A stretch of DNA of 64,000 bases from Alphaproteobacteria bacterium MedPE-SWcel (GTDB lineage: Bacteria > Pseudomonadota > Alphaproteobacteria > Rhodobacterales > Rhodobacteraceae): positions 1 through 64,000 of the forward strand of contig MPDC01000021.1 in the NCBI GenBank assembly GCA_001874255.1, written 5' to 3'. The translations under genes and the position numbers were made by a program. Every line of letters begins with the position of its first letter. The first letter of the stretch is position 1. This document shows, piece after piece, positions 1-64,000 of the stretch. The notes beneath the pieces are model-generated. The model was not told the origin of the DNA. It did no database searches and saw only the letters and a program-made list of their open reading frames with translations.

Positions 1-545
1 AACCGTGCCTCAACGCCGCCGGTGAGGGGCTGTCTACTGATACCCGGAGAAACCCGCAACCCCATAATTCAAAAAACGCACAGGAAATGTGAAGTTTCTA
101 CAATTACCAAGCACAAACAACGCCTTACGCAGACATCACCGCGCCCAAAACCCACAACACACCCCAACAGCCTCCCAAACGCCCCAACCCAAAACACCCC
201 AAAATCACCAAAACACAGCCTTATCCACACACAAACCAAACTTACCCACAGACTCACAAACTCAAAACAACGAACAACAACCGGAGACGGTAGCTGTGAC
301 GCAGGGCCGCGCGGCCTGAGGCCAAGGCACGAGCGGACCGAAACAAGAGGTCGAACACAGGCGCGTCGAACATGTGGCATCCGAGGTCAGGCAAACGGTG
401 AGCCTGCCGCCCCAGGCGGCAAGACAACAGGGTTTCGTTAAATCAGCCAAAAGGTTGAGATAATGTCCCGGCACTTCACGGGCGACATTACAGACACGGG
501 GCCGGTATGTTCCCATTGCCAAAGGAGCCAACACAGGACTTTCCC
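1..545. other. Gene-poor leader region with A+C-rich strand and DnaA box
   Basis: I see no credible gene here. Roughly positions 100-290 are extremely poor in G and T on the plus strand. The region contains a perfect DnaA box (TTATCCACA, 221-229) and a one-mismatch copy (TTACCCACA, 242-250). A short hairpin (TGCCGCC/GGCGGCA, 405-421) lies further on. Short open frames exist, but their Lys/Pro/Thr/Gln-rich translation only reflects base composition. The region could be part of a replication origin or simply a biased spacer; no rep or dnaA-like gene is nearby to decide. Confidence 0.45.
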
Positions 546-782
546 ATGACCAATTTGACAAAGACATTTGTTTTCATCATCGCACTTGCCACATCACAGG
601 GCCTTGCAGGCCATTTACCTGCGCAAACGGCGCCGGAGGTGGTCAACGGCCAAATCGCAGATGAGCGTGAGGATCTGGCGCATTGTGAAACAGATCAGAC
701 CTGTCAATTCGCCGATAATCTGGCCGGCGAGACCATTGATATGGCTTTTCCCACTTCGATAAATGACCAGATCACGGATTGA
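546..782 (+). CDS. Small secreted protein of unknown function
   Basis: The 78-residue product begins with a Lys-containing n-region, a hydrophobic stretch (about residues 6-20) and small residues before a likely cleavage site, so it looks exported. The mature part is short and acidic, with two cysteines (CETDQTC) that could form a disulphide. I do not recognise a family. I chose the ATG at 546 because the signal peptide starts there; an in-frame ATG at 507 would add 13 residues in front of it. A strong hairpin follows and would end the transcript. Small size and lack of a known family leave some doubt that it is translated. Confidence 0.5.
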   Translation: MTNLTKTFVFIIALATSQGLAGHLPAQTAPEVVNGQIADEREDLAHCETDQTCQFADNLAGETIDMAFPTSINDQITD

Positions 783-824
783 TCCGGGACCGGTCGCAAG
801 CAACATGATTTATGTGGCAAAGCC

Positions 825-855
825 AAAGGGGCAGATCGTAGCGATCTGCCCCTTT
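825..855. terminator. Bidirectional hairpin terminator
   Basis: This is a perfect 14-bp stem (AAAGGGGCAGATCG / CGATCTGCCCCTTT) around a 3-nt loop, with A residues at one end and T residues at the other. It lies between the convergent small secreted gene and fdsA, so it can serve both strands. Confidence 0.85.
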
Positions 856-859
856 CCTG

Positions 860-919
860 TTCTGTCTCGCCAAGTTCTGTCTCGCCCTGTTCAGTCTCGC
901 CCTGTTCAGTCTGGCGCGC
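860..919. repeat. 15-bp tandem repeat, about four copies
   Basis: Units start at 860, 875, 890 and 905 with the pattern TTCTGTCTCGCCCTG; later units change TCTGT to TCAGT and the last one is diverged. The array sits between the terminator and the fdsA stop codon. Another four-copy 15-bp array, with a different unit, lies at 60696-60755. Confidence 0.8.
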
Positions 920-934
920 GTCCGGTCCGGCCCC

Positions 935-3709
935 CTATTCGGCGGCAAGCTGTGCAGTAACCTTTTCAACCCGAACCGCAGAAAATTTGAATTCGGGAAT
1001 TTTGCCATAAGGATCAATCGCCGAATTGGTCAAAATGTTGGCGGCCGCCTCGACATAGGCAAAGGGCACGAACACCATATCCTCTGCAACGGCCCGATCG
1101 GCGCGCGCCATGATGTCAATGGACCCCCGGCGCGTGGAGAGACGGACCATGTCCCCCGGCTCCACCCCCAGCGCCCGGAGGGTGCGCGGATGCAGCGAGC
1201 AATTCGCCTCGGGCTCGACCGCATCCAGCACCAGCGACCGCCGGGTCATCGAGCCGGTGTGCCAATGTTCCAACTGGCGACCTGTGGTCATGATCATGGG
1301 ATACTCCGCATCGGGCGCCTCATCCGGCGGGATCACATTTGCAGGTGTGAACTTCGCCCTCCCCTCCGCACGCGGGAAACCATCCCCAAAGACGATTGCC
1401 TGACCGGGGTCTGTTTCATGCAACGAGGGATAGGTAATCGTCTCGGTCTCCAGCCGGTCCCACGTGATGTTGTCGAGTGACCGCATATTCACTTTCATTT
1501 CGGCAAAGACTTCGGACACATCCGCATATTGCCATGGCAACCCAATCCGCTGCGCCAGGGCCATGGTGATTTTCCAATCCTCACGCGCCTCCCCCGGAGG
1601 GGCGACTGCCGGGCGGACGCGCTGGACCTGACGATTGGTATTGGAGACTGTGCCGTTCTTTTCGTACAATGTGGACGCGGGCAGGATCACATCGGCATAA
1701 TTCGCCGTCTCCGTCAGGAATATATCCTGAACCACCATCAGCTCGAGCTTTGCAAAGGCATCGCGCGCATGATCCACATCAGGATCGGACATGGCGGGGT
1801 TTTCCCCCTGAATATACATGCCCCGGATATTGCCGGCATAGACCTGATCGACGATCTCGGTCACGGTGAGGCCTTTCTCGCTCGAGAAATCCCCTCCGCC
1901 CCAGACATCCGAGAAGGACCGGCGGACGTCATCCGATGTCACTGTCTGATAATCGGGCAGGAACATCGGCACCAGTCCGGCGTCCGACGCGCCCTGCACA
2001 TTGTTCTGCCCACGCAGAGGGTGCAATCCGGCGCCTGATTTGCCGACATTTCCTGTCATCAAGGCCAGCGAGATCAGGCAGCGCGAATTGTCGGTTCCGT
2101 GGATGTGCTGGCTGACGCCCATGCCCCAAAAGATCATGCCCGCCCTTGCACCGGCAAACAGACGTGCCACGCGGCGCAGTTGTTCCGGCTCGATGCCACA
2201 GATGGGGGCCATCTTTTCCGGGGTGAACTGGCGCAGGTGCGCCTTCTCTGCCTCCCAGTTTTCGGTCCAGCGATGGATATACTGGCTGTCGTAGAGCTCT
2301 TCCTCGACGATCACATTCATGATTGCATTGAGCATGGAGACATCCGCACCGGGGCGGAACTGAAGCATCTCTTCCGCGTGGCGGCGCAGTCCGACCCCGC
2401 GGGGATCCATGACGATCAGCTTGCCGCCCCGTTTGGTGAACTGCTTGAAATAGGTCGCCGCCACCGGATGGTTTTCGATCGGGTTCGCGCCGATAATAAT
2501 CGCGACATCCGCGTTTTCAATTTCATTGAAGGTCGCGGTAACCGCCCCCGAACCGACATTTTCAATCAGCGCGGCCACCGAAGAGGCGTGGCACAGGCGC
2601 GTACAGTGATCGACATTGTTGTGTTTGAACCCTTGGCGGATGAACTTCTGAAAAAGGTAGGCCTCTTCATTTGTACATTTCGCCGACCCAAAGCCCGCGA
2701 CCGATTTGGGGTCTTCGGCGCGCAGCCGCATCAGGCCCCGGGCCGCGACATCCAGTGCCTCGTCCCAAGTCGCCTCCCGGAAATGTGTCATCAGATCACC
2801 GGGATCGACATTCATGCCCTTGGCTGGCGCGTCTTCGCGTCGGATCAGCGGTTTGGTCAGACGATGCGGATGGTGGATATAGTCAAAGCCAAATCGCCCT
2901 TTCACGCAGAGGCGCCCCTCATTGGCGGGGCCGTTGATCCCCTCGACATATTTGACCTTGCCGTCCTTGACCTTGAGCGACACCTTGCAGCCCACCCCGC
3001 AAAAGGGACACACGCTTTCTGTTTCGGTGTCGAAATCTGCACGATCACCGACCTGGTTATCATCAACGACAGAGGCCGGCATCAGCGCCCCGGTCGGGCA
3101 GGCCTGCACACATTCACCGCAGGCCACACAGGACGACGTTCCCATCGGGTCGGCGATATCAAACGTCGGATAGGCATCATGGCCCCTGCCCGCCATGCCG
3201 ATCACATCGTTCACCTGCACCTCGCGACAGGCCCGCACACAGAGCCCGCAGGAGATACAGGCATCGAGGTTCACACTCATCGCCACATGGCTGTCATCAA
3301 GAAGGGGGATACGGCCCTCTTCCAGCTTTGGGAACCGCGACTCTGTCACCCCGTTCAGCTCTGCCATGTCCCAGAGATGCGAGGATCTGTCATGCGCCAG
3401 TTCCGGTTCCGGCTGGTCGGCGACCAATAGTTCCATCACCATCTTGCGGGCATTCGATGCCCGTGCGTTGTTGGTGACAACCACCATGCCCTCGGACGGT
3501 TCGCGTATGCACGAGGCCGCCAGAGTTCGTTCGCCTTTGATCTCGACCATGCAGGCGCGGCAATTTCCGTCAGGCCGATACCCCGGCTGCGGCTTGTGAC
3601 ACAGATGCGGAATCCTGAGCCCGCGACCATTGGCAACTTCCCAAATGGTCATGCCGGCATCCGCACGCACTTGCTCGCCGTCGAGCGTGAAGGTGATTTG
3701 CTTCGGCAT
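935..3709 (-). CDS. fdsA: NAD-dependent formate dehydrogenase, alpha (molybdenum) subunit
   Basis: This is the catalytic subunit of the soluble formate dehydrogenase, which oxidises formate to CO2 at a bis-molybdopterin guanine dinucleotide centre. The 924 residues show an N-terminal 2Fe-2S ferredoxin domain (Cys37, 50, 53, 67), a double 4Fe-4S ferredoxin module (Cys151-161 and Cys194-204), a further 4Fe-4S motif (Cys234, 237, 241, 268) and the molybdopterin domains. The motif HCTRLCH at about 368-374 supplies the Cys373-His374 pair expected at the metal, so the enzyme is a cysteine, not selenocysteine, form. It starts 3 nt after fdsGB, whose end carries its ribosome binding site (GAGGAGG). 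The usual companions fdsC/fdhD, mobA and fdsD do not follow; the transcript runs into a terminator. Confidence 0.95.
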   Translation of the reverse strand: MPKQITFTLDGEQVRADAGMTIWEVANGRGLRIPHLCHKPQPGYRPDGNCRACMVEIKGERTLAASCIREPSEGMVVVTNNARASNARKMVMELLVADQPEPELAHDRSSHLWDMAELNGVTESRFPKLEEGRIPLLDDSHVAMSVNLDACISCGLCVRACREVQVNDVIGMAGRGHDAYPTFDIADPMGTSSCVACGECVQACPTGALMPASVVDDNQVGDRADFDTETESVCPFCGVGCKVSLKVKDGKVKYVEGINGPANEGRLCVKGRFGFDYIHHPHRLTKPLIRREDAPAKGMNVDPGDLMTHFREATWDEALDVAARGLMRLRAEDPKSVAGFGSAKCTNEEAYLFQKFIRQGFKHNNVDHCTRLCHASSVAALIENVGSGAVTATFNEIENADVAIIIGANPIENHPVAATYFKQFTKRGGKLIVMDPRGVGLRRHAEEMLQFRPGADVSMLNAIMNVIVEEELYDSQYIHRWTENWEAEKAHLRQFTPEKMAPICGIEPEQLRRVARLFAGARAGMIFWGMGVSQHIHGTDNSRCLISLALMTGNVGKSGAGLHPLRGQNNVQGASDAGLVPMFLPDYQTVTSDDVRRSFSDVWGGGDFSSEKGLTVTEIVDQVYAGNIRGMYIQGENPAMSDPDVDHARDAFAKLELMVVQDIFLTETANYADVILPASTLYEKNGTVSNTNRQVQRVRPAVAPPGEAREDWKITMALAQRIGLPWQYADVSEVFAEMKVNMRSLDNITWDRLETETITYPSLHETDPGQAIVFGDGFPRAEGRAKFTPANVIPPDEAPDAEYPMIMTTGRQLEHWHTGSMTRRSLVLDAVEPEANCSLHPRTLRALGVEPGDMVRLSTRRGSIDIMARADRAVAEDMVFVPFAYVEAAANILTNSAIDPYGKIPEFKFSAVRVEKVTAQLAAE

Positions 3710-3712
3710 ATC

Positions 3713-5401
3713 TTATACCTCCTCGGGGAAATGCTTCATGGTCAGACGGATCGGGTTCGGCGCAGCCTGACCGAGCCCGCAAATGGACGTATCCACCATG
3801 GCTTGAGACAGCTCTTCCAGCAGCGGCTGGTCCCATTTTTCGGCCTGCATCAATTTCACCGCCTTTTCGCAACCGACGCGGCACGGGGTACACTGACCGC
3901 AGCTTTCATCCTCGAAGAAGCGGAGCATATTGAGCGCCGCATCCCTGGCACTGTCGTGATCGGACAAGACCACCACCGCCGCGGACCCGATAAACGATCC
4001 ATGCGGTTGCAAGGTGTCAAAGTCCAACGGGATGTCATTCATATGCGCAGGCAGCAGCCCGGAAGAGGGTCCTCCCGGCTGGTAGGCCTTGAAAATATGG
4101 CCATCGAGCATACCGCCCGCCGCGTCGATCACATCCGTGATGGTGGAGCCCGCAGGCAGAAGATGCACGCCCGGTGATTTCACACGCCCGGACACCGAAT
4201 AGGAGCGAAGCCCCCTGCGGCCGTTCTTTTCAACCGCGTTCAGACATTCCGGTCCTTCACGGTTGATCTTGCAGATCCAGTGCAGGGTTTCCACATTGTG
4301 CACGAGGGTCGGACGACCAAAGATGCCCACCTGAGCCACGAATGGCGGGCGATGCCGTGGCTCGCCCCGCTTGCCCTCGATCGACTCGATCATGGCGCTC
4401 TCTTCGCCGCAGATATAGGCGCCTGCCCCGCGACGCAGATCGATATATCCCGGCTCGACCACCCCTGCCTCCTCGAGCGCACGGATCTCTGTTGCGAGGA
4501 TTTCAAGAACTGCCGGATATTCATCGCGCATATATATGAACGCCTTTTCGGCCTCTACCGCCCATGCCGCGATCAGCATCCCCTCCAGGAAAACATGCGG
4601 AATGCGCTCCAGATAGTAGCGATCCTTGAAGGTCCCCGGCTCTCCTTCGTCGCCGTTGACCGCAAGATATCGCGGCCCCTCGTTCATACGGACAAAGCCC
4701 CATTTCTTGCCACTCGGGAAGCCGGCTCCGCCCAGACCACGCAAGCCAGCCGAGAGCACTTTTTCCTGGACCGACTCCCAGTCACCATTGCGCCGCAGAT
4801 CCGCCAGAACCTCGTACCCACCGGCCATCGCGTATTCGCGATAGGTCTGATAGGGCGGCAGATGGACATGGGTGTCCCCGTCCGCCACCGCAGCCTCGGC
4901 CTTTGCCAAGGTGGCGTGATCAATGTGATTGTGACCGATTTCCAGCACCGGCGCGGTGTCACAGCGCCCCATGCACGGCGCCCGCAGGACCCGCACCCGG
5001 TCCGGATCCATCCCCTGTTCGAGCGCCTGTTTGAGCTGTTCTGCCCCGGCGAGTTCACATGACAACGAATCGCAGACCCGAATAGTCAGCGCAGGTGGCG
5101 GCGTCTCGCCCTCCTTGACGACATCGAAATGGGCATAGAAGCTGGCGACTTCGTAGATTTCCGCCTGACCCGTCCGCATTTCCTCGGCCAGCGCCCGAAT
5201 ATGGGCCGCCGAAATATGGCCAAATCGATCCTGCACCAGATGCAGGAATTCTATCAACAGATCGCGGGTTCTAGGACGATCACCAAGCAGGTCTCGTATA
5301 TCAGACTGCGCCTGATCATCGAGCTGACGCCCTTTCGGGGTTTTGCGTCCTTTCCCGCGTCCGGATTTCCAGACGCCTTTCGTGTTGTCCAGAGGTGCCA
5401 T
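3713..5401 (-). CDS. fdsB: Formate dehydrogenase, fused gamma-beta (NADH-binding) subunit
   Basis: This subunit passes electrons from FdsA to NAD+. The first roughly 150 residues are NuoE-like (FdsG), with the 2Fe-2S cysteines in CDSLSC and APCMGRC. The rest is NuoF-like (FdsB): an FMN/NAD glycine-rich stretch (GLRGLGGAGFPSGKKWG), NGDEGEPGTFKDR, the GAYICGEE segment, and a C-terminal 4Fe-4S motif (SCGQCTPCRVGC with a later CGLG). In many bacteria these are two genes; here they are fused (562 residues). I chose the ATG ending at 5401 because GGGAGAG precedes it; the frame stays open 20 codons further upstream without a good signal. It is followed directly by fdsA. Confidence 0.93.
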   Translation of the reverse strand: MAPLDNTKGVWKSGRGKGRKTPKGRQLDDQAQSDIRDLLGDRPRTRDLLIEFLHLVQDRFGHISAAHIRALAEEMRTGQAEIYEVASFYAHFDVVKEGETPPPALTIRVCDSLSCELAGAEQLKQALEQGMDPDRVRVLRAPCMGRCDTAPVLEIGHNHIDHATLAKAEAAVADGDTHVHLPPYQTYREYAMAGGYEVLADLRRNGDWESVQEKVLSAGLRGLGGAGFPSGKKWGFVRMNEGPRYLAVNGDEGEPGTFKDRYYLERIPHVFLEGMLIAAWAVEAEKAFIYMRDEYPAVLEILATEIRALEEAGVVEPGYIDLRRGAGAYICGEESAMIESIEGKRGEPRHRPPFVAQVGIFGRPTLVHNVETLHWICKINREGPECLNAVEKNGRRGLRSYSVSGRVKSPGVHLLPAGSTITDVIDAAGGMLDGHIFKAYQPGGPSSGLLPAHMNDIPLDFDTLQPHGSFIGSAAVVVLSDHDSARDAALNMLRFFEDESCGQCTPCRVGCEKAVKLMQAEKWDQPLLEELSQAMVDTSICGLGQAAPNPIRLTMKHFPEEV

Positions 5402-5493
5402 GGGTCTCTCCCAGCTCAGGTGCCTTTGCACCGGAGTCCCACCCCCGCCCCTCTTGGTCAAATCTGAATACCCAAAGCCGCAATAAGAAAGTT

Positions 5494-6381
5494 TTATCGT
5501 GCATCAGCGGCGATGACGTCTTTCAGGGCCCGAACTGTCGTCAATTCGGTCTGCCTCTCGACAGAGGCAAGACAGATTGGCCGTGTCTGATCGGGGTCGA
5601 CCAGGCGCACGGCCCGGGTGCCGTCGAGCGGGCCCAGCGCCTCGATCAACGCCAGCGGCAAGATGGCGGCCACCGACCCGGCCCGCGCCATCACAATCGA
5701 CGCCATGAAACCGGTCGACTCGGACATGATTTCGGGTTTCAGGTCCAGATCCGCAAAAATCCGGTCAAGGATGCGCCGGTTCTGCATTTGAGGTTCCAGC
5801 AGGCTAAGCGGCAGATTGGCCGCCTCCTGCCACGAGATCGCATCTCCGTAGCCCGCCAGCATCGGCTCACTGGCCAGCAGGACGTATGTTTCATCGTAGA
5901 GCGGCAGCAGATTGATATGATCGCGTCCGACACTGTCGCTGTAGGTGACACCGACATCAATTGTCCCGTCGTAGAGACGCTGCTGGATGCTGAGGGAGGT
6001 TGTCACTTCGAGACGCGCCAGAACGCGGGGGTGCGCCTGGTGCAGACGATTGATCAGTTGTGCCGCATAGGAGGTCGCGGTCGGCACCACCCCCAGAACA
6101 AGCGTGCCCGTGACTTCGCCGCGCGCCGCCGCGATTTCCTGATCCAAAGCCTTCGCATCGTCCAGAATACTGCGGGCACGGTCGACAATCATCTGCCCTT
6201 CCCCGGTCAGCCCCTGGAACCGATTGCCGCGACGCACAATTGACAGGCCCAACTTGTCCTCAAGGCTGCGAATCCGCATGGAGAAGGCCGGTTGCGACAT
6301 GTTCGATGCCTCTGCCGCCTTGGCAAAATGACGATGACGCGCAAGCGCCGTAAGCAATTGCATATCCTTGAGCTCGATCAT
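5494..6381 (-). CDS. LysR-family regulator upstream of the formate dehydrogenase genes
   Basis: This 295-residue protein has the N-terminal winged helix-turn-helix of LysR regulators (about residues 5-62, with FAKAAEASNMSQPAFSMRI) followed by a periplasmic-binding-like effector domain. It lies 92 bp upstream of fdsGB in the same direction, so it most likely controls that operon, as FdsR does in Cupriavidus. The effector is unknown from sequence. Being co-directional rather than divergent is less usual for LysR regulators; it may share a transcript with its targets. Confidence 0.85.
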   Translation of the reverse strand: MIELKDMQLLTALARHRHFAKAAEASNMSQPAFSMRIRSLEDKLGLSIVRRGNRFQGLTGEGQMIVDRARSILDDAKALDQEIAAARGEVTGTLVLGVVPTATSYAAQLINRLHQAHPRVLARLEVTTSLSIQQRLYDGTIDVGVTYSDSVGRDHINLLPLYDETYVLLASEPMLAGYGDAISWQEAANLPLSLLEPQMQNRRILDRIFADLDLKPEIMSESTGFMASIVMARAGSVAAILPLALIEALGPLDGTRAVRLVDPDQTRPICLASVERQTELTTVRALKDVIAADAR

Positions 6382-6725
6382 CGCACTGTGTTCCCCTTAC
6401 CCGCAGCCTAGAAACCGAAATCCCGGCCCTGCCCGAAATTCGGTGATTGAAAAAGACATTACATTTTTATCCTGTGCCACTGCCGCCGGCCCAAAGCCCC
6501 TCACCTGCAACCTTCATGAAGGATGCGTCCTGCAACGTATTGGGATCAAGATGTTTATTGCCGTGTCTGGCGCGAACGCCGTCGGCAGAGGAACACGGGC
6601 CGCAGGTCGACCGCTCCGGAGCAACCCGACATCACAAGCGACTGGATTAATTGACTAGTAAACTCTGTGCGATACGCCAGTCGGAATGAAGTCTACCGGT
6701 GCCTCGGGCATGAAGGAGTTAAATC
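6382..6725. other. Divergent intergenic region, lysR / Cache protein
   Basis: This 344-bp gap must hold promoters for the minus-strand lysR gene and the plus-strand Cache-like gene. The only site I can place is the ribosome binding site AAGGAG just ahead of the GTG at 6726. I see no convincing ORF, terminator or operator. Confidence 0.5.
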
Positions 6726-7292
6726 GTGCGTTTTGTCATTTCTGTTACCGCCATGCTGCTTGGATCTTCCGCCTTTGCAGATGAATTCACCCCCGCTCTT
6801 CAGGCCTATATGGAAGCTGAGATCAGTGGTTGGGCAAACTCCCCGGACATCGTGGCCGCGATCAATGCTCAAAACGCCGCCCACGCGGGTTTGACACAGG
6901 CCCAGATCGACGAGATGGACAAGAATTGGCGCGCGCAGGTCGGTGATCCGACGAGCACAATGATCGCTCCGGTTCTGGATCATCCGGTCTCCGATCTTCT
7001 CAGAGCCCGCATCGAGAGCTCCATGGGAGCGATGACCGAGATTTTCGTGATGGATGAGCATGGTCTGAATGTTGCGGCTTCCGATATGACGTCGGACATG
7101 TGGCAGGGCGACGAGGCCAAATTCCAGGACACTTATGGCAAAGGTGCCGGGAGCGTCCATATCAGCAACGTTGAACTCGACGAATCCACCCAACGCTATC
7201 AGGGCCAGGTCTCCGTCACCGTGGTTGATCCCGACTCAGGTGCCCCGATCGGAGCAATTACTGTCGGTCTCGACGCAGAGAGCCTTCTGTAA
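6726..7292 (+). CDS. Secreted single-domain Cache-like sensory protein
   Basis: The 188-residue product has a signal peptide (about 18 residues, ending SSAFA) and then one domain with no transmembrane anchor. The stretch around residues 99-125 (FVMDEHGLNVAASD, then WQGDEAKFQDTYG) resembles the core of extracellular PDC/Cache sensor domains, which are usually part of chemoreceptors or histidine kinases. Here it is free in the periplasm and lies 36 bp before a chemoreceptor gene, so a role as a soluble ligand-binding partner of that receptor is a reasonable inference. The start is GTG, chosen because AAGGAG lies 7 nt upstream and the signal peptide starts there. Confidence 0.75.
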   Translation: MRFVISVTAMLLGSSAFADEFTPALQAYMEAEISGWANSPDIVAAINAQNAAHAGLTQAQIDEMDKNWRAQVGDPTSTMIAPVLDHPVSDLLRARIESSMGAMTEIFVMDEHGLNVAASDMTSDMWQGDEAKFQDTYGKGAGSVHISNVELDESTQRYQGQVSVTVVDPDSGAPIGAITVGLDAESLL

Positions 7293-7328
7293 ATCCGTTC
7301 ACATTCAGTCAGAGAGATGGGAACATCC

Positions 7329-9212
7329 ATGGCAACAATGGCAACAACTCCTAAGATCAGGGGCTCATCGGTCTTTGCCAAGATTGGGCTTCTGATAGCG
7401 GCCGCGACGCTGGTCACGGCAACCTTCATTACGGTCGCCAACAAGATTATCATCGATAAAGCAGTGCAGGAGGGCGTATATGCCCTCGGCGCAAATATGA
7501 CACAATCCATTGCGTCCCGCAGTGGTGGTGCGATCCGGTTTGGCGATACCGAAAAACTCTCCAGCAACCTGCAGGCCGCGTTGGAGGCCTCGGAAGGCCG
7601 CGCGCATCATGGTGTTGTGGTCAACATGGACGGAGAGGTCATTGCCTCTTTCGGAGAGGCCGACGAAAAAGAGACTGCGGATCTTGCATCCATTGGCTAC
7701 ACATCTGCGCAAACCGGCATGCCCGAAAGCACCGGCGACGGCAGCTTTGCGGCGGCACCGGCAACCACAACCAAAGGGACAGTGGTCGGAGCCGTAGCGA
7801 TCCATTGGTCGAGCAAAGCCGCCAAAGCTGCGGTCCTTCAGGATCAACTGCTGGCCTACGGAATAGCATCGTTCCTGTTCCTGGTGATGTGCCTGTTGTC
7901 GGCATTTGTGCTGCGCCGCGTAATCAGCCTCCCCCTCAAGAACCTCGGCAAGAGCATCGACGTCATCGCCGAGGGGGATTACACACAGCCGGGAGAATAC
8001 CTGACCCGAGCCGATGAAATCGGCAGCATTTCTCGAAATGTCGAGAATCTCAAGCAACAGCTGGCTGAAGCACGCGACCTTGAAGAGGTACGTAAACAGC
8101 AGCAACAGGTGCAAGAACAGGTCGTTGATGCTCTGAACCATGCCCTGAAGCAAATGTCAGACGGCGATTTGACCCATGCGATCAGCGAGCCTTTCACGGA
8201 AGAATACGAAACCCTTCGTCGTCACTTCAACTCCACACGTGCTACGATGGTCAGTATCATAGACTCCGTCATCGAAAGCTCCGAGCGGATCCGTTCCAGC
8301 GCTGAACAGATCAGCGTCTCCTCTGGCGATCTGTCGCAACGTACCGAAAGCCAAGCCGCCACCTTGGAAGAAACGGCCGCCGCCATGGAGGAGCTGAACA
8401 GTAGCGTACGCTCTGCCGCGGAAGGCGCCCGTCATGTCGAGAGCATCATGGATGACGCCCGTTCGACTGCCGAAGAAAGTGGCAAAGTGGTTTCTGATGC
8501 CGTCGATGCGATGTCCAAAATCGAAGCGTCATCCAGCAAGATTTCACAAATCCTCACTGTCATCGACGACATCGCCTTTCAAACAAACCTGCTGGCCCTG
8601 AACGCAGGCGTGGAAGCGGCCAGAGCTGGCGAAGCCGGCCGCGGGTTCGCCGTTGTTGCCTCAGAAGTCCGGGCCCTCGCGCAACGCTCCTCTGATGCCG
8701 CCCAGGAAATCAAGAGCCTGATTGTCGAAAGTACCGAGCAAGTCGGCTCAGGCGTGCGGCTGGTGGGGCGGACTGGCGAAGAGCTCGAGAAAATCATTGT
8801 CCGAGTTGGAACTATTTCCAGCCATGTCAGCGATATTGCGACTGGAGCCGAGGAACAGTCGACCACGCTAAATGAGATCAACACTGGCGTATCGCAGCTG
8901 GATCAGGTTACTCAGCACAATGCCGCTATGGTCGAAGAAACGACTGCGGCAAGCCAAGTGCTCCGCAACGATGCGGCACAGCTTGCCCGTGTTGTGGCAG
9001 TGTTCAAAACCGACGGAACAGAGCGCCGTGTCGATGCGCTTGATCAAGCCCCCCCCTCGCCAGAGCCAGTAGCCGAAATCGAAACCCAGGATGTGGAGGT
9101 TCAGGACGTGGAGGCTCAGGACGTAGAGCCGGAGCCCCAATGGGCTGAACCGGAACAGTCTGAACCGCAGCCACAGGTGCTGAAACAAGCTGCAGGCTGG
9201 GACGATTTTTGA
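7329..9212 (+). CDS. Methyl-accepting chemotaxis protein with C-terminal docking pentapeptide
   Basis: This transmembrane chemoreceptor (627 residues) has a first membrane helix at about 14-35, a small periplasmic domain to about 165, a second helix near 175-197, a HAMP region and a cytoplasmic coiled coil. The coiled-coil tip ([20 protein letters not shown], about 414-433) is the conserved CheA/CheW-binding hairpin. The C-terminus is a Pro/Glu-rich linker with a repeated Q-D-V-E pattern ending in GWDDF. This resembles the xWxxF peptide that tethers CheR/CheB to high-abundance receptors. The ATG at 7329 has GGGA 6 nt upstream; the ATG at 7317 has GAGAG too close to it. The upstream secreted Cache protein is a likely partner. 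Confidence 0.9.
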
Positions 9213-9235
9213 CAATCTCGTGACCCGTCGTTGAC

Positions 9236-9272
9236 AAAAGAGGCGCCGGTGGATTTTCACCGCGCCTCCTTT
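9236..9272 (+). terminator. Hairpin terminator after the chemoreceptor gene
   Basis: The arms GAGGCGC (9240-9246) and GCGCCTC (9262-9268), extended by GGTG/CACC with one bulged C, enclose the loop GATTTT. A residues precede and CTTT follows. It lies 27 bp past the receptor stop codon. The rest of the gap up to 9510 holds nothing I recognise. Confidence 0.7.
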
Positions 9273-9510
9273 GCCGTCAAGAAGATGTGCCGCCCAGAAA
9301 AGACGTCTTTGATCAACTCTCTGGATCCTGCGTTTATTTGTTCGCACCGTCCAAGCTATGGCTCCTTGCTGACCCTCGGTGTTTCACTCGTCACGCTCGC
9401 CCGCCGGGGCTCGTGTCCCCCAGAGGCGCACAGCTTGCGCCGCACAAACACCCGAGAATCTGAGCCGGATTGCCTCTTGCGCAGTACATCCTGCATTGCA
9501 AGAACACGCG

Positions 9511-10911
9511 TCACGCGGCATCCAAGAACCACGACTTGGCATTCTCATAGCAGATGTTGCGAACCAGCTCATCCAACAAGTCGGTATCATCTGGCAGATG
9601 CCCGGTTTCCGACCAACGGCCGATCATTCCACACAACAGCCGTCGAAAATACTCGTGCCGTGGAAACGACAGAAACGACCGGCTGTCGGTCAGCATGCCG
9701 AGAAACGTCGACAATAGCCCGATCTGGGCGAGGCTTCGCATTTGCGTTTCCATGCCATCCAGCGTGTCATTGAACCACCAGGCTGCACCCGCCTGAACCT
9801 TGCCGGGCACAGATCCATCCTGAAAAGTCCCGGCAGTTGCCGCCAGTACGGGATTACGCCCGGGGTCAAGCCCGTACAAGATCACGCGAGGCAATGCTCC
9901 GTCTCGATCCAGCCGGTCCAGCAACACCTGCAACGGGCCCGCCATATCGGTGTCGCGCAACGAATCCCCGCCCGCGTCGGTGCCGACGGCGCGGATCAAT
10001 CTGGTGGACCCGTTTCGAACAACATTCATATGACATTGCATCACCAGCCCACGGTCTGCATAGGCGCGCCCAAGCGCATCAAAGAGTGCTGCGCGATGCC
10101 CGGCTGCGGCCTCTGGGGTCACCGCTTGTCCGGCCCGAGCCCCCTTCAGCGCACTGTCCAGAATGCCTGCTCCGGGGATATCGGCAGCGTCAAGATAATT
10201 GATCCCGTGGTCGGCCGCCCGGCACCCGTGAGACACAAAATGATCGAGCCGCATCACAAGTGCCGCAACCAGGTCCTCGAAACTCTGAATTGGATGGGTC
10301 AGCGCTTCGAGACGGTCGATATAGGCTGCAAAGCCGCCTGCCTCAATTTGCACGGCTTTGTCGGGACGGAAAGTGGGCACCACCTTTATGTCCAAGCCTG
10401 CCATGGCCGCATGATGCTCCAGCGTGTCGACCGGATCATCCGTCGTGCCGACCAATTCGACCTTCATCCTGCGCAAAAGACCCTGCGCACTAAACTCCGG
10501 TTGCTGCAGGCAGGCGTTGGCTGTCTCCCAGACGTGATCCGCAGTCGATGGAGAGAGCACGGTGCCCGTCAGGTCAAAATAGCGCCAGAGTTCCAGATGT
10601 GACCAATGGTGGACCGGGTTCAACACAGCGCGGGGCATCGCCTCGGCAAAGGCATCGAATTTTTCACGCCAGTCTGCATCTCCGGTCACACGGCGCTCGT
10701 CCGTGCCCGCCCAGCGCATGACCCGCCATTTGTAGTGATCATGAGCCAGCCACATTTCACCAATACTGCCCCAGCGTCGATCCTGTGCGATTTCGGCCGG
10801 GGACAGGTGATTGTGATAGTCGATAATCGGGAGACCTCGCGCAATGTCATGATACAAGCGACGGGAGGTCTTTGTATCCAGCAAGAAGTCGGCATTCAGA
10901 AAACCGCTCAT
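9511..10911 (-). CDS. uxaC: Glucuronate/galacturonate isomerase
   Basis: Uronate isomerase converts D-glucuronate to D-fructuronate and D-galacturonate to D-tagaturonate, the first cytoplasmic step of hexuronate catabolism. The 466 residues match the UxaC family throughout: the N-terminal FLLDTKTSRRLYHDIA and the IIDYHNHLSP metal-binding motif (about residues 29-38), then VHHWSHLELWRYF. It is the last gene of a tightly packed minus-strand operon and overlaps uxuB by ATGA (start codon 10909-10911). UxuB, UxuA and the regulator are all encoded in this locus; KDG kinase and aldolase are not and must be elsewhere. Confidence 0.95.
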   Translation of the reverse strand: MSGFLNADFLLDTKTSRRLYHDIARGLPIIDYHNHLSPAEIAQDRRWGSIGEMWLAHDHYKWRVMRWAGTDERRVTGDADWREKFDAFAEAMPRAVLNPVHHWSHLELWRYFDLTGTVLSPSTADHVWETANACLQQPEFSAQGLLRRMKVELVGTTDDPVDTLEHHAAMAGLDIKVVPTFRPDKAVQIEAGGFAAYIDRLEALTHPIQSFEDLVAALVMRLDHFVSHGCRAADHGINYLDAADIPGAGILDSALKGARAGQAVTPEAAAGHRAALFDALGRAYADRGLVMQCHMNVVRNGSTRLIRAVGTDAGGDSLRDTDMAGPLQVLLDRLDRDGALPRVILYGLDPGRNPVLAATAGTFQDGSVPGKVQAGAAWWFNDTLDGMETQMRSLAQIGLLSTFLGMLTDSRSFLSFPRHEYFRRLLCGMIGRWSETGHLPDDTDLLDELVRNICYENAKSWFLDAA

Positions 10912-12329
10912 GGCTGCTGCTCCGTAAGTGACATGTCTAGCACCGGCCCGATCCCCTTGGCTTGGATTTGGGTGAAAACGCTGCGCACGGTATCCGTGAA
11001 GGTCTCATTCGGTATCAACTCCGCGGGGATCAGATCAGTCAGACCAAAGATCGCCGCGACAGGATCTGCCCCTCTTGCGGCCAGTCGTAGCTCGTCTCGG
11101 CGAGGATCATCAATTGGCCCGAGACTTTGGAGACCTTCGATCCAGGCTGCAAGGGCCAAGGCCGATACGGACCAGGGGCGCCCGGCCTTTAGGTTCGATG
11201 CGACGGGTGCAAACAATCGCTGTGGCATTTTCTGAGAACTGTCCATGGCGATCTGTACGAGTTGGTGTTTCAAGCGGGTATTGCCAAAACGCGCCAACAG
11301 ATCATCCGCATACGCGGTCACATCCACATCCTCGGGCAAGCGCAGGGTCGGCGCCTGTTCCCGCAACATCAGTTGCCGTATCGCGCTGCGCAACGGTGGG
11401 TTCCCCATGCAATCCGCAACCGTCTCATGACCGAGAAGCTGCCCGACCCAGGCCAATGTTGTATGCGCCCCGTTGAGCAATCGGAGCTTCATTTCCTCAA
11501 AAGGCTGCACATCCGGCACCAATAGTGCCCCACCCGCGGCAAAAGGAGGCGGTTGGCCGACGAAGTTATCTTCGATCACCCACTGGCGGAAGGGTTCACA
11601 GAGAATGGCATTGTCATCCTCCCGGCCCAACGCCTCCGTGATCAAGGCGCGGCCGTCTTCGGTCATCGCCGGCACGATCCGATCCACCATGGAGGACGGA
11701 AAGCGGACCCTGCGTTCGATCCACCCGGCGAGGTCGCCTCCCTTGGCGCGGGCGAACCCCAGAACGGCGGCCCGTGTCAATGCCCCGTTGTCTGGCTGAT
11801 TGTCACAGGACAGTATCGTCAGCCCCTCTCCACCGGCTGCTCTGCGTCGCTCCAGCCCGGCCACGATCACGCCGATGGCCGTCTGCGGGAGGTTTGTCCC
11901 GTCAAGATCCGCCCGGATCGCGCCATTTTCCATATCGAGGGCTCCGCCGCGGGTGCAGTAGCCCTTTTCGGTGATGGTCAGCAGGATCAGCGACAGGTCC
12001 GGTGCGGCGATCAGATCGGGCAAGGCGTCCGCCCCGTCCCGCGCGGGATGACAGGTCCCGCAGAGCACGCCGATTTGGCGCAGAGACATCGTCTCCCCGT
12101 CCGCCTCGGCAACATGATAGAGCCCATCTGCCGTATCCAGCTCCGAAAGCGCCTCTGCCCCGGAATTCAGCCGGGCGGCGACCACGCCCCAATCGCCACC
12201 GGCCGTGCCGAGACCTTGGTTCAGGTAGACCATCGGATGTGCGCGTGCAAACGCGCCAAATCCGATATGCAGGATGCGGGGACGCAGGAGCGCAGGGTCA
12301 AAGGGCACAGGGACAACAGCAACAGTCAC
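10908..12329 (-). CDS. uxuB: Fructuronate reductase (mannonate oxidoreductase)
   Basis: This 473-residue member of the mannitol dehydrogenase family most likely reduces D-fructuronate to D-mannonate with NADH. Family features are the N-terminal Rossmann start (ILHIGFGAFARAHP), TITEKGYC, LSCDNQPDNG and the FPSSMVDRIVP signature. The family also contains mannitol, tagaturonate and altronate enzymes; the assignment to UxuB follows from uxaC directly downstream and uxuA in the other arm. It starts with GTG overlapping the stop codon of the GH31 gene (GTGA), and its stop overlaps the uxaC start, which indicates translational coupling. Confidence 0.85.
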   Translation of the reverse strand: MTVAVVPVPFDPALLRPRILHIGFGAFARAHPMVYLNQGLGTAGGDWGVVAARLNSGAEALSELDTADGLYHVAEADGETMSLRQIGVLCGTCHPARDGADALPDLIAAPDLSLILLTITEKGYCTRGGALDMENGAIRADLDGTNLPQTAIGVIVAGLERRRAAGGEGLTILSCDNQPDNGALTRAAVLGFARAKGGDLAGWIERRVRFPSSMVDRIVPAMTEDGRALITEALGREDDNAILCEPFRQWVIEDNFVGQPPPFAAGGALLVPDVQPFEEMKLRLLNGAHTTLAWVGQLLGHETVADCMGNPPLRSAIRQLMLREQAPTLRLPEDVDVTAYADDLLARFGNTRLKHQLVQIAMDSSQKMPQRLFAPVASNLKAGRPWSVSALALAAWIEGLQSLGPIDDPRRDELRLAARGADPVAAIFGLTDLIPAELIPNETFTDTVRSVFTQIQAKGIGPVLDMSLTEQQP

Positions 12330-14695
12330 AGCGTGATCCTTCCATTCCGATCTGAGGCCAGCACCAATTGGCGACGCTCACCGGCCGGCAGAATGACATC
12401 GGCCTCGCGGATCACCGGCTGCCCCGGCCCCTCCCGCCGAGTGGCAAACCGTATGTTTGTCTCGTCACTTTCCAGATCAAGTGACGTCAGGCACCAGTCG
12501 CCATCCCGCGAAACCCCGTCGTCTTCGAACAGCAGGCTGGTATCACGCGCGCAACCCTTTCCTGGAAACAGCGCCAGATGTCGCGATTTCTCCGCCTCTG
12601 GCGCTGCCCGGCTGCCGCCGTCGCCCATTGGAATGACGCTGCCGCCTCGGACGAACACCGGGATCGTCTCGAGCGCAACCGGCACCTCGAGCCACTGCCC
12701 TCCCTCGTGCCAAATTCCGGTGTGGAAATCCCACCAACCGCCGCTGTGCTGCGGGAGGTAGACCGGGCGGGTCTCCACATCTTTGTCCAGAACCGTCGCA
12801 ACCAGAAGGTCGCGCCCGAGGAGGAAACCGTCCGTATCTTCCCAGGTTTGCGCGTCCTGCCCGAAGTCCAGAAACAGCGGACGCAGCATCGGCTCGCTTC
12901 GCTCTGCTGCCTGCCACAGACAGGTGTAGATATAGGGCAGCAAACGGTAGCGCAGCCGGATTGCGTCCCGGATCAGATCGGTCACCTCCGGGAACATCCA
13001 GGGTTCATTCACCGTGCCGTCGTCATTCCAGGAATGAATGGTGAACCGAGGGTGAAACACTCCGTTCTGGACCCATCGGACAAACAGCTCCGGCTCTGGA
13101 CGCGGTCCGGAAAATCCACCGACATCATGGCCGATATTGTAAAAACCGGAGAGGTTCATTCCCAATCCCATGCGCTGGTTCCAACGCAGGGTCTTCCAAT
13201 CGGTGCGGTTGTCTCCACTCCAGGTCTGGGCATAGCGCTGCAGCCCCGGCGCACCTGATCGACTGATCAGATAGGGGCGTTTGTCGGGCGCATGTGCTGT
13301 TTGCGCCTCCTGCGAGGCCCGGGTCATCAAAATCGGCATCACCGGGCGCATCAATGCCACATCGATCGGGCTGCCAAAGCCCGCGCATTGCGCGTGACGG
13401 TCCCAGATTTCGTATTCGTTATTGTCGTTCCAGGTGGACCCGATGCCCCGACGCAGCAGCGATGAGGTGACATTGGATTTCCACCATTCAACAGTGGCGG
13501 TATTTGTAAAGTCGAGATGTGAACCTTCGTCATCCCAGAACACCGACCGCTCCGGGCCGGTATTTGCATCCGCCTCCGGGCTTGCATGGATGAACAGCCC
13601 GGCATCGGCCACGTCACCGTAGCGTGGGTGGTCCTGCAAAAGGCAGGGTTTGATATTGGCGATGAGCTGTACGCCCTCATCCGCAAAACGCGCCGCCATA
13701 CCTTCGGGGTCCGGCATCTTGTCGTCATTCCAGTTGAAGACGTAACGTTTTGCGCCGATCGATGTATATCCGGATGACATCTGAAAGCTGTCACAGGGAA
13801 TGTCGTGCTCTTTGATGCGGGTCAGAAACCCCTCCAACTGTACCTGAGCATCGGCGGCATCCGTATAGGACATCGTCGACCCGGAATAGCCAAGGCTCCA
13901 GCGCGGCGGAAAGGCCGTGCCACCGGTCAATTGCTCCTGGCGTTTGACCAGGGGCAGCACATCGGGCGCCCAGGACATATAGAAATCAAGGTCCCCGTCC
14001 TCCGCGCGGTAGACGCGGTAGGGAGCATGATAGTTGTCCAGCTCATTGCCGAGATCGAACCAGCAGCTCGCAAGATTGTCGTAAAATATTGACCAGCACC
14101 CGGCCTCTGCGGTGCGCGTGATGGTGAAAGGCACGTGTTTGTAAAGCGGATCTGTGGTTTCGGCATCATACCCCATGGCATCGAGATTTCGCATCTCGTA
14201 GCGCCCGCCTGCCCGGTCGAGAGGCCCCGCCTTTTCGCCCAGGCCGAACACCTGCTCATCTGCGCTGCGAGACAGGAAATGGGCATGGGCATGATCGCGC
14301 AACCCCAGATGCAGCCCCCCGGTAGAGCGGTCCTTTGCAAAGCATTGCCAGCCATCTGTGCCATCGCGCACCTCCCAGACCATCTGAAGCGGTCGCAGAA
14401 TTCGCAGGCGCAGCGTGTCACTGGCGATCGTCACGTCATCCGCGCTCGCCTCGACTTTGGCCGCGGGACAGCCAAAGCCCGCCATCGCGTCCCGGCTCCG
14501 CCCCTCCCAGGGGGCATCGCCACCAGGGGCAATCGTCCAGCTGCGATCCAGGCGCCAGTCGCCATCCTTCTGCAAGGACACCCGAAACAGCGTATCCTCA
14601 AGAACCGACACGCGAAGCAGGTGCCGCCCTTCGACACGCAGGGTCACCCCGTGTTCGGTTTCTGACATCAACTCCCAGGACTTGAGACTCTTCAT
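12326..14695 (-). CDS. Glycoside hydrolase family 31 (alpha-glycosidase)
   Basis: This 789-residue enzyme has the full GH31 layout: an N-terminal beta-sandwich, a catalytic barrel and C-terminal beta domains. The nucleophile motif WNDNNE lies at residues 422-427 (Asp424) and the acid/base motif WSGDN at 492-496 (Asp495). No signal peptide is seen, so it acts in the cytoplasm on an imported oligosaccharide or glycoside. GH31 includes alpha-glucosidases, alpha-xylosidases and sulfoquinovosidases; the sequence alone does not fix the substrate. Its place between the TRAP transporter and uronate genes suggests it trims an alpha-linked sugar from a uronate-containing glycoside. It overlaps dctM (TAATG) and uxuB. 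Confidence 0.88.
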   Translation of the reverse strand: MKSLKSWELMSETEHGVTLRVEGRHLLRVSVLEDTLFRVSLQKDGDWRLDRSWTIAPGGDAPWEGRSRDAMAGFGCPAAKVEASADDVTIASDTLRLRILRPLQMVWEVRDGTDGWQCFAKDRSTGGLHLGLRDHAHAHFLSRSADEQVFGLGEKAGPLDRAGGRYEMRNLDAMGYDAETTDPLYKHVPFTITRTAEAGCWSIFYDNLASCWFDLGNELDNYHAPYRVYRAEDGDLDFYMSWAPDVLPLVKRQEQLTGGTAFPPRWSLGYSGSTMSYTDAADAQVQLEGFLTRIKEHDIPCDSFQMSSGYTSIGAKRYVFNWNDDKMPDPEGMAARFADEGVQLIANIKPCLLQDHPRYGDVADAGLFIHASPEADANTGPERSVFWDDEGSHLDFTNTATVEWWKSNVTSSLLRRGIGSTWNDNNEYEIWDRHAQCAGFGSPIDVALMRPVMPILMTRASQEAQTAHAPDKRPYLISRSGAPGLQRYAQTWSGDNRTDWKTLRWNQRMGLGMNLSGFYNIGHDVGGFSGPRPEPELFVRWVQNGVFHPRFTIHSWNDDGTVNEPWMFPEVTDLIRDAIRLRYRLLPYIYTCLWQAAERSEPMLRPLFLDFGQDAQTWEDTDGFLLGRDLLVATVLDKDVETRPVYLPQHSGGWWDFHTGIWHEGGQWLEVPVALETIPVFVRGGSVIPMGDGGSRAAPEAEKSRHLALFPGKGCARDTSLLFEDDGVSRDGDWCLTSLDLESDETNIRFATRREGPGQPVIREADVILPAGERRQLVLASDRNGRITL

Positions 14696-15996
14696 TACTG
14701 ATATCCCAACAACAAGCGTGGCAGGGTGAGGCTGATCTCGGGAACATAGGTGACCAGCATCAAGAGACCGAACAAGACGGCGTAGAAGGGCAGCAACGGC
14801 CTGATGACCTTTGCGATCGATGTCCCTCCGACCGAGCAGCCGACGAACAGCGCCGATCCCACAGGCGGCGTACAGATCCCGATACAGAGGTTCAGCGTCA
14901 TCACGATGCCGAAATGAACCGGATCCATGCCCAATCCTTTGATCACGGGCATGAAAATCGGGGTGAAGATCAGCAATGCCGGGGTCATATCCATGAAGGT
15001 GCCGACGATCAGCAGCGCAACATTGATGGCCAGCAGGATCGCAATCGGATTGTCCGACAGCCCGAGCAGGAAGTCAGAGATCGCAAATGGAATACCACCG
15101 AAGGCCATCACGCGGCTCATCGCGATGGAGGCTCCGATCATGAGAAGCACCACCGAGGTGGTCACCGCACTTTCGATGAGGATGGCAGGCAGATCCCTGA
15201 TCGTGATCTCACGATACCACACCAATGCAAGCAGCAGCGTATAGATCACCGCAGCCGCCGATGCTTCGGTGGCGGTAAAGACGCCGGATATGATCCCGCC
15301 CATGACAATGACGATCAAGCCGAGCGGCAGTGCCGCATCACGTGCGGAAACCAGCACCTCACGGAAGGCGGGGCGCGGCGCCACAGGATACCCACGCCGC
15401 TTGGCAATAATGCCCGCAACGAGCATCAGCCCGAGCCCCATCAGGATACCGGGAAGATAGCCTGCCACGAATAGCGCCGCAATTGAGGTGCCGCCGGTGA
15501 TCAACGAGTAAACGATGAGCGTGGCCGACGGCGGGATCAGCAGACCCGTCGGGCAGGAGGCGATGTTCACAGCCGCAGAAAAGGCCGGATCATAGCCTTC
15601 TTTTTTCTGCAGCGGCGCCATGACGCCTCCGACTGCCGCCGCTGACGCCACAGCTGACCCGGAAATCGACCCGAACATCATGTTGGCGATCACATTGCAA
15701 TGGGCCAACGCGCCCGGAAGGCGCCCGCCAAGAACCTTGGCGAAATTGATCAGCCGCATGGCGATGCCGCCACGGTTCATGATGTTGCCTGCAAGGATGA
15801 AGAAAGGGATCGCCAGCAGGGTAAAACTATCCAGACCAGAGGCCATTTGCTGCGCGACGATAAACAGGGATTGATCAACCCCCATGAACAGCAGGAATGT
15901 CGCGGTCGTGGCAATCCCGATGGAAAAGGCAATCGGAACACCCAAAGCCATCAGGACGGCAAAGCTGCCAAAGAGGAGAAGTATTGCAGTCGTCAT
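14695..15996 (-). CDS. dctM: TRAP transporter large membrane subunit (DctM family)
   Basis: This 433-residue, highly hydrophobic protein has the repeated membrane helices of the DctM/TRAP large subunit, including typical segments such as AIPFFILAGNIMNRGGIAMRL and PSATLIVYS. It forms the ion-driven channel with DctQ and receives ligand from DctP. The partner dctQ lies 12 bp upstream in the same operon, and the binding protein dctP is encoded divergently. Context with beta-glucuronidase, GH31 and uronate enzymes points to a glucuronide or hexuronate substrate. Confidence 0.93.
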   Translation of the reverse strand: MTTAILLLFGSFAVLMALGVPIAFSIGIATTATFLLFMGVDQSLFIVAQQMASGLDSFTLLAIPFFILAGNIMNRGGIAMRLINFAKVLGGRLPGALAHCNVIANMMFGSISGSAVASAAAVGGVMAPLQKKEGYDPAFSAAVNIASCPTGLLIPPSATLIVYSLITGGTSIAALFVAGYLPGILMGLGLMLVAGIIAKRRGYPVAPRPAFREVLVSARDAALPLGLIVIVMGGIISGVFTATEASAAAVIYTLLLALVWYREITIRDLPAILIESAVTTSVVLLMIGASIAMSRVMAFGGIPFAISDFLLGLSDNPIAILLAINVALLIVGTFMDMTPALLIFTPIFMPVIKGLGMDPVHFGIVMTLNLCIGICTPPVGSALFVGCSVGGTSIAKVIRPLLPFYAVLFGLLMLVTYVPEISLTLPRLLLGYQ

Positions 15997-16008
15997 ATCA
16001 GCGCAGCC

Positions 16009-16527
16009 TTAATCCAGAGGACCGCCGAGAGGCTGCGGGGCCTCCCCGGCGTCAGAGGAACCGGGGCCGTCGCGCCACAGCTCGAACGCGAAGATCGCGC
16101 AATAATAGAGAATGACAGCGCCCGCAAAGGGGATCGCGCCGTAGACATAGCCCATCGGGATCTGCAACGCGGGCGTGACCTGCCCCGAGGCAAAGGTCTT
16201 CCAGACCAATTGGCCGCCCCCCTTGATCATCACCAGGGTCGCAAAACCGGCAATCGCAAACAGCGTAAAGCCCTCGGACACGCTTCGGGCACGTCCCTTC
16301 AGGTTCTGCGTGAGCAGATCAATGGCAAGATGCCGCCTAAGGCCCATCGTGTACGCGCCACCAATCAGCGCCAGCCACATGAACAAAAAGCGGGCCAGCT
16401 CGTCCGTCACCGTGCTTGGGGTGCCGAGAATGTAGCGGCTGACAACCTGCCAGCTGACACAGGCCACGAGCGTGACAAAGATGGCAGAGATCACAATTTT
16501 CAGGACCAGATCGACAGCGGCTCTCAT
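16009..16527 (-). CDS. dctQ: TRAP transporter small membrane subunit (DctQ family)
   Basis: The 172-residue product has four predicted membrane helices and the DctQ signature around residues 20-70 (VSWQVVSRYILGTPSTVTDE, then LARFLFMWLALIGGA). It is the first gene of the minus-strand arm, so its transcript starts in the shared operator region at 16528-16781. It forms the TRAP membrane complex with the DctM encoded 12 bp downstream. Confidence 0.92.
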   Translation of the reverse strand: MRAAVDLVLKIVISAIFVTLVACVSWQVVSRYILGTPSTVTDELARFLFMWLALIGGAYTMGLRRHLAIDLLTQNLKGRARSVSEGFTLFAIAGFATLVMIKGGGQLVWKTFASGQVTPALQIPMGYVYGAIPFAGAVILYYCAIFAFELWRDGPGSSDAGEAPQPLGGPLD

Positions 16528-16632
16528 AGGGTGGTCCCTTCCCCACAGATTTGGGTCTTTGTACTCGGCGTCATTGTTCCCCTCCCGCGGCGGACTCCCA
16601 ATTGCTGGCGCAGACCCTTGCGCAGGAACCCC

Positions 16633-16648
16633 AATTGGTCAACCAATT
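16633..16648. promoter_or_regulatory. Operator 1 of the uronate locus
   Basis: The palindrome AATTGGTCAACCAATT (core TTGGT-CA-ACCAA at 16635-16646) resembles the known UxuR/ExuR operator of enterobacteria (ATTGGTATACCAAT). It lies on the dctQ side of the divergent promoter region, about 106 bp before the dctQ start. The locus encodes a GntR-family UxuR candidate that would bind it. Confidence 0.8.
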
Positions 16649-16687
16649 TATGCCTCTTGTGTCAATTCAACATATTTCAAGCAAGTT

Positions 16688-16699
16688 TTGGTTGACTAG
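16688..16699. promoter_or_regulatory. Operator 2 (degenerate) of the uronate locus
   Basis: TTGGTTGACTAG keeps one perfect half-site (TTGGT) and a weak second half. Its start lies 53 bp from operator 1 and 42 bp from operator 3, both close to whole numbers of helical turns. Confidence 0.5.
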
Positions 16700-16728
16700 A
16701 TTCCGATTCTAGGAAAGTTTCTCGGATT

Positions 16729-16742
16729 ATTGGTTGACCAAT
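16729..16742. promoter_or_regulatory. Operator 3 of the uronate locus
   Basis: ATTGGTTGACCAAT (core TTGGT-TG-ACCAA at 16730-16741) is the second perfect copy of the motif. It ends 39 bp before the dctP start codon, where a bound repressor would block the plus-strand promoter or early transcript. Confidence 0.8.
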
Positions 16743-16781
16743 TTACTGTGGTCAGGCCGAAACACTTTGGGAGGAGAGACC

Positions 16782-17756
16782 ATGACCCCGCATTTCACGA
16801 CTGCCCTGTCTGCCCTTGCGCTCGCCGCGATGGCAGGCGCCGCCAGTGCAGCCACATTGAAGCTGAACCACAACAACCCGCCGGATCACCCGGTCCATAT
16901 CTCCATGCAGGTCATGGCTGACCGGATGGAAGAGCTGACCAACGGCGAAGTGAAGATCCAGATCTTCCCCAACGCCCAGCTTGGCACCCAGCGCGAGTCG
17001 ATGGAACTGGTGCAGAACTGTGCCCTCGAAATGGCCCGCTCCAATGCCTCCGAACTCGAAGCCTTCGAGGAAAGCTATTCCGCGCTGAACCTGCCCTATA
17101 TCTTCTCGTCCGAGGAGCATTTCAACACGGTCATCACTGGCGACATCGGTCAGGACATCCTGAACGCTTCTGTCGATCAGGGTTTTCGTGGCGTCGCCTT
17201 CTACACCGAAGGGGCCCGGTCATTTTACGCGCAGAAACCGATCCTGTCTCCGGCAGATCTGCAGGGCGTGAAGGTCCGTGTCCAACCCAGCCCATCCGCG
17301 ATCCGCATGGTAGAGCTGCTTGGCGGTAGCCCGACACCGATTTCCTGGGGCGAACTCTACAGCGCGCTTCAGCAAGGTGTTGTCGACGCGGCAGAAAACA
17401 ACCCGACCGCATTGACCACCGCACGTCATGGCGAAGTGGCCAGCGATTTTTCCCTCGACGAACACACCATGATCCCGTCGGTCGTCGTGATGTCCAACTG
17501 TGCCTGGGACGCGCTGACGCCCGAACAGCAAGAGGCAATGCATACAGCAGCACTGGATTCCATGGCAGCACACCGCACCGCGTGGAATGCCGCCTCGAAT
17601 GCAGCCATCGACGAGGCGAAAACCTCCCTTGGTGTTGAGATCCACACCGTCGACAAAGCCCCCTTTGCCGAAGCCGTCCTGCCGATGCACGAGGAAGTCG
17701 CCGCGAAATCTGAAAATCTCGCCGACCTGATCGACCGCATCAAAGCGATCAAATAA
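16782..17756 (+). CDS. dctP: TRAP transporter solute-binding protein (DctP family)
   Basis: This 324-residue periplasmic protein binds the transported anion for DctQM. It has a signal peptide (about 23 residues, cleaved after AGAASA) and the DctP family core, including ADLQGVKVRVQPSP, where the arginine normally pairs with the ligand carboxylate, and PISWGELYSALQQGVVDAAE. The ATG at 16782 is preceded by GGAGGAG; an in-frame ATG 16 codons upstream lacks a signal peptide start. It opens the plus-strand arm and lies just behind operator 3. A carboxylate-bearing ligand such as glucuronate or a glucuronide fits the locus. Confidence 0.94.
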   Translation: MTPHFTTALSALALAAMAGAASAATLKLNHNNPPDHPVHISMQVMADRMEELTNGEVKIQIFPNAQLGTQRESMELVQNCALEMARSNASELEAFEESYSALNLPYIFSSEEHFNTVITGDIGQDILNASVDQGFRGVAFYTEGARSFYAQKPILSPADLQGVKVRVQPSPSAIRMVELLGGSPTPISWGELYSALQQGVVDAAENNPTALTTARHGEVASDFSLDEHTMIPSVVVMSNCAWDALTPEQQEAMHTAALDSMAAHRTAWNAASNAAIDEAKTSLGVEIHTVDKAPFAEAVLPMHEEVAAKSENLADLIDRIKAIK

Positions 17757-17775
17757 GCAACAGGCACAGGCATCA

Positions 17776-19590
17776 ATGTTAGAGAGATCCGAACTCGCAG
17801 ACAATGCACTGCAAGCGCTGCATGATGAGGACTACGACCGTCCTTTCAACACGCAGACCCTCAATGCAGACACCCTGATCTTCACCCGCGGTCGCCAGGG
17901 GCAGTCGCTGGACGGAGACTGGAACTTTTGCGTAGACCTTCTGGACACTGGCCTCCGGCAGAAATGGTTCGCCATGACGCCCGAGCAACCAGAAGCGCGG
18001 ATCGAGCCCTGGGACTATGATCCCTACATGGGCGAAACGGTGCCTGTGCCGTCCTGCTGGCAGATGCAAAAGGAGAAATGGTATTTCTTCGAAGGCTCTG
18101 CCTGGTATACCCGATCATTCGAGCACGCCCCGAAAGCGGCGCGCCGACAGGTCCTGCGCATCGGCGCCGCGCAATATGATTGCAAGGTGTTTCTGAACGG
18201 GGAATTCATCGGAAACCACTATGGTGGCTCGACCCCGTTTTGCGCGGAATTGACCGATACCCTGAAGGCGGGCCAGAATTGGCTCATGCTTTGTGTCAAC
18301 AATACCCGCACGTTGGACCGTGTCCCGATGCGCAATACGGACTGGTTCAACTACGGCGGCGTCTACCGCGAGGTCACGCTGTTTGACCTGCCGCCGGTCG
18401 TTGTCCGCGACATGTTCGTGCGGCTTGAACACGGTCGCGTCCATGTGTCGGTCAAGGTCGACGGAGCCATTGAGGCCGCGCAGCTTTCCATTCCTGAACT
18501 CGGGGTCGAGACGCCCGTCCCGCTCGTCAATGGTGCAGGCGAGATCGTATTGGACATTGCCCCGGAGCTCTGGTCACCGGATCATCCGAAGCTCTATGAT
18601 GTGCGACTGACTGCGGGCGAGGATCAGGTCAGTGACCGCATTGGCTTCCGCACCATCAGTCGCGACGGGACGGAAATTCTGCTCAATGGGGATCCCATCT
18701 TCTTGCGCGGGATTTCTGTCCACGAAGATGATGTTGAAACAGGCAAGGTCACAAGCGAAGAGGACCTGCGCCGTCGTTTTGCCCATGCCAAGGCGCTCGG
18801 CTGTAACTTCCTGCGTCTGGCCCATTATCCGCATCACGAACGCGCTGCTGAACTCGCCGACGAACTTGGCCTGATGCTGTGGGAAGAGGTGCCGGTCTAT
18901 TGGGCGATCGATTTCGCCAACCCCGACACGTTGCGCGACGCGGCAAACCAGCTGCGTGAGCTGGTGCGCCGGGATCGCAATCGCGCCAGCGTCATCATCT
19001 GGTCGATCGGCAACGAAAACCCGGATACCGACGCGCGTCTGAATTTCATGCGCCATCTTGCAGAACTGGCAAAGGCGGAGGATCCCACACGCCTCACCTC
19101 TGCGGCGTGCCTCGTCAACCACGCCCATTTGAAGATCGAGGACCGGCTCGCCGCGCATATCGATATCATTGGGCTCAATGAATACTATGGCTGGTACGAA
19201 GAAAATTTCGATGAATTGGCAGAAATAGGCCGCAACTCCGCCCCGGATCGTCCGGTTGTCATCTCTGAGACGGGTGCCGATGGCGACAGCAGCGGCAAAG
19301 GCCCGGAGCGTGGTCTGTTCAGTCTCGCCTATCAGGAAGAGGTCTATCAAAAGCAGATCGCAACCCTGCGGGAATTGGATTACGTCAAGGGCATGTCGCC
19401 ATGGCTTCTATATGATTTCCGGGTGGAGCGGCGTCAGGGGATCTTCCAGAGGGGCTGGAACCGAAAGGGTTTGATTGCCGCAGACAAAGAAACCAAAAAG
19501 CCCGCGTTTCATGTGCTCGCCGCGTATTACGCCGAACGCGCCACGCAAGAGGAACGGCTTGCCGCCAGCCGGAAAGGAACGCCAGCATGA
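17776..19590 (+). CDS. uidA: Beta-glucuronidase, glycoside hydrolase family 2
   Basis: This 604-residue cytoplasmic enzyme would release glucuronate from beta-glucuronides for UxaC. It has the GH2 sugar-binding, immunoglobulin-like and barrel domains. Catalytic residues are Glu414 (GNENPD, acid/base) and Glu498 (ISETGADG, nucleophile). Residues 562-564 (Asn-Arg-Lys) match the Asn-x-Lys motif that contacts the substrate carboxylate in true glucuronidases (E. coli Asn566, Lys568), and LNEYYGWY matches the same family. No signal peptide is present. It starts 19 bp after dctP and its stop overlaps the uxuR start (ATGA). Confidence 0.92.
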   Translation: MLERSELADNALQALHDEDYDRPFNTQTLNADTLIFTRGRQGQSLDGDWNFCVDLLDTGLRQKWFAMTPEQPEARIEPWDYDPYMGETVPVPSCWQMQKEKWYFFEGSAWYTRSFEHAPKAARRQVLRIGAAQYDCKVFLNGEFIGNHYGGSTPFCAELTDTLKAGQNWLMLCVNNTRTLDRVPMRNTDWFNYGGVYREVTLFDLPPVVVRDMFVRLEHGRVHVSVKVDGAIEAAQLSIPELGVETPVPLVNGAGEIVLDIAPELWSPDHPKLYDVRLTAGEDQVSDRIGFRTISRDGTEILLNGDPIFLRGISVHEDDVETGKVTSEEDLRRRFAHAKALGCNFLRLAHYPHHERAAELADELGLMLWEEVPVYWAIDFANPDTLRDAANQLRELVRRDRNRASVIIWSIGNENPDTDARLNFMRHLAELAKAEDPTRLTSAACLVNHAHLKIEDRLAAHIDIIGLNEYYGWYEENFDELAEIGRNSAPDRPVVISETGADGDSSGKGPERGLFSLAYQEEVYQKQIATLRELDYVKGMSPWLLYDFRVERRQGIFQRGWNRKGLIAADKETKKPAFHVLAAYYAERATQEERLAASRKGTPA

Positions 19591-20318
19591 GCCCATATCG
19601 ACGCTATCAGGACGTCGCGCAAGCCCTTCGCAATGTCATCAAGGCGCAGGGTTTTGCCGTCGGGGACCGTTTGCCACCAGAGCGGCAATTGTCGGAAACG
19701 CTGTCTGTTTCGCGGTCTCTGGTGCGCGAGGCCTTGATCATGCTCGAGATCGACGGGCTGGTGGAGGTGCGCAAGGGCTCCGGTATCTATCTGGCCACCC
19801 CGTCCGCGACCAAGGCACCGCCCGAGCGGGATGATATCGGACCCTTTGAGCTGCTGCAGGCCCGCCAGTTGCTGGAAAGCTCCATCGCGGCCTTTGCTGC
19901 GGAAATGGTGACCAAGAACGATATTGTCCGAATGCGCGAGGCCCTGGACATCGAGCGCGCAGATATCGAAGCGGGCAGCAACGATCACTCTGGCGACGAG
20001 CTGTTCCACCGCCTGATCGCCGAGGCGACGCAGAATTCTGTCCTCGTGGACATGGTGGACGAACTGTGGCGCAAGCGAGACCAGAGTCCGATGTGGGCAA
20101 AGCTGCACACCCGGATTTTTGACGCGGACTATCGCCTCAATTGGCTGGATGACCATCAACAGATCCTGACAGCTTTGCGCAACAAGGATCGCGATGGCGC
20201 CGGCGCCGCCATGTGGCAGCACCTTGCTCATGTGCGCGAAACCCTGATGGAGCTGTCGGACGTCGATGACCCGGCCTTTGACGGGTATCTGTTCCAGCCG
20301 GTCTCCGCCCCGAGCTGA
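19587..20318 (+). CDS. uxuR: GntR-family hexuronate repressor (UxuR/ExuR type)
   Basis: This 243-residue regulator has an N-terminal GntR winged helix (about 5-75, with GDRLPPERQLSETLSVSRSL) and a C-terminal all-helical FCD effector domain. In enterobacteria UxuR and ExuR bind hexuronates and release palindromes close to the TTGGT-NN-ACCAA copies seen between dctQ and dctP. It is embedded in the plus-strand operon, overlapping the beta-glucuronidase stop, so it would also regulate itself. Confidence 0.85.
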   Translation: MSPYRRYQDVAQALRNVIKAQGFAVGDRLPPERQLSETLSVSRSLVREALIMLEIDGLVEVRKGSGIYLATPSATKAPPERDDIGPFELLQARQLLESSIAAFAAEMVTKNDIVRMREALDIERADIEAGSNDHSGDELFHRLIAEATQNSVLVDMVDELWRKRDQSPMWAKLHTRIFDADYRLNWLDDHQQILTALRNKDRDGAGAAMWQHLAHVRETLMELSDVDDPAFDGYLFQPVSAPS

Positions 20319-20388
20319 CACCGAACGACCCCAGTACATCTCCTGCCGCGCGCCCTGCGCCCGCAACAGACAACGACAAGAGGACCGC

Positions 20389-21549
20389 ATGATCGAGACC
20401 TGGCGCTGGTTTGGCCCGAACGACCCTGTGACGCTGAGTGACATCCGCCAGGCGGGTGCCACCGGCATCGTCACGGCCCTGCATTCGCTCGCCAATGGCA
20501 TCGTCTGGCCCGCCGACGCCATCGCCGCCCGCCGAGATATGATCGCAGCCGCCGGTCTGCGCTGGGAGGTTGTCGAAAGCGTACCTGTGCACGAAGATAT
20601 CAAACGCGCAGCAGCAGGCTGGGAGGAAAAGGCCGACGCATGGGCACAGACTTTGCGCAATTTGGCAGACTGCGGGATCACGACAGTTTGCTACAATTTC
20701 ATGCCACTCCTGGACTGGACCCGAACTGATCTGTCCTACGAACTGCCTGATGGCGCGCGCTGTCTGCGATATGATGCGGTGGACGCCGCCCTGTTCGACA
20801 TTCATATCCTGAAGCGCGCCGGAGCGGAACAGAGCCACCGCGCCGATATTGTGACGCTTGCCCGCGAGCGTTTTGCCGCGCTCACCCCGCAAGCGGCGGA
20901 GGCTCTGACGCAGACGATTATTGCCGGTCTGCCCGGTGCCGAAGAGAGCTTCGACCTCGACGGTTTCCGCACCCATCTGGCCCTGTATCACGATATCGAC
21001 GCGCCGCAGCTCCGCGCCAACCTCGCCGCATTTCTAGAGCGGGTCGTGCCGGTCGCAGAAGAGGTCGGTATACGGCTCGGCATTCATCCCGATGATCCGC
21101 CTTTTTCGATCTTCGGCTTGCCGCGTGTGGTTTCCACGGCCGACGACCTGCAGGCCATTCTTGATATGGCAGACAGCCCTGCCAATGGATTGACCTTTTG
21201 TACAGGCTCACTCGGGGTCCGAGCTGACAATGACCTGCCGATGATGCTCGACCGCTTTGGAGCCCGCGTGGCGTTCCTGCATCTGCGTTCCACCCTGCGT
21301 GAGAAGGACGGCATCAGCTTTCACGAAGCGCCGCATCTGTCTGGAGACGTCGACATGGTTGCTGTCGGACGTGCTGCCTTGGCCGCAGAAGCCATTCAGG
21401 GATCTGCGCTGCCTTTCAGACCGGACCACGGCCACATGCTGGCCCAGGATCAGCGCGTCGATAGCACACCCGGCTATCCCTACATCGGGCGATTGCGCGG
21501 GCTGGCCGAATTGCGCGGCGTCCTGCACACGCTAGAAAACATCGGCTGA
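20389..21549 (+). CDS. uxuA: Mannonate dehydratase
   Basis: UxuA dehydrates D-mannonate to 2-keto-3-deoxy-gluconate, the step after UxuB. The 386 residues match the UxuA family along the whole length: the N-terminal TWRWFGPNDPVTLSDIRQAG, then VCYNFMPLLDWTRTDL, LGIHPDDPPFSIFGLPR and FRPDHGHMLAQDQ. The ATG at 20389 is the family start, 70 bp after uxuR, with an AAGAGGA binding site. It ends the plus arm. The 281 bp that follow hold no gene or clear terminator that I can see. Confidence 0.95.
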   Translation: MIETWRWFGPNDPVTLSDIRQAGATGIVTALHSLANGIVWPADAIAARRDMIAAAGLRWEVVESVPVHEDIKRAAAGWEEKADAWAQTLRNLADCGITTVCYNFMPLLDWTRTDLSYELPDGARCLRYDAVDAALFDIHILKRAGAEQSHRADIVTLARERFAALTPQAAEALTQTIIAGLPGAEESFDLDGFRTHLALYHDIDAPQLRANLAAFLERVVPVAEEVGIRLGIHPDDPPFSIFGLPRVVSTADDLQAILDMADSPANGLTFCTGSLGVRADNDLPMMLDRFGARVAFLHLRSTLREKDGISFHEAPHLSGDVDMVAVGRAALAAEAIQGSALPFRPDHGHMLAQDQRVDSTPGYPYIGRLRGLAELRGVLHTLENIG

Positions 21550-21830
21550 TCTTCTGCAGAAATTTCAGGAACGACAGTTTCGACCGGCCGCCAGAGCCCA
21601 GTTGGGCATGAGGTCCGACCTCAAGCTATCCGGCGGCCAGCAATAGGGGATCGCAGTGGCCCTGGCCTTCATCACAGCGGGGCAAGGCGCGCGAGAGCGA
21701 ACACAAGCTACCGAATACGACTTTTGCGGACGATCTGCGCGCAGCCGCAACGATCAAGCAAATACCTGGCCGCCTTTTCAGCTCCGTACAGCACGTAGCA
21801 TGCGCATCATACTGAAACTCTGCCCAACCG

Positions 21831-24485
21831 TCACGCAATCGCGCGTTCGAAACCCTCCTGGCCGCCTTCCCCTGCAAAGTCGTCGGTTGCGGAATGCGCG
21901 TCAGCCGAATGCGAAACCGCAAAATTCGCCATCAGATCGACCAGTTTTTTCGCATCCGCGCTCAATAGCTGGCCGGCAGCATTCGTTTCCTCAACCATCG
22001 CCGCGTTCTGCTGAGTCACCTGATCCAGTTGTGAAACCGCGATATTCGCTTCTCCCAAACCGGTTGCCTGCTCGCTTGTTGAATCTGCTATATTGCTGAC
22101 AAGGTTGGAAATATGAGTAACGCGCTCTGAAATATTTTGCAGCGCCTCTCCGGCTCGACCAACAAGATCAACCCCGGATTCCACTTGAGTGGAACTTTTG
22201 GAAATAAGCGCCTTGATTTCTCGGGCCGCGTCCGTCGTTCGCTGCGAAAGACCGCGAACCTCCGATGCCACAACTGCAAACCCGCGCCCGGCGTCGCCTG
22301 CGCGAGCCGCCTCAACCCCCGCATTGAGCGCCAGTAGATTGGTCTGAAACGCGATGTCATCAATCACGCTGATGATCTGAGAAATCTGCGAGGAACTGTC
22401 CTCAATATCCCTCATGGCATGAACGGCATCCTCGACCACTCTACCGCTTTCAGAGGCCTGCGCGCGCGCTTCGTTGGTCGTGCTTTCTGCGTCTCTCGCC
22501 CCCTCCGCTGCGGACCTGACGCTGGCCGTAAGTTGTTCAAGTGCCGCCGCCGTTTCTTCCAGTGTTGCTGCCTGACTTTCGGTGCGATGAGACAGGTCGT
22601 CCGAAGCCTGATTGATTTCTGACGACCCATTGCGAATGGATTCGGCTACATTCACCACGTCAACCACCGTCATATTGAGCGTGTGTGCCGTCGAGTTGAA
22701 ATCCTGTTTCAACTGAGCATATCCATCCGTCATTTCCTCTTCGATGCGATACGTCAGATCGCCACTGGCCAGTCGAGCGAGACCGTCGCCAATGGCGCCG
22801 ACTGCCGCAGTTTGTTGCGCTTGATTGGCGACGCGTTCCTCTTCCGCAACGCGGGTCAGTTCCTCTTTTTCCACCAAACCATCACGGAACACGGTCAATG
22901 CACCCGCGATCCGGGCAATTTCATCGCTGGAACGGTCAAAGCCTTTGACCGGGCTCATATCACCTTGCGACAACCGTTCGGTGGTCAGGCTGATTGCATT
23001 GAGGGGGCGCACAATAAGCATGTGGCTCAACAAAAGCGTCCCGACAACAAAGCCCATTGCGACCCACCCAAACTGCTCGAGCCTGCTTTTCAACTCCACT
23101 GCGTTGCTGGCAATTCCAAGAGCCTGCTCGGTAATGCTGTTCTGGCTCTCCAAACCGCGCACGGAGGCCAGGCTCGCAATCTTGAGAACCGCTTCGACCG
23201 TATCTCCAACGGCTTGGGCGGCTGCGAGATCTGCCTCGATTGACTTGATGCGGAAGAAGGCCAACCCGCTGTCCGGCGCAGCCATCGCAGAAATCCCGTC
23301 GAGTTGTTCAGTGAACTGTCCCTGACCGAACTCCCGGTACCCAGCCAGAGCTTGGGCGGCTGCGAACATTGTTTTTTCGGCGACTCTCGCTTGCTCGACG
23401 TTTTCAGCAGTTGCAATTTTGAGCGCTTCAATCTGAAAGGCGCTGAGCCAGGAATTGATCTCCAGCAAGGTATTCATGAATGCGACTTCATTGTCGAGAA
23501 GGCCCTGAATGGCATCGCGGTTTCCGGTTGCTGCGTCATCTGCAGCAATGGTCAGCTCGAACACCATGTCATCAACTGCCGCCGCAAGCATCTTGTCAGC
23601 CGATTGCCGCTTGGACAGGATCAAATCGCTGGCGACGGGTCGTCCAGCCGAGCCTTGCGGCTTCAGAAACTCGGCAACGTCTTGCAGATCTTCAGACACA
23701 CTTAATCCGGCATCGGAGGTTTCCAGAACGTCCATGGATACCATCAACCGGTCATGCGACGAGACCGAGAGATCCGTCAGTATCGACAGCATGGCACTGT
23801 CCTTGGTCGTCGCCATTGCCAAGGAGATACCGGTCAAGAGATTGATCTCCGCCCGGATTTCGAGAAGCGATTGCAAGGTGGCAAATTTGCTTTCGACAAG
23901 ATCCAGCATCGTCTCTTCGATAGAAGAAATCGTGTCGTCCCCTTGCATCGAAATATTGAAATAGGCATCGTCCGCGGTTTCCAGCAAGATACCCTGAAGT
24001 TCCGCCGCCAATTGCTGTAGTTGCAATGTCATTGAATTCACACGACTCGAATTCTCAAATGCATTTGCTCTGGCGTCGATGGAAATTGTCAACGCGTCCG
24101 ATACCTGTTTCTGCTCTGCTGCGAGTTCGGCACTCTGCTCTTGTGGCAGGGCCTCTACGGCAGCCAACAGCTTGACAGCAGAGGATTCAACCACTTTGGA
24201 CGCGGCTGCCAGATCCTCCACGTTGCGGGCCATCAGCACCCGGATCATGGCATCCTTGGTCTTGTTGGCTGACATGATCAGAGCGTTGCTCTGAGCCAGC
24301 TGGGGCAGATTGCTCCCCGTCATTTTTCCGACTTCTTCCGATACCCGATCAAGGGATTGATAAGTCAGATACCCCGCCCCGCCAGCCGTCAGCATCAATG
24401 CGACAAGAATAAATGTGATCTTGCCACGAATACTCGACAGGACATTCAGGCGGCGAAGGATTTGGAACCCCTTTGAGCGGATCAT
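21831..24485 (-). CDS. Methyl-accepting chemotaxis protein with large helical sensor domain
   Basis: This 884-residue chemoreceptor has a membrane helix at about 17-38, an unusually large periplasmic domain to about 470 that looks almost wholly alpha-helical, a second membrane helix near 471-492, HAMP and a methyl-accepting coiled coil. The coiled-coil tip ([20 protein letters not shown]) lies near residue 715. Unlike the receptor at 7329-9212, it lacks a C-terminal xWxxF docking peptide. It follows an orphan solute-binding protein gene on the same strand. Helical periplasmic domains of this kind often bind a periplasmic protein or small acids; the ligand cannot be read from sequence. Confidence 0.9.
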   Translation of the reverse strand: MIRSKGFQILRRLNVLSSIRGKITFILVALMLTAGGAGYLTYQSLDRVSEEVGKMTGSNLPQLAQSNALIMSANKTKDAMIRVLMARNVEDLAAASKVVESSAVKLLAAVEALPQEQSAELAAEQKQVSDALTISIDARANAFENSSRVNSMTLQLQQLAAELQGILLETADDAYFNISMQGDDTISSIEETMLDLVESKFATLQSLLEIRAEINLLTGISLAMATTKDSAMLSILTDLSVSSHDRLMVSMDVLETSDAGLSVSEDLQDVAEFLKPQGSAGRPVASDLILSKRQSADKMLAAAVDDMVFELTIAADDAATGNRDAIQGLLDNEVAFMNTLLEINSWLSAFQIEALKIATAENVEQARVAEKTMFAAAQALAGYREFGQGQFTEQLDGISAMAAPDSGLAFFRIKSIEADLAAAQAVGDTVEAVLKIASLASVRGLESQNSITEQALGIASNAVELKSRLEQFGWVAMGFVVGTLLLSHMLIVRPLNAISLTTERLSQGDMSPVKGFDRSSDEIARIAGALTVFRDGLVEKEELTRVAEEERVANQAQQTAAVGAIGDGLARLASGDLTYRIEEEMTDGYAQLKQDFNSTAHTLNMTVVDVVNVAESIRNGSSEINQASDDLSHRTESQAATLEETAAALEQLTASVRSAAEGARDAESTTNEARAQASESGRVVEDAVHAMRDIEDSSSQISQIISVIDDIAFQTNLLALNAGVEAARAGDAGRGFAVVASEVRGLSQRTTDAAREIKALISKSSTQVESGVDLVGRAGEALQNISERVTHISNLVSNIADSTSEQATGLGEANIAVSQLDQVTQQNAAMVEETNAAGQLLSADAKKLVDLMANFAVSHSADAHSATDDFAGEGGQEGFERAIA

Positions 24486-24517
24486 GGTGGTACCTTTTTG
24501 ATGGAGATTTGCTACTT

Positions 24518-24542
24518 CTCCTGCCCAATGGCCGGGCAGGAG
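24518..24542. terminator. Hairpin between binding protein and chemoreceptor genes
   Basis: A perfect 9-bp stem (CTCCTGCCC / GGGCAGGAG) encloses a 7-nt loop. No T-run follows on the minus strand, so it may be a weak terminator, an attenuator or an mRNA-stabilising hairpin that lets the upstream gene be expressed more strongly than the receptor. Confidence 0.5.
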
Positions 24543-24593
24543 TTTGGCTTGCGTATGCTCAAAGCTTACGATTTCACGGGCACCGTCTAAGGG

Positions 24594-25751
24594 TCAGGAG
24601 CCGCCGCCGGCGACGATAGGTTCAAAGCCACCATCGGCCGTAATGCGCGTCAGGAAGACGTCGTCCATACCCTGATTGTCATCCGCACCGAAAATCATCG
24701 AGACACCACCGAGGTCTACAGTGCTCAGATTGGACAAGGCGGCAAGGTAGCTTTCCCGCGTCAGATCCTGGCCTGCAGCTTTCAGACCCTCAATTGCGAG
24801 ACGGCCGACGATGTAGCCTTCCAATGTCACGAAACCCGGGTTGGCGTCGGCATCAGCTGCCTTGAGCGCCTCTGTATATTGAGCAACTACAGGAAGCGAT
24901 GCATCCCATGGGAAGGGGACCACCTGGCTGATAATGACCCCTTCACCCGCATCGCCCAATTCCTGAGCCAGCGCATCAGAGCCGACGAATGAAATATTGA
25001 CGAAAGTGGACGCGAGTTTCATCTTGCGGGACAGTTTGATGAATTCGGCTACCGGCTTGTAGGCGCCGACCATCACAACCGCGTCCGGTTTCGCCTTCCG
25101 GATCGCCAGAAGCGCCTTTTTCACCGCGGTGGTGTTGCGTGTGTATGTGCCTTCAGCAGCCAGCGACATGCCGCGCTTTTCCAAGGCCGCATTGACGCCT
25201 GCAAGACCCACGCGGCCAAAGCCGTCGTCCTGATACAGGATCGCGACGGAATCCATGCCCTGTTGGTCTACAAGATATTCGATCCATGCCTCGGTTTCGG
25301 CAAAATACGTGGCGCGTACATTGAAGATGTTGCCATGGCTTGCGTCACGCAAGAAGCCGGCGCCGGTGAACGGGCCGATGAACGGCATGTTCGCTTCGGT
25401 CGCAATCGGTTGCGTGGCCGAAGATGTGGGGGTGCCCACCGCGCCGATCAGACCGATATGATTGTCACCTTCCACAACCCCTTTCACGAGACCTGCGGAT
25501 TTGTCCGGTTCGTATCCATCATCCATACTGTCGAGCTTCAACATACGGCCATGCACACCACCCGCGGCGTTTGCCTCCTCAAAGGCTGCAGTAATGCCGA
25601 GGCGCATGCCGGTTCCCAGAGCCGATGCCGGCCCTTCGAACGCCGCAACCTGTGCGAATGTCACGCTGTCATCTGTCACGCCCTGCCCGGCGGCTGCGAG
25701 GTGTGGAAATGCCAGTAGCGTTGCCGCTAGCATTGTATTTCTAATAAACAT
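24594..25751 (-). CDS. Orphan type-I periplasmic solute-binding protein (LivK-like)
   Basis: This 385-residue protein has a signal peptide (about 21 residues, ending HLAAA) and the two-lobed fold of branched-chain amino-acid-type binding proteins, with landmarks such as VKGVVEGDNHIGLIGAVGTPTS cut by the usual ligand region, and VAILYQDDGFGR. No permease or ATPase gene is nearby. The next gene on the strand, 108 bp away, is a chemoreceptor with a large sensor domain. I infer it presents a ligand to that receptor rather than to a transporter, though transport with distant components is possible. The start has GGAG 8 nt upstream. Confidence 0.85.
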   Translation of the reverse strand: MFIRNTMLAATLLAFPHLAAAGQGVTDDSVTFAQVAAFEGPASALGTGMRLGITAAFEEANAAGGVHGRMLKLDSMDDGYEPDKSAGLVKGVVEGDNHIGLIGAVGTPTSSATQPIATEANMPFIGPFTGAGFLRDASHGNIFNVRATYFAETEAWIEYLVDQQGMDSVAILYQDDGFGRVGLAGVNAALEKRGMSLAAEGTYTRNTTAVKKALLAIRKAKPDAVVMVGAYKPVAEFIKLSRKMKLASTFVNISFVGSDALAQELGDAGEGVIISQVVPFPWDASLPVVAQYTEALKAADADANPGFVTLEGYIVGRLAIEGLKAAGQDLTRESYLAALSNLSTVDLGGVSMIFGADDNQGMDDVFLTRITADGGFEPIVAGGGS

Positions 25752-26312
25752 AGCTGGAACTCCAATAAACCCGAGTGATCTGGCTGATTTTGTCTGCGAC
25801 GTGAAACTTGCGTGAGTTCATTTAAGAATTTGATAACTTGGGCGGCACGGTCCGTATCAAGTAAATAAAAATTGACGCTCCGCGACCGAATGCCCAAGAA
25901 GCCACGCACAATTGTCCAACCTGTCCGCGCTGCGACCGCAACCACAGCCATCAGCCGCGCCGGGACTTCGAAAGCGTTTCATACCCTGTGGCGGCCGACC
26001 TCAGGTCTCTGATTTTATTGAACAATGGTCGCCACGACCAGGCCAGACACACGGCGTGAGACGGACCACCCACAGGGTCGGCAGCTCCCTTCAAATCAGT
26101 TTTTGCAAGATGTCGCGGCGGAACCCCGCCAGAGTCGGTGCCCTTTGGGTGGTCCGCGCCGAGCCTGTGAACAAAATCGATTGAAAATCTTAGTACTTGC
26201 CTGCGGATCTCAACCGGGCGATCAATCTCACCTTCGGGAGCGGATTTCGCACCGTTCCATTCCTTTGTCTCCACTGTCGCAAAGACCACCTCAGAAGAAA
26301 GCCCAAATTAAC
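25752..26312. other. 561-bp intergenic region with inverted repeat
   Basis: I see no convincing gene. An inverted repeat with 16-bp arms and one mismatch (CGGACCACCCACAGGG at 26062-26077; CCCTTTGGGTGGTCCG at 26141-26156) encloses 63 bp. It could fold as a structured RNA or be a remnant of a small mobile element. The region also holds the promoters of the divergent binding-protein and DUF2218 genes. Confidence 0.5.
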
Positions 26313-26621
26313 ATGTTCAAACAACTCGGCCAGCGGGCCACGCCAAATGCCAAAAAATACCTCCAGCAGCTTTGCAAGCACTTTGGGCATAAGGTCGACG
26401 TCACATTTGACGAAACTCAAGGCCGCATTTGCTTTCCGTTTGGGCCGGTTCATCTGACTGCGACGGAAACGACGCTTCAGGCCGACTTGACCGGAGAAGA
26501 TGAAGAAACCCTGAGCCGCGCACGGCAAGTCATTGATTCACATCTGGAGCGCTTCGCGTTTCGGGAAGGTTTTTACGAATTGAACTGGGAGCCAGTCACC
26601 GTGGCTGACACGGCCAGCTGA
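26313..26621 (+). CDS. DUF2218 protein
   Basis: The 102-residue product resembles the small DUF2218 family, typically encoded beside iron or TonB-dependent transport genes in proteobacteria. No signal peptide or membrane helix is present. The family has no established activity that I can name. I chose the ATG at 26313 because family similarity begins there; the frame is open far upstream but without sensible sequence. A TonB-dependent receptor gene follows after about 200 bp with its own promoter. Confidence 0.75.
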   Translation: MFKQLGQRATPNAKKYLQQLCKHFGHKVDVTFDETQGRICFPFGPVHLTATETTLQADLTGEDEETLSRARQVIDSHLERFAFREGFYELNWEPVTVADTAS

Positions 26622-26710
26622 CCCCAAACTTACCGTTTTTGCACCCGCCAGCCGAACCGACTGTGTCTTCTGTACCAGACTTAACAAGAAGTTTCACAAT
26701 CGACCCACGC

Positions 26711-26754
26711 GCCTTGACATGCACTTGCATGTCAAGGCCATCAAACTGTATGAT
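26711..26754 (+). promoter_or_regulatory. Palindromic operator over the receptor promoter
   Basis: A perfect 13-bp inverted repeat (GCCTTGACATGCA / TGCATGTCAAGGC, 26711-26723 and 26726-26738) is separated by CT. Its right arm contains a candidate -35 (TTGCAT, 26726-26731), followed after 17 bp by a candidate -10 (TATGAT, 26749-26754). A repressor bound to the palindrome would block the promoter. The MarR regulator encoded after the receptor is the nearest candidate binder. Confidence 0.7.
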
Positions 26755-26827
26755 CTGCGCCAACAGCCAGCCGTCTGCCTCGAGCCAGCCTGAACTAAAC
26801 AAAGATTTGGGACCTCGAATGATAGCT

Positions 26828-28774
26828 ATGAACACCTCTTTGCGTGCCCGTCTGCTGTGTGGTGCGGTCGCAGCATTGCTGCCCTTCGCACCAGCCGTAG
26901 CGCAAACGACCTCCTCTGATGTGATAACTCTTGATCCGATCCATGTGCGCATGAATGATCCGGTTGGAGACGCCGCAGACCGTGCAACCGCAGTCTATGT
27001 TGCGGACGCGGAACTGGAACGCGCCCGCTTGGGCGATCTGAAAGATCTGTTTGCCGGGCTGGCCTCCGTGTCAGTCGGCGGCGCCATCCCGGTTGCGCAG
27101 AAGATCTTTGTGAACGGCATCGACATGCTGAACCTCACGATCGCAGTGGATGGCGCGCTCCAGAACAACCGCGCCTTTCACCACGTCACGGCAAATGCCT
27201 TTGACCCCGGCGTGCTGAAGTTCGCCCGGGTCGACCCGGGTGTGGCTGCCGCAGATACCGGCCCCAACGCAGTTGCCGGCGCTGTGATCATGGAAACCGT
27301 CGATGCCGGAGATGTTCTGGGCGACGACGACACCTTTGGCGGCGGCTTCCGCTTGGGATACGGCAGCAACGGTCAGACCATCAGCGGTTCGGTCACGCTT
27401 GCGGGGCGCACCGACAGTGGCTTCGAAGTTCTGGCCTATCTCAAACGCGCGGTCGGCGACGACTACAAGGACGGAGACGGCAACACCGTTCTTGGCACTG
27501 GCGCAGATATGAAAAGCCAACTTCTGAAGTTCGGTTGGGAATCGCTCGAAGGCCATCGCGTCGAACTGTCGGGCCAGCAAATCGTCGACGACGGAGCCCG
27601 CCCCTACCGCGCCAATATCGGCAGCGTCATTGGCGGCAGGCCCACACCGCCCACGCGGCTATACGAGACGACGCGCAGCAATTTCAGCCTTCGCTACGAA
27701 AATCTGAACGATTTTGGCATGTGGGATCCCGAACTGGTTCTGGGATTTTCCGAAAGCGACATTCGCGTGCCGGAGCCCTATCAGAGCACGGGCATCTCCA
27801 GCACGCTGTCCTTCAAGGCGCAGAACACCTTCCACCTGTCTGACAGCAAAACGATCACCGCCGGCATCGACTACTACAAGAAAAAGTCCGAATACTCCGA
27901 GCCCGGCAGCGCGGTGAGCGAAGAGGGTGCCAAGAACTTTGGTGTGTTTGCCCAGCTTCGGATGGAGCCGAGCGAGCAATGGCTGCTGTCCGGTGGGCTG
28001 CGCTACGACTGGCAGGATTTCGACGGTCTGGGCGACTATGAGACCTCTGATAACGGGGCCAGCGGCAACGCATCCGTAACCTATCGTATCTCGGACCGCC
28101 TGTCCGTGCGGGCTGGCTACTCGAGCGTATTTGGCGGCATCCAGCTGGAAGACAATTATGAATTCTGGCGCGCCTGGACCTACGATGGCCTGCGGAGCGC
28201 CCGTGCGCAGAACTATATAGCCGGGATCGATTGGACCAATGACAGGCTGACGCTGGGCGGCGAGATCTTCCTGACCGAAATCAATCGCGCACGCAGCGGT
28301 GGCTCCAACATCGACTTCGAAAGCAAGGGCTACAGCCTCGGGGCGACCTATGGTTGGGATCTGGGCTTCCTGCGCTTCACCTACATTGACAGCGAAATCA
28401 GCGTCAACGGCGCAGCCACCGGCAGCTACGAGGCGCTGGATCTCGGCGCTCCGCTGGGTCAGGTCATCGCATTGGAAGTCCAGCAAGAGCTGCCCGCATA
28501 TAACCTCGTGGTGGGCGGGAACCTCGATATGGCGTTGGACTATGACGACACTCAGGACACCTCCGGTCTGGGTCTCGAAGGGTATGAGGTGATCAATCTG
28601 TTCGCCGAATATACGCCCCCCGCCCTTACGGGTGTAACGGTGCGTGCCTCTGTCCAGAACCTTCTGGACGCCGATTATGCGGACCGCTCCACCTATGGCG
28701 CCGACTACACCTCGGTTGTGGCGCTCAAAGAGCCGGGACGTTCGTTCAACCTGGAGCTGATCGCGCGTTTCTGA
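26828..28774 (+). CDS. TonB-dependent outer-membrane receptor
   Basis: This 648-residue protein has a signal peptide (about 24 residues, ending APAVAQ), a possible TonB box (VITLDPIHV), a plug domain to about 160 and a beta-barrel ending in a C-terminal phenylalanine (LELIARF). It imports a bulky ligand across the outer membrane. The plug is less typical of siderophore receptors than the one at 47341-49464, and I do not see the FRAP/NPNL motifs of haem receptors, so the ligand is open; DUF2218 nearby hints at iron or a metal chelate. An ATG 9 nt upstream (26819) is also possible. Confidence 0.85.
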   Translation: MNTSLRARLLCGAVAALLPFAPAVAQTTSSDVITLDPIHVRMNDPVGDAADRATAVYVADAELERARLGDLKDLFAGLASVSVGGAIPVAQKIFVNGIDMLNLTIAVDGALQNNRAFHHVTANAFDPGVLKFARVDPGVAAADTGPNAVAGAVIMETVDAGDVLGDDDTFGGGFRLGYGSNGQTISGSVTLAGRTDSGFEVLAYLKRAVGDDYKDGDGNTVLGTGADMKSQLLKFGWESLEGHRVELSGQQIVDDGARPYRANIGSVIGGRPTPPTRLYETTRSNFSLRYENLNDFGMWDPELVLGFSESDIRVPEPYQSTGISSTLSFKAQNTFHLSDSKTITAGIDYYKKKSEYSEPGSAVSEEGAKNFGVFAQLRMEPSEQWLLSGGLRYDWQDFDGLGDYETSDNGASGNASVTYRISDRLSVRAGYSSVFGGIQLEDNYEFWRAWTYDGLRSARAQNYIAGIDWTNDRLTLGGEIFLTEINRARSGGSNIDFESKGYSLGATYGWDLGFLRFTYIDSEISVNGAATGSYEALDLGAPLGQVIALEVQQELPAYNLVVGGNLDMALDYDDTQDTSGLGLEGYEVINLFAEYTPPALTGVTVRASVQNLLDADYADRSTYGADYTSVVALKEPGRSFNLELIARF

Positions 28775-28801
28775 ACGCTGGATGAGATCAAGACAACAAG
28801 C

Positions 28802-28826
28802 AAAGGCCCCCACGCGGGGCCTTTTT
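28802..28826 (+). terminator. Intrinsic terminator of the receptor gene
   Basis: A GGCCCC/GGGGCC stem, extended by AAA/TTT, encloses CACGC and is followed by a T-run (TTTTT). It lies 28 bp past the receptor stop codon, between convergent genes. Confidence 0.9.
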
Positions 28827-28844
28827 CACGTCACAGGGATGCGA

Positions 28845-29324
28845 TCAGGACAACAGCTTGATCATGAGTTTTGACAGGGCGTAGGCCTCATCCGTGGTCA
28901 TCAGCCCGGAGAGTTCCTTCTGGATTGCCGACATATACCCGGGCCAGATCCTATTGTGCATACCAAGCCCCTGATCCGTCAGGAACAGAACCTGTTTACG
29001 GCGACCGTCACTGATATAGGTCCTCTTGATCAGCCCTTTTTCCAGCATTCTGCCGACGTGACGCGACAAAGTGTATTGGGCAACGAACAGTTTTGCTTCC
29101 AGTTCAGCCATCGGCTGTCCGTCGTCCCCGGCCCGAGCCACCTCCAGCAGGATTTCATACCAGATCGGATCGCTGATGCCTTCTGCCTTGAGCGCACGGG
29201 AGATATCCGGCAGGAACTTTCGATGCGCCCTCATGACGTTGAACCAGACCCGGTTATAGGCGATGGCTGGATCTTCATCGCCAAAAAACGCGGTGGCCTC
29301 ACGCGCAAAAGTGGTATTGTCCAT
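28845..29324 (-). CDS. MarR-family transcriptional regulator
   Basis: The 159-residue product has the MarR winged helix (LEAKLFVAQYTLSRHVGRML for the recognition region, then the wing with SDGRRKQV) flanked by dimerisation helices. MarR proteins bind short palindromes and are released by small ligands. It faces the TonB receptor gene, whose promoter carries a perfect palindrome, so regulation of that receptor is a fair inference; the divergent deaminase operon upstream is the other candidate target. The ATG at 29322-29324 has AGGAAG upstream; the frame continues far upstream without family similarity. Confidence 0.85.
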   Translation of the reverse strand: MDNTTFAREATAFFGDEDPAIAYNRVWFNVMRAHRKFLPDISRALKAEGISDPIWYEILLEVARAGDDGQPMAELEAKLFVAQYTLSRHVGRMLEKGLIKRTYISDGRRKQVLFLTDQGLGMHNRIWPGYMSAIQKELSGLMTTDEAYALSKLMIKLLS

Positions 29325-29736
29325 TATGGGCTCTGCTTCCTGCGAGACGTTAACGACCGTGGGCATCTGACAATCGCCCCTGATCCTAACGGTTTGTGAT
29401 CGAAGTGCAATCTCGGCCAGGCCAAAGACCGTCTCCGCATGGCCCATCTGTGTTCTACGCAATGGCAATGTGGCACTGACTGACCTCCGGCCTGCATGCC
29501 CGTCGAGGTCACGATCACCAACCGGGAGGCGGCCCGTCAGTTTCATCTCGGGCAGCGGTGCTTCCCGCATCGGAGCCTCGCATAGACACACTGGCAGAAC
29601 CGGCCTGGCGCAGCGCACAAAAAATAGACAAATAAAATCCGTTCTGCACTATTGAAAGAAATTTCCGGGCTTCGCTCACATAGATGTAGCGTTGGATAAA
29701 AATTTTCCCTTTGGTAAAATAATTGGGAGATCAGGA
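29325..29736. other. Divergent intergenic region, marR / deaminase operon
   Basis: This 412-bp gap separates the minus-strand marR gene from the plus-strand deaminase operon. I find no convincing gene. The last 100 bp before the deaminase are AT-rich, as expected for a promoter, and GGGAGA lies 6 nt before the chosen ATG. Confidence 0.45.
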
Positions 29737-31038
29737 ATGCTCGATATTATCGTCAGACAGGCAAATCTGCCAGATGGCCGTGGCCCTTTGGACATCGCGA
29801 TCCAAGGCGACAAAATCGTTTCAATAGAGACGCATATCGACGCCGAAGCGCGTGAAGAGATTGACGCGAGCGGACGGCTCGCCTGCCCTCCCTTTGTTGA
29901 TCCACATTTTCACATGGATGCCACGCTGAGTCTTGGCACCCCGCGGCTCAACGTGTCCGGGACCCTTCTTGAAGGAATAGCGCTCTGGGGCGAACTCAAA
30001 CCGTTGCTGACACCGCAGGCCGTCATGGAACGTGCCTTGCGGTATTGCGATCTGGCCGTTTCCCAAGGCCTGCTGTCGATCCGCAGCCACGTCGATATCT
30101 GCGATGACAGGCTGACAGCCGTCGATGCGCTGGTCGAAGTCCGCAAACAGGTCGCGCCCTATATTGACCTGCAGCTCGTCGCCTTTCCTCAGGACGGCCT
30201 GTACCGGTCGCCCAATGCCGAAGCTAACCTCCTGCGGGCGCTCGACATGGGCGTGGATGTGGTGGGTGGCATCCCGCATTTCGAACGCACCATGGCCGAT
30301 GGGGCCCGGTCGGTCACGCGCCTCTGCGAGATCGCGGCAGAGCGCAATCTGATGCTGGACCTGCATTGTGACGAAAGCGACGATCCCCTGTCGCGTCACG
30401 TCGAAACCCTCGCGGCAGAATCGACCAGACTCGGTATCGGATCACGCGTTGTGGCCAGTCACGTGACCGCTATGCACTCATATGACAACTACTATGCGAC
30501 CAAGTTGATCCCGCTGATTGCAGAAAGCGGGATACATATTGTCCCGAACCCGCTCATCAACATCACCCTTCAGGGTCGTTCCGATACATATCCGCGGCGG
30601 CGCGGTCTGACCCGGGTGCCCGAGCTGCGGGCGGCGGGGGTCAACGTGGCGTTTGGCCAGGATTGCACCATGGATCCGTGGTATTCGTTGGGCTCGGCCG
30701 ATATGCTCGAGGTTGCGCATATGGCCGTGCACGCGGTTCCCATGACCTCCCGCGAGGCGATGGAATGGACGTTCACATCCGTGACCCAAAATGGCGCGGC
30801 GGCACTGGGTCTGCCCGACCCTACCCTCCGACAGGGAGGACCGGCAAATCTGGTGGTTCTGCAGGCCCGCGACCCCATTGAGGCCGTGCGGCTGAAAGCG
30901 ACCCGGCTCGCAGTCATCAAACACGGTAGAATCCTCTCACGTACGGCGCCGCGCCTGGCCAGCCTCACGCTGCCCGGCCGGACGCAAATGCTAGATCCCG
31001 CGGCCTATGCGCCAGTGGCATCTGATCCGCTCAATTGA
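29737..31038 (+). CDS. codA: Cytosine deaminase family amidohydrolase
   Basis: This 433-residue metal-dependent amidohydrolase follows E. coli CodA closely, offset by four residues: metal ligands His57, His59, His210 and Asp309, plus catalytic Glu213 and His242. It would deaminate cytosine or a close analogue in the cytoplasm. The residue after the metal Asp is Cys310, where E. coli has Asp314; this position borders the pyrimidine C5 side, so the true substrate may be a 5-substituted cytosine such as 5-methylcytosine. I chose the ATG at 29737 (GGGAGA upstream). It opens an operon with a BMP-type ABC importer and an amidase. Confidence 0.85.
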   Translation: MLDIIVRQANLPDGRGPLDIAIQGDKIVSIETHIDAEAREEIDASGRLACPPFVDPHFHMDATLSLGTPRLNVSGTLLEGIALWGELKPLLTPQAVMERALRYCDLAVSQGLLSIRSHVDICDDRLTAVDALVEVRKQVAPYIDLQLVAFPQDGLYRSPNAEANLLRALDMGVDVVGGIPHFERTMADGARSVTRLCEIAAERNLMLDLHCDESDDPLSRHVETLAAESTRLGIGSRVVASHVTAMHSYDNYYATKLIPLIAESGIHIVPNPLINITLQGRSDTYPRRRGLTRVPELRAAGVNVAFGQDCTMDPWYSLGSADMLEVAHMAVHAVPMTSREAMEWTFTSVTQNGAAALGLPDPTLRQGGPANLVVLQARDPIEAVRLKATRLAVIKHGRILSRTAPRLASLTLPGRTQMLDPAAYAPVASDPLN

Positions 31039-31070
31039 CTTCACTGTAGACCCGCAAAAAGGAAAGCCCC

Positions 31071-32054
31071 GTGAAACCAGCCGTAAACCGCCGCCAACTG
31101 CTTGTTGGTGCTACCGCCACACTCGCCCTGCCTGCCTATGTCCGCCACGCCGGTGCGCAATCGCTCACACGGGTCGCAGGCGTCCACATGTCCCCGGTCG
31201 AAAACGCCTGGAACAGCCGCATCCATTTGGCGTTTCAGACCGCCGCCGAGGCTGGGCTCATCACATATGAATTCTCGGAGGGCGTCGCGCCGACGGATTA
31301 TCCCCGTGCCATGCGTGAATATGCCGAGAGTGGCGCACAGCTGATTTGGGGCGAATCCTATGCAACCGAGCGTGAGGCCCGCGAGGTCGCGGCCGACTAC
31401 GCGGACACCGCCTTTCTGATGGGGTCCTCTGGTGGCCCACAGGGCGACAATTTCGGCGTCTTTGGCACCCGCAATCACGAAGCGGCCTATCTGTCCGGTA
31501 TGCTGGCCGGAAAAATGTCCGAAACCAATGTATTCGGCTCGGTCGGCGGGTATCCAATTCCCGAGGTCAACCTGCTGATCAATGCGTTCCGCGCCGGCGT
31601 CCGCGAGGTCAATGCCGATGCAACATTCGTGAATGGCTTTATCGGTGCATGGTTCGATCCTGCGCGCGCGAAAGAGGCCGCGATGGCCCAAATCGATGCC
31701 GGTGCAGATATCCTGTTCGGGGAGAGGATCGGCACCGCAGATGCGGCTCAGGAACGCGGTATCAAGGCAATCGGTTCCCTCATCGACTATACGCCCCGAT
31801 ATCCCGGCACCGTCTTTGCCAATGCGATTTGGAACTATGGCCCGACGATCGAGGCAATCGTTGCCGACATTCAGTCAGGTAAACCGGTCGGGCGCGACTA
31901 TACCGAATATTCGTTCATGGCCCATGGCGGCAACGAATTGATCTATGTGGCCGAGGATGTCCCTGCGGATGCAATTCCTCCCATGGAGGCCAAGGAGGCA
32001 GCAATTCGCTCGGGTGCCTGGGATGTTCCCATCGACAACGACGAACCGGCGTAA
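31071..32054 (+). CDS. BMP-family ABC substrate-binding protein
   Basis: This 327-residue exported protein belongs to the BMP/PnrA family, whose known ligands are mostly purine and pyrimidine nucleosides or related bases. The N-terminus NRRQLLVGATATL is a twin-arginine-type signal, so it may be exported folded. Family landmarks include the region around GVFGTRNHEAAYLSGMLAGK. The start is GTG with AAGGAA upstream, 32 bp after the deaminase. With the two permeases and the ATPase downstream it forms a complete importer, probably delivering the deaminase substrate. Confidence 0.88.
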   Translation: MKPAVNRRQLLVGATATLALPAYVRHAGAQSLTRVAGVHMSPVENAWNSRIHLAFQTAAEAGLITYEFSEGVAPTDYPRAMREYAESGAQLIWGESYATEREAREVAADYADTAFLMGSSGGPQGDNFGVFGTRNHEAAYLSGMLAGKMSETNVFGSVGGYPIPEVNLLINAFRAGVREVNADATFVNGFIGAWFDPARAKEAAMAQIDAGADILFGERIGTADAAQERGIKAIGSLIDYTPRYPGTVFANAIWNYGPTIEAIVADIQSGKPVGRDYTEYSFMAHGGNELIYVAEDVPADAIPPMEAKEAAIRSGAWDVPIDNDEPA

Positions 32055-32066
32055 ACGCAGTCCGGT

Positions 32067-33428
32067 ATGAACGATGCCACAGCCCTCGCTGCGGCCATTG
32101 CCGACGGGCGCACCAGCGCCTGCGCGGTGATGGAGGCAACATTGGCCGCTTGCGAAACGCAGGCGGCTCTTGGGGCTGTGGTCCATCTCGACACGGCGTT
32201 GGCCCGCGACCGGGCCCGCGCTGCGGACGCAACGCCCGGGGAAAAGAGAGGCCCGTTCCATGGCGTTCCTTTCCTGGCAAAAGACCTTGGTGCAGCGGCC
32301 TCCGGCCTCCCTGTCGCGGCCGGATCGGCAGCATTGCGCGCCAAAGCCGAAATCCCCACGACCAACAGCCACCTGTTCCAGGCCTTCGGCGATGCCGGGC
32401 TGCTGGCCTTCGGAGTGACGGCCACGCCGCCGTTTGGTCTTGCGCTCAGCAGCGCCCCGCAGGACCGTCCGGAGGCCCGCAACCCCTGGAACCCGGCGCT
32501 CACTCCGGGGGGATCATCCGGAGGGGCCGCCGCCGCCGTCGCCAGCGGCCTCGTGGCCATTGCTCATGCAACAGATGCGGCGGGTTCGATCAGGGTGCCC
32601 GCGGCATGCTGCGGGCTGGTTGGGCTCAAACCGTCTCGCGGGGCGGTTCCCGGAGGCCCTGACTTTGGCAACCACCTGATGGGGTTGGCATCCGAATTGG
32701 TGCTTGCGCGCTCCGTCCGCGACGTCCGATCCGCCCTTGAGGCCGTTCACCTGCCGCTGCCGCCCGTCGCGCCTCCCACGCGGACGCGCATTGCTCTGGT
32801 GCGGCCCGAGCGCTGCGACGCAACCCAGTTGCGCGCGGTGCAGGCCGCCGCCGACGCCCTGGCGGATGCAGGGTGTCACATCACTGAGGCCACCGCGCCG
32901 GATGCAATGGGCCAGGAGGCGCATGACATTGCCCGTCGCATTCTGTCTGTTTCGCTGGCCGAATGGATGGCGGCCCTTGAGATCCCTGATGACGCTCTGC
33001 CTGCTCTGGCAGCCAGCGTTGTGGCCGAGGGGCGCGCAACCTCCGCCGCCCAGCTGTTCGCAAGCGCACGTCAAATGGCCAGCCTCTCCGAGAGTGCCCA
33101 TCGCGCCCTGTTTGCACAGGCCGATGCGGTGCTGATGCCGGTCCTTTCGTCTTTTCCGCCACCTGTCGGAGCGCTGGAGATGACCGATAGCGATCCCGAC
33201 GCTCATTTTGCCCGCATGGAGCACTTTGCCCCCAATGCGGCCCTTGCCAATGTGGCCGGGTTTTGTGCCATTGCCCTGCCCTTCGGCATGGCGGATCAGC
33301 TGCCGCTGGGCGTGCAGTTGCTGGGCGCTGCCGGCTCTGATTTTCACCTGTGCCAACTCGCCGCCCAGATCGAAGCCCGCGCCCCGACGATTGCCTTCCC
33401 AGGGCCGATAGCAGGCCTGCCGACATGA
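32067..33428 (+). CDS. Amidase-signature family hydrolase
   Basis: The 453-residue protein has the amidase signature with its Ser-cisSer-Lys triad: Lys in FLAKDLG (about residue 72), the GGSSGG loop, and Ser in DAAGSIRVPA. It hydrolyses a C-N amide bond in the cytoplasm; the substrate is not evident. It lies between the binding protein and the ATPase gene and overlaps the latter by ATGA, so it belongs to the operon and probably acts on the imported compound or a breakdown product, for example a carbamoyl or ureido intermediate. It is not the glutamyl-tRNA amidotransferase GatA by context. Confidence 0.82.
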   Translation: MNDATALAAAIADGRTSACAVMEATLAACETQAALGAVVHLDTALARDRARAADATPGEKRGPFHGVPFLAKDLGAAASGLPVAAGSAALRAKAEIPTTNSHLFQAFGDAGLLAFGVTATPPFGLALSSAPQDRPEARNPWNPALTPGGSSGGAAAAVASGLVAIAHATDAAGSIRVPAACCGLVGLKPSRGAVPGGPDFGNHLMGLASELVLARSVRDVRSALEAVHLPLPPVAPPTRTRIALVRPERCDATQLRAVQAAADALADAGCHITEATAPDAMGQEAHDIARRILSVSLAEWMAALEIPDDALPALAASVVAEGRATSAAQLFASARQMASLSESAHRALFAQADAVLMPVLSSFPPPVGALEMTDSDPDAHFARMEHFAPNAALANVAGFCAIALPFGMADQLPLGVQLLGAAGSDFHLCQLAAQIEARAPTIAFPGPIAGLPT

Positions 33429-34948
33429 CCGGTCCCGTCCTGGAAATGCATCAGATCACCAAACGCTTTGGCTCCTTTACGGCCATCGACGATGTGACCT
33501 TGACCCTTGGCGAGGGGGAAATTCTGGCGCTGCTCGGGGAAAACGGGGCCGGCAAGACCACCTTGATGAATATTCTCTTCGGTCACTATGCGGCAGAGGC
33601 GGGACGCGTCCGCGTTCTTGGCACGGATCTCCCGTCTGGCCGGCCGCGCGCCGCGATCGAGGCAGGTGTCGGCATGGTCCACCAGCATTTCGCGCTGGCC
33701 GGGAACCTGACGGTCCTGGACAATGTCATGCTGGGGTCGGAATCGCTCTTGCGGTTGCGCTCCGCGCGGGCCGACGCGCGGCGGAAACTACTCCGGATCG
33801 CAGATCGTTTTGGCCTGCCGGTAGACCCGGAGGCACAGGTGAACCGCCTGTCCGTGGGGGAACGCCAGCGTGTCGAGATCCTCAAGGCATTGTACCGCGA
33901 TGCGCGTGTTCTCATCCTCGATGAACCCACCGCCGTGCTGGCACGCCCCGAGGCCCAGCGCCTGTTTGAAACCCTTCGCGAAATGGCAGCCGAAGGGCTG
34001 TCGCTGATCTTTATCAGCCACAAGCTGCAAGAGGTCATGGCAGCCTCGGACAGAGTCGCGGTTCTGCGCAGTGGCCAGATGATCGCGGAACGGAACACGG
34101 CCGAAACCAGTGCCGAAGAATTGGCGGAATTGATGGTGGGGCGCAAAGTCACCCGGCCCGTCCGTCAGGCTCATCCCCTCGGCGCACCGGTATTGGTGGC
34201 ACGCAACCTCAGTATTGACGACGCTGGGGAAACGCAGTTGCAGGATGTCTCTTTCACCGTGAACGAGGGTGAAATCCTCGGCATTGTCGGTGTGTCCGGA
34301 AACGGTCAGGCCACGCTGAGCCGGATGCTGTCGGGGCTTGTGAAACCGACGTCTGGAACGATGACATTGTCCGGGACGGATATCCGTATGCTCGGCCCGC
34401 GCGGGCTGATTGCTGCGCGCGCGGGACGCGTGCCCGAGGATCGACTGGCCGAGGGCGTCGTTGCCGATTTGGCCGTTTGGGAAAACGCCATTCTCGAACG
34501 GATCAGAACCCCCGCGTTCTCACGTCATGGCTTTGTCCGTCGCGCGGCCGCCAAGGCCTATGCGACCGAGCTGATCACCCGCTTCGACATTCGCGGCGCA
34601 ACACCCGAGACACGCACCGGGCAGCTTTCGGGGGGCAACGTGCAAAAGCTGATCCTGGGACGATGCCTGTCAATCGGCCCGAAGTTCATTCTCGCGAACC
34701 AACCCACCCGTGGCCTTGATGAAGGTGCGATTGCAGCCGTACATGAAACATTGTTGGAGGCCCGCAGTCAGGGCGCCGCGATCCTGCTGATCTCAGAGGA
34801 ACTGGATGAAGCCGTGGCCCTGTCTGATCACATTCAGGCCATCGTCAAAGGGCGTCTGTCGAAACCCGTCCCCTCCGCCGAGGCGAACGCACAGAAACTG
34901 GGGTTGATGATGGCCGGAATTTGGGAGGGTGACGACCATGCGGCTTGA
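33425..34948 (+). CDS. ABC importer ATPase with two nucleotide-binding domains
   Basis: This 507-residue protein drives the BMP-type importer. The first domain is complete: Walker A LLGENGAGKTT, signature LSVGERQRVE, Walker B VLILDEPTA. The second is degenerate at Walker A (GVSGNGQATLS, no Lys) and has LSGGNVQKL, the normal asymmetry in sugar and nucleoside importers of this class. The ATG at 33425 overlaps the amidase stop codon; its end overlaps the first permease gene. Confidence 0.92.
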   Translation: MTGPVLEMHQITKRFGSFTAIDDVTLTLGEGEILALLGENGAGKTTLMNILFGHYAAEAGRVRVLGTDLPSGRPRAAIEAGVGMVHQHFALAGNLTVLDNVMLGSESLLRLRSARADARRKLLRIADRFGLPVDPEAQVNRLSVGERQRVEILKALYRDARVLILDEPTAVLARPEAQRLFETLREMAAEGLSLIFISHKLQEVMAASDRVAVLRSGQMIAERNTAETSAEELAELMVGRKVTRPVRQAHPLGAPVLVARNLSIDDAGETQLQDVSFTVNEGEILGIVGVSGNGQATLSRMLSGLVKPTSGTMTLSGTDIRMLGPRGLIAARAGRVPEDRLAEGVVADLAVWENAILERIRTPAFSRHGFVRRAAAKAYATELITRFDIRGATPETRTGQLSGGNVQKLILGRCLSIGPKFILANQPTRGLDEGAIAAVHETLLEARSQGAAILLISEELDEAVALSDHIQAIVKGRLSKPVPSAEANAQKLGLMMAGIWEGDDHAA

Positions 34949-35981
34949 GCGGCGGTCCCACGTCCCCCTGCACATCGTTTTCATCGCACCGGTGGCTGCT
35001 GTCTGTGTAGCCCTGTCTCTTGCGGCCGGGTTGATCGCGGCAGCAGGCGTGAACCCTCTCACCGCATATATGGAGTTGTTGCGCGGGGCGCTCGGCTCGC
35101 GTTTGTCGATTTCCGAAATGTTGACCAGAGCCACGCCCCTGATTTTCACAGGTCTTGCCGCAGCCGTCGCGTTTCGAGCCCGACTGTGGAACATTGGCGC
35201 CGAGGGGCAATTCTTCATGGGGGCCCTGATGACGGCCTGGGTCGGGCATTCACTTTCCCTGCCGGGGCCGCTCGGCGTCGTCATTCTGATGCTGCTCGGG
35301 ATGGTTGCCGGGGCTGCGCTTCTTGCCGGACCCGCTGTGATGCGCCTGCGGTTCGGGGTGGACGAAGTGGTCACCACCCTGTTGCTGAATTTCATCGCCC
35401 TCCTGTTTGTCGGATTGATGATCGAAGGCCCGCTGCGCGATCCTCTGGCGTTCGGCTGGCCCTCGTCTGTTCCCGTCGATGGGGCCTACCGGTTGCCCGA
35501 TCTCATCCCTCGCACGCGTCTTCACTACGGTCTGATTGTCGCAATCGGTGCTGCGGGCGCCGTCTGGCTGCTCTTTTCGCGTACGGTTTTCGGCATGGAG
35601 TCCCGCGCCACCGGCCTGAGCGCGCCTGCGGCCAGATTTGCGGGCATTTCCCTGCCTGGAACGCTCATGGGGGTCGCTGTTTTGTCCGGCGCGCTGGCGG
35701 GCCTGGCCGGGTCCGTAGAAGTGCTCGGGGTGACGGCCGGTGTAACCACGACCATGTCGCCAGGTTTTGGCTACGCAGGCATCGTGGTCGCGATGCTTGC
35801 CGCGTTGCAACCGGCCGGGGTCGTCGGATCCGCCATATTCGTCGCGACGATCTTTGTCGGGGCCGATGCCATGAGCCGCGCCACCGGCGTGCCGAGTTTT
35901 ATCGCGGATGTCATTGTGGCGCTTTGCCTTCTGTCGATGCTTGTTGCGCTGCTATTCACTACTCATCAGGTGCGCAGATGA
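34938..35981 (+). CDS. BMP-type ABC importer permease 1
   Basis: This 347-residue integral membrane protein has about eight to ten helices of the BPD_transp_2 family. RNMP-type features include the region LWNIGAEGQFFMGAL, which contacts the ATPase and is typical of nucleoside importer permeases. The ATG at 34938 has GGGAGGG upstream and overlaps the ATPase gene by 11 nt. It pairs with the permease encoded next, whose start overlaps its stop codon. Confidence 0.9.
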   Translation: MRLERRSHVPLHIVFIAPVAAVCVALSLAAGLIAAAGVNPLTAYMELLRGALGSRLSISEMLTRATPLIFTGLAAAVAFRARLWNIGAEGQFFMGALMTAWVGHSLSLPGPLGVVILMLLGMVAGAALLAGPAVMRLRFGVDEVVTTLLLNFIALLFVGLMIEGPLRDPLAFGWPSSVPVDGAYRLPDLIPRTRLHYGLIVAIGAAGAVWLLFSRTVFGMESRATGLSAPAARFAGISLPGTLMGVAVLSGALAGLAGSVEVLGVTAGVTTTMSPGFGYAGIVVAMLAALQPAGVVGSAIFVATIFVGADAMSRATGVPSFIADVIVALCLLSMLVALLFTTHQVRR

Positions 35982-36919
35982 TCGACGCAATAGAACTGTT
36001 GCTGAACACAAATCTGTGGGCCGCTGTCCTGCGGATCGCAACGCCGCTGATCTTCGGCGTCCTCGGGGCATTGCTGTGCGAACGCGCAGGCGTGCTGAAC
36101 CTCGGAATTGAGGGGATCATGACCATGGGCGCCATGACCGGATGGCTGACCGTCTTTTTGGGGGGCGACCTCTGGATGGGGCTCATGGTCGCCGCAATCG
36201 CAGGCGGGTTGATCGGGCTGCTGCATGCGGGGCTGACTGTGCCGCTCGGTCTGTCACAGCATGTATCCGGTCTCGGCATTACCTTGTTGGCCTCGGCGGT
36301 GTCCTACTACATCTTCCGGCTGGTTGTGGACGTCGGCAATCTGCCCCCCACAATCGAGCCCTTCCGCGCCGTTGACATTCCCTACCTGTCGGATCTGCCC
36401 GTCATAGGTGCCATATTATTCTCGCAGACAGCCCCGACCTATCTGGCGCTGATGGCCGTCGTGGTGATGGCCTACATTCTGGCGCATACCCCGCTCGGGA
36501 CCGCCATCCGCATGACCGGAGAGAACCCACATGCGGTCGAGGCACAGGGCCTGAACCCCATGCGCATCCGCATCGGCGCGGTCGTTGCCGGATCCGCCCT
36601 GATGGCCGTCGGAGGCGCGTTTCTGACGACCGCGGCCTTCAACAGCTTTTTCCCCGAGATGGTACAGGGGCGCGGATGGATATGCATCGCATTGGTGGTC
36701 TTTGCCTCCTGGAAGCCCGGAAAAGCGCTGGTTGGGGCGCTGCTGTTCGCCTTCTTTGATGCCTATCAACTCCGTCTGCAGACTGTGATCGACGGGGTAC
36801 CATATCAGCTCTTCCTGATGGCACCCTACGTCCTGTCCATCGTCGCCCTGGTCCTGGTCGCGCGCCGGGCGCAGGTTCCGGCCGCCCTCATGGCACCCTA
36901 CAGACGCGGCGAACGATAG
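35978..36919 (+). CDS. BMP-type ABC importer permease 2
   Basis: The second permease (313 residues) has the same fold, with the paired motif VLNLGIEGIMTMGAMTGW. It starts by ATGA overlap with permease 1 and is the last gene of the operon. Together with the BMP protein and the double ATPase it makes a full importer, probably for nucleosides or nucleobases given the deaminase. The 145 bp that follow contain no terminator that I can recognise. Confidence 0.9.
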   Translation: MIDAIELLLNTNLWAAVLRIATPLIFGVLGALLCERAGVLNLGIEGIMTMGAMTGWLTVFLGGDLWMGLMVAAIAGGLIGLLHAGLTVPLGLSQHVSGLGITLLASAVSYYIFRLVVDVGNLPPTIEPFRAVDIPYLSDLPVIGAILFSQTAPTYLALMAVVVMAYILAHTPLGTAIRMTGENPHAVEAQGLNPMRIRIGAVVAGSALMAVGGAFLTTAAFNSFFPEMVQGRGWICIALVVFASWKPGKALVGALLFAFFDAYQLRLQTVIDGVPYQLFLMAPYVLSIVALVLVARRAQVPAALMAPYRRGER

Positions 36920-37064
36920 GGCCTGCGCCGCAGACCCAGGGGCTACCATCAGACGCGTCACAGCGGGAGAGGCCGAGGCCATTTTGCCGGCCATCGGCGC
37001 TTCGGGAGGTGGAACTCCAAATCCTGAATTGCCAAACGCCCAGTTTTTCGGCAGTTTTATTCAG

Positions 37065-38192
37065 ATGGAGACCCTTCAATTCACACACAACACTTTGCTC
37101 GTGGTGATGTCGGGCGTCGTGGCGCTGGCTGCGGGGTTCACCGGTCTGTCCCTGACCCGGAACCTGTCGCAAAAGACCGTGACGCAAAGAAAGTTCTCCG
37201 TGGCTTTGGCAGCAGTGGCCCTGGGCGGGGGTATTTGGTCCATGCATTTCGTGGCAATGCTGGGTCTGCAACTGCCGGTGCAGTTCTTTTATGACGCGGC
37301 CCTCACGCTGATTTCGGCGCTGACGGCGATCCTGATCGTGGGGGCTGCGTTGATCCTGCTTCATTTCACAAAACGGACCCCGCAGATGATCGCGCTGGCC
37401 GGCACCATCGTCGGCGGCGGCGTCCTTGTGATGCACTATATCGGGATGGCCGGGCTTGAACTCTGCCGCGCCATCTACACGCCATTCGGCATAATCATGT
37501 CATCCGGTGTTGCAATCGGCCTGTGCATACTGGCCTTCGGGGTTGCCTACGGCCAACGCACAAACCGGAACATCTTTCTCGGCACATTGTGCTTTGCGAT
37601 CGCCGTCTGCGCGGTTCATTTTCTGGCGATGGCCGGAACCAGCTTTGTATCCGAAGCACCCGTGATGGATTTCGGCCCGAGCATGAGCAATGAGGTGCTG
37701 GCGCTCGGGGTGATCCTGTCGAGCTTTGTCATTTTCGGGGCTTTCCTGTTGGTCAGCATCACCTATCTGGTGCCCGCCTCCACTCCGGCAGAGGATACCC
37801 CCGCCCCTGCGGAGGCAATACGCCCCTCCCACAGCGGCGACTTGCACATCCCCTGCGAACGCGATGGGATCAAGGTTTTCGTCCCCTTCAGTGACGTCGC
37901 AATCGTGCGCGCAGATGGCCATTACACCCAGATCTATACCGAACAGGATCGGCTGTTCTGCGCCTGGCCGATCACCGAGGCGACCAAGCGGCTCTTGCCT
38001 GCCGGATTTCTGCAGACGCATCGCAGCTACCTGATAAACCCGGCGAAGGTGGCCCAGTTCGAGCGGACCAAAGACAAGGGCCGCTGCATCTTTGAGGCGA
38101 CAGGCCTGCCCCCGGCACCGGTCAGCCGTTCAAAGCTGCACGCGATACAAGATGCGTTGACGCTCCCGGTCGGCGCAACTCGTGCAGGATAG
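37065..38192 (+). CDS. MHYT sensor with LytTR DNA-binding domain (CoxC/CoxH-like)
   Basis: The protein (375 residues) has an N-terminal membrane domain with three MHYT-type motifs (MHFVAM, MHYIGM, VHFLAM) in which His and Met residues are thought to hold a metal, possibly copper, that could sense a diatomic gas. The C-terminal part (about 255-370) is a LytTR DNA-binding domain (IVRADGHYTQIYT, then LQTHRSYLINPAKV). The same pairing is found in CoxC and CoxH of the Oligotropha CO dehydrogenase cluster. It lies 111 bp before coxM and most likely controls it. The start is uncertain; I took the ATG at 37065, though no strong binding site precedes it. Confidence 0.85.
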   Translation: METLQFTHNTLLVVMSGVVALAAGFTGLSLTRNLSQKTVTQRKFSVALAAVALGGGIWSMHFVAMLGLQLPVQFFYDAALTLISALTAILIVGAALILLHFTKRTPQMIALAGTIVGGGVLVMHYIGMAGLELCRAIYTPFGIIMSSGVAIGLCILAFGVAYGQRTNRNIFLGTLCFAIAVCAVHFLAMAGTSFVSEAPVMDFGPSMSNEVLALGVILSSFVIFGAFLLVSITYLVPASTPAEDTPAPAEAIRPSHSGDLHIPCERDGIKVFVPFSDVAIVRADGHYTQIYTEQDRLFCAWPITEATKRLLPAGFLQTHRSYLINPAKVAQFERTKDKGRCIFEATGLPPAPVSRSKLHAIQDALTLPVGATRAG

Positions 38193-38214
38193 CGCGCATT
38201 TCGTGCAATATGGC
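38180..38214. promoter_or_regulatory. Direct repeat, likely LytTR operator of the cox operon
   Basis: TCGTGCAGGATAGC (38180-38193) and TCGTGCAATATGGC (38201-38214) match at 12 of 14 positions with a 21-bp period, two helical turns. LytTR regulators typically bind two direct repeats spaced in this way. The repeats straddle the end of the MHYT-LytTR gene and lie 90-124 bp upstream of coxM. Confidence 0.7.
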
Positions 38215-38303
38215 TGTCTTTCACGAGTTTTCTGAAGCCATCGCGGATCTTCGACTGCAACCTACTGGATAGCGAGACAGTGAGCTTCCAGGGAGGAGAG
38301 CCA

Positions 38304-39158
38304 ATGATTCCAGCGGCATTTGAATATTACAGACCAAGCGATTTGGCAGGGGTCATTGAACTCCTTGAAGAACACGGAGACGACGCCCGCGTCATGGCCG
38401 GCGGGCACAGCCTGATCCCGATGATGAAGCTGCGGATGGCAGACGTCCCGCATCTGATTGACCTGCAGGGCATCTCCGGTTTGTCGGATATCACCATTGA
38501 TACGGAGAGCATCCGGATTGGCGCGCTGGTCACGCAGACCAATATCATCTGTCATGAGGATCTGGCGGCAGCGGCGCCCATCCTGCGCGAAACCGCTCTG
38601 CAGATCGCGGATCCCCAGGTCCGCAACATGGGCACAGTCGGCGGCAATGTCGCCAACGGCGATCCCGGCAACGACATGCCGGGCCTGATGCAATGCCTGA
38701 ATGCCAGCTTTACCCTGATCGGTCCCGATGGCGAACGCAATGTCGCCGCACGCGATTTCTATGAGGCGGCCTATATGACCGCCCGCGAAGACGACGAGGT
38801 GCTGACCGCCGTCACGATCCCCTTGCCGGAGGGCGGCTACGCCTATGAAAAGCAAAAGCGCAAAATTGGCGATTATGCCACCGCCGCGGCGGCCGTGCAG
38901 ATTACCAAGATCGGCGAGACTTGTGCCTCCGCATCCATCGCGATGACCAATCTGAGCGACATCCCGGTTTTTTCCGAGGCCGCCAGCACCGCGCTGGTCG
39001 GGACATCTGTCGACGATGCCGCCCTGAAGGCGGCAGTCGGCGCAATGCTGGGCGATATCGACCCGACCGAGGATAACCGCGGTCCCGTCGCGTTCAAAAA
39101 ACACGTGGCCGGCGTCATTCTGCGCCGCGCGATCCTGCGTGCCTGGTCGCGCGCGTGA
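38304..39158 (+). CDS. coxM: CO dehydrogenase medium (FAD) subunit
   Basis: CoxM carries FAD and passes electrons from the iron-sulfur subunit to the respiratory chain. The 284 residues contain both FAD-contact motifs, AGGHSLIP (about 32-39) and [15 protein letters not shown] (about 111-125). GGAGGAG precedes the ATG. It is the first structural gene of the operon; coxS follows after 11 bp. Confidence 0.94.
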
Positions 39159-39169
39159 GGGAGGGAAAA

Positions 39170-39664
39170 ATGTCCAATAAAATGCACATCAAGCTGAACG
39201 TGAACGGCAAGGCCGAAGAATTCCTGGCCGAACCACGGGAATTGCTGATCTACACCCTGCGCGAGCGTCTCAATATCACCGGCCCGCATATCGGCTGCGA
39301 AACTTCCCATTGCGGGGCCTGCACCGTGACCATCGATGGCAAATCCGTCAAAGCCTGCACCATGTTCGTCGCCCAGGCCAACGGTGCCGAGGTCACCACG
39401 ATCGAGGGCATCGGCGGTCCGGACGACCTGCATCCGCTGCAGACCGCGTTCAAGGAACACCACGGGCTTCAGTGCGGATATTGCACGCCGGGGATGATCA
39501 CCCGCGCGACCAAGCTATTGGAGGATATCCCCAACCCGACCGAAGAGGAAATCCGCTTCGGAATGGCCGGAAACCTGTGCCGCTGCACCGGATATCAGAA
39601 TATTGTGAAATCCATCAAAGCCGCCGCCGCCGAGATGAATGCCGCGAAGGAGGCTGCAGAATGA
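39170..39664 (+). CDS. coxS: CO dehydrogenase small (2Fe-2S) subunit
   Basis: CoxS holds two 2Fe-2S clusters. The N-terminal plant-type cluster uses the cysteines in [11 protein letters not shown] and the later KAC; the C-terminal cluster uses CGYCTPGM and NLCRCTGYQ. The 164 residues are the usual length. The ATG at 39170 is preceded by GGAGGG; the stop overlaps the coxL start by ATGA. Confidence 0.96.
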
Positions 39665-42078
39665 AGGACGAAGTCGAAAGCCGCGATGATCGCGTCGCCA
39701 ATCTCAAAGGCATGGGATGTTCCCGCAAACGGGTCGAGGACGCTCGGTTCACCCAAGGCAAAGGCAACTATGTCGATGACATCAAACTGGATGGCATGCT
39801 GTTTGGTGATTTTGTCCGCTCCCCCTATGCGCATGCACGTGTGGTCAGCATCAATACCGAAGAGGCGCTGAAGGTTCCGGGTGTTCTGGCAGTGCTGACC
39901 GCGGCCGATCTGGAACCCCTGGGGCTGCACTGGATGCCCACCCTGGCCGGTGACAAACAAATGGTGCTGGCAGATGGCAAGGTTCTGTTCCAGGGTCAGG
40001 AGGTCGCATTTGTCGTGGCCGAAGACCGCTATGCCGCCGCCGATGGGATTGAGTTGGTCGAAGTCGAATATGACGAGCTTCCGGTGATCGTCGATCCGTT
40101 TGAATCGCTGAAATCGGATGTTGTCCTGCGTGAGGATCTCGACCCGAAGGCCGACGGCGCCCATGGGCCCCGCAAGCACCACAATCACATCTTCACCTGG
40201 GATGCCGGCGACAAGGAGCCCACCGAACAGGTGCTAGCCGAGGCCGACGTGGTCGCGACCGAATCCATGTACTACCATCGCACCCACCCCTGCCCGTTGG
40301 AAACCTGTGGCTGTGTCGCCTCGATGGACAAGGTCAATGGCAAGCTGACGCTGTGGGGCACCTTTCAGGCACCGCACGCAATCCGCACCGTGGTCTCGCT
40401 CATCTCCGGTATTGAAGAGCACAACATCCGCGTGATTTCGCCCGATATCGGTGGCGGCTTCGGCAACAAGGTCGGCGCCTACCCGGGCTATGTCTGTTCT
40501 GTCGTGGCCTCCATCGTGACAGGCAAGCCGGTCAAATGGATCGAAGACCGGATGGACAACCTGATGACCACCGCCTTTGCGCGGGATTATCACATGACCG
40601 GCAAGATCGCGGCCACCAAGGACGGCAAGATCACCGGCCTGCACTGCCATGTGACCGCTGACCACGGCGGCTTTGACGCCTGCGCGGACCCGACCAAATT
40701 CCCGGCCGGCTTCATGAATATCTGCACCGGATCCTATGACATCCCGACCGCCTACCTCGAGGTGGACGGCGTCTACACCAACAAGGCCCCCGGCGGTGTC
40801 AGCTATCGCTGTTCCTTCCGCGTGACCGAAGCCGTGTATTTCATCGAGCGGATGATAGAAGTCCTCGCGATCGAGCTGAACATGGATGCGACAGAGCTGC
40901 GCCGGATCAATTTCATCAAGAAGGAGCAGTTCCCCTACAAGGCCGCCCTGGGGTGGGAATACGACAGTGGCGACTATCACACCGCCTGGGACAAAGCCCT
41001 GAAGACAGTCGATTATGAGGGGTTGCGCGCCGAACAGGCCCAACGGGTCGAGGACTTCAAGGCCGGGAAAACCCGCACGTTGATGGGCATCGGTCTGAGC
41101 TTCTTTACCGAGATCGTCGGCGCCGGACCGGTCAAGAACTGCGACATTCTCGGGCTTGGCATGTTTGACAGCTGCGAGATCCGCATCCACCCCACCGGCT
41201 CCGCCATCGCGCGGCTTGGCACTATTTCCCAGGGACAGGGCCACGCGACCACTTTCGCGCAAATCCTGGCCTCGGAAATTGGCCTGCCTGCCGACAGTAT
41301 CACCATCGAGGAAGGCGACACCGATACCGCCCCCTACGGTCTGGGCACCTACGGGTCGCGCTCCACTCCGGTGGCCGGGGCTGCGACCGCGATGGCCGGG
41401 CGCAAGATCCGCGCCAAGGCGCAGATGATCGCGGCCTATCTGCTCGAGGTTCACGACAATGACGTGGAATTCGATGTGGATCGTTTCGTCGTCAAGGGCG
41501 CGCCGGAGCGGTTCAAGACCATGAAGGAGATCGCCTTTGCCGCCTATAATCAGGCCATTCCGGGGATCGAGCCGGGGCTTGAGGCCGTCAGCTACTATGA
41601 CCCGCCGAACATGACCTATCCCTTTGGCGCATATGTCTGTGTGATGGACATCGACGTCGATACCGGCGTGCCGGAAATCCGCCGCTTCTACGCGCTGGAC
41701 GACTGCGGCACGCGGATCAACCCGATGATCATCGAGGGCCAGGTTCACGGCGGTCTGACCGAGGCGCTCGCGGTCGCTTTGGGTCAGGAAATCGCCTATG
41801 ATGACATGGGCAACGTCAAGACCGGAACCCTGATGGACTTCTTCCTGCCGACCGCGTGGGAGGTGCCAAACTACGAGACCGACTTTACCGTCACCCCCAG
41901 CCCGCACCACCCCATCGGGGCCAAGGGCGTCGGCGAAAGCCCCCATGTGGGCGGCGTGCCGTGTTTCTCCAATGCGGTGCAGGATGCGTTCCGCCCCTTT
42001 GGAAACCGTCACACCAACATGCCGCATGACCATTGGCGGATCTGGCAGACGGCCAACAAACTTGGCCTGCACGGATAG
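39661..42078 (+). CDS. coxL: Aerobic CO dehydrogenase large subunit, form I
   Basis: CoxL oxidises CO to CO2 at a molybdenum-copper site with molybdopterin cytosine dinucleotide. The 805 residues contain SYRCSFR at 381-387. The Cys-Ser-Phe-Arg loop with Cys384, the copper ligand, is diagnostic for form I enzymes (canonical AYxCSFR), so this is a true CO dehydrogenase and not a form II relative; the first residue is Ser rather than Ala. The conserved GAKGVGE segment with the base Glu lies near the C-terminus. It is followed by coxD, E, F and G maturation genes. Confidence 0.96.
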
Positions 42079-42129
42079 AAGAGGACGCAGGGCGGGAGGT
42101 GGTCACTGCCCGCCCCTGCGAGCACACAG

Positions 42130-43005
42130 ATGATCTGGACAGATTTACAAACCGCCCTTGGGCGTCAGGGCTATGTTGCTTCGGACGACCTTGCTGTTGC
42201 GCTCCACCTTGCCTTGTCGCTGGGCCGTCCTCTGTTGCTTGAGGGGGCCGCTGGCGTGGGCAAGACCGAAGTGGCGCGCAGCCTCGCCACCGCGCGCGAT
42301 ACCCGCCTGATCCGGCTACAATGCTACGAGGGGCTGGACGCTGCACAGGCGATCTACGAATGGAACTACCAGCGTCAGCTGCTGTCCATCCGGGCCGCCG
42401 CCGAGGATGGCGAAACCGGCAAGGCGGTCGAAGCGCGGATATTCTCGCGGGATTTTCTGCTGGAACGCCCCTTGCTGGCCGCCATCACTCAGGACAGCCC
42501 CCCCGTTCTGCTGATTGACGAGATCGACAGAGCCGACGAGGAATTCGAGGCCTACCTGCTGGAGATCCTGTCGGACTATCAGGTCTCGATCCCGGAGTTG
42601 GGGACGATCACCGCCACCACCCGTCCGATCGTCATTCTCACCTCCAACGGCACCCGCGACCTGTCCGACGCGCTCCGCCGGCGGTGTCTCTATACCTACG
42701 TGGACTACCCGGACCGCGAAACCGAGCTTGCGATCCTCAAGGCCCGTTGCCCCGACATCGAGGCCCGGCTTGGCGCGCAGATCATCGGCTTTGTGCAGAA
42801 ACTGCGCGCGGAAGATCTGGAGAAAACTCCCGGCGTCGCCGAGACGCTCGATTTCGCCGCAGCCCTGATGGGGCTCGGGATTGCGGATCTGACTACGAAC
42901 CCGACAATGCTGCAGTCGGCGCTGACAACCCTGCTGAAGACCCAGACCGATCAAGCCCAGATTACCCCCGAAGTCGCCGCGCGCATTGCGGGGCGCGCGG
43001 CATGA
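42130..43005 (+). CDS. coxD: CoxD, MoxR-type AAA+ ATPase
   Basis: CoxD is a AAA+ chaperone needed to insert the sulfur and copper of the CO dehydrogenase active site in Oligotropha. The 291 residues show Walker A (EGAAGVGKTE, about 38-47), Walker B (VLLIDEID) and a sensor Asn in LTSNGTRD. It starts 51 bp after coxL and overlaps coxE by ATGA. Confidence 0.93.
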   Translation: MIWTDLQTALGRQGYVASDDLAVALHLALSLGRPLLLEGAAGVGKTEVARSLATARDTRLIRLQCYEGLDAAQAIYEWNYQRQLLSIRAAAEDGETGKAVEARIFSRDFLLERPLLAAITQDSPPVLLIDEIDRADEEFEAYLLEILSDYQVSIPELGTITATTRPIVILTSNGTRDLSDALRRRCLYTYVDYPDRETELAILKARCPDIEARLGAQIIGFVQKLRAEDLEKTPGVAETLDFAAALMGLGIADLTTNPTMLQSALTTLLKTQTDQAQITPEVAARIAGRAA

Positions 43006-44183
43006 GCCGGGTCACCCGCTTTGCCGGGCGCGACCCGGGCCCCACAGCGCGGATTGCGGGGTTCATCGCCCATCTACGCGAGAACGGCCTGCGTCTGGGG
43101 GTCGCAGAGGCCGAGCTTTGTCTTGCCGCCCTGACCGAAGTAAACCCGGTCCAGCCCGCACAGGCCCGCCGCGCCCTGCGGGCCGTCTGTACCGGCTGCA
43201 AGGAAGAGGCCGAGCGGTTCGACGCGCTGTTCGACAGCTATTGGATGGATGCTGGCCGGGTGAAGCAGAAGGTCATCAAAAGCCCCTCCTCCGCCATGAG
43301 CGACGATGTCCACTCGTCCCGCGAAGCCTCCGGTCAGGCAGCCAAATCAGCCGGCGCGGCCACCGCGCCCGATGACGGTCAGGACGAAGCCGACAGCGAC
43401 GGCACCGGCAAGTTGATCGCGACAGAGGTCCGCAATCTGTCCCGCAAGGATCTGCGCGACATGATACGCCCCGACGACATCGCCGAAGCCGAAGCCATTG
43501 CGCGTCGCCTTGGGGTGGCCCTGCGCGACAGGCGGTCGCGCCGCCGGATCGCGGCACGCAAGGGCGACCGGCTGCATTTCCGCAAGACCATTCGCCACAG
43601 TCTGGCGACCGGCGGCGAGCCTGTTCGCCTGCTGCGCAAACGTCGACCGGATCGCAGCCGCAAGATTGTCGCCCTGTGCGATGTCTCCGGATCGATGACG
43701 GTCTATTCACGGGTCTTTCTCGCGTTTCTGGCCGGTCTGATGCGGGCCGACAGCACGGCAGACGCCTATCTCTTTCACACCCGGCTCGTGCGGATCACCG
43801 AGGCCCTGCGCGACAAGGACGCGATGCGCGGGATCGGGCGCATGTCGCTGATGGCGGATGGGTTTGGCGGCGGCTCCCGGATCGGTCCATCGCTTGGATT
43901 GTTCGCCGAGACCTATGCCAGGCGCTTTGTCGACGGGCGCAGCGTTGTCCTGATCCTGTCCGACGGCTATGATACTGCCCCCCCCGAGCTGCTCGGTAGG
44001 GCCTTGGCTCGATTGAAAAAAAGAGGCTGCAAGATCCTCTGGCTCAACCCGCTCAAGGGCTGGCGTGACTACGCTCCGGTGGCCGAAGGCATGGCGGCCG
44101 CGCTGCCCCATCTGGACCTGTTTGCCCCGGCAAACACACTCGCCGACCTTGCCGATCTGGAACAGGAGCTGGCATCCCTATGA
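43002..44183 (+). CDS. coxE: CoxE, von Willebrand A domain protein
   Basis: This 393-residue protein has a C-terminal VWA domain with the metal-ion adhesion motif (DVSGSM, about residue 227) and a basic, Arg-rich middle part. MoxR ATPases and VWA proteins work as pairs, so CoxE is the partner of CoxD in maturing the enzyme. It overlaps coxD and coxF at both ends by ATGA. Confidence 0.92.
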   Translation: MSRVTRFAGRDPGPTARIAGFIAHLRENGLRLGVAEAELCLAALTEVNPVQPAQARRALRAVCTGCKEEAERFDALFDSYWMDAGRVKQKVIKSPSSAMSDDVHSSREASGQAAKSAGAATAPDDGQDEADSDGTGKLIATEVRNLSRKDLRDMIRPDDIAEAEAIARRLGVALRDRRSRRRIAARKGDRLHFRKTIRHSLATGGEPVRLLRKRRPDRSRKIVALCDVSGSMTVYSRVFLAFLAGLMRADSTADAYLFHTRLVRITEALRDKDAMRGIGRMSLMADGFGGGSRIGPSLGLFAETYARRFVDGRSVVLILSDGYDTAPPELLGRALARLKKRGCKILWLNPLKGWRDYAPVAEGMAAALPHLDLFAPANTLADLADLEQELASL

Positions 44184-44971
44184 CCCCGGCCGAGCTTCAA
44201 TCCAGCGACCTTGCACAGGCAGCACAGGAGCTGCGCGCAAAGGACGAACCATTTGCCTTCGCCACCATCGTCCGCACGGCCGGGCCCACGGCGGCCAAAC
44301 CCGGCAGCAAGGCACTGCTGAGCGCGGATGGTACGATCCTCCATGGCTGGCTCGGGGGCGGCTGCACCCGCGGCGCCGTAAAACGCGCAGCGCTTGATGC
44401 CCTGAAATCCGGCACGCCGCAGTTGGTGTCGGTGGCCCCGGAGGATCTGCTGGCGGAAAAAGGTGTCGCGCCCGGCGAGGAAATCGACGGTACGCGTTTC
44501 GCCCGCAATGGCTGCCCGTCGCGCGGCACGGTGGACATATTCATCGAACCCTGCATCCCTGCGCCGCAACTTGTCGTGCTTGGCGCCTCGCCGGTCGCCG
44601 AAGCCCTCAGCCGTCTGGCCCCACAGTTTCACTGGACCACCGGGTCGGTTCTGACCTCCGCGCCCGATGAGGCAGCATCCCGGCAGCAGGTCATCGTGAT
44701 CGCGACACAAGGTCAGGGCGATCTCGAGGCCCTGACCCAAGCCCTGTCGTCACAGGCGATCCATATCGCCTTTGTCGGCAGCCGTCGCAAATTCGCCGCG
44801 CTCGCCGAAAAACTGGCATCCCAAGGCCTGCAAAGGCCTGCGATTGATGCGGTCAAAGCGCCGGCCGGACTGGATATCGGCGCGGTCACGCCCGAGGAGA
44901 TCGCGCTCTCCATCCTGGCAGAGCTGGTCTGCGTGCGGCGCGACAGGGTGAAGCAGCATGACCAAAGCTAG
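44180..44971 (+). CDS. coxF: CoxF, XdhC-family maturation protein
   Basis: The 263-residue product belongs to the XdhC/CoxI family, which binds and sulfurates the molybdenum cofactor before insertion. The N-terminal domain carries GWLGGGCTRGAVKRAA; the C-terminal XdhC domain includes HIAFVGSRRKFAAL and ends with LDIGAVTPEEIALSILAE. It is translationally coupled to coxE, and its last codons overlap the nucleotidyltransferase remnant. Confidence 0.92.
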   Translation: MTPAELQSSDLAQAAQELRAKDEPFAFATIVRTAGPTAAKPGSKALLSADGTILHGWLGGGCTRGAVKRAALDALKSGTPQLVSVAPEDLLAEKGVAPGEEIDGTRFARNGCPSRGTVDIFIEPCIPAPQLVVLGASPVAEALSRLAPQFHWTTGSVLTSAPDEAASRQQVIVIATQGQGDLEALTQALSSQAIHIAFVGSRRKFAALAEKLASQGLQRPAIDAVKAPAGLDIGAVTPEEIALSILAELVCVRRDRVKQHDQS

Positions 44972-45158
44972 CGTCGCCACGATCCGTCCGGCAGCGGGTC
45001 AATCTCCGCGCATGGGGGCGCGGAACAAGCTGCTGTTGACGATCACCAGCATCCCCATGATCCGGATCTGGAGACAGCTCGCAAGATGGCGGCAGAAGAT
45101 GGCCCTGTCTCCCGAACAAGCGGATCAGCTGTCCCGCATAAAATTTCCATGTTGCTAA
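44958..45158 (+). pseudogene. Remnant of a MobA/MocA-like nucleotidyltransferase gene
   Basis: The first 35 codons match the start of molybdopterin nucleotidyltransferases: AAGQSPRMGARNKLLL is the nucleotide-binding motif (family form LAAGxSxRMGxxNKLL), followed by IPMIR. After that the similarity stops and the frame ends after 66 codons, against about 190-200 normally. Such a gene often sits between coxF and coxG. Here most of it seems deleted. Small changes in the motif (Pro in place of Leu before AAG) also suggest decay. It could still be translated as a non-functional peptide. A complete MocA would have to be encoded elsewhere to make the cytosine dinucleotide cofactor of CoxL. Confidence 0.75.
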
Positions 45159-45171
45159 AAGAGGACGCCCA

Positions 45172-45624
45172 ATGGAACTCGCTGACGAAATCATCATCAA
45201 TGCCCCAAAAGACCGCGTGTATGCGGCGCTGAACGACCCCGAAGTTCTGCAAAGATGCATTCCCGGCTGCGAAGAGCTGGTGCAACATTCCGAAACCGAG
45301 CTGGAGGCGAAGGTCGTACTGAAGGTCGGCCCGGTCAAGGCGCGTTTCAGCGGGGATGTGCAACTGGACAAAAGCGGCGCACCGGATGCGTTTTCGCTGA
45401 CCGGTCAGGGCAATGGAGGAACCGCAGGCAATGCCAAGGGCGGAGCCGATGTCACGCTCACCGCGAACGGCGACAGCACGATATTGCGGTATGAGGCAAA
45501 GGCCGCGATCAGTGGAAAACTGGCGCAGCTCGGAAGCCGCCTGATTCAGAGCACGGCCAAGAAACTGGCCGCCAGGTTTTTCAAATCATTTCAGGACATC
45601 ATGGAAGAGGATGCCGTTTCCTGA
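45172..45624 (+). CDS. coxG: CoxG, membrane-recruitment protein of CO dehydrogenase
   Basis: CoxG is a SRPBCC-fold protein that in Oligotropha helps attach CO dehydrogenase to the inner membrane. The 150 residues match the CoxG domain from the start (VYAALNDPEVLQRCIPGCEEL) through the lipid-binding-like fold. The hydrophobic C-terminal extension of longer CoxG proteins is absent, so the protein may be soluble or bind the membrane weakly. It ends the cox operon. Confidence 0.9.
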   Translation: MELADEIIINAPKDRVYAALNDPEVLQRCIPGCEELVQHSETELEAKVVLKVGPVKARFSGDVQLDKSGAPDAFSLTGQGNGGTAGNAKGGADVTLTANGDSTILRYEAKAAISGKLAQLGSRLIQSTAKKLAARFFKSFQDIMEEDAVS

Positions 45625-45666
45625 GCCAATCCCCCACGGCCCAGAGAAGTCCCGCTGATTGGAAAT

Positions 45667-45693
45667 GCGGCCCTGCTGGTCTGGCAGGGCCGC
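45667..45693. terminator. Hairpin between convergent cox and siderophore operons
   Basis: A perfect 10-bp GC-rich stem (GCGGCCCTGC / GCAGGGCCGC) encloses TGGTCTG. There is no T-run on either side, so it may need Rho or act as a bidirectional pause. Confidence 0.6.
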
Positions 45694-45769
45694 GCGATGA
45701 TGCGACGAACGGATGCGGGCGGATGTCGCAAAGGTGGACATCCGGAAGACGCCCCTGCCCTGATCGGCA

Positions 45770-47341
45770 TCATTGGCCAAAGAGCGCGATCAACCCATCC
45801 GCATATGCTCCGCGCCAGACAAAGCCATCGTGACCGGCGCGATATTCGCGCCAATGGCTCTCTGCTCCCAAAGCGCGAAGAACGCCATGGACCTGCCGCG
45901 ACGTTTCGCGAATTTCATATTGGCCATCGCTGCTGGTCTCGAAATGACCCGCAGCAATGAATGCCCGCAGCTCCGCCGCATCTCCCTGCGCAATCAGCCT
46001 GTTGGCCACATAGCAAAGGCCATTGTCCGCGCGCTCCTGCCCCTCTGGCGACCACCAGTAGGACCCCGACAGCGAGATCACCGCCCCAAAGCGCTCTGGC
46101 TGATCCAGCGCGGCGTTGGTTGACCCGATACCACCATAGCTTGCACCGGCAAGCACGGTGCGTTCGCGGTGGTGCGCCATGCCGAATTTACCAAGGACAT
46201 GCGGCAGGAGTTCATTGGCAAGGAAGGCGCTGAATTTCGGATTGCCCGGCAGCTCTGCGCCGCGGTGCGCGACATCGATCGGATCGACGAACACGGCCGC
46301 CACCGATGGCAGCGCGCCGGAGAGGGTCAGGTTATCCAGCATGCCAGGGATCTGCAGTTCCGAGATCGCGCGCGGCCCGTCGAACATGAAAAGCAGGATC
46401 GCATTCTGATCGGCAGGGTCAAAACCCGGCGAGCGATAGAGGCTCACCGCCCGCGTATTGCCGAGGATCTCGGAAGTGAAATCTTCCGTTCTGAGGTAGG
46501 ATTTCGCGCTGGGGTCGACTGGGAATCCCGGCTGTACCGGCGCGTCCCTCAGGCTGACGGTGGACCATTGATGCCAGCGGTCAGAGGCGTCCGGCGGCCA
46601 AGGGGAGGGATTGGCGGGATCTGCAGCTGCGGTTGCAAGAATGGCAATCCGCTTCTGGCGCCAGGGCGCGTCGAACTGCGGTACATCCGGCGCCAGGCGG
46701 TAGGACAGCCGGGTGTCCCAGGGCACTTGGTAGCTCTTGAACCAGATATCAGTGGTCCCGAGCCGGTTCAGCCAGTCGTGATCCGAGGAGGGTCCCCCCA
46801 ACAGGCGCACATTGTGCAACGCCCCCCGGTACAGAAAGGTGAGCATCGCCTTCTCCCCCTCCCCTTCGACGAGCGGAGTGCCATTGGCCGCGAGTTGGGT
46901 CCAGATTGCATCTTTGCTTTTCCCGGCCGCCAGCTGTTTTTCCGCCTCGCGCAGAGCCGGACTGTCGGGAATGGATGTCGGAGCGGTTTGATCCGCGTTC
47001 AACGGCCGTCTCGTCAAGTGAAGGTCATAGGCCGCGCCTTCAGCCCCGACGAGCTCCAGCCTGCTTTCCTCTGTCTGGGCCACGAAATGAACCCGCTCGG
47101 CCCCTCCGGTTGCTTGCGCCAACAAACGCATCCGGGGCTGCTCTGCCTCATTCTGATACAGGGACAGATCCTGTCCCGTCAGGGTGCCACTGAAATACTC
47201 CCCGGCGCGGGCCTCCAATTCGATGACGATGCTGTCCTGCGAAATCGTTCCACGGACGGACACATCCTGCCCAAAGGCCTGAAGCGGCAGGGTCATGGAC
47301 CCCACCGCCGCAGCCAGTGCCAACTGTCTCACCCGAGGCAT
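45770..47341 (-). CDS. Periplasmic Fes/Cee-like siderophore esterase
   Basis: This 523-residue protein has a signal peptide (about 23 residues, ending LQAFGQ) and an alpha/beta-hydrolase domain of the enterochelin-esterase class: nucleophile Ser401 in GASYGG and catalytic His504 in AGHDGF. It would cut trilactone siderophores such as enterobactin. Unlike cytoplasmic E. coli Fes, it is exported, like Campylobacter Cee, which hydrolyses the siderophore in the periplasm before uptake of linear fragments. It overlaps the receptor gene by one base (TGATG), which shows coupling and fixes the start at 47341. Confidence 0.85.
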   Translation of the reverse strand: MPRVRQLALAAAVGSMTLPLQAFGQDVSVRGTISQDSIVIELEARAGEYFSGTLTGQDLSLYQNEAEQPRMRLLAQATGGAERVHFVAQTEESRLELVGAEGAAYDLHLTRRPLNADQTAPTSIPDSPALREAEKQLAAGKSKDAIWTQLAANGTPLVEGEGEKAMLTFLYRGALHNVRLLGGPSSDHDWLNRLGTTDIWFKSYQVPWDTRLSYRLAPDVPQFDAPWRQKRIAILATAAADPANPSPWPPDASDRWHQWSTVSLRDAPVQPGFPVDPSAKSYLRTEDFTSEILGNTRAVSLYRSPGFDPADQNAILLFMFDGPRAISELQIPGMLDNLTLSGALPSVAAVFVDPIDVAHRGAELPGNPKFSAFLANELLPHVLGKFGMAHHRERTVLAGASYGGIGSTNAALDQPERFGAVISLSGSYWWSPEGQERADNGLCYVANRLIAQGDAAELRAFIAAGHFETSSDGQYEIRETSRQVHGVLRALGAESHWREYRAGHDGFVWRGAYADGLIALFGQ

Positions 47342-49464
47342 CAGAAGGCAAAGTCCAGAGACGCTGTTACCGTCCGCCCGGTGCCTACGAAACATGCGTA
47401 GACGGACGCGCAGGAGGCGGCGTAGAACTCATCCGTCAGATTGCGTATGTTCACCTGCGCCTTCATGCCCTCTAGCGACGGATTGCCTGCGCCGAAATCA
47501 TAGCTCAGCGCCAGATCAAACAGGGTGACATCCGGGACCGTAAAGCTGTTCGCCCCGTCGCCCTGGCTTTCGCCGATATAGCGCACACCCGCGCCGAGCC
47601 CGAACCCATTGTCCATTTCATAGTTCGCCCAGATGGACGCCTGATGGCCCGGCAGGCGCGAAGGCGTTTTCCCGACTTCGTCCGAACGGATGGACTCGGC
47701 CACGGTGGCATCCAGATAGGAATATGAGGCAATGACATCCAGTCCTTGGGCAAGCTCCATCCGGCCTTCGAACTCGAAACCCTGGCTGTCGATCTGACCG
47801 GTCTGCTCATATCCGCCGAGGCTCGAATTGTAGTTCAGCACGCCCGTCTGTGTGATGTCAAAGATGGCAGCCTGGGCAAAGAAACGCCCGTCCTGGGACA
47901 GCCACTTTACCCCCGCCTCGATCTGTTCGCCTTCGGTTGGGTCAAAGGCCGGGTTCCCTGCCAGCGGCGACTCTGTCACCGGCTCGAAGCTGGTCGCATA
48001 GCTGATATAGGGCGCGACGCCATTGTCGAAAGTATAGAGCGCCCCGATATGGCCCGTCAGCGCAGTGTCGTCAAAGCTCGACACGCTGTTGCCGATGTTG
48101 TCGGTGATCTCTGTGTCAAACTTGTCCAGTCGCAGACCGGCAGAGAGCTGCAGCGCCCCCAGTTCGATCCGGTCCGACACATAGATGCCCGACTGGCGCG
48201 CAACGGTATCTGTATCGCTCTGCCGATCGGTCAGCGGATAGTCGGCCGGGTTGAGACCATAGGCAGGATCACGCCAGTTGAGCGAGGGCACCGAGAAGTT
48301 GAACCCCCAGGCGTAGTCCCGCTTGTTCTGTTGCATGTCGAGACCCACAAGCAATGTGTGGTCGGCGGCGCCGGTGCTGAACCTCGTCTCCACGCCGACA
48401 TCCAGCGTCAGTTGGAACAGATCGTCGGTGCCGCCCGAGGCGGTCCGGGAAATGGTTTCCTCATCGGCCGCGAGCGATCCCCAGGTCAGGGTGCGGTACT
48501 CTGACGTGATGTCGGTCGCCCGGAAATTCGCGCGCAGCTGGCTGCTTGCACCGAGATCCTGTTGATACTGAACCGACACTGCATTGGTATAGCGTTCGGA
48601 TTTCTGGAAACTGGGGTCCGAAATCAGGAATTCGGCGGGAATATAGCCGAAGGCGGTCGGGTCGACCGTGCCGAGTTTCTCGCGGAAGTTCCGAAACCCT
48701 GCTTCGGGATCGCTCTGGCTCAACACGGAAACGGTCAGGCTACGACTGTCATCCGGCGCCCAGGTCAATGACGGCATGAAAGCATATCGACGCTGTTTCA
48801 GCCCATCTTCCGGAGTATCTGCCTGCCATGCGGTCCCCGCAATACGCCAGCTCAGCGTATCGTTATCGGCAAAAGTGCCCCCCATATCGAAGGACAGCTC
48901 GGCACGGGCGTCGGATCCGACAGCGACGCGTCCCCGGCGGAAGGAGTCCCCCGTCGGACGCTTTGTCGCAAGATTGACAATTCCGCCCGGATTGGCCTGC
49001 CCGTAAAGCACGGAGGCCGGGCCCTTCACCACCTCAACCCGCTCCAGCAGCCAGGGGTCTATCTGGCCAAACGAATTGGTTCCGAACGCCAGCCCATCGA
49101 CAAAGCGGGGCACATAGCCGAACCCACGCACATACATCTCATCATGCAGATTGGAGGTGCCGCGATACTCGGTAAAGACGCCCGGCGTAAAGCGCAGCGC
49201 CTCGGCAACTGTCTCGGCACCCTGGGCCGCAATCTGATCAGCGGGAACGACGTTCACCATCTGGTCGATCTTTGTCAACGCCACCCCGGTCTTGGTTCCA
49301 CTGCTGCTCGTCTTGGCGATATAGCCCTCGACGGGTCCGGCCGGATCTTCGCCAGCGACGTTGATCGGCTGAAGTTCAATTACGTCCTGCGCATAGGCGG
49401 TCAGCGGCAGCGCAACCGTCATCATCAGCGCAGCAAAAGCCGCGCGGCTCCCAACTCTGGTCAT
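47341..49464 (-). CDS. TonB-dependent ferric-siderophore receptor
   Basis: This 707-residue outer-membrane receptor has a signal peptide (about 25 residues), a TonB box-like VIELQPINV, a plug domain (about 60-165, with LLERVEVVKGPASVLYGQ and NPGGIVNLATKRP) and a beta-barrel ending in aromatic SLDFAF. The C-terminal pair of cysteines in YAASCASVYACF is typical of FhuA/FoxA-type receptors. The ATG at 49464 has AAGGGGA upstream. It is translated with the periplasmic esterase and is divergent from an AraC regulator. The receptor class suggests hydroxamate or mixed siderophores, whereas the esterase suggests a trilactone. Confidence 0.92.
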   Translation of the reverse strand: MTRVGSRAAFAALMMTVALPLTAYAQDVIELQPINVAGEDPAGPVEGYIAKTSSSGTKTGVALTKIDQMVNVVPADQIAAQGAETVAEALRFTPGVFTEYRGTSNLHDEMYVRGFGYVPRFVDGLAFGTNSFGQIDPWLLERVEVVKGPASVLYGQANPGGIVNLATKRPTGDSFRRGRVAVGSDARAELSFDMGGTFADNDTLSWRIAGTAWQADTPEDGLKQRRYAFMPSLTWAPDDSRSLTVSVLSQSDPEAGFRNFREKLGTVDPTAFGYIPAEFLISDPSFQKSERYTNAVSVQYQQDLGASSQLRANFRATDITSEYRTLTWGSLAADEETISRTASGGTDDLFQLTLDVGVETRFSTGAADHTLLVGLDMQQNKRDYAWGFNFSVPSLNWRDPAYGLNPADYPLTDRQSDTDTVARQSGIYVSDRIELGALQLSAGLRLDKFDTEITDNIGNSVSSFDDTALTGHIGALYTFDNGVAPYISYATSFEPVTESPLAGNPAFDPTEGEQIEAGVKWLSQDGRFFAQAAIFDITQTGVLNYNSSLGGYEQTGQIDSQGFEFEGRMELAQGLDVIASYSYLDATVAESIRSDEVGKTPSRLPGHQASIWANYEMDNGFGLGAGVRYIGESQGDGANSFTVPDVTLFDLALSYDFGAGNPSLEGMKAQVNIRNLTDEFYAASCASVYACFVGTGRTVTASLDFAF

Positions 49465-49592
49465 TGATGTCCCCTTCTGTCCCAAAATCCGGCTTGAAAT
49501 GTCAGAAATTTCCGCCGCGGCTCAGCCGTTGAATACTTGAGCCATTTAGGCAGGTATTATAGGGTATGCCTCAGCTCGTCGATGATCAGAGC

Positions 49593-49611
49593 ATTTGCCC
49601 AATGGACAAAT
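49593..49611. promoter_or_regulatory. Near-perfect dyad between receptor and AraC genes
   Basis: ATTTGCCC-AAT-GGACAAAT is a 19-bp dyad with one mismatched pair. It lies 53 bp before the AraC start and 129 bp before the receptor start, a good place for an iron-responsive or AraC-type operator. Confidence 0.5.
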
Positions 49612-49663
49612 ACCTTTGATTTCGCGCCACCCCTTAACTTGACAACCAAATTGGATTGGCGAC

Positions 49664-50479
49664 ATGGCAATCGACCGGTTTCCCGGAAATCTGCGCGTCG
49701 GAGTGCTGAACAAGAGAGTGGACGGCGTCCTGGGCAATGATCCGCGCAAGGCAGAGCCCAAGGTCTCGCTGCTGTGCCTTCTCTCCGGATTTCAGAAGTT
49801 TCGTCTTGGCACGCAGGCGTTCGAACTCGACGCGCGCCGACAGCCCCATGCGATGCTGTTCCACAGCAAGGTCCCGCTCAGTGTCGTCTACGAGGTCAAC
49901 CTTGGGCACCCGCTCATCAAGACGGTTGTGTCGCTGTCGCCGGAATGGATCGACATGCTGGACGGCGGCCAATTGCCGGACATGGTCTCGGCGGATGCAA
50001 CTCTGGACTATCGGCTTTGGCACCCGGCCCCGGGGATGACGGCGCTGGTGAACGATCTGGTCGAGAGCACCTCTCGCATGTGCCGGATGACACTGGGTCT
50101 CGACCTTCTGAACCACGCGGTGGAGGATCTGCGCGCGCTGTCGCAAAACGACAGGGCCCGCGTGCAAAGGGCCCGCAGCTTTATCCACCAGAATCTGCAC
50201 CGCAGTATTTCCTCCCGGGATGTGGCCCAGGCCTGCGGGATCGGGCTCAGAACCCTGCAACGGTTGTTTGCAGATCATGAAGGCACCAGCCTTGGCGCCT
50301 ATCTGCGCTTGCGTCGGGTCGAGGCCGGGCGCGAGGCGATCGTTGGGCTCGGCCTCAGCGTCGCCGAGGCAGCCTACCGCGCCGGCTATTCAACGCCAGA
50401 GAATTTTGCCACCGCCATCAAGAGAGCCTACGGCGTGGCGCCGTCACAGCTGAGGCCGCCGGAAGAAACCTCGGCCTAG
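49664..50479 (+). CDS. AraC-family regulator (PchR-like)
   Basis: The 271-residue protein has a C-terminal AraC double helix-turn-helix (about 165-265: RDVAQACGIGLRTLQRLF and VAEAAYRAGYSTPENFATAI). It is divergent from the siderophore receptor gene and convergent with the importer operon, so it most likely activates these genes when the ferric siderophore is present, as PchR and related regulators do. The N-terminal ligand domain is not one I can assign. Confidence 0.87.
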   Translation: MAIDRFPGNLRVGVLNKRVDGVLGNDPRKAEPKVSLLCLLSGFQKFRLGTQAFELDARRQPHAMLFHSKVPLSVVYEVNLGHPLIKTVVSLSPEWIDMLDGGQLPDMVSADATLDYRLWHPAPGMTALVNDLVESTSRMCRMTLGLDLLNHAVEDLRALSQNDRARVQRARSFIHQNLHRSISSRDVAQACGIGLRTLQRLFADHEGTSLGAYLRLRRVEAGREAIVGLGLSVAEAAYRAGYSTPENFATAIKRAYGVAPSQLRPPEETSA

Positions 50480-50517
50480 CCGCCCCCGGCCTCAGACAGG
50501 CGTATCAGACAGGCGCA

Positions 50518-51270
50518 TCAGGCCAGAACAACCGGGCGTCCGTCCACGACCCGCAGGGTGGCATCAGTCTCGAACACGTCCTTGATCAGCTCCGGCGTCA
50601 CCACGTCGCGAGGGGCCCCATCGCCACAGAGGCGTCCGTCTTTCATGACCAGGACCCGATCCGCATAGGCGGTCGCGACATTGATGTCATGCAAGACGAT
50701 GATGATCGTACGCCCCTTTGCATCCGCAAGCTCTCTGAGCCGCACCATAAGCGACCGCGAGGCCGCCAGATCCAGATTGTTCAGCGGCTCGTCCAGCAGC
50801 ACATAGTTGGTGTCCTGGACATATGTCATGGCAACAAAGGCGCGCTGCCTTTGTCCGCCGGACAGCGTATCAAGGGACCGATCCGCCATTGCCGACAGTT
50901 CAAAAAGGCCCAGCCCTTCTTCGACGAGGCTGCGATCCTCTTTCGTCGGGCGCCCCCGGTGATAGGGGTAGCGGCCAAAGCTCACCAGGTCGCGCACTGT
51001 CAGGCGGCTGGTCGCATGCATCGTTTGGGGCAGGATTGCCAAGCGGCGCGCCAATTCCCTGTCGTCGCTTTGCCCCACGGTCAGCTCGTCCACCGTGATC
51101 CGTCCCTGCTGCAGGGGCAGCAACCGCGCCATCAGCGACAATAGCGTGGATTTGCCAGCACCATTGGGGCCAATCAGCGCGACAATACCACCGAGCGGCA
51201 CCCGCAGAGAAATATCGGTCAGGATCGGCGCGTCCGCGATGCGATATGTCAGATTGTGAACTTCGATCAA
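50518..51270 (-). CDS. Ferric-siderophore ABC importer ATPase
   Basis: The 250-residue ATPase has Walker A (IGPNGAGKST), the Q-loop, signature LSGGQRQRAF, Walker B (VLLDEPLNNLD) and the His switch in VLHDINVA. It belongs to the FepC/CeuD/FatE group. I start it at the TTG at 51268-51270, because this overlaps the permease stop (TTGA) and protein similarity (IEVHNLTY) begins there; an ATG 35 codons upstream lies well inside the permease gene. It is the last gene of the importer operon. Confidence 0.9.
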   Translation of the reverse strand: MIEVHNLTYRIADAPILTDISLRVPLGGIVALIGPNGAGKSTLLSLMARLLPLQQGRITVDELTVGQSDDRELARRLAILPQTMHATSRLTVRDLVSFGRYPYHRGRPTKEDRSLVEEGLGLFELSAMADRSLDTLSGGQRQRAFVAMTYVQDTNYVLLDEPLNNLDLAASRSLMVRLRELADAKGRTIIIVLHDINVATAYADRVLVMKDGRLCGDGAPRDVVTPELIKDVFETDATLRVVDGRPVVLA

Positions 51271-52211
51271 CGCTTCAGTCCTTTCAGCAACAACAGCAGG
51301 AACACCAGACCGCCCAGGAACTCCACCACCACGCTCAGCGGGGTCGAGAAGGAGAAGACACGCTCCAGTGCCCATTGCCCCCCCACAAGGATCACGCCGG
51401 CGATCAAGGCGCTGCCGGGCAGCAAGACGGCGTGGCGATATGTCGGCAGCACCATGTAAGTCAGGGCAGACACCAGCAACCCGAAGAAGGCCACCGGCCC
51501 GACCAGTGCCGTGGAGACCGAGACCAGCACCGAAATCAGCAGGAGCGCCCAGCGTTGCCCCTTGAGCGGTGGCTCGCCAAGCGAGGTCGACACAACCGGG
51601 CCCAGCGCCAGCACGTCAAGCCGGTGCCGCATCCGCCAGGCAAACGCCAGCGCCACAAGACACAGCGCAGCCGAGACCCCCAAGAGGTCCGTTTCTGCCC
51701 GCGCAAAACGCGCGAAGGACGCAGCCTGCACCACCGCATATTCATTCGGGTCGATGACCCGTTGCATCAGGCCGGTCACCGAGCGCAGCATCACGGCGAG
51801 CACGACACCCGTCAGAAGCATCCGCATCAGATCATCCCGCCCCCTGCGCAACAGAAGACCGAACAGCAGGATCGCAGCCCCGCACATCAAGGTGGCATTG
51901 GCCAGCATCAACAGCCCGGAATCCAGCCGTTGATAGGTCGGCGCTCCCAGGAAGACGACCGCCGTGGTCAGGATCAAGACATAGAGAGCATCAAACCCCA
52001 TGATCGATGGCGTCAGAATGCGATTGCCGGAAATGGTCTGGAACATCACCGCCGCCACCGCCTGAGACGCGCTGATCAGGAGCAGCGCGGCCAGCTTCTT
52101 GCCCCGAAACATCAAGGCGAATTCCAGGCTCCCCTTCACGTCCGTGAACAGGTAGCCCAGCGCACAGAGGAGAAGCAGAACAGAAAGTAAAACCAACCGC
52201 CTAGGATACAT
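51267..52211 (-). CDS. Ferric-siderophore ABC importer permease 2 (FecCD family)
   Basis: This 314-residue membrane protein has about nine helices and the FecCD-type core (FQTISGNRILTPSIMGFDAL and LVGPVAFFGLLVSALTYM). With the other permease it forms the inner-membrane channel. The ATG at 52209-52211 has AGGGAAC upstream and overlaps the preceding permease gene by 11 nt. Similarity is closest, as far as I can judge, to the CeuC/FatC type. Confidence 0.88.
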   Translation of the reverse strand: MYPRRLVLLSVLLLLCALGYLFTDVKGSLEFALMFRGKKLAALLLISASQAVAAVMFQTISGNRILTPSIMGFDALYVLILTTAVVFLGAPTYQRLDSGLLMLANATLMCGAAILLFGLLLRRGRDDLMRMLLTGVVLAVMLRSVTGLMQRVIDPNEYAVVQAASFARFARAETDLLGVSAALCLVALAFAWRMRHRLDVLALGPVVSTSLGEPPLKGQRWALLLISVLVSVSTALVGPVAFFGLLVSALTYMVLPTYRHAVLLPGSALIAGVILVGGQWALERVFSFSTPLSVVVEFLGGLVFLLLLLKGLKR

Positions 52212-53151
52212 GCGGTTCCCTGCCATACAGCATCCAGAGGAACACCGCCGCCCCGATGATGCCGATCACGGTCGCAACCGGTACTTCAAACGGATGCACG
52301 ACAAGCCGGGCAAAGATATCCGCAGCCAGCACCAGCCCGGCCCCGGCCATTGCCGTCAGCGGCAGGCTGCGCCGCAGGTTGTCCCCGGCGATCCGGCTAA
52401 CCAGGTTCGGAACCACCAGCCCCACAAACGGGATCGCTCCGACCGTCACCACGGTCAGCCCGGTGACAATCGAAATCACCACAAGGCCGCTCAGCACCAC
52501 TTGGCGATAGTTGAGGCCGAGATTGAGGCTCACCGATTCTCCCAATCCAAGGATGGAGAATTGATCCGCCACCAGATAACTCAGGCCTGCAGCGGCACCG
52601 GCGATCCACAACAGTTCGTACCGGCCGCGCATGGTGCCCGAGAACTCCCCCGTGAGCCAGATGCTGATATATTGCAGCATGTCGAGCTGAAATCCGAAAT
52701 ACACCGCTGCCGACCCGATCACACCGCCGTAGACGATCCCGACCAGCGGCACCAGCAGCGTCTCTTCTGGCGGCAATCGACGTATGATCATGAAAAAGCC
52801 GATGCTTCCGACCAGCGCTGCCAGGGCTGACAAAGCCATCTTTATCCCGATGACCGCCGAGGGCAGAAAAACCGACACCATCAGCAGGCCCAGCATCGCG
52901 CTCTGTCCGGTGCCAGCGGTCATTGGCTCCACGAACCGGTTGCGCGCGATAAGCTGCATGATCTGCCCCGCGATCGCAAGGGATGCACCGCTCAGGATGA
53001 CTGCGAAAGCACGCGGCAAGCGGCTGTCCCAGATCAGCTCCCAGGCCTCCTGCGACATGAGGTCCGCAGGAACAAGCGGGGTCGCTCCGACAAAGAGCGA
53101 CCCAAGAAACAAGAGGCCAAGGGCACTCAGCCCCGAAACCGCGCGCGACAT
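52201..53151 (-). CDS. Ferric-siderophore ABC importer permease 1 (FecCD family)
   Basis: The 316-residue permease shows the family landmarks LPRAFAVILSGASLAIAGQI, RFVEPMTAGTGQSAMLG and GAIPFVGLVVPNLVSRIAGD. It is of the CeuB/FatD kind. It starts 6 bp after the binding-protein gene and overlaps permease 2. Confidence 0.9.
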   Translation of the reverse strand: MSRAVSGLSALGLLFLGSLFVGATPLVPADLMSQEAWELIWDSRLPRAFAVILSGASLAIAGQIMQLIARNRFVEPMTAGTGQSAMLGLLMVSVFLPSAVIGIKMALSALAALVGSIGFFMIIRRLPPEETLLVPLVGIVYGGVIGSAAVYFGFQLDMLQYISIWLTGEFSGTMRGRYELLWIAGAAAGLSYLVADQFSILGLGESVSLNLGLNYRQVVLSGLVVISIVTGLTVVTVGAIPFVGLVVPNLVSRIAGDNLRRSLPLTAMAGAGLVLAADIFARLVVHPFEVPVATVIGIIGAAVFLWMLYGREPHVS

Positions 53152-53157
53152 TGCTAT

Positions 53158-54054
53158 TCAGTGTCCTTTGAACCCGGCTTCGATGTCAGAAAGCGTGCGC
53201 ATCATCGACTGAATGCCACCGCCGGAAATGTAGATATCCGCGGCGTTGAGATAGATGATCTGATCGTTTTTCCAGGCACTGGTTTCATGCACCAGCGCAT
53301 TGTCGAGCGTGGTCCGCGCATCCTCGCCCGGTTGTCCGACCGCCGCGAGACGGTCAACCACGATCAACCAATCCGGGTTCACTGTCTGGATGAACTCAAA
53401 CGAGATGCTTTCACCATGCGTGGAATCGCTGATCTCCATGGCGGCCTCCGGCAGGTCCAAAGCACTGTGAACCCAGCCGAACCGGCCGGCCTTGCCGTAG
53501 GCAGAGATTTTCGGGCCATTGGTCAGCACAATCAGCGCCGTGCCCTTGTCGGCGATCGCAGCCCGCGTGTCTGCCAGCTGGCTGTCAAATGAGGCGCGCA
53601 GCTCAGCCGCCTTGTCCTGCCGATCAAAGATCTGACCGTAGGTCTCCAGACGCTGAAGCCCCTGGCCAATCACATCTTCCCAGATCGTCATGTCAATTGC
53701 CGGCGCCAGATCTGCCATCGGGTCCAGCTGGTCCGCGCTACGGCCCCCGATGATGATCAGATCGGGTTGCAGGGCGTGGACGGCTTCGAAATCGGGTTCA
53801 AACAAGGTCCCGAGATCTTCTGCCTTGTCTGCCACATCCGCAAGGTAGGTCACATAGAGTTTCTCAGGCGCGCCCGTGACCTCAACCCCCAGTGCCGAAA
53901 TCGTATCCACCGCCGCAATATCGAAAACGGCGATCCTTTCGGGATGTGCGGGAACCTCTGCGGCTCCACGGTAGGTCTCAACAGAGATAGTCTCGGCGGC
54001 AAAGGCCGGCAGGGCAAAAAGCAGCGCAGCGCCGCACGCAAGCGATCGAAACAT
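53158..54054 (-). CDS. Ferric-siderophore binding protein (CeuE/FatB-like)
   Basis: This 298-residue protein has a cleavable signal peptide (about 19 residues, ending AFAAE) and the single-helix-linker fold of class III binding proteins (HPERIAVFDIAAVDTISALG, LQPDLIIIGGRSA, NPDWLIVVDR). CeuE-type proteins bind linear or tetradentate catecholate iron complexes, which fits a periplasmic trilactone esterase in the same region. It is the first gene of the four-gene importer operon. No lipobox is seen, so it is free in the periplasm. Confidence 0.9.
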   Translation of the reverse strand: MFRSLACGAALLFALPAFAAETISVETYRGAAEVPAHPERIAVFDIAAVDTISALGVEVTGAPEKLYVTYLADVADKAEDLGTLFEPDFEAVHALQPDLIIIGGRSADQLDPMADLAPAIDMTIWEDVIGQGLQRLETYGQIFDRQDKAAELRASFDSQLADTRAAIADKGTALIVLTNGPKISAYGKAGRFGWVHSALDLPEAAMEISDSTHGESISFEFIQTVNPDWLIVVDRLAAVGQPGEDARTTLDNALVHETSAWKNDQIIYLNAADIYISGGGIQSMMRTLSDIEAGFKGH

Positions 54055-54300
54055 CGGAAAGGACTCCAGGTCATTTCAAAGTGTGGATAGGGTCGTGTTA
54101 TGCTGGCTGGTGCAGATGCAGATGCTGGCGGTGGGACCCTGCCACAAGCATTTGAAAATGGCCATGGGCATTTCGAGAAAAGCCATCAGCGCATTGAGAG
54201 ATCATGCGGGATCCGCGTGCCGCTTGGGTGCCCTTCTGTCGCGCGGCCCGCATGTCCTGCCTCGCAGGCCCCACAGATCCCCGTGACCTGTCCAATGGCC

Positions 54301-56868
54301 TTATCCGGTGGCTTTCAGCCTGTGTGCAATGGCCTGCAGGATCACACAGTTTGTGTTGAGGTCACTATAGGCCGACGTCGGCTGACCGGATTTCACGAAT
54401 ATACTGGACGCATATCCATTGCGCGTCTTCGCGGTGTTGCGAACATAGGCCCGCAGCAGTTCCGAATAGTCGTGCGGCTTGTAGGCGGACCACAGGAATG
54501 CCGCCTTGCTGCTGACCACCAGGTTTTCTTCGACAAATGCGCGGGTGCGGTATTCTGGTTCCAGATCAACCGAGTCTATGGCCCAGATGCGTGGCGCGGC
54601 ATCCAGTTGCAGCCCCTGATACAGAAACCAGGGGCTTTTGTTGATCGCCCCCTCGGACACACAAATGAGACGACCTGTTTCGTTGTAATCTTCCAGTTGC
54701 GCAGAAAACAAGACATCCGCCAGATAGGCGCTTTCCGGCGACATTCCCAGTTCCATCGCTTCCAGCAACAGAGGCTCTGCGCCGAAGGGGCCAATCCGTG
54801 ACGCCGCTTCCAGCAGCGCCATCTGCCCATCCGCCTCTGATCGTCCGGCCAGGACCTCGTAGGGCGATTTCACCTGTAGGCCCCAGCGCCGAAAGGCACG
54901 GGCGGCATAGTGCGCACTATGAGAAATATAGGTGCTCTTCAGATCCCCCTCCAGAACCGAGTATATTTCCCCGCCCTTGATGATTTTCTTGAAATCATAG
55001 GAGGCGACAAGCTCTGTCAGACGGTCGCCAAAACCACTGTTGCGGCGCAGATTGTCCAGCGAGGACAACAGACGGCCGGCGTCGCTGCCATCAAAGTCCC
55101 TGTTGCCCCATCGCCTCCGGTCTGTTCTGATCCAGCCCTGAGGCAAGCGCCGGTCATCGGATACGCGCCCGGCAATGTTGGGCAGGATCTTGGAGACTGC
55201 GGTCTCCAGTCCCGTCTCATCAATCAGCCCGATCTGGGAGGCCGCGACCAGAGCGTTGATGTGGCTTCCGACATCCCACATGGTCACCGCCTCAAGCAGC
55301 TCGCCGCCGGGCGCGAAGTTTACCGTCGCAGGACAGAGACCCGTTTCCGGGTTGGTGAATTCCTCCAGATACCGCCAGGCCACGGCCGCATCCTGCAACA
55401 ACTCGTCCCGCACCGCCTCCCCGACCCCGGGTGCTTTTGGCACGATTGCGGGACGGGCTGCCGCCAGGCGCCTTTGGCGCAGGCACATCGGGCTCTCCGG
55501 AGCAATCAGGCGCGTATAGTCGTCAAGGCTGCGAAAAACCGTTATTCCATCCGAAGGCAGGCTTTTCAGATGCTGCGCCAAATCCTGCTGTGCCCGTTCA
55601 TCAACAAAAGCCTCCGGGTGCAGCACGATCAGCTGATCCTTCACCCCGGCAAAAACGGCCGGAAGTGCCTCGCGAAGGAGAGGCGTTTTGATGTCCCGGT
55701 GCGGGACCGTCAGGATGCCGTCCTTGCCAAGCCCGGGGGCGGCTGCGCCCACAGCGGCCCGCACACCGATACCCGGAGCCAGCGGCCGTGCCGTGCGCAC
55801 ATTGGCCAGACGCCCGTCGCCCCCCGGTGCAATCTGTACGGGAATGGCAGTTGGCCACGCCTGATCGGCGCGCGCTCCGAATTGATCTGCGTCGGTCTCC
55901 ACCCATAGCCCGGCATACTCCGGCGGGCCTGAGGATCCCAGATCGGAACCTTGCGTATAGGGGATGTTCAGCCGCTCTAGCGTGGACTGCAATCCAGTAT
56001 AGGCCCAACGCTCCGGACCGGAGAGCGCCATTGGATCGACCAGATGCAGGCAAATGACCCGCTGGAACTGATAGGCGTCCCGCAGCTGCAAGTCATAGAC
56101 CTGCAAGAGTGACCGCTCGCCTTCCAGCTCTTGCTGTGACAGGGCCTCCGCAAAGCGCTCTGCTGCGGCTTCGGCCTCAGCGAGGGGCATTTTCCCGAAT
56201 GCCGCTGCTGACATGTAGTAGACCGTTTGCGTACCGGGGGCGCTCGGTCCGGTCGTCGGCGGCACGCGTATATCACACAGGGTGCCGCCAAACAGCCGCG
56301 CAACCCCATTGTCCCAGGTCTCCGACCGCACCTCGCTGCTCCAGGCCGGAAGGCTCAGGACATTGAAAATCCCGGCGGAACGAAGCGCCTCTGGCGACGC
56401 GGGTCGGGGCACGCTGCGGCAGGCCAGCGTCTGCACACGAAGGGGCGCGGGCAAGCTCTCCGCGACCGGAGCCAGCATCCCCTGCAGGGCCTGCACCGCA
56501 TCATGGGCTGCCCGGGCCTGAAAATACTGCGACCGATCTGCGAGGTCCGGCAGAAATGGCGCGATTTCAATGCTGCTGCCGCCGAGCAACAGACCGGACA
56601 GCAACCGGGCAAGAGCACTGTCCGCGCCAAGGGGCCGCCCCGCGCCATCATAAGGCGACACAAGGCAGGTGACGGGAATACTGCGTGCCCCAAAGGCATC
56701 CAGAACTCCGATCAGATGGGAAAACGAGGTCTGCCAATCCACATGGGCTATGACAGGATAGCCCTGCGGCGCAACCGCACCGCGAAACCCCTGCGCAAAA
56801 GCGCGGACCGGGACCACAGTTGCCCCGGCGCCCGCCACGATTGTCTTCAGAAAGCCTCTGCGTTTCAT
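54301..56868 (-). CDS. Exported DUF3131 protein, polysaccharide-locus partner
   Basis: This 855-residue protein has a twin-arginine-like signal (MKRRGFLKTIVAGAG). The N-terminal half resembles a divergent deacetylase-type barrel (PVIAHVDWQTSFSHLIGVLD and following). The C-terminal half (from about 490) is a DUF3131 domain, an alpha-helical glucoamylase-like fold, with AWRYLEEFTNPETGLCP and MWDVGSHINALVAA. It overlaps the glycosyltransferase gene by ATGA, so the two products likely act together in making or trimming an exopolysaccharide. The frame runs about 155 codons further upstream inside the glycosyltransferase gene; that part is not real. No enzyme activity is established for the family that I can name. 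The 246 bp after it hold no gene that I can see. Confidence 0.82.
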   Translation of the reverse strand: MKRRGFLKTIVAGAGATVVPVRAFAQGFRGAVAPQGYPVIAHVDWQTSFSHLIGVLDAFGARSIPVTCLVSPYDGAGRPLGADSALARLLSGLLLGGSSIEIAPFLPDLADRSQYFQARAAHDAVQALQGMLAPVAESLPAPLRVQTLACRSVPRPASPEALRSAGIFNVLSLPAWSSEVRSETWDNGVARLFGGTLCDIRVPPTTGPSAPGTQTVYYMSAAAFGKMPLAEAEAAAERFAEALSQQELEGERSLLQVYDLQLRDAYQFQRVICLHLVDPMALSGPERWAYTGLQSTLERLNIPYTQGSDLGSSGPPEYAGLWVETDADQFGARADQAWPTAIPVQIAPGGDGRLANVRTARPLAPGIGVRAAVGAAAPGLGKDGILTVPHRDIKTPLLREALPAVFAGVKDQLIVLHPEAFVDERAQQDLAQHLKSLPSDGITVFRSLDDYTRLIAPESPMCLRQRRLAAARPAIVPKAPGVGEAVRDELLQDAAVAWRYLEEFTNPETGLCPATVNFAPGGELLEAVTMWDVGSHINALVAASQIGLIDETGLETAVSKILPNIAGRVSDDRRLPQGWIRTDRRRWGNRDFDGSDAGRLLSSLDNLRRNSGFGDRLTELVASYDFKKIIKGGEIYSVLEGDLKSTYISHSAHYAARAFRRWGLQVKSPYEVLAGRSEADGQMALLEAASRIGPFGAEPLLLEAMELGMSPESAYLADVLFSAQLEDYNETGRLICVSEGAINKSPWFLYQGLQLDAAPRIWAIDSVDLEPEYRTRAFVEENLVVSSKAAFLWSAYKPHDYSELLRAYVRNTAKTRNGYASSIFVKSGQPTSAYSDLNTNCVILQAIAHRLKATG

Positions 56869-59800
56869 ATACGCGCCGTGACCAGGCTGTAGTCCCGTCC
56901 CTGCCGCTTCAGCGCGCCCCAGCTTGCCAGACGCCCGGTCGCGGCGCGCAAAACCGCCCGAATGACCGAATAGTAAAGCAGCGGACGGTAGAACACCCGT
57001 TGCACCGGATAGAGCAGCAACGACCAGAGACTTTCGTCTTCGTCCCGGGCCAGCGCGAAGGCCGCGATCAGGAACTCCAGCGCAGGCAGTGTGAAGTAGG
57101 CCCACAGATATTGCGCTGACTGGGTGCCGATATTGCTGCCGATTTCGCCCGGACCACCTGCCATGACCAGTTTGTAGAGCATGATCGCGACGAACAGATC
57201 CGCAATGGGCGCAAGCAGCGGAAACAGATACCCGAAGATGAACATGTCGGGGATGGAGAACAGGCCGATCATCCGTCCTTGGAATATGGAACCTTTGTGT
57301 TTCCATGCGCTCTGGAACATGCCGAAAGACCACCGCAGGCGCTGCTTCAGCAACTGGCCAACCTGTTCGGGGACTTCCGTGTAGGCCCGGGCACGCGGTT
57401 CGTAGACGATCCGGTAGCCGGCCCGGTTGACCTGAATGGTCAGATCCGCGTCTTCGGTCAAGGTGGCATCGCTATAAAGCCCGGCCTTGCGCAATGCCGA
57501 GACCCGCCATGCACCAAGCGCCCCGGGGACAACCAGAATGCCATTGACCAGATCAAAGGCCATACGCTCCACATTCTGCGAGGTCGCGTATTCGAAGGCT
57601 TGCATGCGGGTCAACAAATTCACCTTGTTGCCCGCGATGATTTTCCCCGCGACGCCCCCGACCTTCGGGTCATTGAAATGCTTCACAAGCTGAGTGATCG
57701 CGTTGGTCTTGATCTGCGTGTCGGCATCGATGCAAACGACGATATCGGCGTTCACGCCCAGCAAAGCCCTATTCAACGCGCTCCACTTTCCCTGATTGGG
57801 CTGTGAGATCAGGCGCACATCCTGTTTGTGGCTGAATTTGAAGACTTCGTTCAATGTATTGTCGGTGGACCCGTCGTCCACGACAATGATTTCGATGTTC
57901 TTGTAGTCACTGGCCCGCACGCTTTCGATACAGGCGTGGATGACCTCTTCTTCATTGTGTGCCGGGATGATCACGGCCACCCGCGGCGAGACCAAAGTGA
58001 CCGCCTGGCGCCCCTTCCAATTGAGAACCGCGAGAACCAGTATGAAAACCGAGCGGATCACGCCGATGGCCAGTGTGACCCAGAACAAGGTCACAACAAA
58101 GGTTTTTGCACCGGCGACCGCCGAGAAGGACACGCGGTCAAAGGTCTGGTGCCCGCCTTCCGCAACCGGCATCAGATCTGCACGGTTGGTGCCCAGCAAG
58201 TCTGCCATGGTCGTGAAACTATAGCCCCGCGCGCGCAATTCCGAGATGATCATCGGAACCGCAGCCACGGATGCTTCGCGATTCAGGCCGCCGTCATGCA
58301 GCAAGATCACATTTCCCGCGCCGCGCTCGACCTCCCCGACCACGAAATCGGTGATCTGCCGGCTGCTCCACCCCTCCCAGTCCCGCGGGACGATATCCAT
58401 TCCGGCGATACGGAAGCCGCGCGCCTCTGCCGCCTCAAGCGGCCTTACGCGATCGGCACTGATCGGCCCGCCGCTGCGCTGGAACGGCTCACGGTAGATG
58501 GAGGTCTCGCGGCCGGCCGCCCCTGCAATGATCTTGTCCAGCAAGCTGAATTCCAGATCCAGCCGTGTCTTGGAAATCTGATCCATGCGCGGGTGTGAAA
58601 AACTATGGGCCCCGATTTCATGCCCTTCATCGATCACCCGTTTCAGAAGGTCGGGCGCATCCATGATGCTTTTGCCGGTCACAAAGAAGGCCGCAGGCGT
58701 CTGCGTTGCCTTCAGACTGTCGAGCACCTGCGCCGTATTGGTCGGGTGCGGCCCGTCGTCGAAACTCAAGACCACCTTGCGCCCGGTCGGTTTCCCGTAA
58801 CGCTCCATCCTGTAGGGACGCGGCATGAGGTCATAGACCTGAGACGTCACGCGCCCCGTCTCAGCATCAAAACGCACCTGTCGGATACCCGGGGACTGTC
58901 GCGCTCCGACCCGCAGGAAAGCACCTTCTCCACGGTAGCCGACGAAATTGTCGAGCTGAACGACGGCCAGATCCGCGCTCAATTCATCCTGTGTCAGCTG
59001 CTGCCCGCGCAGCACGGTCCAGACCCCCGGATCCTCCTGCCCCAGGGACCACACGCCGATGCGTGAAATCCCGAGAGAGGAGAGAGCCGTGATTTGATTG
59101 TGCAGCGTGGCGGCATCCTGCAGCCAGATCTTGTGGGTCAGCCCCCCGGAGTCCTGAAAGGCGCTGAAACTGCCCGAAGTCTTTTCGCTGAACCGAACGG
59201 TGGCCCCGGCCTCTGCGATCTTGTCCATCGCCAGGGCATAGGGCAGCACAGTAGGAAGAGGTGCGCCCGACACCCACTCTACGGCAAAATTTCCAAGTGC
59301 CGCGACCAGCTTGTCGTGCCCCAGCGCCTCGGCCGCGAGCCTGGCTGTTTCAATGAACCAAGCGTCCGGAGCCATTGGACCGGGCGCGGTCCCCACCCAA
59401 GGCTCACTGAACATCTTCAGGATGACCTTGTCAAAAAGCGCCATGCTGTCGGCGTCTTGCCACAAGCTTTGGGTCGCACTCAGAATGATGCAGCTCTGCA
59501 GGCCTGCCCCATCGAACCCGGCGGACAGGGCAGTCAGAAACGGGCGCAGCCCTGGCAGGTCAGCGGAGCTCAACTCCATGATTTCGATACAGGCGCCCTG
59601 CGAATAGAGCGGCTGCAACTGTGCGACCAATCCCGCGACAATGTTCGGTCCCTCGGCGCCGAGATTGGCGAAGAAACCCGGTTTGTCCGCGCCGGGATCG
59701 AGCGTGACAGTTGGCATCAGCTCCGGAACCATACGCGATGTTCTGCGAAATTCCTCTACCGCCATCCGCGTGTAGTGGTTTTCCATGGTGGTCACGGAGG

Positions 59801-60278
59801 TCGCCCCATCCCATGTGATCCGAAACCACTCCGGCACCAGAACGCCGATCGTGTTGCAGCTGTCCTTCAGAGACAGATGAGCCCAGTCGAAGGACGTCGG
59901 CAAATGGGCGAAGACCACATCGTTGGTCGGATCCGCCATTGCCGTCAGATAGGGTTGTCTGGGCTGTTCGCACCCGGCGCTGCTCTCCAGTTGTGGCTGG
60001 AGTGAGGCGAGCCTCAGGTTTTTCATCGGCTGCGATGCAGGCGTCTGGCGCACCACAGCCCGGCTTTCGCCGCCCCAATACTGGCTCAGGTCACTATAGG
60101 CCGTCTGCCACGATACCGCCCCATTGAGGAAGAGCACCAACCACAGGCAAAGACCCAGAGCCAGCACGCAGATCCCCCTCCTGAGCCTGCGCGCGCGCAA
60201 CTGCCGCGGATCGGCAAAGACCTTTACCGCATTCCGGCCGGACGTCAGGTTTTCATAGTGGAATGCAAATCTGTTCAC
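56865..60278 (-). CDS. Trifunctional membrane glycosyltransferase / polysaccharide deacetylase
   Basis: The 1137 residues comprise a membrane helix (about 37-57), a GH18-like barrel (about 95-440), a NodB deacetylase domain (about 495-690), a further helix and a family-2 processive glycosyltransferase with C-terminal membrane helices. NodB motifs are intact: SFDDGPH (about 506), HSFSHP, REPFQ and LLHDGG. The transferase has DDGST (about 802), DADT (about 851), TEDAD (about 939) and QRLRW (about 977), as in NAG, hyaluronan and cellulose synthases. The likely product is a partly deacetylated N-acetylhexosamine polymer. In the GH18-like domain the catalytic IDFE is replaced (IEIM), so it may only bind. 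The GTG at 60276-60278 has CGGGGA upstream; a TTG six codons earlier lacks one. Confidence 0.88.
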   Translation of the reverse strand: MNRFAFHYENLTSGRNAVKVFADPRQLRARRLRRGICVLALGLCLWLVLFLNGAVSWQTAYSDLSQYWGGESRAVVRQTPASQPMKNLRLASLQPQLESSAGCEQPRQPYLTAMADPTNDVVFAHLPTSFDWAHLSLKDSCNTIGVLVPEWFRITWDGATSVTTMENHYTRMAVEEFRRTSRMVPELMPTVTLDPGADKPGFFANLGAEGPNIVAGLVAQLQPLYSQGACIEIMELSSADLPGLRPFLTALSAGFDGAGLQSCIILSATQSLWQDADSMALFDKVILKMFSEPWVGTAPGPMAPDAWFIETARLAAEALGHDKLVAALGNFAVEWVSGAPLPTVLPYALAMDKIAEAGATVRFSEKTSGSFSAFQDSGGLTHKIWLQDAATLHNQITALSSLGISRIGVWSLGQEDPGVWTVLRGQQLTQDELSADLAVVQLDNFVGYRGEGAFLRVGARQSPGIRQVRFDAETGRVTSQVYDLMPRPYRMERYGKPTGRKVVLSFDDGPHPTNTAQVLDSLKATQTPAAFFVTGKSIMDAPDLLKRVIDEGHEIGAHSFSHPRMDQISKTRLDLEFSLLDKIIAGAAGRETSIYREPFQRSGGPISADRVRPLEAAEARGFRIAGMDIVPRDWEGWSSRQITDFVVGEVERGAGNVILLHDGGLNREASVAAVPMIISELRARGYSFTTMADLLGTNRADLMPVAEGGHQTFDRVSFSAVAGAKTFVVTLFWVTLAIGVIRSVFILVLAVLNWKGRQAVTLVSPRVAVIIPAHNEEEVIHACIESVRASDYKNIEIIVVDDGSTDNTLNEVFKFSHKQDVRLISQPNQGKWSALNRALLGVNADIVVCIDADTQIKTNAITQLVKHFNDPKVGGVAGKIIAGNKVNLLTRMQAFEYATSQNVERMAFDLVNGILVVPGALGAWRVSALRKAGLYSDATLTEDADLTIQVNRAGYRIVYEPRARAYTEVPEQVGQLLKQRLRWSFGMFQSAWKHKGSIFQGRMIGLFSIPDMFIFGYLFPLLAPIADLFVAIMLYKLVMAGGPGEIGSNIGTQSAQYLWAYFTLPALEFLIAAFALARDEDESLWSLLLYPVQRVFYRPLLYYSVIRAVLRAATGRLASWGALKRQGRDYSLVTARI

Positions 60279-60834
60279 AGGGATGTGTCCCCGCAATGCA
60301 TTGATATCACGATCAAATGAGACGAGACAATTCTCGTCGGAGATATGGTTTCAACTATAACAGGCACGGTTCCCTCGAACCCGGTGCAAGCTCCAGTCAA
60401 TCTTCCGACATACCGAAAACGAGGTCCCCACCCCTCACGGACACGCCAGCTCTGAAGCCCCAATGGGTTAGGTGGCAGAATCCCGCCTGCGGGAGCCTTT
60501 GTCAAAATCTTCTTAATTTTTAGTCCAAAACTCTACAAATTTTAGACAAATTTCGGTATCAATATACCTGCTACGGCGCTGATTGTGCACCAATCGGAAT
60601 TTAACAGCCGAACAGGCCCCTCATCGTGACGCTTGATTCGCCATTTTCCCCTTGCCAAGCGTCCGCAAATCAGCGCGGCAGCGCGGCTTTGATGATAGAT
60701 CGGGGGATGGTAGATCGGGGGGTGGTAGATCCGGGAATGGTCGATCCGGGAACGATGGCGATCCCGGAAGGTGACAGCCAGATTGGAAACCTCAGCGCGC
60801 CGGAGCCTCATACAGGGGACTCGCGGCGAGAGTG
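60279..60834. other. 556-bp intergenic region with AT-rich patch
   Basis: I see no convincing gene. The stretch 60500-60560 is markedly AT-rich relative to its surroundings and may hold the promoter of the glycosyltransferase operon. A small hairpin (TCCCGC-CT-GCGGGA, near 60480-60493) precedes it. The tandem repeat listed separately lies in the right half, just past the end of the 1041-residue protein gene. Confidence 0.5.
60696..60755. repeat. 15-bp tandem repeat, four copies
   Basis: Units start at 60696, 60711, 60726 and 60741 with the pattern TAGATCGGGGGATGG; the third and fourth have CCGGGAA in place of CGGGGGA. The array is intergenic. It has the same unit length and copy number as the array at 860-919, but a different unit. 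Confidence 0.85.
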
Positions 60835-63800
60835 TCAGGGCAGAGCGATCTGTTCAGGATATTTCTTGATCAACTCGACATTCTTTCGGGCGCCCGCAGC
60901 CTGGGCACGGGCCATGACAGCGACCGTCTTGCTGACCGCCTGCATTCCCTCATGCACAGTCACCCCCGAGCCCGCAGCCAATGGGCGATAGGCACCAGCT
61001 GCCGCGTCAAGGCGTTCAAGAAGATCAACCGCAGTGGACAGATTGGAAGCCAGAGCGGCGAGGTCCTGCGTGAGCGCATTCGCCGCGGGTTCCTGATCCT
61101 CGGGCGTCACACTGTCAGTCTGGCGCGCGGTCTCAAACAGCTCCGGTTTCTGCCACTCCTCGAGTTTAGTCAGTTCCACGAGGCACCGGTCAATTGCCGG
61201 TGTAGTCATGCTGTCCGTATCGAGCTTTGGCGTGGCCGATTTGGCAGCGGCGGCCTTGAACGCGGTCCAGCTGCTGATCGTCAGGGACGGCTTGCCGGGA
61301 TGCCAGTTGCCGTCCATCTTCTTTTCGACACCGAGCACCGTCGGGTCGTCCTTCAGTTCATTTTCAAGATACGCAATCAGCTTGACACAGATGTCCTTGT
61401 CGTTCTTGAACGCCTCGACCGAGAGACCGGAAATCCGCAGGGCATTCTGGGCCGAGGCATCGCCCATGATCGATGCACCATAGGCGATACAACATTTCGC
61501 CAGGGTCGAGTTCAATCGCAGCGCCGCGCGAGCTGCCTTGCGGTTGCCGGGATTGTCCCGCGCCTTCAGATAGGCCGACCAACCGTTCTTGATTGCAACC
61601 TCAGTGTGCATCTTGAAGCCGAACTCAACCACGGCAGAGGCCATCTTGTTGGTGCTGGCAACGATCGAAGAGACCCCGGTCGGGTCAAAGAGCTTGGCCG
61701 CCTCAGCGCCCAGCGCGACAGAATCAAAAGCCACCTGTATCCGCGCGTGATTGAGGTGAATATAGCAGTTTCCGAGGGTCTGCTCGATCGCAGGTGCAGT
61801 CCCCGCCCGAGCCGCGAATGCGGTTCTCATACTGTCCACCCAGGCGTTGTGAACATCTGCGGCCTTCTCCATCTTGACCAGATCCACAACCAGCTTTTGC
61901 AGCATGACCGCAAGGCCCGCACCCGGGACGATTGCCGCGGCAACCCCCAAGGCACCGGCAGTCAGCGTGTTCCAGAACTCCGCCTGTTGCCGAAGCTTGG
62001 CGGTATTGGCCATGGCGCGGTCGATACACTCCTGCGCCCGGACCAGCTCTTCTTCTGTCTTGCCGGTGATATCCGGGTCGGGAAAGGCGTCGGAATACAT
62101 CTCCTCAAACCCGACCAGCTCCGCATCGGCCTCGGCCAGGAGTGCGGCCATGCCTTCGGGCGAGAACGCCGCCTCCAGCTCTTTGCGGGCGATGGCCTCC
62201 TGGCTGAGTGCGATTTCATCCTCGAGATCGCGCCCTACGGATTCCGCTTCGCTTTCGGGTTTCAGCGTCGTCGCCGCTTTGTTCAGATTCGCCAGAGCAG
62301 TGTTCACGCTGCTCATCATTTGAGCCGTACCACTGTCCCGCGCGCGATCAGAGCCGGACTCCGTATAGGCGCGTTTGAAATGGTCCAGTTGCTCAATTTG
62401 CTCAGGCGTCATATCGCCCCTTAGCCCATCGTACATCTCTTCACTGAAACCGATACTGAAGCCCGCAGCCAAGCCATTCATCATGAGAGCGGCAGTTTGA
62501 CCTGCGTTTTTGTCGACGAAAATCGCCTTGCCCAGGGCTTTGACATTCACACCGGAGGTGATGCCAAGTTTCAGCGCGGCGGCGAACTGCTGCTGCGCGG
62601 CAATGTAGTCTTTCCGCTCATCAACCGCATCTTTATAGTCCGCCTCGGAGCCGAAGTCAGATTCGTTCAGGTCAGCATAGGATTTGTTCGCGGAGGCCAC
62701 GATTCCAGTGGCAATCGCATCGCCGAGGCCGGCGATGACTTTCATGATTTCGTCAAATCCGCCCTCGTAATTCCGCTCGTGGAATTTCTGCCCGATGACA
62801 ACGAGCTGCGGCAGAACCTTTGCGCTCTTGAAGGCGGTGCTGATGGCGCCCGTGGTGAACGCGACTTTTGCCTTGGACTGCGCATCTGAAGGATTGGACT
62901 GGCTCGCGGTCATCGCGGCCTGAACCGTCGCCATTGTCATGCTTTCGGCAATCGTCAGCGCCTGAGAAATCGTCTTGGTCCATTTGTCCAGCGGCGCGGC
63001 TTTGGAATGACGGTGTTCTTCGATCAACTCCACCGTCGACAGACCCCCGATCACCACCGCCGTCGCGGCTTTTGCGATCATCTCGTCGGTACCTGCGATG
63101 GCAATCTCCTTGTTGCGCGTAGCAATAAGGTCCCCCAGGCGTTCTTTTTCAGCGGGATCCGTCGCCGCCGATTCCTGTGCCTTGAGTTCGATCAGCTCCT
63201 GCTTCTTGTCGGCGACATCCATCGCGTCTTTTGCCGAGAGCACACCCGCTGTCAGCGTACCGGCGAGCTGCACACTTTCCTTGGCAATTCTCATGCCCAG
63301 CTTGAAATTCTCGCGCCCGGTCGTCGTTGTTGCGGAAAACGCCTCGATCTTCTTTTCATAGAATTCCGCAGCGCCGTTGAATGCGATGGCATGTTCGGAA
63401 AATTTGTCCGGGACGACATTGTCCGGAATAACGCCCGCGCGGACCAGCGGTGTCCAGACCTCCCGCCGTATGTCGTCATCATCGAACAGGGGCATGCCGT
63501 CCGGGCCGATCTGCAGCTCCATCTTGCGTTGCGCTTCCAGTGCCTGCTCATACCCCTGACGCAGTTTTTGCAACGCGACCGGATCAATCGACCGGGTATC
63601 TTCGCCAATATCTTCCTTGGTGTCGATCTCGACATCCACGAGCATCGCCCATTTGCCCAGTTTCGCGTTCTCCAGATCGCCCTGGTTCGCACGCCAGGGG
63701 ATTTGGGTGACATTCTTGTCCTGCGTGCCAAGCAGCTGCCGCCAAGCCTTTGTAATAGCGTGAGGATGATTGTCGTTCGTGATGATCAGCTCCTGACTTT

Positions 63801-63960
63801 CGCCAATCGTGTCGCGAACACTGTCCAGATAATCATCCATCGCCCCGAGGAATTCCTCACGACCGGCCGCGCGTTCCTGTGCAAGCGCATAGGCCGCGTC
63901 ATCAAGGTTCTTTCCGGATACATATTCAACCCAGTCGAATTCAACGCTTGTCAGTGGCAT
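60835..63960 (-). CDS. Large helical protein of unknown function, possible effector
   Basis: I do not recognise this 1041-residue protein. The frame is uninterrupted, with GGGGA 8 nt before the ATG at 63958-63960, so it is a real gene. It has no signal peptide. The first 200 residues are mixed and acidic, with a Trp-rich patch (WRQLLGTQ, IPWRANQGD, LGKWAMLVDVEID). From about 205 on it is alanine-rich and helical, with several Gly/Ala hydrophobic segments: about 231-243, 290-308, 487-503 and a strong one at about 660-692 (LTAGALGVAAAIVPGAGL). Such glycine-zipper-like segments in a large soluble protein recall pore-forming toxins or secretion-system effectors, but this is only an analogy. Its upstream neighbours lie outside the window. 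Confidence 0.75.
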   Translation of the reverse strand: MPLTSVEFDWVEYVSGKNLDDAAYALAQERAAGREEFLGAMDDYLDSVRDTIGESQELIITNDNHPHAITKAWRQLLGTQDKNVTQIPWRANQGDLENAKLGKWAMLVDVEIDTKEDIGEDTRSIDPVALQKLRQGYEQALEAQRKMELQIGPDGMPLFDDDDIRREVWTPLVRAGVIPDNVVPDKFSEHAIAFNGAAEFYEKKIEAFSATTTTGRENFKLGMRIAKESVQLAGTLTAGVLSAKDAMDVADKKQELIELKAQESAATDPAEKERLGDLIATRNKEIAIAGTDEMIAKAATAVVIGGLSTVELIEEHRHSKAAPLDKWTKTISQALTIAESMTMATVQAAMTASQSNPSDAQSKAKVAFTTGAISTAFKSAKVLPQLVVIGQKFHERNYEGGFDEIMKVIAGLGDAIATGIVASANKSYADLNESDFGSEADYKDAVDERKDYIAAQQQFAAALKLGITSGVNVKALGKAIFVDKNAGQTAALMMNGLAAGFSIGFSEEMYDGLRGDMTPEQIEQLDHFKRAYTESGSDRARDSGTAQMMSSVNTALANLNKAATTLKPESEAESVGRDLEDEIALSQEAIARKELEAAFSPEGMAALLAEADAELVGFEEMYSDAFPDPDITGKTEEELVRAQECIDRAMANTAKLRQQAEFWNTLTAGALGVAAAIVPGAGLAVMLQKLVVDLVKMEKAADVHNAWVDSMRTAFAARAGTAPAIEQTLGNCYIHLNHARIQVAFDSVALGAEAAKLFDPTGVSSIVASTNKMASAVVEFGFKMHTEVAIKNGWSAYLKARDNPGNRKAARAALRLNSTLAKCCIAYGASIMGDASAQNALRISGLSVEAFKNDKDICVKLIAYLENELKDDPTVLGVEKKMDGNWHPGKPSLTISSWTAFKAAAAKSATPKLDTDSMTTPAIDRCLVELTKLEEWQKPELFETARQTDSVTPEDQEPAANALTQDLAALASNLSTAVDLLERLDAAAGAYRPLAAGSGVTVHEGMQAVSKTVAVMARAQAAGARKNVELIKKYPEQIALP

Positions 63961-64000
63961 ATTCTGTCCCCGGTCAAAGTTCCCCCCGTCGGCCCGTTAT

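What the first reader, a model, noticed from the sequence alone, without database searches (positions are those of the whole stretch)
37065..38214. MHYT-LytTR regulator with matching 21-bp direct repeat ahead of coxMSL
The regulator combines a membrane MHYT domain, proposed to bind a metal and sense a gas, with a LytTR DNA-binding domain. Two 14-bp direct repeats exactly 21 bp apart lie between it and coxM, the spacing expected for LytTR sites. This gives a concrete, testable one-protein model for CO-responsive control, in which a membrane protein binds the promoter directly.
Basis: partly seen in the sequence, partly recalled or inferred. Interest (0 to 1): 0.7.

Follow-up and report, generated by a model that had tools for sequence, protein, structure and literature searches.

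The report
CO-sensor regulator and its coxM operator
A marine bacterium carries a membrane-bound regulator of an already described carbon-monoxide-sensing type (CoxC) right beside the genes it probably controls, and the short repeated DNA site it is expected to bind is kept at the same place in most related bacteria that have these genes.

Summary
ORF 37065-38192 is MHYT-LytTR, followed by form I coxMSL. Two 13-bp units (38174, 38195) lie 21 bp apart; the first overlaps the end of coxC; a weak third unit follows 20 bp on. The one-protein model is not new: CoxC of Afipia carboxidovorans was shown in 2024 to be a CO- and copper-responsive MHYT-LytTR repressor on direct repeats (PMC11347149). I add comparative evidence. 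The pair stands before coxM in 77 of 77 selected loci. A strict pattern occurs once in the 4.08 Mb genome. Among 295 family genomes it matched in 50: 47 just upstream of coxM (70 genomes have coxM), 3 in genomes without coxM; the reversed pattern matched none. With a looser score, 67 of 69 testable coxM loci have a pair; the two without lack a CoxC hit, but one genome without a CoxC hit keeps a weak pair. In four genomes where coxC is not beside coxM, the site stays at coxM. A. carboxidovorans has a candidate site before coxM that the text I read does not mention. Not shown: binding, CO response, promoter position, sign of control.

The parts
37065..38192 (+). coxC: MHYT-LytTR regulator, 375 aa
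   Evidence: Pfam; 80 related loci; predicted model mean pLDDT 88.0, pTM 0.65
37065..37766 (+). membrane part with the MHYT repeats: seven predicted helices, residues 10-234
   Evidence: Pfam MHYT; helices in the model; membrane placement itself not computed
37845..38159 (+). LytTR DNA-binding domain, about residues 261-365
   Evidence: Pfam; strands in the model; Foldseek matches to LytTR structures
38174..38186 (+). operator unit R1, CGCAACTCGTGCA, inside the last codons of coxC
38195..38207 (+). operator unit R2, CGCATTTCGTGCA
38215..38227 (+). weak third unit R3, TGTCTTTCACGAG, 20 bp after R2
   Evidence: in the window; a third core is best at +20 or +21 in 35 of 77 loci
38304..39158 (+). 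coxM, medium subunit: the gene the operator stays with
   Evidence: Pfam; displaced-coxC genomes
39170..39664 (+). coxS, small subunit
   Evidence: Pfam
39661..42078 (+). coxL, large subunit, form I (SYRCSFR)
   Evidence: TIGR02416 above cut-off; motif in the translation; start codon
42130..45624 (+). coxD, coxE, coxF, coxG maturation genes
   Evidence: OM5 coxD region matches the window coxD (61%); VWA_CoxE; coxF only sub-cut-off XdhC-type hits and coxG no hit, so both named by gene order

Best explanation
This is the roseobacter form of CoxC and its operator. CoxC sits in the membrane through seven helices carrying the MHYT motifs; its LytTR domain reaches into the cytoplasm and binds, probably as a multimer, two strong 13-bp units and one weak unit spaced 20-21 bp (two turns of DNA) upstream of coxM. 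CO binding at a metal held by the Met/His residues changes DNA binding and so switches transcription of coxMSL and the genes behind it. By homology with the A. carboxidovorans protein the likeliest sign is repression relieved by CO. I found no such site before coxC itself in this family, so CoxC does not appear to control its own gene through this element. Shown here by computation: domains, the repeat, its conservation, its rarity in genomes, and that it stays with coxM. Inferred: binding, CO and metal sensing, sign of control.
For: Pair of units at 20 or 21 bp before coxM in 77 of 77 selected loci. Spacing left free between 13 and 40 bp: 20 or 21 in 21 of 24 further distinct loci, 16 of 19 outside the family. 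Strict pattern once in the own genome, reversed control 0. Family survey of 295 genomes: 50 matches, 47 of them 87-135 bp before coxM, reversed control 0. Of the 23 coxM genomes missed by the strict pattern, 18 have a pair of at least 15 bits at 20/21. Site kept at coxM where coxC is not beside it: 3 of 4 genomes, the fourth having coxM cut short, and one more with coxC on another contig. No other pair of 15 bits or more in 810 kb around 80 coxC genes. R1 lies outside the coxC frame in 52 of 77 loci, so coding does not explain it. Homologue tested experimentally (PMC11347149).
Against: No binding or expression data for this organism. Identity to the tested CoxC is 30-32%. The third MHYT motif has lost its Met and Tyr (V184 in 81 of 81, F186 in 78 of 81) and the following Met is kept in 42 of 81, so metal and gas chemistry may differ. 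The third operator unit is weak. The consensus scan found no sigma-70-like promoter and a motif search for one was ambiguous, so repression is an inference. G776 has a weak pair (16.8 bits) but no CoxC hit. Three pattern matches lie in genomes without coxM.
Confidence: 0.85

Rival explanations
1. Same protein and same site, but CoxC activates coxM when CO is bound, as RcoM is said to do, instead of repressing without CO.
For: The units end roughly 76 bp before the coxM start (coordinates), which could place them upstream of a -35 box; PMC11347149 says that RcoM1 and most LytTR regulators bind upstream of -35 and activate; one of two RcoM-like loci has a TTCGTGCA/TTCGTGTG pair 20 bp apart before coxM.
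Against: The only tested MHYT-LytTR protein represses in E. coli. The promoter was not found here.
Confidence: 0.35
2. The repeat is bound by another regulator, and CoxC merely sits beside it.
For: G776 keeps a weak pair without a CoxC hit.
Against: In the phylum sample, 15 of 18 coxM genomes have the pair and a MHYT-LytTR gene or a contig-edge piece of one; 1 of the other 3 has no MHYT-LytTR gene found and 2 have PAS-LytTR genes. The two family coxM loci without any pair lack a CoxC hit. Core and spacing resemble those reported for LytTR sites.
Confidence: 0.08
3. The repeat is not regulatory but a by-product of the coxC 3' coding end or a terminator.
For: R1 is inside the coxC frame in the window and in 25 of 77 loci in all.
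Against: R1 is intergenic in 52 of 77 and R2 in 77 of 77; the site stays at coxM when coxC is elsewhere; the terminator scan listed nothing at the repeat.
Confidence: 0.03

Closest known systems
CoxC of Afipia (Oligotropha) carboxidovorans OM5, PMC11347149
   Same: MHYT-LytTR architecture, gene directly upstream of coxMSL, direct-repeat operator with a TTNNNGCN core; a candidate pair (17.0 bits) also lies in its own coxC-coxM gap
   Different: 30-32% identity; the studied operator is before coxB, upstream of coxC, with published repeats 29 and 26 bp apart start to start by my mapping of the primers; third MHYT motif intact there; in the window family no further pair was found around coxC
RcoM (PAS-LytTR CO sensor; P. 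xenovorans RcoM1, as described in PMC11347149)
   Same: LytTR domain, cox target, TTCNNGCA repeats; a PAS-LytTR locus found here (L182) has two such cores 20 bp apart before coxM
   Different: PAS sensor instead of membrane MHYT; described in print as an activator
LytTR DNA-binding domains of AgrA and ComE
   Same: Fold: Foldseek 3d6w 1.4e-5, 4cbv 8.9e-5, AgrA 4g4k 1.1e-3; direct repeats about two turns apart (recalled)
   Different: Response regulators, not fused to a membrane gas sensor (recalled)

Membership tests
CoxC subfamily (MHYT-LytTR single-component regulators) | MHYT membrane domain fused to a LytTR domain | tested here: met
   Pfam, both above cut-off; seven helices and a LytTR part in the model
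CoxC subfamily (MHYT-LytTR single-component regulators) | encoded near cox genes | tested here: met
   coxM starts 111 bp after coxC in the window; coxM found after coxC in 77 of 81 loci, the window counted once
CoxC subfamily (MHYT-LytTR single-component regulators) | three MHYT motifs with Met, His and Tyr | tested here: inconclusive
   His kept in all three; OM5 itself has MHF in motif 1; here motif 3 is V-H-F in 78 of 81
CoxC subfamily (MHYT-LytTR single-component regulators) | operator of three direct repeats at a cox promoter | tested here: inconclusive
   two strong units and one weak unit at 20-21 bp; promoter not located; no binding assay possible
CoxC subfamily (MHYT-LytTR single-component regulators) | CO- and copper-responsive DNA binding | not testable with these tools
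   needs purified protein or membranes
RcoM | N-terminal PAS sensor domain | tested here: not met
   Pfam finds MHYT and LytTR only in this protein; the RcoM-like neighbours of L181 and L182 give PAS hits below Pfam's cut-off
Form I aerobic CO dehydrogenase cluster | coxM-S-L gene order and a form I motif in CoxL | tested here: met
   order M-S-L, TIGR02416 above cut-off, SYRCSFR in the translation, a listed form I motif (PMC13203968, passage)

The most novel reading that the evidence does not exclude
Across Alphaproteobacteria the ancestral CoxC operator is a pair or triplet of CGCANTTCGTGCA units 20-21 bp apart directly before coxM, not before coxB. A. carboxidovorans keeps a second, undescribed copy there, and its published operator is mis-registered: the true cores would be TTCATGCG, TTGGTGGA and TTTGGGCA at 21 and 20 bp. 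The same operator geometry is read by RcoM in other bacteria, so a membrane copper-type sensor and a soluble PAS sensor have been exchanged on one conserved cox site.
Probability: 0.4. Interest if true: 0.5.

Novelty: new member of a known kind. Interest (0 to 1): 0.35.

Why it matters
Roseobacters are counted among the important marine CO oxidisers (general knowledge, not from a call). Knowing the likely CO sensor and the exact site for many alphaproteobacteria turns a single-organism result into a general, testable rule: which genomes should respond to CO, which bases to change, and whether marine bacteria control coxMSL the same way as the soil carboxidotroph. The re-reading of the published operator is a cheap and sharp test.

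Tried and rejected
Promoter position: the consensus scan found no sigma-70-like site in 36900-38320; a two-block EM on 61 non-redundant regions gave several solutions of similar likelihood, the best of them next to R2 and R3 and not a clear -35/-10 pair. The sign of control is left open.

Inverted repeat 38177-38193 / 38213-38229: by eye its R3 side is not conserved in the alignments, so I do not treat it as an operator arm. Coding or terminator origin of R1: rejected (and the displaced loci).

Sequence search of the PDB with the whole protein gave no match at 0.01. The fold search recovers LytTR; the MHYT part has only weak matches such as TMEM45A at E 0.02, which I do not interpret. NCBIfam gave only sub-cut-off hits for CoxC.

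Limits of the controls. The 80 loci were picked by similarity and are related; the weight matrix was trained on the 77 with coxM, so the fairer tests are the distant loci and the surveys. I did not check whether the five same-family loci among the 24 are the same species as training loci. The shuffle control kept single-base content only and one strand. Fisher p = 2.7e-33 ignores relatedness. One search printed 30 rows; 6 were repeats of the same genome place (L127, L130, L132, L135, L155, L159) and are left out; 4 more loci had no coxM in the fetched stretch (L093, L129, L163, L164). Exceptions kept in the 24: L088 (best spacing 14; its TTCGTGCA cores 21 bp apart score -0.4 bits), L092 and L156 (best spacing 31). 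Of the 23 coxM genomes missed by the strict pattern: 18 pairs of 15 bits or more at 20/21; G889 9.1 bits at 20; G827 best spacing 29, with a 20-bp pair that I read by eye; G769 cut by a contig end; G750 and G680 none. G680 is only 82% complete. CoxC adjacency was not checked one by one for the 47 strict-match genomes.

Against my re-reading of the A. carboxidovorans operator: the loose core pattern also pairs TTCCCGCA (10180) with TTACCGCC (10201) at 21 bp, so more than one register is possible; the published third repeat lies outside my three units, yet changing it removed residual binding. Against the RcoM comparison: in L181 the loose pattern gave six matches in 330 bp, most of them away from the triplet I name, and with the CoxC matrix L181 and L182 score only 2.5 and -5.6 bits. 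Because of these two points I lowered the probability of the novel reading from 0.5 to 0.4 on recheck.

Full report
What is there. The window holds a MHYT-LytTR gene at 37065-38192 followed by coxM, coxS and coxL of a form I CO dehydrogenase and maturation genes (coxD matched by OM5, coxE; coxF and coxG named by order). As 13-bp units it reads CGCAACTCGTGCA at 38174-38186, inside the end of coxC, and CGCATTTCGTGCA at 38195-38207, with a weak TGTCTTTCACGAG at 38215.

Conservation near by. A scan of genome contigs reported 585 relatives among the stretches it looked at and kept the best 80. coxM was found after coxC in 76 of these 80 and in the window. In these 77 the two best 13-mers lie 21 bp (68) or 20 bp (9) apart, the second unit starting 101-117 bp before the coxM start. 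Most unit positions are at least 90% one base, while flanking positions mostly are not, apart from an A-rich stretch just after R2. Taking the best third core among offsets 14 to 40 after the second unit, it falls at +20 or +21 in 35 of 77 loci, where 2 of 27 offsets would give about 6; no comparable peak stands before the first unit. Around the 80 coxC genes (810 kb, both strands, spacings 20 and 21) the only pairs of 15 bits or more are those before coxM, in 76 of 76 loci with coxM; a mono-nucleotide shuffle gave none. So I found no site of this kind before coxC itself.

Whose site is it. In three genomes where coxC has no coxM within the fetched flanks (L020, L070, L075) the only match of the strict pattern in the genome lies 94-101 bp before coxM; in the fourth (L080) only residues 40-284 of coxM were matched and there was no pattern match. 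In G330 coxC is on contig C4 and coxM on C5, and a pair (40.6 bits, 20 bp) is at coxM. R1 is outside the coxC reading frame in 52 of 77 loci, R2 in all 77. The site therefore goes with coxM.

Surveys that did not start from coxC. In the own genome the strict pattern occurs once and its reverse not at all. Of 295 genomes of the family, 70 have coxM at E <= 1e-95. The pattern matched in 50 genomes, once each, and the reversed pattern in none. 47 of the 50 matches lie 87-135 bp before coxM on its strand; 3 are in genomes without coxM, none of which has a CoxC match. For the 23 coxM genomes missed by the strict pattern I fetched the upstream DNA: 18 have a pair of at least 15 bits at 20/21 bp, one a 9.1-bit pair at 20, one has best spacing 29 with a 20-bp pair read by eye, one is cut by a contig end, and two have none. 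A CoxC match lies upstream in 19 of the 23. The two without a pair (G750, G680) have no CoxC match at E <= 1e-10; G776, with a weak pair, has none either, which speaks against a strict rule; nor has G769, the one cut by a contig end. In 398 genomes of the phylum, 18 have coxM at E <= 1e-75. Fifteen have a pair of at least 26.9 bits at 20/21; in 13 of these a MHYT-LytTR gene was seen, in G070 only a contig-edge MHYT piece and in G585 only a contig-edge LytTR piece upstream of coxM. Of the other three, G532 gave no MHYT-LytTR match and G588 and G628 have a PAS-LytTR (RcoM-like) gene beside coxM.

Further away. In 24 distinct additional loci, spacing left free from 13 to 40 bp, the best pair is at 20 or 21 bp in 21; outside the family in 16 of 19. 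One of these is A. carboxidovorans OM5 (plasmid pHCG3): CGTATTTCGTGCA then, 20 bp on, TGCTTTTGGTGAC, in its coxC-coxM gap. This and a pair inside the published PcoxB fragment are the two pairs listed for its 25 kb (17.0 and 18.7 bits, spacings 18-22). The parts of PMC11347149 that I read describe only the operator before coxB. In that fragment the cores TTCATGCG (10189), TTGGTGGA (10210) and TTTGGGCA (10230) lie 21 and 20 bp apart. The repeats changed in the published primers, TTACCGCC (10201), TTTGGGCA (10230) and TTGCGGCA (10256), are 29 and 26 bp apart start to start by my mapping, that is 21 and 18 bp between them as the paper says. The first published mutant also changes a G that is nearly invariant in the units here (10206). 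But another 21-bp register exists, and the third published repeat is outside my units although its change removed residual binding, so the re-reading is a proposal.

RcoM comparison. L182 has TTCGTGCA and TTCGTGTG 20 bp apart before coxM; L181 has TTCATGCT, TTCACGCG and TTGGAGAA at 21 and 20 bp, but there the loose pattern matches elsewhere too. Shared operator geometry between CoxC and RcoM is thus likely from the published cores but only thinly supported here.

Mechanism. Of PMC11347149 I read the outline with abstract, parts 1, 3, 4 and 5 of 6 of the text, and passages. It reports that OM5 CoxC represses PcoxB in E. coli, that CO relieves this, that CO releases membrane-bound CoxC from DNA in a copper-dependent way, and that the LytTR part binds. 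I transfer this to the window protein: same domains, seven helices plus a LytTR fold in a model of pLDDT 88.0 and pTM 0.65 (LytTR matches). Cautions: 30-32% identity, and the third MHYT motif has V184 in 81 of 81 and F186 in 78 of 81 family proteins. The promoter could not be placed, so repression is likelier by homology and activation is not excluded.

Novelty. Seven searches of the held open-access library listed one paper on MHYT-LytTR control of cox genes. In PMC13203968, on marine CO oxidisers, a word search found no coxC, LytTR or regulator (passages only), and PMC6011924 calls coxC and coxH a putative signal transduction system (passages only). I found no report of a conserved operator before coxM in these searches, but most subscription papers are not held and the supplement of PMC11347149 was not read. 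The finding is a new member of a known kind with a useful comparative extension.

Noticed in passing
window 37065-38192 (residues 184-189) and L001-L080: Third MHYT motif is degenerate in the family set (V184 81 of 81, F186 78 of 81; following Met 42 of 81) though OM5 has MHYT, so the proposed metal site may differ.
   Followed up: partly
L181:339-1271 (-) and L182:2523-3365 (-): RcoM-like PAS-LytTR genes beside coxM in two genomes outside the class, with TTNNNG cores 20-21 bp apart before coxM: perhaps the same operator geometry with a different sensor.
   Followed up: partly
L207 (G776) and L204 (G827): G776 keeps a weak operator-like pair without a detected CoxC; G827 seems to have an extra unit 9 bp before a 20-bp pair.
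   Followed up: no
L122 (G266): coxC lies about 11 kb from coxM; a pair (26.8 bits, 20 bp) stands before coxM and another (24.1 bits, 20 bp) near by on the opposite strand.
   Followed up: no
window 29692-36919: Upstream of coxC: amidohydrolase, PnrA-like binding protein, amidase, ABC ATPase and permease genes, which look like an uptake and breakdown set unrelated to cox (the second permease-like frame was not searched).
   Followed up: no
window 45770-47395 (-): Esterase with an Enterochelin_N domain facing the end of the cox cluster.
   Followed up: no
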